This document shows positions 1-35,453 of a stretch of 35,453 nucleotides of DNA, piece by piece. The position numbers and the translations under genes are program-made. Source of the stretch: Gilvimarinus gilvus (GTDB lineage: Bacteria > Pseudomonadota > Gammaproteobacteria > Pseudomonadales > Cellvibrionaceae). The notes beneath the pieces were generated by a model, which did no database searches, was not told the DNA's origin, and saw only the letters and a program-made list of their open reading frames with translations. The stretch is taken from positions 1 to 35,453 of the forward strand of contig NZ_JAULRU010000428.1 of the NCBI RefSeq assembly GCF_030518155.1, read 5' to 3'. Within the stretch, counting starts at the first letter, position 1, and every line of letters begins with the position of its first letter.

Positions 1-161
1 CTGCGGTGTTCAAAATTATAATCTTTACCTTTACCACATAAAAACGCCCGGCGTACGCAGCGGGAAACACAGTGATAGTAAGGGGTATCGGCAACAGATA
101 TCAGCTCTTTCCTTGGGCGAGTCATCGTTCTTCCTTAAACGCTGAGGTCGATATTTACAAT

Positions 162-301
162 GGCAGAGGGTTGTGGCACTGTCAAGTTTTTGGGTGTCCC
201 GAAATGGATCGGCAGAGGGTTTCCCGAAATGGATCGGCAGAGGGTTGTGGCACTGTCAAGTTTTTGGGTGTCCCGAAATGGATCGTCCCGAAATGAATCG
301 G
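162..301. repeat. Short direct-repeat array, 50-bp unit
   Basis: Two identical 50-bp units lie at 162-211 and 236-285. Between them, 211-236 is the same unit with about 25 internal bases missing, and 286-300 is one more copy of its last 15 bases with a single change. The 15-bp piece TCCCGAAATGGATCG therefore occurs four times. No protein looks credible here: the two small overlapping reading frames follow the repeat and have no ribosome binding site. It may be the remains of a mobile-element end or a duplication hot spot. Nothing else is recognised in 1-515 apart from the element end at 456. Confidence 0.75.
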
Positions 302-455
302 TAATTACAATCAATCGACGATGGTTGTGATTGGAGCAATTGGTGGGCGAAATTATAGGCACAATGATCGGCAATACTAATCGTGTAAGATCTATAGAAT
401 GTAAAGATTGATCGCGATAGTACTGTCGTTTTTACACCCTCTTTATATGCCCTGG

Positions 456-469
456 CAGGCTGTTGAAAA
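456..469 (+). repeat. Solo end of the CAGGCTGTTGAAAA element family
   Basis: The 14 bases CAGGCTGTTGAAAA match exactly the terminal inverted repeat of the complete miniature element at 2922-3184. No opposite end is visible nearby, so this is a solo or decayed end. The following bases ATGGGGAAGG do not continue the interior of the complete copies. Confidence 0.55.
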
Positions 470-515
470 TGGGGAAGGTCTATTTCTCTTACTAAAATTA
501 AGGAAACGGTGGCGC

Positions 516-809
516 CTAGCCTGAATGATCGTCATTCTGCGGGCGGGTGCTGGAAATTACTGTCCATAACTTTCGGAAACGGCGTTCCAGTATCTTTTCC
601 ACTTTGTGTACCGTGCGATTGATTTTGTGCCAGCGTGAGCGCGCCATCTGTAAAAGGTGACGGGAGCGATGATTTACGCACAGAAGAGCGGCAAGGCTGG
701 CGGTGATGACCACCAGCCCCACGGGAATAGGGGACAGCAGCAGTAATATACCCAAAAGCAGCCCGACTAAGGCAATAAGCGTTACCAGCCAGTCGCGGAC
801 TATTTTCAT
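516..809 (-). CDS. Small two-helix membrane protein (PGPGW-like)
   Basis: The 97-residue protein has a basic N-terminus, two close hydrophobic stretches (about residues 6-22 and 25-44) separated by a Ser-Pro-Ile-Pro turn, and a strongly basic, helical C-terminal half. This resembles the small PGPGW-type putative membrane proteins, which have two helices joined by a Pro-Gly-rich turn; the exact PGPGW motif is not present, so the family call is tentative. The frame stays open upstream to 866, but the ATG at 809 puts the hydrophobic part right after a short charged head, as expected. Neither start has a strong ribosome binding site. Function is unknown, and it stands alone on this strand. Confidence 0.55.
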   Translation of the reverse strand: MKIVRDWLVTLIALVGLLLGILLLLSPIPVGLVVITASLAALLCVNHRSRHLLQMARSRWHKINRTVHKVEKILERRFRKLWTVISSTRPQNDDHSG

Positions 810-1206
810 AACGGGTCGCTCATATTCATATTTTGCACCGCTTTTCTGGCATTTTAGGGGGTGCACCGAATTTGGCGCGGCACTCGCGGTGTTAGCCTAA
901 CTGGTGTTTGTTGCAATTGGTTAACAGCGCCTTAAAAATCGCTTTGCGGTCAATGGCGCATTTATCTGCCAGAGGTATGTGCATGGTTTGATTGTGCAGC
1001 CAGCGAAGCATTGGTAACGCCACTCTTTGAGTTGCCTGATCTTTGCCATGTTTCTCCGGCTACGAAAGAGCGCCTGTTCCAATGGTCTTGTCCCCTGCAC
1101 TCGACGAACTATTATTTATCATGTTTATTGGCTAGACTGTTTTACGATCACAGGCGGCCCTGTGTGAGGGTCGCGTGCATGTTTTGGAGCACAAGGAGTA
1201 AGTACT
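810..1206. other. Gene-free stretch upstream of the DUF1254 gene
   Basis: No convincing coding frame, RNA gene or repeat was seen in these roughly 400 bases. The segment must hold the 5' regions of the small membrane-protein gene (minus strand) and the DUF1254 gene (plus strand), but no clear -35/-10 pair stands out. Confidence 0.4.
1193..1198 (+). promoter_or_regulatory. Ribosome binding site of the DUF1254 gene
   Basis: AAGGAG lies eight bases before the ATG at 1207 and fixes that start. Confidence 0.7.
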
Positions 1207-2355
1207 ATGAAAATCCAGATTTTCCTCTCACCGCAAAGGCTTTTTCACCAATTTTTTCGCCAGGCTCAAGTCATTTTAGTTGCACTACTGTTGGGCGCCG
1301 CTCCCGGAGTAATGGCTGATGAATCGACCGGTGTGGGTGCTAATGGTGTCGCTTTGCCTTCCAGTCCGGCTTTTATAGGAGAGGGGGGCGAAAAGGTCAC
1401 TATGGACAATGTAGTTCGCGCCGAAACGGCAAAGTATTTTGCCGAGGAAACCATCAAAACAGGCCCGAATAAGTTTCGTCACGAACGCAATGGTATTCAG
1501 CTCGACAACCAAACCATTATTCGCTCAAACTTCGACCTGATTTATTCCTATGCAGTTTTTGACGCCAGTGAGGGGCTGGAAATTACGGTTCCTGAATACG
1601 ATCTGTACCACTCGGTTCAAGTATTTGATGAAAATCATGTAACACTGGAAGTAGTGTATCCGGGTGAAACCAAAATCGTGTCACATGATCAACTCACCTA
1701 TGGCGATCATGTATACCTATTTATGCGTACCCAGCCCCCTTCCACGGATAAGGCCGGCATTGAGAAACTGCATCAGCGTCAGGATTCGGTAGAGGTAAAA
1801 GCCGGGTCGAGCAACCCCTATACCTCTGAGGTAAAGTATGATGTGAGCTCGTTCAACGCGCTGCGCAACGAACTTATCGCTCGCGCTCCTAAAGAGGTTA
1901 TTGTTTACAAGGGGTTTATTGAAAGCCTTGACGATATAGTGTCCCCTCATTACCAGATGACCAATCTAGCGGGTTGGGGAGGACTACCTGCACGTCATGC
2001 CCACTATTTTGTAGTCGCTCCGGCAGATGATAAGGCCCGGCAAGGCGACGCTTCCAGCTTTACCTTCAGCCCACCGCCGGTGCAGTTTGACCGCTCTGGG
2101 TACTGGTCACTTACCGTCTATAACCCTGAGGGCTGGGTAACCACCAAGCCATTTAAAATTAGCTCGCTCGAGGCGAAGCCAAACAAAGACGGCACTTACA
2201 CAATTAACTTTAATGGCCCCGAAGATTCAATTAACAACCTGGAAGTTCCAGAAAACTGGAACGCTCTTTTCCGCTGCTATCTCCCCGAATCGCGTGAGGC
2301 CATTATCGATTTTCAAAAAGATATGGATGCCAACCACAAGGTTCTGTCTAATTGA
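1207..2355 (+). CDS. Secreted DUF1254/DUF1214 protein
   Basis: This 382-residue protein starts with a long signal peptide (basic head, hydrophobic stretch around residues 22-33, likely cleavage after VMA near residue 37). The first half contains a DUF1254-type segment (about 80-190) with the typical run around EGLEITVPEYDLYHSVQVFD. The second half has a DUF1214-type segment (about 265-365) marked by GYWSLTVYNPEGW. These paired domains are common in exported bacterial proteins of unknown function, and no catalytic residues are established. The gene has a good ribosome binding site and is followed by a hairpin terminator, so it appears to be a single-gene unit. Export is well supported; the biochemical role is not known. 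Confidence 0.9.
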   Translation: MKIQIFLSPQRLFHQFFRQAQVILVALLLGAAPGVMADESTGVGANGVALPSSPAFIGEGGEKVTMDNVVRAETAKYFAEETIKTGPNKFRHERNGIQLDNQTIIRSNFDLIYSYAVFDASEGLEITVPEYDLYHSVQVFDENHVTLEVVYPGETKIVSHDQLTYGDHVYLFMRTQPPSTDKAGIEKLHQRQDSVEVKAGSSNPYTSEVKYDVSSFNALRNELIARAPKEVIVYKGFIESLDDIVSPHYQMTNLAGWGGLPARHAHYFVVAPADDKARQGDASSFTFSPPPVQFDRSGYWSLTVYNPEGWVTTKPFKISSLEAKPNKDGTYTINFNGPEDSINNLEVPENWNALFRCYLPESREAIIDFQKDMDANHKVLSN

Positions 2356-2362
2356 TCGCATG

Positions 2363-2400
2363 GAATCCCCTGGCTAAATTCTAGGGGATTCTGCCCTTTT
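2363..2400 (+). terminator. Rho-independent terminator after the DUF1254 gene
   Basis: A perfect 9-bp stem GAATCCCCT (2363-2371) pairs with AGGGGATTC (2383-2391) around an 11-base loop and is followed by CTGCCCTTTT. It begins seven bases after the stop codon. Confidence 0.75.
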
Positions 2401-2449
2401 AAACATATACACGAAAATAATTAGATACTGGGTACTTTCAAAACCGAGG

Positions 2450-2470
2450 GCAGCCCCTAAACGGGGCTGC
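2450..2470. terminator. Second GC-rich hairpin
   Basis: GCAGCCCC and GGGGCTGC form a perfect 8-bp stem around TAAAC, followed by TTCGTGTCG. The tail is not a clean T-run, so this could be a back-up terminator or a leader hairpin of the downstream broken gene. Confidence 0.45.
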
Positions 2471-2554
2471 TTCGTGTCGTTGCTTATGCCTTAGAATTTG
2501 ATAAATTTGGTAAGTGAAATTGTGCCACCTGGTGGTAAAATAAACAGAGGGACC

Positions 2555-3628
2555 ATGTTTAATTTTTTCAAATCAAAACCTATTCTTTCTGAGCAAGACG
2601 CTGCGTTTCAGATTGAGACCTATCAATGGTTGCTTAAATACTTCGGCGGAAAGGATTTCTATGAAAGGTCCGAGCTCGTTCTCCCCCCCGGCAGTATTTT
2701 CCCTCCAAAGTTGAAAGTCCCGAAGAAGCCGCGATTGCAATGTTTTACGCTGTTAAGAAGTACGCAGGTATGGAGGATTGGCCGTGCAAGCTCTTAGCTC
2801 AAGAAGACGATGTTGACCCTTTGGTCGGCGAGATGCTTGTCGTGCAGAATGCGCCTAACTCCGCATTGGGGACATTCGAATATAGGGGTGATAATGAAGC
2901 TATTATTACGTATAACCCTAGCAGGCTGTTGAAAAGCCCCAAGCGTACTCAGGCTTTCAGGCTGGCTCGTAATCTAGGCGACCTTTTGAAGGTGTGTGTC
3001 CACCCATCGAAAAAGGGCAACGACGAGTGCGGGCCAGCCTGAAAGCCCCGGGGGGCGTGGCCTGAAGCGCACATCTGTTGCGCCTTGCCTCTAGCAAAGG
3101 GAACCACCCTGTCCGTCGAGACAAGACACAACATCTGCACGCTTCAGGCTACGCTGAGCATGCATGGGGTTTTTCAACAGCCTGCTAGAACAAGCCCCAC
3201 GCAGTTAGTTGCAACCTTTGCCCATGAGTTATCTCACTACCTGACCTGTACCGCCAATGAGCCGCCTCCCGGAGGGTGGGATAATTGGGAGTTTGCTACA
3301 GACATTGCGGCGACATTTCTTGGCTTTGGCGTATTCATGGCCAATTCTTCGTTTAACTTTAGTTAGTATCACAAATACGGGCTCGCAGGGTTGGCAAACT
3401 ACGGGTGGCGGTTATCTAACAGAATCAGAGCATGTGTATGCCTTGGCATTATTTTTACTGCTTAAGGATATGTCGGTCGTGCGGGCAATGAACTGCTTGA
3501 AACCCAATCTGAAGAAGTTGCTTAAAAAGGCTGTTAAAGAACTTAGTGACACCAATGTCATTGCAGAACTCAAAGCAATAAAATACGAGGGGATAGCTAT
3601 AGATCATTGTCAGGGGGCGAGCTTGTAG
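2555..3628 (+). pseudogene. Broken HExxH (zincin-like) hypothetical gene
   Basis: The pieces of one ancestral gene can be read across three breaks. The first piece starts at the ATG at 2555 (MFNFFKSKPILSEQ). A change of frame occurs around the C-run near 2690-2700, after which the frame reads on through VESPEEAAIAMFYAVKKYAG. A 263-bp mobile element interrupts the gene at 2922-3184. The next piece contains FAHELSHYL, a zinc-protease-like HExxH motif, and a second frame change occurs near 3360, after which the frame continues through GGGYLTESEHVYALALF to the stop at 3628. Removing the element plus one CTAG joins NP to RTSPTQLVATFAHELSHYL in frame. No family name is recognised. With two frameshifts and an insertion it is very likely inactive. 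Confidence 0.8.
2922..3184. mobile_element. Miniature inverted-repeat element, copy 1 (263 bp)
   Basis: Perfect 14-bp terminal inverted repeats (CAGGCTGTTGAAAA and its complement) bound a 263-bp segment with no transposase. It is flanked on both sides by CTAG (2918-2921 and 3185-3188), read as a 4-bp target duplication. Inside is a nested perfect 15-bp inverted repeat (2952-2966 with 3033-3047), part of an 86-bp section that copy 2 lacks. It interrupts the HExxH gene. A CTAG-like target with 4-bp duplication would fit an IS5-group parent transposase; that is inference. Confidence 0.85.
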
Positions 3629-3762
3629 CAAAGCCTGGGCTCGGAATAGATTATTTATCTCAACGAAGCTTTCGGTGAGGTATTCACTACCCACGTACTA
3701 GGAGTATTCTTTCCCGTACCCCGTACCCCGTATCCCAATGATTTTTCTCAAAGACCTCTGCA

Positions 3763-4797
3763 CTATATCCCCGGCTGTCCTTGTTTTGCGTCGCCACGTA
3801 TTTTTTCATCGGCTGTTGTATTCCGATATTGGCTGGGGGATACATCAAACCAGCGTTTGAAGGCGCGGCTAAAACTGGGTTGGTCACCGTAGCCAAGTAG
3901 GTAGCTGATTTCGCTGAGTGAGTGCTCGCCTAAGCTCAGGTATTCTTTGGCCAGTTCGCGACGAATTTTATCCAGCAGTTGTTTGAAGTGGGTACCTTCG
4001 TCTTGCAGGCGCCTTTGCAGGCTGCGGGTGCTAAGGCCAAGTTCGACTGCGATGGCAGCTTCTGAGACTTCACCCGAGGGCAGTCGCGCGGCGATTGCCT
4101 GGCCAAGGCGGGCGCGGATATTACTGTTTTGCACTTTACTGAGGTTTTCCAATGCCAGCTTTTCATTGACCAGTGCCAGCTGAGTATTGGCGCCGGGCAG
4201 GTGAATGTGGGCTTGCTGGCAATCAATGGCAATCCAGTTGTTAGCGGCACAAGTATCAGCATTCCCGCTAAAAAAAGCCTGTGCCTCGGCCGATAATGGT
4301 TGCCCGTTTAGGTCTATCCCCAGTGCCACTGGACTAAAGCTGTCGCCTAGCAGTGACCGGCACATCGTGACGATGGCTGCCAGTCCTGCCACCTTGGCCG
4401 CGTCGGTGCTCTGAGCATGGGGTGCAATTTGCAGTTGGTAATGGGCGCCTTCTTTGCTCAGCTTGGCGTGTAAACCACTGTTAACCAGCTGTGCGTAACG
4501 CACCAAACGCTCCAGTGCTTCGTACAGGGTGTCGCTGGCAAGCCAGGCAAACCCTAAGGCGTTAAAGCTGGTGGGCTGCCAGCGAGCGCCGACGTCCAGC
4601 CCGAAATCCGGTTTGGAGTAACAGCGTTCAGCTTCTGTCCACAGCTGGCGCATTCCCGTTGCTGGATAGCGCCCGCTGGCATCGGCCAGGCGCGCTGGGT
4701 CTAGCCCCGCCTGCAGAAAAGCGGCGCGGGCATCAATGCCGTCATCACTCAGGGTTTGCCAAATAAGCTTGGCCCAGCTCGTCAGTGTGGTGTCCAT
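3763..4797 (-). CDS. AraC-family transcriptional regulator
   Basis: The 344-residue protein has an N-terminal arabinose-binding-type regulatory region of the AraC subclass PF12625 (about residues 20-205) and a C-terminal AraC/XylS DNA-binding region with two helix-turn-helix units. The second unit shows the classic ending LSEISYLLGYGDQPSFSRAF then RWFDVSPSQYR. The start at 4797 is chosen because AAGGAA lies just upstream; a longer frame to 4908 lacks such a site and would cover most of the intergenic region. It is divergent from lpxC with 145 bp between the start codons, so it may regulate that gene. The ligand is unknown. Confidence 0.9.
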   Translation of the reverse strand: MDTTLTSWAKLIWQTLSDDGIDARAAFLQAGLDPARLADASGRYPATGMRQLWTEAERCYSKPDFGLDVGARWQPTSFNALGFAWLASDTLYEALERLVRYAQLVNSGLHAKLSKEGAHYQLQIAPHAQSTDAAKVAGLAAIVTMCRSLLGDSFSPVALGIDLNGQPLSAEAQAFFSGNADTCAANNWIAIDCQQAHIHLPGANTQLALVNEKLALENLSKVQNSNIRARLGQAIAARLPSGEVSEAAIAVELGLSTRSLQRRLQDEGTHFKQLLDKIRRELAKEYLSLGEHSLSEISYLLGYGDQPSFSRAFKRWFDVSPSQYRNTTADEKIRGDAKQGQPGI

Positions 4798-4928
4798 AAA
4801 TTCCTTGCATACATCAGTGAACCCCCAGTTTAAGCAAAAAACACCATCTTGGCAGCAATTGCTAAACAGTTGGCGTCTGGGAACAAATCGCCCCGGTGCG
4901 TTGGGCATATTCTGAACTTGTACCCAAA

Positions 4929-4935
4929 AGGAGGA
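4929..4935 (+). promoter_or_regulatory. Strong ribosome binding site of lpxC
   Basis: AAGGAGG lies seven bases before the ATG at 4943, close to the ideal consensus. Confidence 0.75.
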
Positions 4936-4942
4936 ATTCGGG

Positions 4943-5866
4943 ATGACAAGTTCACAGTATTATCAGCACACCATTAATACACCTTTTACTTGTTTTGGAC
5001 GTGGGTTGCACACCGGTGTACCGGTGGTGATGAAAGTACTGCCCGCTGGTGACAACACGGGGCGCACCTTTGTTCGGCGCGATTGTTTGACGGGACAAAA
5101 CGATGTGCGAGCCATTTGGTTTAATGTGCGTAACACGCAGCTAAGCACCACGCTTTGCAACCGCTTTGGCGTAACGGTAACGACCGTTGAGCATTTGATG
5201 GCTGCGTTCGCGGCACATGGCGTGGACAATGTAAAAATCGTGTTGGATGGCCCTGAAGTGCCCATTTTGGAAGGTAGCTCGCGTACCTTTTCTGATTTAA
5301 TTTTGGCCTCGGGCCTAAAACAACAGCGCGCCCGTCGCAAGGTGATCGTGGTGAAGCGGGCCGTGCAATTTGATTTGGGTGATCGCTCCGGGATGCTTGT
5401 GCCCGGCAAGGGTTTAACCGCCGATTTAGAGATTGATTTTGAGGCCCAGGCGATTGGGCGGCAAGCCATTAAGGGAGTTGAGCTGAATGAGGAAACGTTT
5501 GTTCGTAGTATCCGTGACGCGAGAACCTTTGGTGTTGTGGACGATGTTGAGCAATTGATGCAAAACGGCTTTGCGCGAGGCGCCTCGCTCAAGAATGCGT
5601 TGGTGGTGCAAGGTGACCGTATTCTTAATCCTGAAGGGTTGCATTACCCTGATGAGTGCGTGCGCCATAAAGTATTGGATTTATACGGCGATTTGGCGAT
5701 GGCGGGTGCGCCGATTAAAGGCCATTTTCGCGGCTTGAAAAGTGGCCACCACATCAACGCCAATGTTGTTACCCAACTGTTAACGGATTCACAGAGTTTT
5801 GAATTTATCGATGCCGAACAGGCCGATCGACAATGGCAGAAATTGCCTACACAGGTAACGGCGTAG
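4943..5866 (+). CDS. UDP-3-O-acyl-N-acetylglucosamine deacetylase (LpxC), stand-alone copy
   Basis: LpxC removes the acetyl group from UDP-3-O-acyl-GlcNAc, the first committed step of lipid A synthesis, in the cytoplasm. At 307 residues it is of normal length. The catalytic set is visible: E83-H84 in TVEHLMAA, H242 and D246 in RHKVLDLYGD with D250 following, and H269 in the GLKSGHH loop, matching E78/H79, H238, D242, D246 and H265 of the E. coli enzyme. The N-terminal region (FGRGLHTGVPV) differs from the usual GVGLHSG form. In gammaproteobacteria lpxC normally follows ftsZ; here it sits alone, divergent from an AraC regulator. It may be a second copy, but the rest of the genome is not visible. 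Confidence 0.93.
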   Translation: MTSSQYYQHTINTPFTCFGRGLHTGVPVVMKVLPAGDNTGRTFVRRDCLTGQNDVRAIWFNVRNTQLSTTLCNRFGVTVTTVEHLMAAFAAHGVDNVKIVLDGPEVPILEGSSRTFSDLILASGLKQQRARRKVIVVKRAVQFDLGDRSGMLVPGKGLTADLEIDFEAQAIGRQAIKGVELNEETFVRSIRDARTFGVVDDVEQLMQNGFARGASLKNALVVQGDRILNPEGLHYPDECVRHKVLDLYGDLAMAGAPIKGHFRGLKSGHHINANVVTQLLTDSQSFEFIDAEQADRQWQKLPTQVTA

Positions 5867-6188
5867 CAGTATGCAAGGCGCTCTGCGCTTTATCGTAGAA
5901 GGGCGAGTTTATTGATGGCATCGATGTTTGAGTTGCGTCAATAAACCTGTCCTATATATTTCTTTTGTTGGCCTCGGCGTTGCGCCATTGTAGTGGGCTA
6001 CAGTCACTATATCTGAGTAGGTTTAGTGTTGGGGCCTCAGGTTTTTAAAACTGCGCACCTACCCAGAAAATGTCGATATTTTCAAATTCGTCCGGGCCCA
6101 TGTTTCGTACAAAAAATAGATACTTTCTATCCGGCGTCACATTTGTGCTCATCTTGCAGGCCCTTTTTGTTTAACCACCGTTGTGCGA
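5867..6188. other. Gene-free stretch between lpxC and rluF
   Basis: No coding frame with support was found. The only structure seen is a perfect 9-bp inverted repeat, GTTTATTGA (5907-5915) and TCAATAAAC (5938-5946), with a 22-base loop and no T-run. It could end the lpxC transcript or be a protein-binding site. Confidence 0.4.
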
Positions 6189-6194
6189 TATAAT
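6167..6194 (+). promoter_or_regulatory. Candidate sigma-70 promoter of rluF
   Basis: TTGTTT (6167-6172) and a consensus TATAAT (6189-6194) are separated by 16 bases. Transcription would begin near 6201, leaving a leader of about 100 bases before the chosen rluF start at 6299. This argues against the longer reading frame that opens at 6209. Confidence 0.6.
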
Positions 6195-6298
6195 CCGCTC
6201 TCGCATCAATGGGGGCGGATTGTTGGGGCTGTGCTTTGCCCTCAGCAGTACCAGCCAACTTTGTTCTCTTAGTCTTACCGGTTAAAAGTCGACACTTT

Positions 6299-7348
6299 AT
6301 GCTCAACACCTCTTTAACACGCCTGAATAAGTATATTAGCGAGAGCGGTATGTGCTCGCGGCGCGATGCCGACCGCTATATTGAGCAGGGTAATGTGTAC
6401 CTAAACGGTAAGCGAGCTCAGGTGGGCGATCAGGTGGCGCCGGGGGATGTGGTGCGGGTAAATGGTCAGCTTATCGAGCCGCAAGAGGCGGAGGATCTAA
6501 TCTTTATCGCACTGAACAAGCCGGTAGGCATTGTCAGTACCACGGAGAGTAGTGAGCGGGACAATATAGTTAATTTTGTGCGTCACAGCACCCGAATTTT
6601 TCCCATCGGGCGGTTGGATAAAGACTCTCAGGGTTTGATTTTTTTAACCAACAATGGCGACTTGGTTAATAAGATTCTGCGCGCGGGCAACAACCATGAA
6701 AAAGAGTACTTGGTAACAGTTAATAAGCCGATTCGCGACGACTTTATTACTGGTATGAGTCAGGGCGTGCCGATTCTGGGCACTATGACGAAAAAGTGTA
6801 AAGTCAGTAAGGAATCGCCCACTGTCTTTAGAATAACCTTGGTACAGGGGCTTAATCGCCAGATTCGCCGGATGTGCGAGCATTTTGGTTACGAAGTTGT
6901 GCGCCTTGAACGCGTAAAAATTATGAATGTGGGCCTGAAGGGCTTGCCGGTGGGCGAGTGGCGCGACCTTACCCAAAAAGAATTGAAAGTTCTGCTCGCC
7001 TCGATAGAAGACTCCTCGTCTGAGGCACCTGCTGGACGCAAAAACTCACAGAAAAGTGCGCCACATAAAGCGCGTGGGCAGGGCAAGCCGAAGGCCGGTG
7101 GCAAAAAAACCATCGCGGGTGGCAATAAAAAATCTGCTGCAGTGGGCGGTAAAAGGTCTGGTCCCAAAGCTGGCGGCGGGGGTAAAAATAAGCCTGCAGG
7201 GGGTGGCAAGCCTGCGTCAAAGTCATCACGCCACAATACGGGCGCGCCGTCTAAAGGTGGAGCTAATAAACCGGGAGGCAAGAATAAACCCGGCAGTCGA
7301 TCGCGACAAAAGCCCGCCCGCTCAGGCCCTAAAAAGCCACGACGCTAG
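6299..7348 (+). CDS. 23S rRNA pseudouridine synthase RluF with long basic tail
   Basis: RluF makes pseudouridine at position 2604 of 23S rRNA in E. coli. The 349-residue protein starts with an S4 RNA-binding domain (RLNKYISES through [14 protein letters not shown], about residues 8-65). The RsuA/RluB-type catalytic domain follows, with the motif [15 protein letters not shown], whose first Asp is catalytic, and [16 protein letters not shown]. From about residue 243 to the end there is a tail of over 100 residues made almost only of Lys, Gly, Ser, Ala, Pro and Arg in loose K-P-x-G-G patterns. The ATG at 6299 is preferred because it opens exactly at the conserved N-terminus; its ribosome binding site is weak. 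Confidence 0.92.
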
Positions 7349-7415
7349 CCAGCCAACGATGAATAAGCGCAGAGACAATACACGACCTGATTTCTACCGA
7401 CGCCCACTCCTCACC

Positions 7416-8120
7416 CTACAACCCAAACACCCATTCTGGAAGCCAGCCAAGTGCCCAAGCCTCAAGCTGTTTATCCAGCCCCGTCAGAGTGAGCAAACCC
7501 AGCAATATAAGCATGGCGCCTAGCATTATCTTGCCAAAGCCCGCGCCTTTGCTCATGCCACCCGTGAGCTTTTGTAGAGCCTTGCCTGAGACGAGGCCTG
7601 CTACCAACAGTACAAGTGCGGTACCGACGCCAAAAGCGAGCATAATGATAAACGCCTTGGTCATTTGCTGGCCCTGAGAGGCTAGGGCAATAGCGGCGCC
7701 AAGGGTTGGGCCGACGCAAGGCAGCCAGACAATACCCAGTAAGAAACCGACACCAAATTGCCCACCCCAGGCGTTGTCTGCTATACCGCTAAAACGACTG
7801 CTTAACATTGACAGACGCAAGCTTAACCAGTCGCCTAAGGGTTTGACGACCAGAACAAGCCCTACTAGCAGCAGTAAAAGGGCGGCAAAGTAGCGGAACA
7901 GTTCCGGGTCGAGCCCAAGATTGACCAGTACAAAGCTCAGTAGGGTGCCGGCAACGGCAAAAGCTAAGCTTAAACCCAGTGCCAGCGCGTAGGGGCCAAA
8001 ACGACTTTGGCCCGAAGCGGAGCCCATTACTATAGGCACTAATGGCCACACGCAGGGCGATAGTACGCCCAGCATGCCGGCCAAAAAAGCCAGTGGAATG
8101 GCGGTTAATTCAAGGCTCAT
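7416..8120 (-). CDS. CcdA/DsbD-type membrane electron-transfer protein
   Basis: This 234-residue integral membrane protein of about six helices moves reducing power from cytoplasmic thioredoxin across the inner membrane. The two redox cysteines of the family are present in their usual helix contexts: C23 in LSPCVWPLVP and C135 in WLPCVGPTLG. It has only the membrane domain, lacking the periplasmic parts of full DsbD. Its start overlaps the stop of the thioredoxin-like gene by four bases (ATGA), so the two are co-translated. That protein, exported and carrying WCPTC, is the natural periplasmic electron acceptor. Confidence 0.9.
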   Translation of the reverse strand: MSLELTAIPLAFLAGMLGVLSPCVWPLVPIVMGSASGQSRFGPYALALGLSLAFAVAGTLLSFVLVNLGLDPELFRYFAALLLLLVGLVLVVKPLGDWLSLRLSMLSSRFSGIADNAWGGQFGVGFLLGIVWLPCVGPTLGAAIALASQGQQMTKAFIIMLAFGVGTALVLLVAGLVSGKALQKLTGGMSKGAGFGKIMLGAMLILLGLLTLTGLDKQLEAWALGWLPEWVFGL

Positions 8121-8515
8121 GGTGTCGCCATAGTGGCTTGGTTCAGTGCTTCAAAGATTTTCTCTTCGCGGGTTTCGGCCACGCTAAACCACACCTGCTT
8201 GCCGCCGCTAAAGAGTATCAGGGTTGATTGGCGCGGGGCTTTAAAATGCTTTACCCACTCTTTTTGATCGTCAAAATCTACATCTAAAACGACCAGTTCC
8301 GACTCAGGATTTTGGGCCTGATAGGCCTCTAATACTTTACGTTGTTTGGCACAGGTGGGGCACCAGGTGGCATACACATCCACCAGCACAGGCGTGCCAT
8401 TGCTTTGCAGGGTATCAAACCTCTCTTTACTGAAGGGCTCAGTGTCGAGCGCCCATGCGTGTGTGCCAGCGAGTGTGATGACGATGGTGGCGAGCAATCG
8501 AGCGAGTAGCTTCAT
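8117..8515 (-). CDS. Periplasmic thioredoxin-like protein
   Basis: A 132-residue protein with a signal peptide (hydrophobic residues 5-20, likely cleavage after AWA near residue 22) and a thioredoxin fold. The active site WCPTC has cysteines at residues 52 and 55, and a cis-proline-like segment (RQSTLILF) follows later in the fold. It resembles the C-terminal domain of DsbD or small periplasmic thioredoxins. It is the first gene of a two-gene operon with the CcdA-type protein, which would keep it reduced. The exact client proteins cannot be told from this window. Confidence 0.88.
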   Translation of the reverse strand: MKLLARLLATIVITLAGTHAWALDTEPFSKERFDTLQSNGTPVLVDVYATWCPTCAKQRKVLEAYQAQNPESELVVLDVDFDDQKEWVKHFKAPRQSTLILFSGGKQVWFSVAETREEKIFEALNQATMATP

Positions 8516-8567
8516 AGTGATCTCCGATATTAGACTGTAAAGGGTAGAGTCATTAAAGACGGTATTG

Positions 8568-8584
8568 TTACATTGGCGATGTAA
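8568..8584. promoter_or_regulatory. Palindrome between thioredoxin and RIO kinase genes
   Basis: TTACAT and ATGTAA form a perfect inverted repeat around TGGCG (TTACATTGGCGATGTAA) in the divergent intergenic region. Size and placement suit an operator for a dimeric regulator, but no family is recognised. Confidence 0.3.
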
Positions 8585-8698
8585 ATAAGTGTTATTACCA
8601 TCATTAAGCTTTAGGCCTCAATCCTAATTCAAGTTGCACTTTGGTACGACTGTCTCTATTGTGGCTGACAGTTCCCATAAGGCATTTGAAAGGCAAGA

Positions 8699-9562
8699 AT
8701 GAAAGTCCCCAAGCGTTTGCAACCACTGCTCGATGACGGCTTAATCAGTGGCGTCCAATCCCGTTTAATGAGCGGTAAAGAAGCCGATATTTTTATAGTG
8801 CGTTGTGGCGATACCATCCGCTGCGCCAAGGTCTACAAGGACGCTGCTAAACGCAGCTTCAAAAAGGCTGCCGAATACCAGGAAGGCCGCTCAGTGCGCG
8901 GTGGCCGTCGCGCCCGCGCTATGTCTAAACGCTCCGCCTATGGCCGCCAGCAGCAGGAAGAAATCTGGCAGAACGCCGAGGTAACCGCGCTTTCACGCCT
9001 GGCGAAGGCCGGTGTGCGTGTACCAGAGACTTTTGGGTGTGTCGATGGTGTGTTGCTGATGGAGCTGGTCACCGATGACGACGGCGATGTCGCGCCGCGC
9101 CTTGACGATGTAGTTCTCACCCAAGAGCAGGCGCTGGAAGACCATGCCCTGATGATGCACTACATTAAGCTCATGTTGTGTGAAGGTCTGGTGCACGGTG
9201 ATTTGTCGGAATTTAATGTACTGCTCGACCCTTACGGTCCGGTGATTATCGACTTGCCGCAGGCCGTCGATGCCGCCGCCAATAACAACGCCCAGGCGAT
9301 GTTTGCGCGGGATGTGAATAAGATTACCGAATACTACGCCACTTTTGCCCCCGAGCTTAGCAACACCGATTACGCCCGTGAAATGTGGGCACTGTTTGCC
9401 GAAGGCGAGCTGACCCCTGAGTCGGAAATAACCGGAATCTACTACGGCGAAGAAGGCGAGCCCGACGTGGACTCAGTGCTGGAAGAGATCAAAGCCGTCA
9501 TTGCCGAAAATGAAGAAGAGCAGGCCCGTATCCGACGCGTTACAGGCGAGGATGAGGATTGA
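8699..9562 (+). CDS. RIO-family protein serine kinase
   Basis: The 287-residue protein carries the RIO kinase signature: SGKEADIF (residues 25-32), the ATP-anchoring lysine in CAKVYKD (K44), the catalytic loop LVHGDLSEFNVLL (D168, N173) and the metal-binding IIDLPQAVD (D185). The flexible basic segment at about residues 50-85, rich in Arg and Ser, is typical of RIO1-type proteins. In archaea and eukaryotes RIO kinases act in small-subunit ribosome maturation; bacterial members are widespread but less well understood. The C-terminal 60 residues are very acidic. It is a single gene followed at once by a miniature element. Confidence 0.92.
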   Translation: MKVPKRLQPLLDDGLISGVQSRLMSGKEADIFIVRCGDTIRCAKVYKDAAKRSFKKAAEYQEGRSVRGGRRARAMSKRSAYGRQQQEEIWQNAEVTALSRLAKAGVRVPETFGCVDGVLLMELVTDDDGDVAPRLDDVVLTQEQALEDHALMMHYIKLMLCEGLVHGDLSEFNVLLDPYGPVIIDLPQAVDAAANNNAQAMFARDVNKITEYYATFAPELSNTDYAREMWALFAEGELTPESEITGIYYGEEGEPDVDSVLEEIKAVIAENEEEQARIRRVTGEDED

Positions 9563-9567
9563 GCCAG

Positions 9568-9744
9568 CAGGTTGTTGAAAAAACCAAGCGTACTCAGCCT
9601 GAAAGCCCCAGAGGGCGTGGCTTGAAGCGCACATCTGCTGCGCCTTGCCTCTAGCAAAGGGAACCATCCTGTCCGTCGAGACTAGACACAACATCTGCAC
9701 GCTTCAGACTACGCTGAGCATGCATGGGGTTTTTCAACCGCCTG
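9568..9744. mobile_element. Miniature inverted-repeat element, copy 2 (177 bp)
   Basis: This segment has near-perfect ends (CAGGTTGTTGAAAA and TTTTCAACCGCCTG) and an interior almost identical to copy 1 at 2922-3184, including the run from GCGTGGCTTGAAGCGCACAT onward. It lacks an internal section of about 85 bases, consistent with a deletion between two CAG triplets. The flanks CCAG and CGAG look like a mutated CTAG duplication. It begins six bases after the stop of the RIO kinase gene and may act as its transcript end. No coding frame in it is believable. Confidence 0.82.
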
Positions 9745-9875
9745 CGAGCAAAGGTTGTTTGTTACTTTCCGCTCTCGGTTTAAATCAGTACCCCGTTGTG
9801 CGAGCGTATAGCCCTATTAAAAATTCGAGTAACTATTTCCTTTCACTTGCGAATCTCACCCTAAATATTCCCAGA

Positions 9876-10310
9876 CTAGGGTTCTAGTAATACAGCGCCT
9901 GAGCCACACTCAGAGAGTTCGTCCTCAGGGTTGCGCAGTACACAAGCTTGCATGGAAAGACAGCCACATCCAATACAATCGGAGAGGTCATCGCGCAACT
10001 TCGTTAATTTGGCAATGCGCGCTTCTAGTTGAGTTTTCCAAAAACGCGACAGCTCTTGCCAGTCTTGCTTGCTCGCCTGTTTATTCATGGGCAGGATCGA
10101 AATCGCCTCTTTGATCTCGCTTAACGGCATACCAAGTTGTTGAGCCACTTTGATAATGGCGATTCTGCGCAATACCGCCCGAGGGTAAAAACGCTGATTA
10201 CTGCTACTACGGTAGCTGCTAATCAGCCCTTTTTTTTCGTAAAAATGTAAGGCTGAAACATTAACACCACTGCGCTTGGCGACATCTCCTACCTTTAAGT
10301 CATTTTCCAT
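9876..10310 (-). CDS. Redox-sensing regulator SoxR
   Basis: SoxR is a MerR-family activator that senses redox-cycling compounds through a [2Fe-2S] cluster. The 144-residue protein shows the MerR helix-turn-helix (KVGDVAKRSGVNVSALHFYE), a dimerisation helix, and the four-cysteine cluster motif CIGCGCLSMQAC (C112, C115, C117, C123). The ATG at 10310 is preferred over the one at 10331 because AGGA precedes it and it matches the family N-terminus. It is divergent from a flavodoxin-fold reductase gene, and a perfect palindrome lies between them in the overlong promoter spacer typical of SoxR targets. Confidence 0.95.
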   Translation of the reverse strand: MENDLKVGDVAKRSGVNVSALHFYEKKGLISSYRSSSNQRFYPRAVLRRIAIIKVAQQLGMPLSEIKEAISILPMNKQASKQDWQELSRFWKTQLEARIAKLTKLRDDLSDCIGCGCLSMQACVLRNPEDELSECGSGAVLLEP

Positions 10311-10356
10311 AAGGATTCCTACTGACAGCAAAGCTTTAATGTAACCAAAGAATCGA

Positions 10357-10387
10357 TTGACCTCAACCTAGGTTGAGGTTTTAGTGT
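10357..10387 (+). promoter_or_regulatory. SoxR-type promoter and operator
   Basis: A perfect 18-bp palindrome, CCTCAACCTAGGTTGAGG (10361-10378), lies between a -35-like TTGACC (10357-10362) and a -10-like TAGTGT (10382-10387). The spacing is 19 bases, the overlong spacer expected for MerR-family activation. The CCTCAA...TTGAGG core matches the known SoxR box. It points toward the reductase gene at 10416. Confidence 0.8.
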
Positions 10388-10415
10388 TGGTTCCTTTAGC
10401 CTAGAGGAGCTTCTG

Positions 10416-10931
10416 ATGAAAAACGTCCTAACCCTTTATTCAAGCGCACGGCCCCGCGGCAACACCTTTGCTATGGTTAAAGTGCTAACTGACTTAATCC
10501 CCTTACAAGCTTTATACTTAGACGATCTTGATATACGCGACTACGACTATGACTTTGGCAATCAAGGTGACGACTTTGCCAATGTAATTGATAGCATGTT
10601 GAAAGCAGACGTTATTGTTTTTGCTTGCCCGGAATATTGGTACGCACTGACTCCTGCTTTCAAACGTCTTTTTGACCGGTTCACTGACCTGACTGAGCTT
10701 GAGTGCTTAAAAGTAAAAGGTAAGGCCTTGCGTAAAAAGCAGTTCTACTTATTTACAACCTCTGCTAGCAAAAAACCGTCTGATGCATTTGTTTCTGTTG
10801 TGAGCCATACACTCAATTACCTAGGCTGGGTGTTTGCGGGATTAGTGCATGTTTATTGTGAGAACAAACTAGACGAAGGCGAAGCGAAATTAGTATTATC
10901 GGATTTTGTAGAGCAAGTCAGTAGGGGGTGA
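10416..10931 (+). CDS. Flavodoxin-fold NAD(P)H-dependent reductase
   Basis: The 171-residue protein has the N-terminal phosphate-loop of NADPH-dependent FMN reductases and flavodoxin-like quinone reductases (LYSSARPRGNT, residues 7-17). The second conserved block FACPEYWYALTPAFKRLFDR corresponds to the family's P-x-Y-x-x-x-x-P-x-x-x-K segment. It likely reduces quinones or flavins in the cytoplasm. AGGAG lies shortly before the ATG. The SoxR-type promoter directly upstream implies induction by redox-cycling compounds, which suits a two-electron quinone reductase. The substrate is not known. Confidence 0.85.
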   Translation: MKNVLTLYSSARPRGNTFAMVKVLTDLIPLQALYLDDLDIRDYDYDFGNQGDDFANVIDSMLKADVIVFACPEYWYALTPAFKRLFDRFTDLTELECLKVKGKALRKKQFYLFTTSASKKPSDAFVSVVSHTLNYLGWVFAGLVHVYCENKLDEGEAKLVLSDFVEQVSRG

Positions 10932-11008
10932 TATAGTAGCTTGATATCCCGCGTCGATTGGTTCCGCTGCGACAATGGCTCACGGAACCTGTTCTGCGAT
11001 TTGTGAGC

Positions 11009-11057
11009 GCTTTTTAGCTGGCCTGTAATTTGGCGACCGTAGGCCGTCGCTAAAAGC
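11009..11057. repeat. Imperfect inverted repeat before the phosphodiesterase gene
   Basis: GCTTTTTAGC (11009-11018) pairs with GCTAAAAGC (11049-11057) with one bulge, enclosing a smaller GCGAC/GTCGC hairpin (11033-11037 with 11046-11050). It could end the reductase transcript or fold in the leader of the next gene; it stops just before that gene's ribosome binding site. Confidence 0.35.
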
Positions 11058-11072
11058 ACAAGGAAGAATGCT

Positions 11073-12050
11073 TTGAAAACAACAACCGTAATCCTAGTTG
11101 CTATCGCCACCTTCGCAGTTTGCGTCTATGTATTTAACGCTTCCTGGCGTGCGACACCAGAGAGCGGCGGCCCCAAACTTTTATCCCATCGCGGCGTACA
11201 TCAAACCTATCACCGTGAAGGGCTGACCAACGATACTTGTACAGCCGAAAGGATTGATTCGCCCGCACACGACTTTATCGAAAATACCATTCCCTCTATG
11301 CGCGCGGCTTTTGCCGCCGGCGCCGATGTGGTTGAGTTGGATGTTCATCCTACCACCGACGGCTACTTGGCCGTGTTGCACGACTGGAGGCTAGACTGTC
11401 GTACCGAAGGCAAGGGGCCTGCGCGCAAGCATGACCTTGCGTACTTAAAAACCTTAGACCTCGGATACGGCTACACCGCTGATAAGGGCAAAACTTTCCC
11501 TCTGCGCGGCAAAGGCATTGGCATGATGCCCGAACTGGGTGAAGTGTTCGCCGAATTCCCCGATAAGCGCTTTCTTATAAATTTCAAAAGCCGCGAGGCG
11601 AGAGAGGGTGATATGTTGGCGGCCCTTCTCAAAACACATCCCCAGTGGCGGAAAACAGTTTGGGGCGTTTACGGCGGGGATGCACCCACCTGGCGAGCTA
11701 AAAAATTAATAGGTGATAACCTGTTGGGCTTCTCGCGCGCCAGTGTTAAAAAGTGTCTGGTGCGGTATATAGCACTTGGCTGGACGGGGCATATGCCTGC
11801 AAAGTGTCACAACACGGTGGTAATGGTACCCATCGATATTGCTCCTTGGCTCTGGGGGTGGCCGCACCTTCTGACTCAGCGCCTGCATGATGTGGGCAGC
11901 GAAATTGCTCTAATTGGCGCGATGGATAACAATGGTGCTCCGTCGATTGATACCCAAGAGCAACTGGTGCTGGTGCCGGATGATTTTTCCGGTTACCTAT
12001 GGACCGATAAGATCGAGGAGATCGGGCCTGTAATTCGTCGCGGCGAATAA
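11073..12050 (+). CDS. Glycerophosphodiester phosphodiesterase family protein
   Basis: This 325-residue protein has an N-terminal hydrophobic signal or anchor (residues 5-22) and the GDPD catalytic pattern: LSHRG near residue 37, ENTIPSM near 71, VELDVHPTTDG near 88, and LHDW near 104. These supply the His, Glu, Asp and second His of the active site. Such enzymes hydrolyse glycerophosphodiesters or related phosphodiesters; export suggests periplasmic action. The start is TTG at 11073, six or so bases after AAGGAAG. A nearby ATG at 11068 is in another frame and meets a stop after two codons. The substrate is uncertain. Confidence 0.88.
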   Translation: MKTTTVILVAIATFAVCVYVFNASWRATPESGGPKLLSHRGVHQTYHREGLTNDTCTAERIDSPAHDFIENTIPSMRAAFAAGADVVELDVHPTTDGYLAVLHDWRLDCRTEGKGPARKHDLAYLKTLDLGYGYTADKGKTFPLRGKGIGMMPELGEVFAEFPDKRFLINFKSREAREGDMLAALLKTHPQWRKTVWGVYGGDAPTWRAKKLIGDNLLGFSRASVKKCLVRYIALGWTGHMPAKCHNTVVMVPIDIAPWLWGWPHLLTQRLHDVGSEIALIGAMDNNGAPSIDTQEQLVLVPDDFSGYLWTDKIEEIGPVIRRGE

Positions 12051-12128
12051 GGGTCGAATAAAGCTCCAGCCAATGGAGCGGGTGTATTGGAACCTCTCCG
12101 AGTTGTAAGTGTCTCCAAGCCCCTAAGG

Positions 12129-13094
12129 TTACAAAGAGGGGCGAAAGTTGAAGCTTAAACTGAGGTAAGGGCTGCTGCTTAAACTGATGTGAGGCTCCTC
12201 CCAGTCGCCGTTGTCTACATCTACGCTCAAGCCTTTAAGACCTCCGACACCGCCTTCCAAGGCCAGCCAAAAATTGCCCGTCACTCGTTTTTCTACCGAT
12301 AAACCCAAATCCCAGTTATCGATGGTGTAGTTAAATTTATCTCCCCGGGTGTCCAGCTGCCAGGAGTTGCCCGCAGGGGAGGCCCCAAAACGAAAGAGCA
12401 GGCTTTTGCTGGGGGAATAAATCACCGCGGGCCAGGGCATGATTGCACTCAGAGTCCAGCGGTCGTTAAATTGGTAAGACGCGCCTACATAAGGCAGTAC
12501 CAAGTTGGATTGCTCGCTAATATCAAAGTACAAGCCAAATGCCCACCAAAGGCGATCAGTTTGAGTGTAGCGGGCGAAACCGCCACCCATTAGCTCCCAG
12601 CTCCAGTGGGAGTCTTTGCTGGAAGCCTTGTGCCCCAAGGGTAGGACAAAGCCGCCTGTTTGCCAGTTTGAGTCGCGCTGGTGGAGCCAGCCCAGGGGAA
12701 TGCCGACCGACATCACGTCCAATGTTTCGCGCTCGTCAGACTCGGGCGTCATACGTGACCAGCTGACCCATTCCCCCACCAGCAAGGCGTCGCGGTCGCT
12801 CATTAAAAACGGCAGTATCGCGCCCTGAGTCACGGTATCTTGCGTAAAGCTTAAAGAACGGCCGTCGCCAAGGTCGACATCGCTTTCCTGGTAGTGGTTG
12901 TAGCCCGCAAAAGCCAGAGGTAAAAACGGCGCGTTAGAAGTCGAGCGACTAAATTCAATATCACTTTGGGCAAAGGCTTCGGCCCACTCGGTCATCAGGT
13001 CGGCGTGGCTTAGGGGTGCTAAAGCGCAACCTGCCGTGAGCCATAAGAGTCGTCGCGATAGTGTCTGCCTTGACATAGAGCTACTTGAGCGCAT
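12129..13094 (-). CDS. Predicted outer-membrane beta-barrel protein
   Basis: The 321-residue protein has a signal peptide (basic head, hydrophobic stretch, cleavage near SHA at about residue 31). The remainder is a series of alternating polar and aromatic strands ending in FNFRPSL, which together suggest an outer-membrane barrel. It resembles the DUF6268-type barrel proteins, but that assignment is from memory of general pattern only. Function is unknown. Two ATGs (13094 and 13076) are possible; neither has a clear ribosome binding site, and both leave the signal peptide intact. A heptanucleotide tandem repeat lies in its 5' region. Confidence 0.7.
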   Translation of the reverse strand: MRSSSSMSRQTLSRRLLWLTAGCALAPLSHADLMTEWAEAFAQSDIEFSRSTSNAPFLPLAFAGYNHYQESDVDLGDGRSLSFTQDTVTQGAILPFLMSDRDALLVGEWVSWSRMTPESDERETLDVMSVGIPLGWLHQRDSNWQTGGFVLPLGHKASSKDSHWSWELMGGGFARYTQTDRLWWAFGLYFDISEQSNLVLPYVGASYQFNDRWTLSAIMPWPAVIYSPSKSLLFRFGASPAGNSWQLDTRGDKFNYTIDNWDLGLSVEKRVTGNFWLALEGGVGGLKGLSVDVDNGDWEEPHISLSSSPYLSLSFNFRPSL

Positions 13095-13257
13095 TTGAGG
13101 AGTCGGGCCTATTGTGCCCGACTCCGGGTCGCGCTTCCAGCTAGGTCAGGATTATGCGGTAGGGTGCGGGGCCGCAATCTTGTGGCGCGCGGCAAATTGC
13201 AGCATTTTGCAGCTGATTGGAGATAAAGTTGGTGTGGTGAACGCTTACAACACAATG

Positions 13258-13369
13258 TCAGACCTCAGACCTCAGACCTCAGACCTCAGACCTCAGACCT
13301 CAGACCTCAGACCTCAGACCTCAGACCTCAGACCTCAGACCTCAGACCTAAGACCTCAGACCTCAGACC
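13258..13369. repeat. Heptanucleotide tandem repeat, 16 units of TCAGACC
   Basis: Sixteen consecutive 7-bp units run without a break. Fifteen are exactly TCAGACC and the fourteenth is TAAGACC. It lies between the 5' end of the barrel gene and the 3' end of the DUF1501 gene, both on the minus strand. Such uniform short repeats are prone to slippage. A plus-strand frame through it encodes a repeated DLRPQTS peptide but has no coding support. Confidence 0.95.
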
Positions 13370-13405
13370 GCAAGTTTCCCGTAACCCGCTCCCCGTACCC
13401 CACTC

Positions 13406-14764
13406 CTATACAAACCCCAAATCCACATCACTAAAATTACCCAAGTTCGGGAATGCTGTGGCGAAGTCGGAGGCGGGCAAGCCAAACCAGCTTGCGAGTG
13501 TTGCGCCGTATTGATCAACACTGGTGGTGGGAATAATACGGCCCTCACCAATGTCGTCGTCACTGTTAAGCTCCAGAGAGGGAAGGTTGCCGTAGACTTC
13601 ACCACCGTTCACGGCGCCGCCGCAAATAATTTGGTGCCCGCCCCAGGCGTGGTCGGTGCCGTCGCCGTTACTAGTGAGAGTGCGACCAAAGTCGGACATG
13701 GTAAAGGTGGTAACGTTTTCAGTCAGTGAGAGTTCTGCTAACGCTGATTGAAAGGCATTTAAGCCAGCGGAAAGTTCGCTGAAAAGTGCCGGTTGACGAT
13801 TGGCTTGATCACCGTGAGTGTCGTAGTCGCCCATACCGACGAAATAGATTTGCCGTTTTACATCAAGGGCACTGCGAGCGGAGATAAGCTTCGCGACCAT
13901 GGAAAGGTCGGTGCCGAGTTTGCCTGCCGGGAAGCGGGTATTCAGAGGTGTCTGTTGGTCGAGTGCTGATTTCACCTCGCTTGCCAATGCCCAGGCGCGC
14001 TCTTGTATACCGGCGTATTCACGTAAAAATACGTGGCTATCGGCCCCTCGCATTAACGTGCGGAACACCTGGGCGCGGGTGGTTTCGTTGGGCTCGGAGC
14101 TGTTTTCGTTAAAGTGGTTAAGCAGTTCAACACCAAAACCATTAACCGCGTACGGGAATACTGTTTGCCCACTTTGAAAAATATTGTTGCCGCTCAGGGA
14201 AATGTTCATCGACAGCTGCTGATTTACATTCATCGAACGCATTACATCTGCAGCGCGTCCGGCCCATCCTGTGGTGGCGGCATCTTCAGCAAGGGATTGC
14301 ACGAAGGTTTGTTGATCGTTATGTGAAAAAAGTTGAGGTGGCAGTTGCGAGCGGTTATTGACGTAATCGGATTTGCTGACAGGTTCAATCAACGAGCCAC
14401 AGTTGGCCAACACCGCTAGCTTTTGGTTGTTGTACAGAGATTGCAACTCGGGCATCGCCGGATGAAAACCGTACGCAGTACTGCCTGTACTCATGGGCAA
14501 CAGGTCGGCACGAGGAACAGCCAAATTTTGTCGCACGCTGGCATAGGTGTTATAGGCCGAGGTGTCGGTTGGTACCACCATGTTGTGGGAGTCGTTGCCG
14601 CCAAACAAGAATATACACACCAGCGCTTTGTAGTCGTCAGCGGCAGCAGTTTGCGCCATGGCCACTTGCATGCGGGCACTTAGGGCAGCAAAGCTGGCAC
14701 TGCCCAGGCAAGCGGCAACACCCTGACGAAGAAAGCGACGGCGTGATTTGGATATGTGAGTCAT
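13406..14764 (-). CDS. DUF1501 protein with Tat signal
   Basis: The 452-residue protein begins with a twin-arginine signal (RRRFLRQG at residues 8-15, then a hydrophobic segment to about residue 38), so it is exported folded. The body is a DUF1501 domain, a relative of the sulfatase/alkaline phosphatase fold, with typical segments LFGGNDSHNMVVPTD, TMSDFGRTLTSNGDGTDHAW and GGHQIICGGAVNG. DUF1501 genes usually travel with DUF1800 genes, as here: the DUF1800 gene ends 18 bp upstream and AGGAAAAG provides a ribosome binding site. The function of the pair is unknown. Confidence 0.92.
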   Translation of the reverse strand: MTHISKSRRRFLRQGVAACLGSASFAALSARMQVAMAQTAAADDYKALVCIFLFGGNDSHNMVVPTDTSAYNTYASVRQNLAVPRADLLPMSTGSTAYGFHPAMPELQSLYNNQKLAVLANCGSLIEPVSKSDYVNNRSQLPPQLFSHNDQQTFVQSLAEDAATTGWAGRAADVMRSMNVNQQLSMNISLSGNNIFQSGQTVFPYAVNGFGVELLNHFNENSSEPNETTRAQVFRTLMRGADSHVFLREYAGIQERAWALASEVKSALDQQTPLNTRFPAGKLGTDLSMVAKLISARSALDVKRQIYFVGMGDYDTHGDQANRQPALFSELSAGLNAFQSALAELSLTENVTTFTMSDFGRTLTSNGDGTDHAWGGHQIICGGAVNGGEVYGNLPSLELNSDDDIGEGRIIPTTSVDQYGATLASWFGLPASDFATAFPNLGNFSDVDLGFV

Positions 14765-14782
14765 CGTCTTTTCCTGTAAAGG

Positions 14783-16624
14783 TTAGCGCTGCAGTGCAAA
14801 ATACGCAGAGGCGGCAATCACACCAGCGGCCTCCTGTACTCTGAGCATACGTGAGTAATCGTTGTTTTCGCCAAATGGCAGTGCGTCGATATTTTCAATC
14901 AGTAGTTGGCGGGCGTCGTTTGGAATTTGCCCGGCGCACAGCAACAGGTTGAGCCTGTCTATCAGTGCGGCGGCATCACCGGCAATCGATTTTTCGGCGC
15001 TGACATCAATAGCCGGTGGGTGTATGTCCCAGTTGTAGCCAGCGCGCTGGGCCTGAACCCAATCGGCGTCTTTATCGCGCCAGTAAATGGCCTCTGTCAG
15101 CGAGTTGGTTTTCGCCACCATGGTACTTTCGGTATGAATCTGAAACTCCGGTGATAACAAATTTTGGTTTCTAATGGTGCCTGGGTGGGAGTAACCGGGG
15201 CGGTAGAAATTAAACACCGAAAATGAGCCGTAGGGTCGTTGCCCCAGTTTTCGGTCAGAGCCTAAATAACGAATGCGTTTTCCCACCACGGCACTTTCGT
15301 CTTCGTTATAAACGGCCGTACCCTCTGCCGGAAAGGTGCGCCATACGTTGGCGATTTGCAGTATGGGCTCGCGCAATTTACCAAAGGAGTCTGGCGCTAG
15401 TACGTGACCGCTGCGCGCCTCAATATCGGTAAGAATCGTGCGTACGACCGCTTGTAAGTCACCGCGAACGCCAAAGCCGTTGTTGTTAAACACACTGGCT
15501 ACGCGCTCTACATAGGCGGGGCTGGGGTTGCTGGTCACCAGCCTTTGGATTAATTGTTTGCTGATAAACGGGCCGACGTTGGGGTGGTTAAATAAGTTGT
15601 CCATGGCGCCGGTCATGTCCTGCTCTGCGGTTTGGCCCGCTGGCAGCACAGTGCCATTGAGTAAGGCTTTGGATTCGGTGTCGTGAATGGCCTGATACGC
15701 CTTCATTGGCAGAGCTTCGCCGATGGCATCGCTGGTCCACTCCCACCAAATGTTGGTTGTCGCAAAATTCCAGCCGGTAAACACGCGGGCAAAAGCCTTT
15801 ATGGTTTCCTGATCGTAGCTGGGAATGGGTTGACCTTGTGCGTCGGTTTTAGCCGTACCATCGAGGTTTAGCTCCACCAGGCCGATACTAAACAACTGCA
15901 TTACTTCCCGGGCGTAGTTTTCATCGGGGCGAATATTATGCTCAGCATTGGCTTTTTCGTTGCGCACCATACTAAGGTATTCGCCCATCATAGGATGCAG
16001 GGTGACGGCTTCGAGCAAATCGCGGTAATTGCCAAAGGCATGTTCGGCCAACATGTCCTGGTAACTGGCGATGCCGCGGGTGTCGTTGTACAAAACGTCG
16101 GAGACATTGGATATAACAAGTATTTGGCTCAGCGCAAAGGCTACGCGCTGACGCAATTGGTCGGGACTGCGCAGTACTACCTCCCACCAAATATCGCTGC
16201 GTTGTAAATCGCGATAGTAACCATCTGCATCGTCTATTTCAGGCGATGGTGTTGCCTCCCATCCGAGGGATTCAAAGCGCTCATCCAACAGCGGTAAGTG
16301 TAAGGTAGCGGGGGTATTGAGCTGTTCCTGCAGCCAGTCATCCTGCCCTTGATTGAGCACGGCGAGTACGCTGTCTTCGGTGGGGCCAAAGGTAGTTTGT
16401 TGTAAAAAGCGCGCGGCCGTTTTGGCTTCGTCCCAGTGTTCGTCTGCCGATAGGGGTAATTCGGCAACAGGGTCAGGCTCTGGGGGCAACTCAGGCTCTG
16501 GTTGCGGCGAAACCGGAGGATTTGCGGGATTGTTGCCGCTACCGCCTCCACCGCAGCCAGCGCTGAGTGTTGCCAAAAATATCAATAGTGCCGCTGCCGT
16601 TAGGCGGGTAATGAGCATAGTCAT
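14783..16624 (-). CDS. DUF1800 lipoprotein
   Basis: This 613-residue protein has a lipoprotein signal with lipobox LSAGC (Cys near residue 24), a Gly/Pro-rich linker and a DUF1800 domain. The domain segments include AARFLQQTTFGPT, RVAFALSQILV, ENYAREVMQLFSIGL and FARVFTGWNF. It is probably anchored in the outer or inner membrane and acts with the Tat-exported DUF1501 partner encoded directly downstream. No enzymatic activity is established for the family. The first ATG (16624) and the one two codons later are equally plausible. Confidence 0.92.
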   Translation of the reverse strand: MTMLITRLTAAALLIFLATLSAGCGGGGSGNNPANPPVSPQPEPELPPEPDPVAELPLSADEHWDEAKTAARFLQQTTFGPTEDSVLAVLNQGQDDWLQEQLNTPATLHLPLLDERFESLGWEATPSPEIDDADGYYRDLQRSDIWWEVVLRSPDQLRQRVAFALSQILVISNVSDVLYNDTRGIASYQDMLAEHAFGNYRDLLEAVTLHPMMGEYLSMVRNEKANAEHNIRPDENYAREVMQLFSIGLVELNLDGTAKTDAQGQPIPSYDQETIKAFARVFTGWNFATTNIWWEWTSDAIGEALPMKAYQAIHDTESKALLNGTVLPAGQTAEQDMTGAMDNLFNHPNVGPFISKQLIQRLVTSNPSPAYVERVASVFNNNGFGVRGDLQAVVRTILTDIEARSGHVLAPDSFGKLREPILQIANVWRTFPAEGTAVYNEDESAVVGKRIRYLGSDRKLGQRPYGSFSVFNFYRPGYSHPGTIRNQNLLSPEFQIHTESTMVAKTNSLTEAIYWRDKDADWVQAQRAGYNWDIHPPAIDVSAEKSIAGDAAALIDRLNLLLCAGQIPNDARQLLIENIDALPFGENNDYSRMLRVQEAAGVIAASAYFALQR

Positions 16625-16718
16625 CGCTTAATTATCGTTATGGGCTCAATGCATACTTTGCCATGTTGATCGATAAATGGCCAGCTGGCGATAATAGCCC
16701 CACTGTGTGTTGAGCTGG

Positions 16719-16753
16719 GCTGAGTATGCATGGGGTTTTTCAACAGCTGCTAG
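16719..16753. mobile_element. Fragment of the CAGGCTGTTGAAAA miniature element, right end only
   Basis: About 31 bases match the right end of the complete copies (GCTGAGTATGCATGGGG, then TTTTTCAACAG) with one C missing from the final CCTG, followed directly by CTAG (16750-16753). No left end is seen. The CTAG provides the stop codon of the minus-strand nucleoside hydrolase frame, so the element may have landed at or trimmed the end of that gene. Confidence 0.6.
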
Positions 16754-17736
16754 GGTAGTTTAGATGTTCCTATCATGGCCGAAAGTACTTCTCGGGTAAC
16801 GGCATCGACGTCCTTAACTATTAGGTAGCGATGCTGTCCCGCCTCGTTTGGGTGCCATGTGTTACCTCCGTCGTCGGTTACTTTAACTGTTCCGGCTGAA
16901 GAAAGCTGCCAATAGGGTTGAAGGCCTTGCACGGCAAAGAGTACAGCGGTTTGATCGTAAGAGGCATTCGCAGAGATGTCGCCGTCAAACTGATCTTGCA
17001 TCCATTGCGCGTGTTCGCTGAAGTGGCGATAGCCAATGTAAAGTGGATGGGCATGATCGAGCTGATTGAGGGTTTCGCCGGTCATAATAGCCTGGCCTAC
17101 TTCATAGCCCGAAAATACAACGGGCACATTGAGCACATCGAAAAGCTTGCGAGTTACGCCCGGCATATTGCCGTTAAAATTCTATTCCCAGTCGCCCTTT
17201 GGAAACTGTCCGCCCATGATCACGAATGTTTGAACTTTTTTCTGAACCAGTTCAACGCCATTCATATCGGAGTGCTCGTCAGGTGCGGATTCAAGCAATC
17301 TGAGGATGTTGAGAAGCGGCCCTACGGTTACAACGGTTATGCTGCTATCCGCTGCTTGGGCCAGCAACTTGCGATAAAGCTCGGTAGTGTCTGGGGTTTG
17401 ATCAATTTGGCGATTACTGCCTAACGCATCGACTAACGGTTTACTGTATTGCCATTCACCGTGCCATAGGCCTTCTTTACGGCTGCCCAGCGGAATATTG
17501 GGGTTACCGTAGTATTGGTTGATGGCGCCTATGGCCGGCAAGGAATAGCGCTCATTATTCCAGTTCATCACGGCTACAAGTTCGCATTTTCCCTGGTTGT
17601 GCATATGGTTGAGCATGGCCAACGCACCCAAATCATCGGCGTCACCGCCAAAATCGGTATCAAAAATAATAAGAGGTTTGGCGATACATCCAACGCTCAA
17701 GGCACAGAGTGCAAAAGCGAAAAACAGTGACTTCAT
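16750..17736 (-). pseudogene. Nucleoside hydrolase with in-frame amber codon
   Basis: Two open segments lie in the same frame, separated by one TAG (about 17180-17184, after FPKGDWE and before NFNGNMPG). Read through, they make a 328-residue inosine-uridine-type nucleoside hydrolase with a signal peptide (residues 1-19) and the metal- and ribose-binding motif DTDFGGDADD (about residues 26-35). Relatives usually have an aromatic residue before the NF, so a Tyr or Trp codon changed to TAG explains the break. The N-terminal 184 residues alone would lack half the fold. No frameshift is needed. The final stop comes from the CTAG at the edge of the element fragment. Confidence 0.8.
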
Positions 17737-17827
17737 GTTAAACCCTTATTTTTACTGGCAGGACTTGAGTGTAACTCTATTGCAAAGCAAGTACAGCTGC
17801 GGTTAACACTTTTTAGGTTGGGTAAAG

Positions 17828-18394
17828 CTAATCGGTAATTACCCGTAACCATTGGTGCATAGCCTGGCATTGGCGCCGGACAAGCTCCTCGTTGTTAAAA
17901 TTGTGTGCCAGTAACGCGGTGCCTTGGGCCATTGCCAATAGTGTTTCTGCGTGTTGCTTAGCAGATTTGGGTTCAATTTTGTTGAACTCGCCATGTAGCC
18001 AGTTCAGGCAATAATCCAGTAGAGCCCGAGTATGCTCCTTAGGAAGCGAAGTTTTGCCTATTTCGGTACTCAAACTGCCCATGGGACACCCATGGCGAGC
18101 CAGGTTTTTTCTTGTGTCTTCAACCATGCCAATAAACGCGCTCAGGCGCTCGCGCGGCGTGGCAAAGTTGGCAAAACCTGCCAGTGTTTCTTCCAGTTGC
18201 GCCAGCCGGTTATCCGCCACGGCCTGCAGCAAGCTTTGCTTAGACTTAAAATAGTAGGCCAAATTGCCCTTAAAAACCCCCGCTTTATTGGCAATGTCAC
18301 TTATGCTGGTGGCGTGGAAGCCTCTTTGGTAGAACAGGGTTTGTGCGGCATCGAGTATTTGGTTGCGACTATTGTCGGTGCTCATGGCAGGCAT
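17828..18394 (-). CDS. TetR-family transcriptional regulator
   Basis: A 188-residue protein with a TetR DNA-binding domain at the N-terminus (RNQILDAAQTLFYQRGFHAT then SISDIANKAGVFKGNLAYYF, about residues 9-52) and a helical ligand or dimer domain of the TetR_C type with CPMGSLSTE. The start lies six bases after the stop of the peroxiredoxin-like gene, so both are probably one transcript. TetR proteins encoded this way commonly repress their own operon. The effector is unknown. The ATG three codons further in is also possible. Confidence 0.9.
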   Translation of the reverse strand: MPAMSTDNSRNQILDAAQTLFYQRGFHATSISDIANKAGVFKGNLAYYFKSKQSLLQAVADNRLAQLEETLAGFANFATPRERLSAFIGMVEDTRKNLARHGCPMGSLSTEIGKTSLPKEHTRALLDYCLNWLHGEFNKIEPKSAKQHAETLLAMAQGTALLAHNFNNEELVRRQCQAMHQWLRVITD

Positions 18395-18400
18395 CCAGGC

Positions 18401-18937
18401 TTAAGGTTCACGAATAAAATTCAATACGGTCTCCAGCGGCAAATGATCGCCAATATCTTTGCCGTAGTAAGCGGTGTGTATACGCCCATTTTCATCGATC
18501 AAAAAGTCCGCAGGAACCGTATGCAGTGACGCGTCTATTTTACCCGGCCAGAAGCCTTGGCGAAATGCGCGAAGAACCTGTTGTGGTTTCAATAACATTT
18601 TCAGTAATGCGCCGACCCGAGGTTCCAGTCCGTAGTTGCGGTATAGCTGCTTTGCTGGATCGGCGACTAAGGCAAAGGGCGCGTCTTGTTTGCCAACGTA
18701 CCGTAGCATTGACTGCTTTGGGCTTTGAAAGACTCCAATAAGACACAACTTACCCTCGAACTGCGGCCAGCGATCAATTAACTCGTGAATCCTCAAATTA
18801 CACAGCGGGCAGCTGGCGTAGCGGTAGAAACTCAGCATGACCTTTTGGCCTTTCAGTGCGTCCAGTGACAGTGTGTTGTCAAATATATCTTGCGTTACAA
18901 ATGTTGGAGCGGTATCGCCAGTCTCAAGGGTGGGCAT
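18401..18937 (-). CDS. AhpC/TSA peroxiredoxin-like protein
   Basis: This 178-residue protein has the thioredoxin fold of peroxiredoxin-like proteins, with GDTAPTFV near the start and SFYRYASCPLCNLRIHEL in the active-site region. C43 and C46 form a CPLC pair where classical peroxiredoxins have a single catalytic Cys in a PxxxTxxC context, so it belongs to the looser peroxiredoxin-like group. Its later segment VPADFLIDENGRIHTAYYG is typical of the fold. It lacks a signal peptide and is probably cytoplasmic. It leads a two-gene unit with the TetR regulator. Confidence 0.85.
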   Translation of the reverse strand: MPTLETGDTAPTFVTQDIFDNTLSLDALKGQKVMLSFYRYASCPLCNLRIHELIDRWPQFEGKLCLIGVFQSPKQSMLRYVGKQDAPFALVADPAKQLYRNYGLEPRVGALLKMLLKPQQVLRAFRQGFWPGKIDASLHTVPADFLIDENGRIHTAYYGKDIGDHLPLETVLNFIREP

Positions 18938-19226
18938 AGGCTTGTCTCTTATTCAGTTTGGTCAATTGCCCAAATATATCTTGGTCGGTCGTCCAAATCA
19001 ATATGTCGTTGTTTAAAGATCACGAGTGACGGCCGCAAAGGTGTTGTCAGTAAGCTTGAGCTATTTAGATGCTCTAGTTCACATTTTTTACTGCTAACAA
19101 TGGCAAGTGTCTTAACTGGCACCCCGGTTGCAACTCGTCGTTACAAGGCAGGTAAAACACGTGTAATCAAAGTATTCATTACAAGGTTTTTAACGCTTGG
19201 TGTAACTCTTACAAAAGGAGAAGGTT

Positions 19227-19583
19227 ATGAAACAGGTATTGGCACTTCTGTCATCGTTGGCTTTCGTTATAGTCGTAACCGGCTGCGCATCGGGTGTCGC
19301 CAAGCCCGATAGTATGCTTGCGCAAGCACAGTCTCGCATAGAGCAGGCGAGATCGGTTGATGCCGATCGTCACGCGCCCGTTATCTTCCGTGATGCACAG
19401 AAAAATTATGAAATGGCTAATGATTTAATTGCGCAAGAAGAGTACGAGAAGGCACGGGATTATTTGGAGAGATCCATCAGCGATGCCAACCTAGCCATTG
19501 CAACCAGCAATGCTGAAAAATCTTCAAGGGCTTCTAAGCAAGTTCAGGATAACCTGCGGGCGCTAGAGCGCGAAGTGAAATAA
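19227..19583 (+). CDS. DUF4398-type lipoprotein
   Basis: The 118-residue protein has a lipoprotein signal with lipobox VTGC (Cys near residue 20) and a helical DUF4398-like domain. Typical elements are HAPVIFRDAQKNYEMANDLI and YEKARDYLERSISDANLA, predicted to form a long two-helix hairpin. AAAAGGAG precedes the ATG. It is followed 73 bp downstream by an OmpA-family lipoprotein whose N-terminal region is of the same kind, so the two probably work together at the outer membrane or cell wall. Its specific role is not known. Confidence 0.88.
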   Translation: MKQVLALLSSLAFVIVVTGCASGVAKPDSMLAQAQSRIEQARSVDADRHAPVIFRDAQKNYEMANDLIAQEEYEKARDYLERSISDANLAIATSNAEKSSRASKQVQDNLRALEREVK

Positions 19584-19656
19584 TCACATTCTGGCTATTT
19601 TCCGCAATACGCAGAACAGACGGTGGTTTGGATTTTCTCAACACAATGGGAGAAAC

Positions 19657-20616
19657 ATGATGTTTAGTAAAAAGTTAATGGGTATGTCGACAGTAACGGC
19701 GGTTTTGATGGCAGGGTGTGCAACCGCTCCCGTCGAAGATAACCGCCTGAGTACCTTGCAGGATAAATACACCAACGTGGCTACTGTCGATAATGCTCGC
19801 GAGTATGCGCCGGTACAGCTCAAAGAGGCGGAAGAGGGGCTAGATAAACTTGAAAGGTTGATGGCATCCAATGCCAGTGAGCAGGCAATCAGGCAGCAAG
19901 TTTATTTGGTTGAGAGACAGCTCAGTATTGCCACCCAGACATCACGCATGAATAAGGCGGATGAGGTGGTGGAGCAGGCCGATGAGCGTCGTAACGAGTT
20001 ACTGTTATCCGCACGCACGCAACGCGCAGAGCGGGCGGAAGCTCTTGCGGCGGAAAAAGAACGCCAGGCACTAATGGCGGAAAAACGTGCTCAATCTGCG
20101 TTGCAAGAAGCAGAAACAGCGCAGAATCGTGCGCTACAGGCAGAGAAATCTGCGTTGGCAGCGCAGGCGTTGGCCGAGCAAATGAGCGCAAAAGCCGAGG
20201 CGCTGGAAGCCGATCTTGAAAATATTTCCACTGAGCGAACTGAACGTGGTTTGGTATTAACCCTGGGTAATATCCTGTTTGAGTTGGATGAGGCACAGAT
20301 CAAGCCTGGATCGGAACGAACGCTGGAGCGCGTTGCGACTTTTCTTAAGGAGTACCCAGACCGCGAGGTGATGATTGAAGGTTTCACCGATAGCACAGGT
20401 GATGACAGTTATAACTTAAACCTGTCGGAGCGCAGGGCCGAATCGGTTGAAGAACATTTGATTAATAATGGCGTGAAAGCGGATCGCATTGCCACTATGG
20501 GCTACGGTGAGGCGCATCCGGTTGCCAGTAACGATAACTCCGCAGGTCGACTGCAAAATAGGCGCGTCGAGATTGTGATAGGTAATCAGGGCGAAGCCGT
20601 AAAGTCACGAGAATAG
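19657..20616 (+). CDS. OmpA-family lipoprotein with DUF4398-like N-terminus
   Basis: This 319-residue protein has a lipobox (LMAGC, Cys near residue 21), a DUF4398-like helical segment (about residues 30-110), a long Ala/Glu-rich coiled coil (about 115-190) and a C-terminal OmpA domain (about 200-310). The OmpA part shows LFELDEAQIKPGSERTL, IEGFTDSTGDDSYNLNLSERR and LQNRRVEI, the residues that bind peptidoglycan diaminopimelate. It likely bridges the outer membrane and the cell wall. The first of two adjacent ATGs is taken; GGGAGA lies just upstream. Confidence 0.92.
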   Translation: MMFSKKLMGMSTVTAVLMAGCATAPVEDNRLSTLQDKYTNVATVDNAREYAPVQLKEAEEGLDKLERLMASNASEQAIRQQVYLVERQLSIATQTSRMNKADEVVEQADERRNELLLSARTQRAERAEALAAEKERQALMAEKRAQSALQEAETAQNRALQAEKSALAAQALAEQMSAKAEALEADLENISTERTERGLVLTLGNILFELDEAQIKPGSERTLERVATFLKEYPDREVMIEGFTDSTGDDSYNLNLSERRAESVEEHLINNGVKADRIATMGYGEAHPVASNDNSAGRLQNRRVEIVIGNQGEAVKSRE

Positions 20617-20631
20617 CCCGCCTAACGGGAA

Positions 20632-20670
20632 GGCCACTGACGTCGACCTGGTCAGTGGTCTTACTGTTCT
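20632..20670. terminator. Hairpin between convergent ompA-like gene and ebo operon
   Basis: GGCCACTGAC (20632-20641) pairs with GTCAGTGGTC (20651-20660), with one G-T pair, around a 9-base loop. It lies between two genes that converge, so it can serve both. The T-content after it is modest. Confidence 0.6.
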
Positions 20671-20675
20671 AAGGA

Positions 20676-21389
20676 CTAATCGCCGCGCACATAGCGCTGA
20701 CCAAAGCGCGTTAAAATGACGGTGGCTACGCCCGCAAGTAGCCAAACGGGCGCAACCGCAACGACAAGATATACCCCATCGATCAAGCCCATGCAGGCTA
20801 TCATCCAGGGAATAATCGGAAAGCCGTAACCGCCTTCTTTATAATTTTCCGCGCGGGCGACAACGGTCACCAACAAGGTGTAAATACACTGAATAAGGCC
20901 AATGACCAGCACGGCGACAGGCAACGTGCCAGCGATGGCAAAGGCGCCGACCAGGTAGACACCGAGGCGGGTGGTCGCCATTAAAAAGACGCTGCTACTG
21001 TGTTTTTTATGCAATGTGTCGTAGGCGACAATTAACGCAAGTAAACCGCACGCGGCCCATATGCCCCGTGCGCTGGGTGCCAGCAGTAGTAAACTGAGCC
21101 CTAGCGCAAACAACCCCAGCGTGAGCGATAAAACTGTCGCGGCTTTTATTTTACCGGCGGGTATCGGGCGATAAGGTTGGCGCTCGGCATCCCAGTGGCG
21201 ATCACAGTAGTCATTCAAACACATGCCGCCGGCGTAAAAGCACGACAGCGCCGCTATCAGTATAAGCAAGGTGGTGATGGAAAAAGGGACTGCCATCGCT
21301 GCCGAGGTCAGCACACTCGCGCTTACCAGGTTCATCCAGACGGTAGGTAGGTTGCTAACGCGCCCCAAGGTCAGTGCGGTTTTAATCAT
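20676..21389 (-). CDS. UbiA-like prenyltransferase EboC
   Basis: A 237-residue membrane protein with about seven to eight helices and the UbiA-superfamily first Asp-rich motif NDYCDRHWDAE (N59, D60, D63, D67), followed by RPIPAGKI. A second polar site, AYDTLHKKHSS, replaces the classical second DxxxD motif. It is the last gene of the ebo cluster; its ATG overlaps the end of eboF by eight bases. UbiA-family enzymes attach a prenyl chain to an acceptor in the membrane, but the substrate of EboC is unknown. A membrane-bound member fits the proposed role of the cluster in moving a metabolite to the periplasm. Confidence 0.9.
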   Translation of the reverse strand: MIKTALTLGRVSNLPTVWMNLVSASVLTSAAMAVPFSITTLLILIAALSCFYAGGMCLNDYCDRHWDAERQPYRPIPAGKIKAATVLSLTLGLFALGLSLLLLAPSARGIWAACGLLALIVAYDTLHKKHSSSVFLMATTRLGVYLVGAFAIAGTLPVAVLVIGLIQCIYTLLVTVVARAENYKEGGYGFPIIPWMIACMGLIDGVYLVVAVAPVWLLAGVATVILTRFGQRYVRGD

Positions 21390-22842
21390 CTTTCTTGCGG
21401 CTCATGTCTATTGTTTCTTCTGGTTCTTTATCCGCAATTGCAGTTGCTTCAACGTCTGCCACATTGGGCGAGACCTCATTAAATATATGCTGCAGAATCA
21501 GTTCACAGACTTCGGTCGCATCCAGCTTACCTCGGGGTAATAAGTCAGGGCGACTGCTCATCAGTATAGGCGTGGAGTACTCAGAGCCGTCACTGACACC
21601 ATGTGAGCCTTTTATTTGGCTCGCATCGGTGGAAATAACATCCAACACATAGCGAAACCCCAGTTTTTTCTGCAGCACCTTCCGCGCGGCTTTTAACTTG
21701 GGGAATTTCAAGCGGGGGTCGAAAAACATTTCGCAGGGGTCAAAGCCGGGTTTTTTGTGAATCTCTACCTGGTGGGCAAAATCAGGCGCCCGATTTTCAT
21801 CGTTCCAGTAATAGTAGGTAAACCAGCTGTCGGCTTCGGCAAGCAAAATCAGCTCGCCGGCGCGTTCATGGTCCAGCCCGTACTCGGCGCGTTCGGCACC
21901 TTCAAGTACTTTGGCAACACCAGGTGTTTGTTCGAACAGCGCTTTAATTTCGGCGGTGTCTTCGGGCTTTTGTACGTAAATGTGGGATATTTGATGATCG
22001 CTCATGGCAAACGCCCGGCAGGTATCAAAATCCAGATACTCGCGGCCCAAATCCACTTTCAGCGATAGCTTGCCGGCATCGCGCAAAATTCTGTTTGGGT
22101 GCACAGGGCGGTTGACCGGTTGAATGCCGTATTCGGACAGCAATATGACATTACAACCTTGAGCTTTAAAGAACGTGAGCAAGTCGCCCACCAGATCATC
22201 AATTTCTTTTAAGTCTTTGCCAATGTCACCGTCGGGCCCAAATTTCTGCAGGCAGTAATCGAGATGCGGTAGATACACCAGTTGCAATGTTGGCTGATGT
22301 TCGCGCTCTACATGCATGGCCGCATCGGCAATCCAGCGGCTGGATTTAACGCTGGTGGCTGGCCCCCAAAAATGAAACAGCGGAAAGGTACCTAATTTTT
22401 CGGTTAGGGTGTCACGCAATTCGAGAGGAAAAGTGTAGCAGTCGGGTAATTTTTTGCCGTCAGCGCAGTACAGTGGGCGTGGGGTTAAGGTGTAGTCGGC
22501 ACCGGTCGCCATGGCGTACCACCAAAAGGTATTGGAGCAGGTGAAATCGGCATTGCGGGCCCGCCCCATGTCCCAGATTTTTGGTGCCTGAATCAGCTTA
22601 TTACTCTGGCGCCACAGCCAGACTTCGTTTTGGTCGCGGAAATACCAGCCGTTGGCGACAATGCCGTGTTCGCTCGGGCGTTTACCGGTCAAATAAGTGG
22701 CTTGGGCGCTGCAAGTGACGGCCGGGGTGACCGGTTTAATATCGGTACACTGTTGTCTGGCCAGCGTATTAATGTTGGGTGTGTGTTCGCCTAATAAATT
22801 GCGAGTCAATCCAACCACGTTTAATACAACGGTTCTTTGCAT
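21382..22842 (-). CDS. Alkaline-phosphatase-superfamily phosphodiesterase EboF
   Basis: The 486-residue protein belongs to the nucleotide pyrophosphatase/phosphodiesterase branch of the alkaline phosphatase superfamily. The nucleophile segment AVTCSAQATYLTGKRPSEHG has T43 at the usual position. Likely metal ligands occur in HLDYC, MSDHQISH and GSHGVSDGSEY. The N-terminal strand reads VVLNVVGLT, where relatives usually have an Asp in this place. No signal peptide is evident, so it seems cytoplasmic. It begins 24 bp after eboE and overlaps eboC. The substrate is unknown; a phosphate or diphosphate ester made by the other Ebo enzymes is a reasonable guess. Confidence 0.9.
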   Translation of the reverse strand: MQRTVVLNVVGLTRNLLGEHTPNINTLARQQCTDIKPVTPAVTCSAQATYLTGKRPSEHGIVANGWYFRDQNEVWLWRQSNKLIQAPKIWDMGRARNADFTCSNTFWWYAMATGADYTLTPRPLYCADGKKLPDCYTFPLELRDTLTEKLGTFPLFHFWGPATSVKSSRWIADAAMHVEREHQPTLQLVYLPHLDYCLQKFGPDGDIGKDLKEIDDLVGDLLTFFKAQGCNVILLSEYGIQPVNRPVHPNRILRDAGKLSLKVDLGREYLDFDTCRAFAMSDHQISHIYVQKPEDTAEIKALFEQTPGVAKVLEGAERAEYGLDHERAGELILLAEADSWFTYYYWNDENRAPDFAHQVEIHKKPGFDPCEMFFDPRLKFPKLKAARKVLQKKLGFRYVLDVISTDASQIKGSHGVSDGSEYSTPILMSSRPDLLPRGKLDATEVCELILQHIFNEVSPNVADVEATAIADKEPEETIDMSRKKDD

Positions 22843-22866
22843 ATGACGGCCTTACGGATAAAAAAT

Positions 22867-23991
22867 TTAGGATGCTTTGTCTGCGAGCAGGTTGCCAACC
22901 CAGGTGAGTTCACGGGCGATGTTTTCGCTGATGCTGCCGTGACGTAAATGCTCGGGAATGGCCTTAAAGCTGTAGGTTTCCACTTCCAGCGGGGTGTCGG
23001 TATCAAGCAGTGGCAGCAGTTCTATTAGAAAATCCTGAGTGCTACCGACCTCGCCTAAGTGTTCGCAGAAAATGGGAATGTGAAAGTGCACGCGGCATTC
23101 ATCGAACTGTTGGCCGTTCGCCAGTGCGCGAGCAAACTCGGGTAAGTCGGCAAAGCGCTGCAGTGCGCCATTCGCGCTGCAGCGAGCCACGGCCTGATGT
23201 AAATAAACTGGCTCATCAAACGCTAGTAGCTTTTCTATTTCCAGACCGCTGGCTTTCAGCGCGCTGGACACCTGAACCTTGCCGATGGTTATCCCGGCCG
23301 CTTTAATACGCGCGAGGCATTCGGTGGCAGTTTCAAACTCGACGGCCTGATGGCAGCAATCAAAACACAAGCCAACGTGCGTTTTCAAATGGCTGGGTAA
23401 ATTGAGCCGCTGAAAAAATTCGATGGCCTCTTCGGTGGTTTCAAGAACGCACTCCGGCTCGGGTTCAATGGCCAGTACCAGCTCAATGCCGTGCTGCTTG
23501 GTCAATTGCTGGAAGTGCTCCGCGACTTCGAGCACATGAGAACAGGCAGTGGCCCAGTCACTGTCTTTAAACGCAGGTTTAAACGCAATGGGCACGGTGG
23601 ATATGGAAATACGCTTGGCGTCTGGCTGCAAGGCAACGGCTAAATCACCCAGGCGCTTGCTGTACTCCACCCGTTCGCGTTCGCGCCAATCGGGTAGGTA
23701 GACGTTTTCTTTTACCCGGGTTTCGTGAAAGGTGCCGTAGGGAAAACCGTTTATTGTCAGCAGGTAGGCGTTGTGTTGTTTGCACCACTGCTGAAATTGT
23801 GCAATCGCAGCATCGTCCACTTCTTGTGCGGCCTGATGGGCAATTCGCAAGCCGAGGGGAAAAGCTGCATCGCCGCCTAGCTGCTGTTTAACGTCCAGCG
23901 CGTGGCTGTTGAGATTATGCATTATGTCCGCCCAGGATTCCCCCGGGTGGATATTGCTGCAGTATGTCAGCGCGCGGTTTAATGCGGCCAT
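22867..23991 (-). CDS. TIM-barrel metabolite-traffic protein EboE
   Basis: This 374-residue protein has the xylose-isomerase-like TIM-barrel fold: ISISTVPIAF, LAIEPEPECVLETTEEAI, HVGLCFDCCHQAVEFE and HFHIPIF place Glu, Asp and His residues at strand ends as metal or sugar ligands. It opens with the EboE-type ALTYCSNIHPGESW. The ATG at 23991 is preferred over an upstream TTG at 24018 because GGAGG sits just before it; it overlaps the end of eboD by 13 bases. The family is annotated for metabolite traffic because of the Nostoc work, and its reaction is not established. Confidence 0.9.
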   Translation of the reverse strand: MAALNRALTYCSNIHPGESWADIMHNLNSHALDVKQQLGGDAAFPLGLRIAHQAAQEVDDAAIAQFQQWCKQHNAYLLTINGFPYGTFHETRVKENVYLPDWRERERVEYSKRLGDLAVALQPDAKRISISTVPIAFKPAFKDSDWATACSHVLEVAEHFQQLTKQHGIELVLAIEPEPECVLETTEEAIEFFQRLNLPSHLKTHVGLCFDCCHQAVEFETATECLARIKAAGITIGKVQVSSALKASGLEIEKLLAFDEPVYLHQAVARCSANGALQRFADLPEFARALANGQQFDECRVHFHIPIFCEHLGEVGSTQDFLIELLPLLDTDTPLEVETYSFKAIPEHLRHGSISENIARELTWVGNLLADKAS

Positions 23992-25124
23992 ACGCCCTCC
24001 AGCAAATGCTGGCGGCAAGTTTCCATGGCTTTGTGGTCGATTTCATTCACCTCAATGGCGGCGCCGGCCTGCGTCAGCAGTGTGATGCATAGCTTGCCGC
24101 CCAAATGCTCGCGGAAGTCTTCCAGCGCTTTGTGAATATCGAGTGACTCCAGTGCCCGGTGGGTCAAATTAAAGCCAACACCTTCCAGGGTTTCGCGAAT
24201 ACGGTTCAACGTGGGCAGTTCGATCATGCCCTTTAAGAACGAATAAATTGAGTCGAGCGCAATACCAATGGCAACGGCTTCGCCGTGGCGCAGCTCGCTG
24301 GCTGAAATCTCTTCTAAGCGGTGCGCGCACCAGTGGCCAAAGTCCAAAGGCCGCGCGCTGCCCTGCTCGAAGGGATCGCCACTGCTACGGATATGATTGA
24401 GGTGCAACTCGGCGCAGCGGGTAATCATGTACTCGGTTTCTTGCTGACTAAAATCCGCCAAGGCCGAACGGTTTTTATGCAGCCACGTAAAAAATTCGCC
24501 ATCGCGAATCAGCGCCACTTTAATGGCTTCTGCTATGCCGCTAACGCGGTCGCGCGGAGGTAGGGTGTTTAGAAAATCGAAATCGTTAATCACCGCGAAG
24601 GGGGCGGCAAAAGTGCCAAGATAATTTTTGCGGCCACGATAGTTAATGGCATTTTTTACCCCAATGCCGGCATCGTTCTGTGCCAGCACTGTAGTGGGCA
24701 TGCGAATCAAGCGAATGCCGCGGTGGGCTGTCGCCGCCGCATAACCAATGGCATCGACCACGGCGCCGCCGCCAATTACCAGGGCAAAACTGTGGCGGTC
24801 AATGTTTTGGGTTTGGGTACGCTGGTAAAACTCGTCCACCTCGACTGGGTCAGACTTACTGATTTCCCCGCCGCGCACAATTAGCGGTGGCTCGATCAAT
24901 TCAATCACTTCATTGTGAACATCGGCATAGAACTGCAGGCGCTCGACCAAATCGGGGTGAGCTTCCAGCACATTTTTATCAATGACGGGCAGTACCCGAT
25001 GGGGGCCGACTCCTGCGCGTGACACTATATCGGTGAGTACCGTACTTTCAGGCGCTAACGTGTCCCGGTCGAAGCAGACCGGGAACGAGTAATTCATCAC
25101 AAAGGATTGATCTATTTGATACAC
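23979..25124 (-). CDS. 3-dehydroquinate-synthase-like cyclase EboD
   Basis: The 381-residue protein belongs to the sugar phosphate cyclase superfamily. It has the NAD-binding GGGAVVDAIGYAAATAHRG, the phosphate-binding KNYLGTF, a metal-binding Glu in GIAEAIKVALI, and metal-binding His residues in FGHWCAHRLEE and LRHGEAVAIG. It is not in an aroB setting, and the ebo context makes a secondary role likely: EboD proteins group with cyclases acting on sedoheptulose 7-phosphate-like or related substrates rather than with shikimate-pathway enzymes. The start is GTG at 25124, five bases after GGAGAG. It follows eboB by 18 bp. Confidence 0.9.
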   Translation of the reverse strand: MYQIDQSFVMNYSFPVCFDRDTLAPESTVLTDIVSRAGVGPHRVLPVIDKNVLEAHPDLVERLQFYADVHNEVIELIEPPLIVRGGEISKSDPVEVDEFYQRTQTQNIDRHSFALVIGGGAVVDAIGYAAATAHRGIRLIRMPTTVLAQNDAGIGVKNAINYRGRKNYLGTFAAPFAVINDFDFLNTLPPRDRVSGIAEAIKVALIRDGEFFTWLHKNRSALADFSQQETEYMITRCAELHLNHIRSSGDPFEQGSARPLDFGHWCAHRLEEISASELRHGEAVAIGIALDSIYSFLKGMIELPTLNRIRETLEGVGFNLTHRALESLDIHKALEDFREHLGGKLCITLLTQAGAAIEVNEIDHKAMETCRQHLLEGVWPH

Positions 25125-25142
25125 AAGGCTCTCCGCTTCGCT

Positions 25143-26039
25143 TTAGTTTTGCACAGGCTCATCAATACGCGGTTGTTGGCCACGCAGCACTGAGTTGTCA
25201 CTAAAGCTTTGGCTCTGGTCGATGACGGGGTCGCGCATAAGTTCATCGACGTCGATTTGCCCTGATTGCGCGTAAGCGTCAATGGCATTTTGCCAGCAGG
25301 TCAGCTCAATCGCGCTTTGTTCGATACCGCGCTCTTGCATTAGGTGCGCTGTTTTCGGTACAGACAAAGGATCGCTCACACCCCAATCGGCCGAGCTGTC
25401 GACAATCAGCCGGTCGGGCCCGTATTGGCGAACAATTTCGACCATGCGTTCAGAGCCCATTTTGGTATTGGGATAAATGGTGAAAGCGGCCCAGGCTCCG
25501 GCATCGAGGACAGCCTGCACGGTTTCTTCGTTGTTGTGATCGATAACCAGTTTTTCCATTGGCACGCCAATTTCACGAGCCACATCAATGGAGCGGATAA
25601 TGCCGTTTTTCTTGTCGCGGTGTGGTGAGTGCACCATTACCACCATGTCGTGGTCGACGGCAAATTGCAGCTGGTGCTGGTATACCCACTCCTCAGCGGG
25701 GGTAATTTCGTCGTAGCCAATTTCACCGATGGCCACTACGCCTTCTTTCAGCGCAAAGTGGGGTAAAAGTTCCAGCGCTTCGCGTGCCAGCCCTTCGTTA
25801 TTGGCCTCTTTGGAGTTCACGCCTATGGTGCAGTAGTGCGCTATGCCGAACTGGGATGCGCGAAAGCGCTCCCAACCCACTAAGGTGGCAAAGTAATCGA
25901 CAAAACTGCCGACGTTAGTGCGCGGTTGCCCCATCCAAAAGGCGGGCTCAATGACCGCGCGAATACCGGCAGCGGCCATGTTCTGGTAATCGTCGGTGGT
26001 GCGGCTCACCATATGAATATGTGGATCAAAAAATCTCAT
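25143..26039 (-). CDS. TatD-like metal-dependent hydrolase EboB
   Basis: A 298-residue TIM-barrel hydrolase with the amidohydrolase/TatD opening FDPHIHM (H7 and H9), then a metal Glu in GEIGYDE, His in MVHSPHRDK, His in IDHNNEE and Asp in VDSSADWG, which together form the usual two-metal site. TatD relatives hydrolyse DNA or small molecules, but EboB forms its own group and its substrate is unknown. Its ATG overlaps the eboA stop by four bases (ATGA), a sign of coupled translation. Confidence 0.9.
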   Translation of the reverse strand: MRFFDPHIHMVSRTTDDYQNMAAAGIRAVIEPAFWMGQPRTNVGSFVDYFATLVGWERFRASQFGIAHYCTIGVNSKEANNEGLAREALELLPHFALKEGVVAIGEIGYDEITPAEEWVYQHQLQFAVDHDMVVMVHSPHRDKKNGIIRSIDVAREIGVPMEKLVIDHNNEETVQAVLDAGAWAAFTIYPNTKMGSERMVEIVRQYGPDRLIVDSSADWGVSDPLSVPKTAHLMQERGIEQSAIELTCWQNAIDAYAQSGQIDVDELMRDPVIDQSQSFSDNSVLRGQQPRIDEPVQN

Positions 26040-26947
26040 GCCTGTGTCTCACTGTTGTCTGCCGTTAGTTGGGCAAAGTGAATGTTGTCGGTCTGGCCGT
26101 TTTGGGCCGCTTGCAGCGCGCTAGTGACGCTAGTGTCTATTGAGTCTGCACCGAGTTGTTCGGCTACTGCGACCAGATTACAGCGGGCCAACCCCAGTAC
26201 AATAGCGGCGTGTTGACCACTGTTGGCAGCGGCCCAGGCTCTGAGGGCCAAGGCGCTGGTGCGTTCGTTATCGTGAGGTCCCAGGCAGAGCCACAGGCCG
26301 TTGTTGATGGCGCGTCCGGCACTTTCGCGCTCCTCGGCAAAATCCAGCACCATGCGGGTTAGGTCTTGGCTGCGCCTGTTATCTAAGCCTAGCACTCGCC
26401 ACAGGGGCAGTTCCAAAAATAGGCTCTTCATAACCAGCTGGTTCCAGGCGGTATCGTCAAAGTGCTGTACCGGGTATGGGGTATCCAGAGCGATAGTGGC
26501 GAATACATTGTTCATGTTGGTGCGACAACCCTCGCCGGCGCGCCAGACAAAACGCTCGCCCGCTGGCAGTAATGCCAGAGCCCGATACAACGCGCAGGTT
26601 TCCCCCTCGTCGGCATAGACGAATTGGGCCTCAAAATCCTCCGCAAAGCTTACTTCGTTTAGATCGCAGCGGGCGGTAATTAATCCGACTCGCAACAGCT
26701 CCAGCAAGTTCCAACCGCGCATGTCGATGCTTACGCCGAGTTCAGCAATCGCGTCAATTTCCTCTGGGCTGAGCTCCAGGGGCGTGCGCTTGGCGTGGCG
26801 ACTGGCCAGCGCAATGAGTGCCGCAAAACGGTGAGTACTGACGCCTGCGGTCAGTTCATCGCGGCTTTTCTGCCAAAATGCTAAGGCCGTGTCCGCAAGG
26901 CGCGGGGCTAGCAAGGTTTCTAGAGTGTTGGTTATGGATTGGCTCAT
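26036..26947 (-). CDS. EboA domain protein
   Basis: The first gene of the ebo cluster encodes a 303-residue, soluble-looking, helix-rich protein without recognised catalytic motifs. Segments such as RGWNLLELLRVGLITARCD, ERFVWRAGEGCRTNMNNVFATIA and FDDTAWNQLVMKSLFLELPL are in the style of EboA proteins, which often contain helical-repeat-like stretches. The ATG at 26947 is chosen; the frame also stays open to a TTG at 26986, but that part lies inside the miniature element. There is no strong ribosome binding site at either. Its start codon is only nine bases from the end of that element. Confidence 0.85.
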   Translation of the reverse strand: MSQSITNTLETLLAPRLADTALAFWQKSRDELTAGVSTHRFAALIALASRHAKRTPLELSPEEIDAIAELGVSIDMRGWNLLELLRVGLITARCDLNEVSFAEDFEAQFVYADEGETCALYRALALLPAGERFVWRAGEGCRTNMNNVFATIALDTPYPVQHFDDTAWNQLVMKSLFLELPLWRVLGLDNRRSQDLTRMVLDFAEERESAGRAINNGLWLCLGPHDNERTSALALRAWAAANSGQHAAIVLGLARCNLVAVAEQLGADSIDTSVTSALQAAQNGQTDNIHFAQLTADNSETQA

Positions 26948-26955
26948 ACTATTTA

Positions 26956-27194
26956 GGGCCTGTTTATACTCATAAAATACAGCCAATTGCGACCAAAAAT
27001 TCGCCCGTTAAGGCGCTGGGGCCGAAGGCGCCGCACCGTGGCGGTTTGGTAGCCGCAACCCGAAGGGCTGGAGCCAGGTTTGTTCCTGCCTTGCTGCCGG
27101 TCGCTCATTGGGAATAGCCCAAAGGTCTTCACGGTGCAGAGTGGGAACCAAGGCTGGCTTCCAGCAGGCGTATTCAAGCAGAGTGAACAGGCCC
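26956..27194. mobile_element. Miniature inverted-repeat element with GGGCCTGTT ends
   Basis: GGGCCTGTT at 26956-26964 is mirrored by AACAGGCCC at 27186-27194, and similarity of the two ends continues imperfectly for about 30 bases inward (both reach AATAC). TA flanks each side, as a possible target duplication. A nested GCACCGTG/CACGGTGC pair lies inside (around 27035 and 27132). There is no transposase gene. The element fills most of the space between eboA and djlA, so the ebo promoter must lie in it or have been moved by it. It is a different family from the CAGGCTGTTGAAAA elements. Confidence 0.7.
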
Positions 27195-27373
27195 TAGATC
27201 TATCGCAATGGCGAGATTATACGGAAAGGGGTGTTTGTTATCGAGTTGCAAAGATGCAACAAAAGGCCAGAATCCGTAAAGTTTTGTGTGGATCATCGGA
27301 CTGATACCGCCTGCAGGGCACTGGGCTCTGTATGATAAGCTTAGCCCTTTGCGGAATACTGAAGACAGGATAA

Positions 27374-28177
27374 ATGATGGGAAAGCTTATAGGCGGTGCA
27401 ATTGGTTTTGTACTGTTTAACATTGTTGGTGCGGTGCTGGGCGTGTTTCTCGGCCATATGTTCGATAAGGGATACGCCGCCAACACAGCGCGGGTGACGC
27501 CTGAGGAGCGCGATGCGCTCACCAAGAGCTTCTTTGAGACGACCTTTACCCTATTAGGTTATTTGGCCAAGGCCGATGGTCGTGTTAGCGAGGCGGAAGT
27601 GGCGGGCACTGAGCAGCTGATGGGGCAAATGCGTTTGTCGCAGGAGCAGCGGGCAGAGGCCATTGCGCTGTTTAAGCAAGGCTCAGCCAAGGGGTTTGAG
27701 CCCACTAAGGTATTGCGTGATTTTCGCGCTCGCTGTGGTCGCAATAAGAATCTGGTGCAAATGCTCCTGACTTATTTAGTGAATCTGGCGCTGGCTGATG
27801 GCCAGTTTGACGCGGCGGAGGAGCGCGTACTGCGAGAGGTTGCCGCAGGTCTTGGGGTGAATGGCTTTGCCTTCGAGCAGCTGATGCGCATGATTAAAGC
27901 GCAAAATAGCTTCTCCAGCAGTGGCGGTTACCGCCAATCCGGCGGTGCGACACAGCAGTCCAGTGCCGATGAACTAGCTCGAGCCTACGATGCGCTCGGC
28001 GTGTCAGCCAGCGCCAGTGATGCGGAAGTTAAGCGCGCGTATCGCAAATTGATGAGTCAGTACCACCCCGATAAGCTCGCCGGCCAAGGGTTACCTGAAG
28101 ATGCCGTTAATGCCGCGACCGAGCGCTCCAAGGAGATTCAGGTGGCCTATGATCTGGTTAAGAAATCACGCGCTTAG
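27374..28177 (+). CDS. Membrane-anchored co-chaperone DjlA
   Basis: DjlA is an inner-membrane J-protein that stimulates DnaK. The 267-residue protein has the usual three parts: a Gly-rich N-terminal transmembrane helix (GKLIGGAIGFVLFNIVGAVL, residues 3-22), a central TerB-like domain (about 50-180), and a C-terminal J-domain (about 202-267) with the essential HPD in SQYHPDKLAG. AGGA precedes the ATG at 27374; a second ATG follows at once. It is divergent from the ebo operon across the miniature element. Confidence 0.95.
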   Translation: MMGKLIGGAIGFVLFNIVGAVLGVFLGHMFDKGYAANTARVTPEERDALTKSFFETTFTLLGYLAKADGRVSEAEVAGTEQLMGQMRLSQEQRAEAIALFKQGSAKGFEPTKVLRDFRARCGRNKNLVQMLLTYLVNLALADGQFDAAEERVLREVAAGLGVNGFAFEQLMRMIKAQNSFSSSGGYRQSGGATQQSSADELARAYDALGVSASASDAEVKRAYRKLMSQYHPDKLAGQGLPEDAVNAATERSKEIQVAYDLVKKSRA

Positions 28178-28635
28178 GTGCTAGGGAATCTCTGATTAAG
28201 TCTCCAGTCGTCTCTGCGCGAGTGCAAAACGCCCAATAACTAAAGCGTTTTTCGCAGGTAATGGCCGTGGCCCTTGGCAAGAAAAACAACGCGACCTAGG
28301 GAGTGTTTTGGCCGCGCCCTTCGGGGGGACAGAGTTTTCCGATCTCTGTGTGTTGGCTCACTTTACCGTGCGGCCGGCACGCTTTCAGTTCGCCGCCTTG
28401 AGCTCAAAAAAACTTTGCAAGCCAGGGGCCACTGGATACTTGATCAGTAAGTTTCCAGCTGAATGTGGTTAGGCCTTCAGCAGGAGGTCATTGATGCGGT
28501 TTTGGTGAAAAATGTGCCAACTTGGGAGTTGCCTGCTATGCTTAGAGCAATTGTTGTTATTCACATTGTGCGCTTTGGAGGTCGTCTAGCCGGAATACAG
28601 GGAAAGTAGCGTAGCGAGTCAGAGCAGCCGGCTCG
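28178..28635. other. Gene-free stretch after djlA
   Basis: About 460 bases without a credible gene. The beginning, CTAGGGAATCTCTGATTAAG near 28180-28200, looks like an insertion-sequence terminus, but no matching second end was found. The centre is GC-rich and could be structured. The end must contain the promoter of the diguanylate cyclase gene; none is clear. Confidence 0.4.
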
Positions 28636-29982
28636 ATGTTGCACTCTAGGGCTCCCAATGTAAGGCGAGGTTCGGTGGGAATCGATTTTACGAAAGTACG
28701 CATTTTGGCGGCCCTCATTACGTTGCTGGCTCTAATCGTTGAGCCCTTTATACCGGCTCAGCGTCAACAGGTGTACCCGGCGCCCGATCGCGCTCTATGG
28801 CCTTTTACCGACTCATCTCACCCTGAAATGGTTAATTTTGAGTGGATTGACCAGTCACAGGGGGTATTTCGTTGTACGATTTCACAGGGGTACAGCTACG
28901 CGGTTTGCGGTGTCTCTCTTAACCTTGCTGGAGACAATGGCGATGTTGTGGATTTGTCGGGTTATGATGCTATTAAAGTTAAGCTCGACTATCAGGGCAA
29001 TTCTCCAAAATTACGCTTGTTTATTCGCGACCGAACCGCAGGCTTACTAGAGCCTGATGCACCGCTTGTAATGCATAAATATTTGCGTGTTCGAGTTCGC
29101 CCCGATGAGTTTTTGGGCGGTGGTAAGGTGCAACTCAGCGAATTTTCGGTGGCGGATTGGTGGCGTGATCAATACGAAGTGCCTCGCCAGTACGCGCAGC
29201 CGACGTTTACTAATGCCACCGCGTTCGGAGTCGATATTTCCACGGTGGGTGAGCATCTGGTTCGAATTGATTCTATCGAGTTAGAGAAGCCTTGGATCAA
29301 GCACACTTCACTTTTGTACATAGTGTTGGTCGGGTGGGCGCTGCTTCTTCCCTGGGAAGCGGGCACCCGGTACTTAAGCCTTAAACGTTTGGCTACGGAC
29401 CGTGAAGCCCGCCTCAGTAAACTGGTACGGAATTATCGCGAATTAACACGAGCACAGGAGAGGCTTGCAAAGGAATCGATTACCGACACGCTAACGTCGG
29501 TGTTAAACCGCAAAGGGTTAGAGGATGTTTGCAGTCGCCTGTTTGCTCCCGGAGAGGTCAATGAAGGTGCGTTGTTGTTGATTGATCTCGATCACTTCAA
29601 AGCCGTTAACGATAATCACGGTCACGATTGCGGCGACAGAGTTTTACAGGTGCTCGCCCATTTACTGCGTATTAACACGCGTGACGGAGATGTTCTTGCC
29701 CGCTGGGGCGGTGAGGAGTTTGTGCTTTTGTGTCCGGGGTTGCAGTTGGAGCAGGCCAAGTCACTGGCTGCAAAAATTTGCACACTGGTGGCACTCACCG
29801 TGGTTGATGAAGAGTTAGGTTTGGTCGTCACCGCGAGTATTGGTATCGCGGAAATCGAGGCCGGGGAGAGCTTCAGTCGAGTATTTAAACGGGCCGATAT
29901 CGGGCTTTATCAAGCCAAATCCACGGGGCGTAATCGGTGGTGTGTGGGGCCTGACGAGTATGAGTCGCCGGATCATGCATGA
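28636..29982 (+). CDS. Diguanylate cyclase with periplasmic CBM-like sensor
   Basis: The 448-residue protein makes cyclic di-GMP. The order is a transmembrane helix (about residues 23-38), a periplasmic domain (about 45-218), a second helix (about 224-240), a short coiled coil, and a GGDEF domain (about 280-445) with active site GGEEF (358-362). The product-inhibition site RDGD lies five residues before it. The periplasmic part, with VVDLSGYDAIKVKLDYQG and LRLFIRD, resembles jelly-roll carbohydrate-binding domains and may sense a sugar or polysaccharide; that is inference. The ATG at 28636 is used, but a GTG at 28675 after AAGGCGAGG is also plausible. Confidence 0.9.
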   Translation: MLHSRAPNVRRGSVGIDFTKVRILAALITLLALIVEPFIPAQRQQVYPAPDRALWPFTDSSHPEMVNFEWIDQSQGVFRCTISQGYSYAVCGVSLNLAGDNGDVVDLSGYDAIKVKLDYQGNSPKLRLFIRDRTAGLLEPDAPLVMHKYLRVRVRPDEFLGGGKVQLSEFSVADWWRDQYEVPRQYAQPTFTNATAFGVDISTVGEHLVRIDSIELEKPWIKHTSLLYIVLVGWALLLPWEAGTRYLSLKRLATDREARLSKLVRNYRELTRAQERLAKESITDTLTSVLNRKGLEDVCSRLFAPGEVNEGALLLIDLDHFKAVNDNHGHDCGDRVLQVLAHLLRINTRDGDVLARWGGEEFVLLCPGLQLEQAKSLAAKICTLVALTVVDEELGLVVTASIGIAEIEAGESFSRVFKRADIGLYQAKSTGRNRWCVGPDEYESPDHA

Positions 29983-30122
29983 CGCAATGGTTGCGCTTAC
30001 GGTGCTACTGTGCCGCACCGAACCGGTCGGTTCTTATTAGGCGTCGAGCGTTAGAATACTGTAATATATTTGCCATCGCATTACCGGCAGCGGATGCCCG
30101 GCCACGTTAAGTAGATGCCACT

Positions 30123-31937
30123 ATGCTCGTTAATATCCTAATTTATCTTTTTGCCGCCATTGTCGCTGTGCCTATTGCCAAACGATTGGGCTTGGGTGCG
30201 GTGCTCGGCTATCTGTTGGCCGGTGTGTTGATTGGCCCCTATGTGTTTTCGCTGGTGGGTGACCAAACCGATGTCATGCACGTTGCCGAGTTTGGCGTGG
30301 TGATGATGCTCTTTTTAATCGGGCTTGAATTACAGCCCGCCAGATTATGGGATTTACGTAAACCTATTCTGGGTTTGGGTGGTTTGCAGGTTATGTTGAC
30401 TGCCAGCCTGATTACGGGGTTGGTCGTCGCGCTGTTTGATCTGTCCTGGCAGTCAGCTTTGGCGATTGGATTGGCGCTGGCTTTGTCATCGACGGCCATT
30501 GTCATACAGTCACTAGAGGAGCGAGGTTTACTCAATACACCCGCGGGCTCCAATGCATTTTCAGTATTGTTGTTTCAGGATGTGGCCATTATTCCCATAC
30601 TGGCGTTGCTGCCACTGCTTTCCTCGGCAACAAATACCGTTTCCGAGCAGCATGCCAGCGCCATAGACCACCTTCCTGTAGTGATTCAGGTCGGCGTTAG
30701 CGTCATGACGATTGCATTGGTTATTTTGGCGGGACGGTTTTTGGCGGCGCCAATTTTTCGATTAATTGCCAAGTCTAATTCACGCGAAATCTTTACCGCG
30801 TTTGCGTTGTTTATTGTGGTGGCGATCACGGTTCTGATGCAGTTTATCGGACTGTCGCCAGCGCTGGGCGCTTTTATCGCCGGCGTGGTTTTAGCCGATT
30901 GCGAATACCGCCATGAAATTGAAGTGGATATTGAGCCGTTCAAAGGTCTGCTGCTTGGTTTATTTTTTATTACCGTCGGTGCTGGTATCGACTTTTACTT
31001 GCTGCTGGATAAACCGCTGCTGGTCACTCTATGTGTGGCAATGTTGGTGGCGGTTAAATTGGCTGTACTGTTGTTGTTGGCTGCAGTCTTTAAAATGGGG
31101 CGCTGGCGGGGGCTCTTGTTTAGCTTGGCATTGGCGCAGGGCGGTGAATTCGCTTTTGTTATTGTCGCCGCGGCGCAGAGCGCGAAGGTGTTCGATACCG
31201 ATGTGGGTAGTGTGGTGATTTTAACTGTTGCACTATCTATGTTGGTAACGCCTTTGTTGCTCGCTTTATACGAGACACTGTTTTCTCGCACCGGTCGCTC
31301 GACAAGCACGCCTGAAGCGGATGCAGATATTGCGTCAACGGATCATGTCATCATTGCCGGTTATGGCCGCTTCGGGCAGATTGTGGGGCGATTGCTATCA
31401 GCGCAAGGGTATCGCTTAACCATTCTCGATCACAGCCCAGGGCAGGTGGAGTTGGTGCGCCGATTCGGCAATAAAATATATTACGGCGATGCTTCGCGCA
31501 GTGATTTACTGCGTGCCGCCGGTGGGGCCGAGGCGCGGCTACTGGTGGTGGCAGTGGATGAACCAGAGCGAGCCATGCGCATAATTGAAACGGCACGCAA
31601 ACATTTTCCCAACTTAAAGATATTGGTTCGGGCTGTAGATCGCCGTCACGCCTATCAGTTGCTGGATGCGGGAGTGGACGGCTTTCGCCGGGAGACATTC
31701 CACTCAGCGTTGGCGCTGGGTGTAGATGCACTGAAGCAATTAGGTCAAGCCAGCGATGCGGCAGAGCGTGCGGGTGAGCTGTTCGAGCGCCACGATGACA
31801 AATCTCTCAGGAAACTGGCTAAGGTGTGGGGCGATGATAAAACCTATGGCAAGGCCATACGGAAAAACCTCGATGACCTTCGACGCGTGTTGCAAGAAGA
31901 TAAAGGGACTGAACAGGCGGGTGACGATACCCGTTAG
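30123..31937 (+). CDS. KefB/KefC-type cation:proton antiporter
   Basis: This 604-residue CPA2-family transporter has about 12 membrane helices (residues 1-385) with typical LGYLLAGVLIGPYVFS, LFLIGLELQP and LALSSTAIVIQSLEERGLL segments. A cytoplasmic RCK/TrkA-N nucleotide-binding domain follows (about 405-525, starting VIIAGYGRFGQIVGRLL). Members exchange potassium or sodium for protons and often protect against electrophiles under glutathione control. No ancillary KefF/KefG-type flavoprotein gene lies next to it here. The C-terminal tail is charged. It is a single gene. Confidence 0.92.
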   Translation: MLVNILIYLFAAIVAVPIAKRLGLGAVLGYLLAGVLIGPYVFSLVGDQTDVMHVAEFGVVMMLFLIGLELQPARLWDLRKPILGLGGLQVMLTASLITGLVVALFDLSWQSALAIGLALALSSTAIVIQSLEERGLLNTPAGSNAFSVLLFQDVAIIPILALLPLLSSATNTVSEQHASAIDHLPVVIQVGVSVMTIALVILAGRFLAAPIFRLIAKSNSREIFTAFALFIVVAITVLMQFIGLSPALGAFIAGVVLADCEYRHEIEVDIEPFKGLLLGLFFITVGAGIDFYLLLDKPLLVTLCVAMLVAVKLAVLLLLAAVFKMGRWRGLLFSLALAQGGEFAFVIVAAAQSAKVFDTDVGSVVILTVALSMLVTPLLLALYETLFSRTGRSTSTPEADADIASTDHVIIAGYGRFGQIVGRLLSAQGYRLTILDHSPGQVELVRRFGNKIYYGDASRSDLLRAAGGAEARLLVVAVDEPERAMRIIETARKHFPNLKILVRAVDRRHAYQLLDAGVDGFRRETFHSALALGVDALKQLGQASDAAERAGELFERHDDKSLRKLAKVWGDDKTYGKAIRKNLDDLRRVLQEDKGTEQAGDDTR

Positions 31938-31962
31938 CCTGAGCGCGGTTATTGAGTGATCG

Positions 31963-32670
31963 TTAGCGTTTTAACCGATTGTTTAAGCCATTGATAATTT
32001 TCGCGCCTTCGCTATTGTCAGTTAGGCACGAGGTCATATACCAATTTTTGGCTTTGTCGGAGGCGGTGAGGTTTTCGCGAAAACACTTGCCGTCTATTTC
32101 TACACGGGCAGCCCCGCTGACGTCGCGATACCCTTCAGCCTGATCGTAAATATTGCTCACCCTCGATTGTTCTCCCGCCTGGCGAAGTTGGTTGCGCAGC
32201 CCAGGGTGAAAGACTTGGCTATTGTCCGGCAGGGTTGCCGTACGGCTTACATCTGGCAAAGTATAGGCACGATAATCAGCTTTGCTTTGTGATGTTGGAG
32301 CTTGCGTCGGGGTAGGTTTGGAGGTGTTGCTCTGTTGCTTATCGGTTGTTTCGATGTGTTTTGGCCGAGCGCTTTTAATGTTGTTGTGGGTAACCTGAGC
32401 CGCTTCGGGATTTGTGTCCGGTACCGCCGGTTTACGCAAGGTAAAGTTTAGTACCTGCGATGGCTGCGCGGTTGCGATTGGGCGTTTTGCCGGCGAGACA
32501 CTGAGCAACAATAAAAGAGAGTGCAGTACGGCGGATACGACAACAGTCAACGCAAGAATATGAAGGTTCGTTGCTTTTGTCTGCCTGTTGTCTAGGTCAA
32601 CAGGCTCGGACTCTAGGTTGAGTACGGTGTTAACGGGGACCGCAGGGGAGTTGTGATTGAATACGTCCAT
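31963..32670 (-). CDS. Unknown TonB-shaped single-pass membrane protein
   Basis: The 235-residue protein is not recognised as a family. It has a cytoplasmic head of about 35 residues, one transmembrane helix (LHILALTVVVSAVLHSLLLL, about residues 36-55), a Pro/Thr/Ser/Gln-rich periplasmic linker (about 65-130) and a small C-terminal domain (about 170-235) with two cysteines that could form a disulphide (DGKCFREN and TSCLTDN). The layout is that of TonB, TolA or GspC-like proteins, but the TonB C-terminal motif is absent. It converges with the antiporter gene and is divergent from the hydrolase gene. Confidence 0.75.
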   Translation of the reverse strand: MDVFNHNSPAVPVNTVLNLESEPVDLDNRQTKATNLHILALTVVVSAVLHSLLLLLSVSPAKRPIATAQPSQVLNFTLRKPAVPDTNPEAAQVTHNNIKSARPKHIETTDKQQSNTSKPTPTQAPTSQSKADYRAYTLPDVSRTATLPDNSQVFHPGLRNQLRQAGEQSRVSNIYDQAEGYRDVSGAARVEIDGKCFRENLTASDKAKNWYMTSCLTDNSEGAKIINGLNNRLKR

Positions 32671-32688
32671 GCTCGATCAATGTGTTAG

Positions 32689-32702
32689 CAGGCTGTTGAA
32701 AA
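32689..32702 (+). repeat. Solo end of the CAGGCTGTTGAAAA element family
   Basis: An exact copy of the 14-bp terminal repeat, preceded by TTAG (32685-32688), which resembles the CTAG flanking the complete copy. No partner end was found. It lies in the short divergent region between the unknown membrane protein and the hydrolase genes. Confidence 0.55.
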
Positions 32703-32743
32703 TTGTGAACCGCTCTGTGCTTACAGACTGCAATCTTGGCAAA

Positions 32744-34171
32744 ATGTTCAATATGTATTCATTGTTTAACCATATCACCCGATTGGCCCCCGTGGGCTTA
32801 GTGCTTTTAAGTGTTTTGTTGGCAACGCAAGTGGCCGCAGAATCTACACTTGATAACGACAGTGTTATCTTGCCCAAGGGTTGGCGTTCTGGCTATGCAG
32901 TAGAGCCTGTCTTTAACAGCCGGGTGTACTGGGTAGAAGCCGGTCGCAGCCACTCTGAAACGGTAGTGTTGATACATGGGTTGGGACAAAACGGTTGGCG
33001 TGATTGGCAAGAATTAATGCCGGCGTTGGCCGAGCACTACCGGGTAGTCGCCTTTGATTTGCCGGGCTTTGGCCGCTCTGATACCCCCGCAGGCAAGTAT
33101 TCACCGTCTAACTATGCCGCAGCCATACAGGCTATATTGCAACAAGCGGGAATTGACCGTTTTCATTTGATGGGACACTCAATGGGCGGTGCCGTCGCCC
33201 TGCGTCTGGCCACGCGCTACCCAAATTCTGTCAAACGATTGGTGTTAATGAGTGCCGCGGGAATATTGGAGCGCAGTACTTTTGCCGGACATGCGGCCGC
33301 TCTGCCTTTGGAGGCGGGCATGCTCTCCTATTTTGATGCCTTGCCCAAGAGTTTACAAAGTGGCATCAGTGGTGTCGTGCGGGATATTGGCGGTGACCTG
33401 CTGCGCTGGGACGCGCTGCCAGACCCCGCTGCGTTACTGAATAAGAGCGATGTGGTTTGGGCGGCGACTTTGCGGGGGCAGCCTAATATAAATGCGGCCT
33501 TGGCGCTGGTGGAAGAGGACTACAGTGGCGACTTGACCGCGCTGGATGTATCAACCTTGATTTTGTGGGGAGAAGAAGATCCGGTTACACCGCTGCGTAC
33601 GGGGTACTTGTTGCAAGGGCAGATACCGAACGCCAGACTCGTGCTGTATCCCGGTGTAGGGCATATGCCGTTATGGCACCCCAGCAAAGTTTTGCCAGAT
33701 ATTAAGCAATTTCTGACAGACAAAACCAAGGTGACTAATAACACGGAAGAATTGGGGCAAAATCAGGGCGACTATCGGTGCGAAGGCAAAAATGATGTCC
33801 AGCTGCGAGGCCAATTCGGAGCTATTGAGATCATTAATTGCCAAAATGTACGGCTGCTAGATGTCAATGCCGACTCTCTAAAGCTTATTGACAGTTCAGC
33901 CGTCGGAAGAGGCCTGAAGTTATCCGCAGATGAGTGGGCCCTCAGTGTCGACCGCTCCGAGCTAACCCTGACAAATGCCTGGTTAGAAGGGAAGGTGGCC
34001 TTGCAAGCGAATGCCAGTCAATTGGATTTGGCGGGTGTGCACTTAACGGGAGACGAGGCGATTCGTGTATCCCGGCAATCAGAATTTGTCTTCTCCGTAA
34101 GCCAGCTGCAAACACCGGGTTATCGGCAAGATTTACACGGGGTGTTTACTTTAGGGGAGCCTGCACAATAA
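32744..34171 (+). CDS. Secreted alpha/beta hydrolase with C-terminal repeat-like extension
   Basis: A 475-residue protein with a signal peptide (hydrophobic about residues 12-30, cleavage after VAA). The alpha/beta-hydrolase domain (about 60-335) contains the oxyanion segment VVLIHGLGQNG, the nucleophile GHSMGG (Ser about 146), the acid in WGEEDPVTP and the His in GVGHMPL. After a linker, about 120 residues form regular short hydrophobic strands (for example VRLLDVNADSLKLIDSSAV, and ELTLTNAWLEGKVALQANAS), like a small beta-helix or pentapeptide-style solenoid, with two Cys at its start. The longer frame upstream to 32657 runs over the element end and is not used. The substrate is unknown. Confidence 0.85.
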   Translation: MFNMYSLFNHITRLAPVGLVLLSVLLATQVAAESTLDNDSVILPKGWRSGYAVEPVFNSRVYWVEAGRSHSETVVLIHGLGQNGWRDWQELMPALAEHYRVVAFDLPGFGRSDTPAGKYSPSNYAAAIQAILQQAGIDRFHLMGHSMGGAVALRLATRYPNSVKRLVLMSAAGILERSTFAGHAAALPLEAGMLSYFDALPKSLQSGISGVVRDIGGDLLRWDALPDPAALLNKSDVVWAATLRGQPNINAALALVEEDYSGDLTALDVSTLILWGEEDPVTPLRTGYLLQGQIPNARLVLYPGVGHMPLWHPSKVLPDIKQFLTDKTKVTNNTEELGQNQGDYRCEGKNDVQLRGQFGAIEIINCQNVRLLDVNADSLKLIDSSAVGRGLKLSADEWALSVDRSELTLTNAWLEGKVALQANASQLDLAGVHLTGDEAIRVSRQSEFVFSVSQLQTPGYRQDLHGVFTLGEPAQ

Positions 34172-34594
34172 TATTACTTGGTGAATCAAAGAGAGTATTA
34201 CAAAACAAAAATAAGATGTAGCACGTCGTGCAGAACCGAATTTATACGGTGGCGGGGCCCAGGCTGTCGATGGCCTACACATCGTAAAGAGCGCTGTGAT
34301 ACCTTATTCCTCAGGTGTTTCCATTGCTGGATTGTTTTTTCTGCGAGCGGGCGTGTAAATCTCTGACCATCATTGGTTGGCACTTACAGGAAACTTTCGG
34401 ACATTACGCTTAATATTTGTTGTGTTGTATAAAATCGAGGGGGTAGATTATTATGCGGTAAATGGAGCCAAACTAATCTCAGAAAACTCAAGTATTTGAT
34501 ACGGTTATAATTGGCCCACTAAACGGAAGGTTTTCGCGAAATACCAACAGGCTTGCCGACAACGCGGAAACTCAAATCGAGAGGAAGACATGTA
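34172..34594. other. Gene-free stretch before the surface-protein gene
   Basis: About 420 AT-richer bases with no credible gene or RNA. TATAAA at 34428-34433 in TTGTTGTGTTGTATAAAATC could be a -10 element, but the matching -35 is poor. It most likely holds the promoter and leader of the following gene. Confidence 0.4.
34582..34587 (+). promoter_or_regulatory. Ribosome binding site deciding the surface-protein start
   Basis: AGGAAG lies seven bases before the ATG at 34595. The closer ATG at 34590 is followed immediately by TAA, so it cannot be the start. Confidence 0.65.
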
Positions 34595-35453
34595 ATGCGC
34601 GATTCTTTGTACACCGGACAGGAGCAGCACGTGCACAGTGTCTCTCCCTCGAAAAAGTCTGCACCGCACGCTTTCCATACATTCGGCAAGTTGTACTTGT
34701 TCACCCTGATGGCTTGGCGTGAGCGTATGGGGCTGTGGGGCGCAGTATTGACCCTATGTCAGGTACTCCTGCTCTGGGCTGCGTTCTCTGCTTCCGCCCA
34801 TGCGCAATATACCAACTGCCCGACCGCGACATCTGTCGGTCAACAGCTCGCCCTGAACATAACCGACGGCGAATGTGTCTTTGTTTCATCGGTTCCTACC
34901 GCTAACAGCGATGGCTCTGAAGACTATATACTCATTGAAGTCGCTGACAACTCGGGCCTCACGAATTTCGAGATTTTCCAAGGTGGTAGTGACCCTACCA
35001 ATCTGTCGTTTTCTGTTGATGGAGCTTCCGTTAGCCCGACGGTCACTACTAACTGCAGTACCGGCTGCAACGTCACCGGTTCCCATGGCGCAAGCCCAAT
35101 CAGTTTTACATACACCGATACGGGGAATTCTGGGCAAATTAGTATAAGCGGCGCGCCTGAGATATCGGTTTCCTCCTCCGTGGGCGGCGCAGTCGCCGAT
35201 GGCGGCACTGATGCACAGGGCTTCGTGGCTGCCGGCACGCCCCAGACCGTGACCTACACCGTGACCAACTCCGGTACCGATGATCTCACCATCGCCACGG
35301 CCACCGCTGCGTCCCCGAGCAATGTCACCATCAATGCTATCGGTGCACCGGGAAGTACCACGATAGGTGCCGGCGGTGGGAGTACCACCTTCACTGTGCA
35401 GTACACCCCGACTCTGGCCGGGGCGTTTAGTTTTGATCTGAGCTTTGTCAATG
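34595..35453 (+). CDS. Large exported surface protein, 5' part only
   Basis: The frame opens at 34595 and stays open to the window edge (286 codons), so the gene is cut by the window. The protein has a long charged N-terminal lead of about 45 residues before a hydrophobic signal helix (about 46-67, cleavage near AHAQ), a form seen in large exported proteins. It continues with Ser/Thr/Gly-rich beta-strand repeats. The segment TVTYTVTNSGTDDLTIATAT, ending in FTVQYTPTLAGAF, matches the choice-of-anchor-D type Ig-like repeat found in surface proteins of many bacteria. Base composition becomes more GC-rich here. It is probably an adhesin or matrix protein; the rest is needed to tell. Confidence 0.8.
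   Translation, partial: MRDSLYTGQEQHVHSVSPSKKSAPHAFHTFGKLYLFTLMAWRERMGLWGAVLTLCQVLLLWAAFSASAHAQYTNCPTATSVGQQLALNITDGECVFVSSVPTANSDGSEDYILIEVADNSGLTNFEIFQGGSDPTNLSFSVDGASVSPTVTTNCSTGCNVTGSHGASPISFTYTDTGNSGQISISGAPEISVSSSVGGAVADGGTDAQGFVAAGTPQTVTYTVTNSGTDDLTIATATAASPSNVTINAIGAPGSTTIGAGGGSTTFTVQYTPTLAGAFSFDLSFVN

Follow-up and report, generated by a model that had tools for sequence, protein, structure and literature searches.

An intact six-gene ebo operon without a linked partner pathway in Gilvimarinus gilvus

Introduction

The ebo genes are widespread and are required for the export of scytonemin. In Nostoc, losing any of five ebo genes retains the scytonemin monomer in the cytoplasm (PMC6282210). 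A prenylated cyclitol or a lipid carrier was proposed in 2016 and again in 2018 (PMC5133447, PMC6282210), the order eboA-B-D-E-F-C (ABDEFC) was described as one arrangement found outside Bacteroidetes and Cyanobacteria (Yurchenko et al. 2016, PMC5133447), and the EDB cluster of Pseudomonas fluorescens NZI7 was presented in 2018 as a gammaproteobacterial full ebo set (PMC6282210). A Maribacter EboC transfers farnesyl groups to quinolines in E. coli membranes (PMC9235831); besides this in vitro prenylation, the literature surveyed holds no established reaction for the ebo set. Here we describe an ebo operon of the ABDEFC type in Gilvimarinus gilvus, ask which genes accompany ebo elsewhere, and consider what the six proteins might make.

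Results

A complete ebo operon conserved in its genus

The window, by which we mean the whole 35,453-nucleotide contig analysed, carries on its minus strand, at positions 20676-26947, six ebo genes in the order eboA-B-D-E-F-C. Homologues of eboA to eboF are all present, clustered on one strand, overlapping or tightly packed, and all six frames are open. The intergenic spacings (A/B -4, B/D +18, E/F +24, F/C -8) confirm the overlaps and gaps of at most 24 bp read from the sequence at first; the D/E spacing is -40 with the longest eboE frame, which begins at 24018, and shrinks to about -13 if eboE starts from the likely ATG at 23991, placed by alignment. The eboA start was chosen by comparison with relatives, and the operon end at 26947 agrees with this ATG, a longer TTG frame beginning at 26986. 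No tRNA was found within the window.

All six further loci of the genus (L013-L018) repeat this gene set and its order, at about 57 to 93 percent identity to the window's proteins, which excludes chance as the source of the arrangement. This conserved order, together with Pfam and NCBIfam matches, bears out the initial annotation in assigning six Ebo families to one operon. EboE and the EboA domain exceed the cut-offs of their own NCBIfam models and do not fall to unrelated families; EboC scores below its model, and EboB and EboF match no NCBIfam model over its cut-off.

The operon is a genus trait that is rare in the order, being found in seven of eight genus genomes and in 7 of 293 genomes of the order. 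A culturable, non-pathogenic relative, Marinimicrobium (L024), has it as well. The one genus member that lacks it (G006) has a clean empty site between djlA (27374..28177 in the window, plus strand; NCBIfam DjlA, 303.8 bits) and an OmpA-type lipoprotein gene (19657..20616, plus strand). Because these two genes lie side by side where ebo is absent, we rejected them as partners and regard them as flanks outside the module. A DUF1501/DUF1800 pair (13406-16624) was rejected as an obligatory partner on its patchy occurrence and location: DUF1800 exceeds its cut-off in 7 of 21 genomes and in four of the seven ebo-bearing genus genomes, near ebo in G000, G002 and G004, about 27 kb from it in G215 and 31 kb in G294, and on a separate contig in G007.

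Partner genes in the genus and beyond

No polyketide, peptide or indole pathway appears among the 28 of 54 window frames (at least 100 aa) scanned with Pfam, the remaining frames being mostly small or overlapping, and to that extent the absence of such a pathway nearby held. The neighbourhoods of relatives agree, with the same operon in seven of eight genus genomes and no linked pathway. Because the window is an entire contig, some partner families were also sought genome-wide. Each of the 21 genomes searched has matches to the GSDH family whether or not it carries ebo, with two to six per genome in the eight genus genomes; because these include the ebo-less G006, the genome's own GSDH genes are not supported as a missing partner.

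Is ebo solitary everywhere? We surveyed 92 loci, namely the window, 11 others and the best 80 of 576 EboE matches, a set that is not random, holds no cyanobacterium by title and may miss near relatives; many of the loci end at contig ends, and flank beyond 5 kb totals only about 304 kb. Partner profiles were built from members of the 92 loci and then searched in the same loci, and Pfam or NCBIfam names were assigned on representatives only. With the best 80 of 576 matches included, 42 of 92 loci carry within 5 kb of ebo a partner gene from among beta-propeller oxidoreductases (GSDH or ScyE family), cytochrome c, TMEM220, IPP-isomerase-like and VioB-like proteins. The lack of a partner pathway therefore describes the window's genus, where none of the surveyed partner genes adjoins ebo, and not ebo generally, since partners occur even in the window's own EboE clade.

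In this same survey (best 80 of 576), most partner families drop steeply with distance from ebo. Frames per Mb within 1.5 kb, at 1.5-5 kb and beyond were 89.8, 10.3 and 0 for the GSDH family, 62.2, 0 and 0 for TMEM220, 48.4, 4.1 and 3.3 for cytochrome c, 27.6, 0 and 3.3 for VioB-N-like and 10.4, 0 and 3.3 for ScyE-like proteins; ferritin-like proteins are the exception, peaking at 1.5-5 kb (0, 14.4 and 0). An IPP-isomerase-like gene, so named from one representative at 98.3 bits, under the cut-off of 105.8, overlaps ebo or lies within 30 bp of it in nine loci and within 5 kb in 10 of 92 (best 80 of 576 included), and would fit a need for a prenyl donor. GSDH genes were found at 26 loci by profile (28 in a first single-linkage count; best 80 of 576 included), and their presence changes at least 17 times on the EboE tree, a figure inflated by cut contigs, which argues against one inherited neighbourhood. 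The tree is a quick one; L022 stands out in it as a long branch, 13 rows are odd in composition, and a 30-row clade has support 92, unstarred. In G153, which belongs to the window's order, the ebo genes run DCABEF and are accompanied by VioB-N-like and ScyE-like genes.

These associations raise the question of whether ebo makes a product of its own or serves one small molecule made elsewhere in the genome, the six proteins helping its passage to the periplasm. Nostoc punctiforme offers a precedent, its ebo genes lying far from the scytonemin genes (PMC6282210), and the Pseudomonas EDB cluster is connected with indole products. In the window's EboE clade, moreover, five of five Burkholderiaceae loci (among the matches listed) have VioB-like and ferritin-like genes near ebo. 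However, partners of the Burkholderiaceae type are neither next to ebo nor elsewhere in the window's genome; across the eight genus genomes, the window's included, searches gave no TMEM220, VioB-N-like or PF12902 ferritin-like protein, and no ScyE-family protein passed the cut-off in the 21 genomes, 19 of which have sub-cut-off matches. The occurrence of GSDH in all 21 genomes regardless of ebo also speaks against a distant partner. We give this reading roughly one part in four of our belief, and the absences in the genus fit the six genes making a product on their own.

A second alternative, to which we give still less credence, is that the ebo product is itself a redox-active lipid or head group, oxidised by a periplasmic propeller of the GSDH or ScyE type that hands the electrons to cytochrome c; Nostoc's transport defect would then be an indirect effect. 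Of the 92 loci (best 80 of 576 included), 29 have a propeller and 15 a cytochrome c gene within 5 kb of ebo, both with distance decay, and sugar hydroxyls or aldehydes are the groups that glucose/sorbosone dehydrogenases attack. But the window's genus has no linked propeller, propellers of the GSDH/ScyE kind are functionally diverse, and in Nostoc, ebo mutants keep the monomer in the cytoplasm alone, whereas the scyE mutant has it in the two compartments alike (PMC6282210).

Features of the six proteins

EboD (23979..25124, minus strand, 381 aa) belongs to the sugar phosphate cyclases by Pfam (DHQ_synthase 111.7 bits, DHQS_C 108.8 bits). Its top PDB scores are dehydroquinate synthases and the only NCBIfam model it passes, PRK06203 (525 against a cut-off of 333), is named 3-dehydroquinate synthase, as though EboD were a second such enzyme and the operon part of ordinary aromatic or quinone metabolism. 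We consider this very improbable: Asp257 is present in 80/80 EboD sequences, as in the 4p53 cyclase, versus Asn in the four dehydroquinate synthases compared; Gly replaces the second Ser of their DSSVGG in 74/80; and in the 2016 tree EboD forms its own clade (PMC5133447). The AroB-type NLGH and DSSVGG stretches are absent from the window's EboD, which has instead DFGH and DAGIG, both common to 4p53.

EboF (21382..22842, minus strand, 486 aa) has a phosphodiesterase fold (Pfam Phosphodiest PF01663, 195.6 bits, cut-off 23). Four of the six zinc ligands of true phosphodiesterases are replaced in essentially all 77 sequences, by V (76/77, one gap), Q (77/77), E (76/77) and Y (77/77), and two ligand columns, Asp195 and His414, are retained in 77/77 each. 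The columns were mapped by alignment, in which the second stretch scores only 3.9 bits, so that its columns rest on motifs; the ligand names and the His414 assignment follow the general scheme of the family. These residues are not those of a normal phosphodiesterase, and the phosphodiesterase in the enzyme set first proposed for this locus is not supported; they also argue against the role assumed in pathway sketches.

EboC (20676..21389, minus strand, 237 aa) is a short UbiA-type prenyltransferase (Pfam UbiA, 69.6 bits), scoring 78.2 bits against the EboC equivalog NF035940 (cut-off 250) and best, at 99.5 of 260, against the SCO3242 family. About 50 internal residues are missing, equivalent to one membrane hairpin, and the predicted structure, modelled from the window and 52 of the 69 references listed, shows the UbiA fold. 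In the length comparison the short set was listed by hand, with L033 (245 residues) counted as short and L076 and L049 left out (contig end; intermediate length). The first Asp-rich motif, NDxxDxxxD, is present in 81/81 sequences. The second such motif of the UbiA superfamily, DxxxD, is absent across the EboC set, where T-x-x-A-(K/R)-x-E stands instead, with the Glu in 76/81.

EboA (26036..26947, minus strand, 303 aa, ATG start) has no Pfam match and scores 140.5 bits against the EboA domain NF035938 (cut-off 50) and 163.2 against the EboA family NF035937, under its cut-off of 320; by these scores it would be classed as an EboA-domain protein outside the NF035937 model. Its predicted structure is all helical (pLDDT 95.3). 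EboB (25143..26039, minus strand, 298 aa) is a TatD-like metallohydrolase (Pfam TatD, 48.3 bits) whose nearest solved structure is AF_1765 (3guw). His7, His9, Glu106, His137 and His168 are invariant in 75/75 sequences and presumably take the metal-ligand roles of TatD; where TatD-type sites have their last Asp, the window's EboB has Ser216 in the alignment, and Asp218, two residues on, is invariant (75/75). EboE (22867..23991, minus strand) is a xylose isomerase-like TIM barrel (Pfam, 46.4 bits; NCBIfam TIM_EboE NF035939, 421.7 bits, cut-off 250), and the earlier term isomerase names its fold class only.

The upstream region

A promoter-like site lies upstream of eboA (27216..27244, minus strand), where the four genus loci aligned (the window, L013, L016 and L018) share the exact stretch CGTATAAT around the -10 hexamer. 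Scanning for promoters and terminators gave numbers at or close to the chance level (4 found against 4.9 expected, and 13 against 9.8), so that only the comparison between loci lends weight to the site. Between it and the eboA start the window has an insertion of about 244 bp (26951..27200, strand unassigned) with imperfect 30-nt inverted ends, absent from the other three aligned loci. Because this element parts the site from the gene, the operon might be poorly expressed or being lost in this strain, a prospect we rate as very remote given six open frames that keep about 57 to 93 percent identity to L013-L018.

Discussion

The window contains an intact ABDEFC-type ebo operon without a linked partner pathway, and we propose, with our confidence evenly balanced for and against, that it encodes a self-contained route to a prenylated cyclitol-type membrane molecule for use on the periplasmic side. 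EboD would cyclise a C7 sugar phosphate, of which sedoheptulose 7-phosphate is the probable one, and EboE and EboB might then modify the resulting cyclitol. In the membrane EboC would add a prenyl chain; EboA, as a helical solenoid, may keep the enzymes together, and EboF, with its altered site, might bind or act on the head group. The prenylated product would be handed over at the periplasmic face of the inner membrane. The initial annotation had likewise suggested a membrane-linked small molecule or carrier of the operon's own; the gene content fits, the roles it gave EboF and EboE are not supported, and the idea itself was already in print (PMC5133447, PMC6282210).

Users of the product in other lineages might be beta-propeller oxidoreductases, cytochrome c or TMEM220 proteins, for which it would be a substrate in its own right or the carrier of another compound. 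We speculate, more tentatively, that ebo is a portable supplier of one prenylated cyclitol-type membrane molecule, to which lineages add a periplasmic oxidation module (a ScyE- or GSDH-type propeller, cytochrome c, TMEM220). If so, the export of scytonemin would be an instance of a general system for periplasmic oxidation coupled to the membrane. EboF would be a phosphodiesterase-fold protein that lacks the two-zinc site and has been turned to another use, and the Cellvibrionaceae operon would be a bare core in which the product itself could be isolated. The partner survey points, as a guess, to periplasmic oxidation as the site of the product's action. The lack of linked partners makes the genus a simple setting for learning what ebo itself makes, and a bare operon beside a natural ebo-less member with an empty site would let the product be sought through strain comparison and single deletions, free of noise from a partner pathway.

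How does this locus compare with published ebo systems? The ABDEFC order, gammaproteobacterial ebo and the prenylated cyclitol or lipid carrier idea are already published; the partner survey, the replacement of EboF zinc ligands and the EboC hairpin loss go beyond the literature surveyed. The window shares six genes and their order with the ABDEFC operon of PMC5133447, whose available part makes no mention that we found of the window's genus, and differs from it in a short EboC without one hairpin. The EDB cluster of P. fluorescens NZI7, as described in PMC6282210, is likewise a full gammaproteobacterial set, but has extra genes and is tied to nematode repellence and indole products. Homologues of EboA, B, C, E and F are common to the window and the N. 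punctiforme cluster (PMC6282210); the latter is UVA-induced and serves scytonemin, whereas the window's genome has no ScyE-family gene over cut-off, and Nostoc eboD lies nearby in the opposite direction, with a copy in the scytonemin region, whereas the window's eboD sits inside the operon. The Maribacter EboC (UbiA-297; PMC9235831) is, like that of the window, a UbiA-type prenyltransferase with an Asp-rich motif, but has 299 aa against 237.

Results

Six successive open frames on the minus strand of the window, from 26947 to 20676, encode eboA, eboB, eboD, eboE, eboF and eboC in this order, exactly where the initial annotation had placed them. The spacing in gene order is -4, +18, -40, +24 and -8 bases, and the eboD/eboE overlap shrinks to about -13 if the likely ATG of eboE is used. 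Pfam names five of the six proteins, at superfamily level only. The proposed assignment to six Ebo families was borne out by NCBIfam profiles for EboE and the EboA domain, both above their cut-offs, whereas EboC (78.2 bits, cut-off 250) and the stricter EboA family (163.2 bits, cut-off 320) fell below theirs and no model matched EboB or EboF above cut-off. Between a promoter-like site and the eboA start lies an insertion of 244 bp (26951-27200) whose 30-nt inverted ends are imperfect. It is missing from L013, L016 and L018, three other ebo loci of the genus, and may alter eboA expression in this strain; the rest of the genome contains just two matches to it, both short and partial. A DUF1501/DUF1800 pair (13406-16624) lies 4 kb from eboC, and such a pair is also near ebo in two other genomes (G002, G004).

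Within the genus, 7 of 8 genomes have an EboE that scores above cut-off; the figures are 7 of 293 for the order and 3 of 398 for a phylum-wide draw, the window's own genome included each time. All six other genus loci have the identical gene order and adjoin djlA. In the ebo-less member of the genus (G006), djlA (90 percent identical) and the OmpA lipoprotein gene are direct neighbours, about 340 bases apart, and ebo genes are absent; this clean empty site marks where the module ends on either side. Among the matches listed, the named relatives that branch closest in the EboE tree are Marinimicrobium and Thalassocella, both Cellvibrionaceae; Burkholderiaceae come next among those matches, together with a Steroidobacter MAG and deltaproteobacterial MAGs. 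L023, which belongs to a different family of the same order, joins the window's genus before Marinimicrobium (starred, 97), which suggests transfer of ebo.

Does ebo stand alone elsewhere, as the initial annotation held for the window? We clustered the flanking frames of 92 loci, 80 of them the best 80 of 576 EboE matches, without prior choice, named representatives and re-counted the families by profile. At least one listed partner family lies within 5 kb of ebo in 42 of the 92: GSDH in 26, TMEM220 in 18, cytochrome c in 15, an IPP-isomerase-like NUDIX protein in 10, a VioB-N-like protein in 6, ferritin-like PF12902 in 5 and the ScyE family in 3. In three distance bins from ebo (0-1.5 kb, 1.5-5 kb and beyond 5 kb), the densities in frames per Mb were 89.8, 10.3 and 0 for GSDH, 62.2, 0 and 0 for TMEM220, 48.4, 4.1 and 3.3 for cytochrome c, 31.1, 2.1 and 0 for the IPP isomerase-like family, 27.6, 0 and 3.3 for VioB-N, 10.4, 0 and 3.3 for ScyE, and 0, 14.4 and 0 for the ferritin-like family; for comparison, the 21 whole genomes, about 90 Mb in total, gave 74 GSDH matches. 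Judged by a crude hydrophobicity rule, signal-like starts occur in 22 of 31 GSDH, 3 of 4 ScyE-like and 16 of 17 cytochrome frames.

In three non-cyanobacterial ebo operons of the window's EboE clade, eboB and eboD are separated by a propeller of the ScyE family (L030:7321-8814, L032:6773-8851, L034:7319-8851); the scores are 88.8, 59.2 and 74.3 bits, of which one passes the cut-off of 80. The propeller follows a separate TMEM220 frame in L030 and is C-terminal to a TMEM220 domain in a single protein in L032 (by Pfam) and L034 (by our own profile). VioB-N-like and ferritin-like genes are present in all five Burkholderiaceae loci of this clade (L027, L028, L029, L031, L033); the ferritin-like name comes from one L028 protein (190 bits), and VioB itself is matched only weakly (41.6 bits in L027, 35.0 in L022, none for the L033 protein, cut-off 1250). 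Together these neighbours resemble a split VioB. VioB-N-like and ScyE-like genes also lie downstream of ebo, on the same strand, in G153, a genome of the window's order.

The window's genus differs. None of the partner families is found within 5 kb of ebo in its seven loci. Across the 21 whole genomes, PF12902 has no match; TMEM220 occurs in three, all ebo-bearing and none of the genus, about 12 kb (G215) and 14 kb (G294) from ebo and on a separate contig in G155; the ScyE family is above cut-off in none and below it in 19. VioB-N-like proteins occur in G153 alone among 13 genomes. All 21 of the 21 genomes contain GSDH, which makes its presence uninformative. The initial annotation's lack of a partner is therefore correct for the genus, as a trait of the window's lineage, and does not extend to ebo generally.

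Other neighbours deserve record. A giant frame near ebo (L019:1-4980, L020:14995-19899) adjoins an HXXSHH protein gene; its domains are SGL, GSDH, cellulose-binding, cytochrome and PSD3/4/5/PSCyt3 (L019 only). A frame of about 100 aa, longer in L036 and L037, lies beside or overlaps ebo genes in L036-L040, L066, L079 and L082, where eboA was not recognised; it is probably EboG, for which a passage of PMC5133447 cites Herpetosiphon as a holder. In sulfate reducers (L046, L057, and the short L041, L052), eboD and eboE are the sole ebo genes recognised in the available sequence, hinting that their products might catalyse consecutive steps.

Residue conservation was counted in the surveyed loci (75 EboB, 80 EboD, 81 EboC and 77 EboF sequences). 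EboB keeps H7, H9, E106, H137 and H168 in 75/75; in the alignment Ser216 occupies the column of the last Asp of TatD-type sites, and Asp218, two residues on, is invariant. EboD keeps E195 and H276 in 80/80 and H260 in 79 (one gap), and has D257 throughout, a position that is Asn in the four dehydroquinate synthases compared. The window's DAGIG and DFGH stretches are similar to those of the solved cyclase 4p53; of the 80 sequences, 45 have Ser in place of the Ala of DAGIG and 18 have Tyr in place of the Phe of DFGH. The first Asp-rich motif of EboC is present in 81/81.

EboF aligns with nucleotide pyrophosphatase/phosphodiesterase structures (18.4 bits for the N-terminal stretch, 3.9 for the second, so that the second column mapping rests on motifs). 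The columns that we take to be those of four zinc ligands hold V (76/77, one gap), Q (77/77), E (76/77) and Y (77/77); the nucleophile Thr (76/77, one gap), one Asp (77/77) and one His (77/77, its column likewise our assignment) are retained. His283, His287 and His325 are invariant (77/77). EboF might work with a single metal, act as a binding protein or use a new site, for example these three histidines.

Discussion

We give even chances to the prediction that the ebo product is a prenylated cyclitol-type membrane molecule used on the periplasmic side, where it would be either a carrier or itself the substrate of the propellers. The strongest evidence against this reading is that 50 of the 92 surveyed loci have no listed partner in reach and that the chemistry of the set is purely inferred.

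Our searches of the open-licence literature brought up no paper that describes GSDH, TMEM220 or IPP isomerase genes as neighbours of ebo, that places ScyE next to ebo in organisms other than cyanobacteria, or that treats the EboF zinc ligands or a short EboC, which is weak evidence of absence. Excerpts of the published work supply the ebo naming, the six families, the ABDEFC order and the isoprenoid-cyclitol idea (PMC5133447), the ebo deletions, export, the lipid-carrier model and the Pseudomonas ebo-type cluster EDB (PMC6282210), farnesylation of quinolines by EboC (PMC9235831), and the description of ScyE as a beta-propeller protein for which a signal peptide is predicted (PMC4870267, PMC2726228); further printed sources are PMC9655573 and PMC6092422. 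Our EboA model, built from 56 sequences (pLDDT 95.3, pTM 0.91), is all helical and matches mostly HEAT/ARM solenoids, without statistical force; this predicted fold agrees with the idea, put forward in an excerpt of PMC6282210, of EboA as a scaffold with TPR-like helices.
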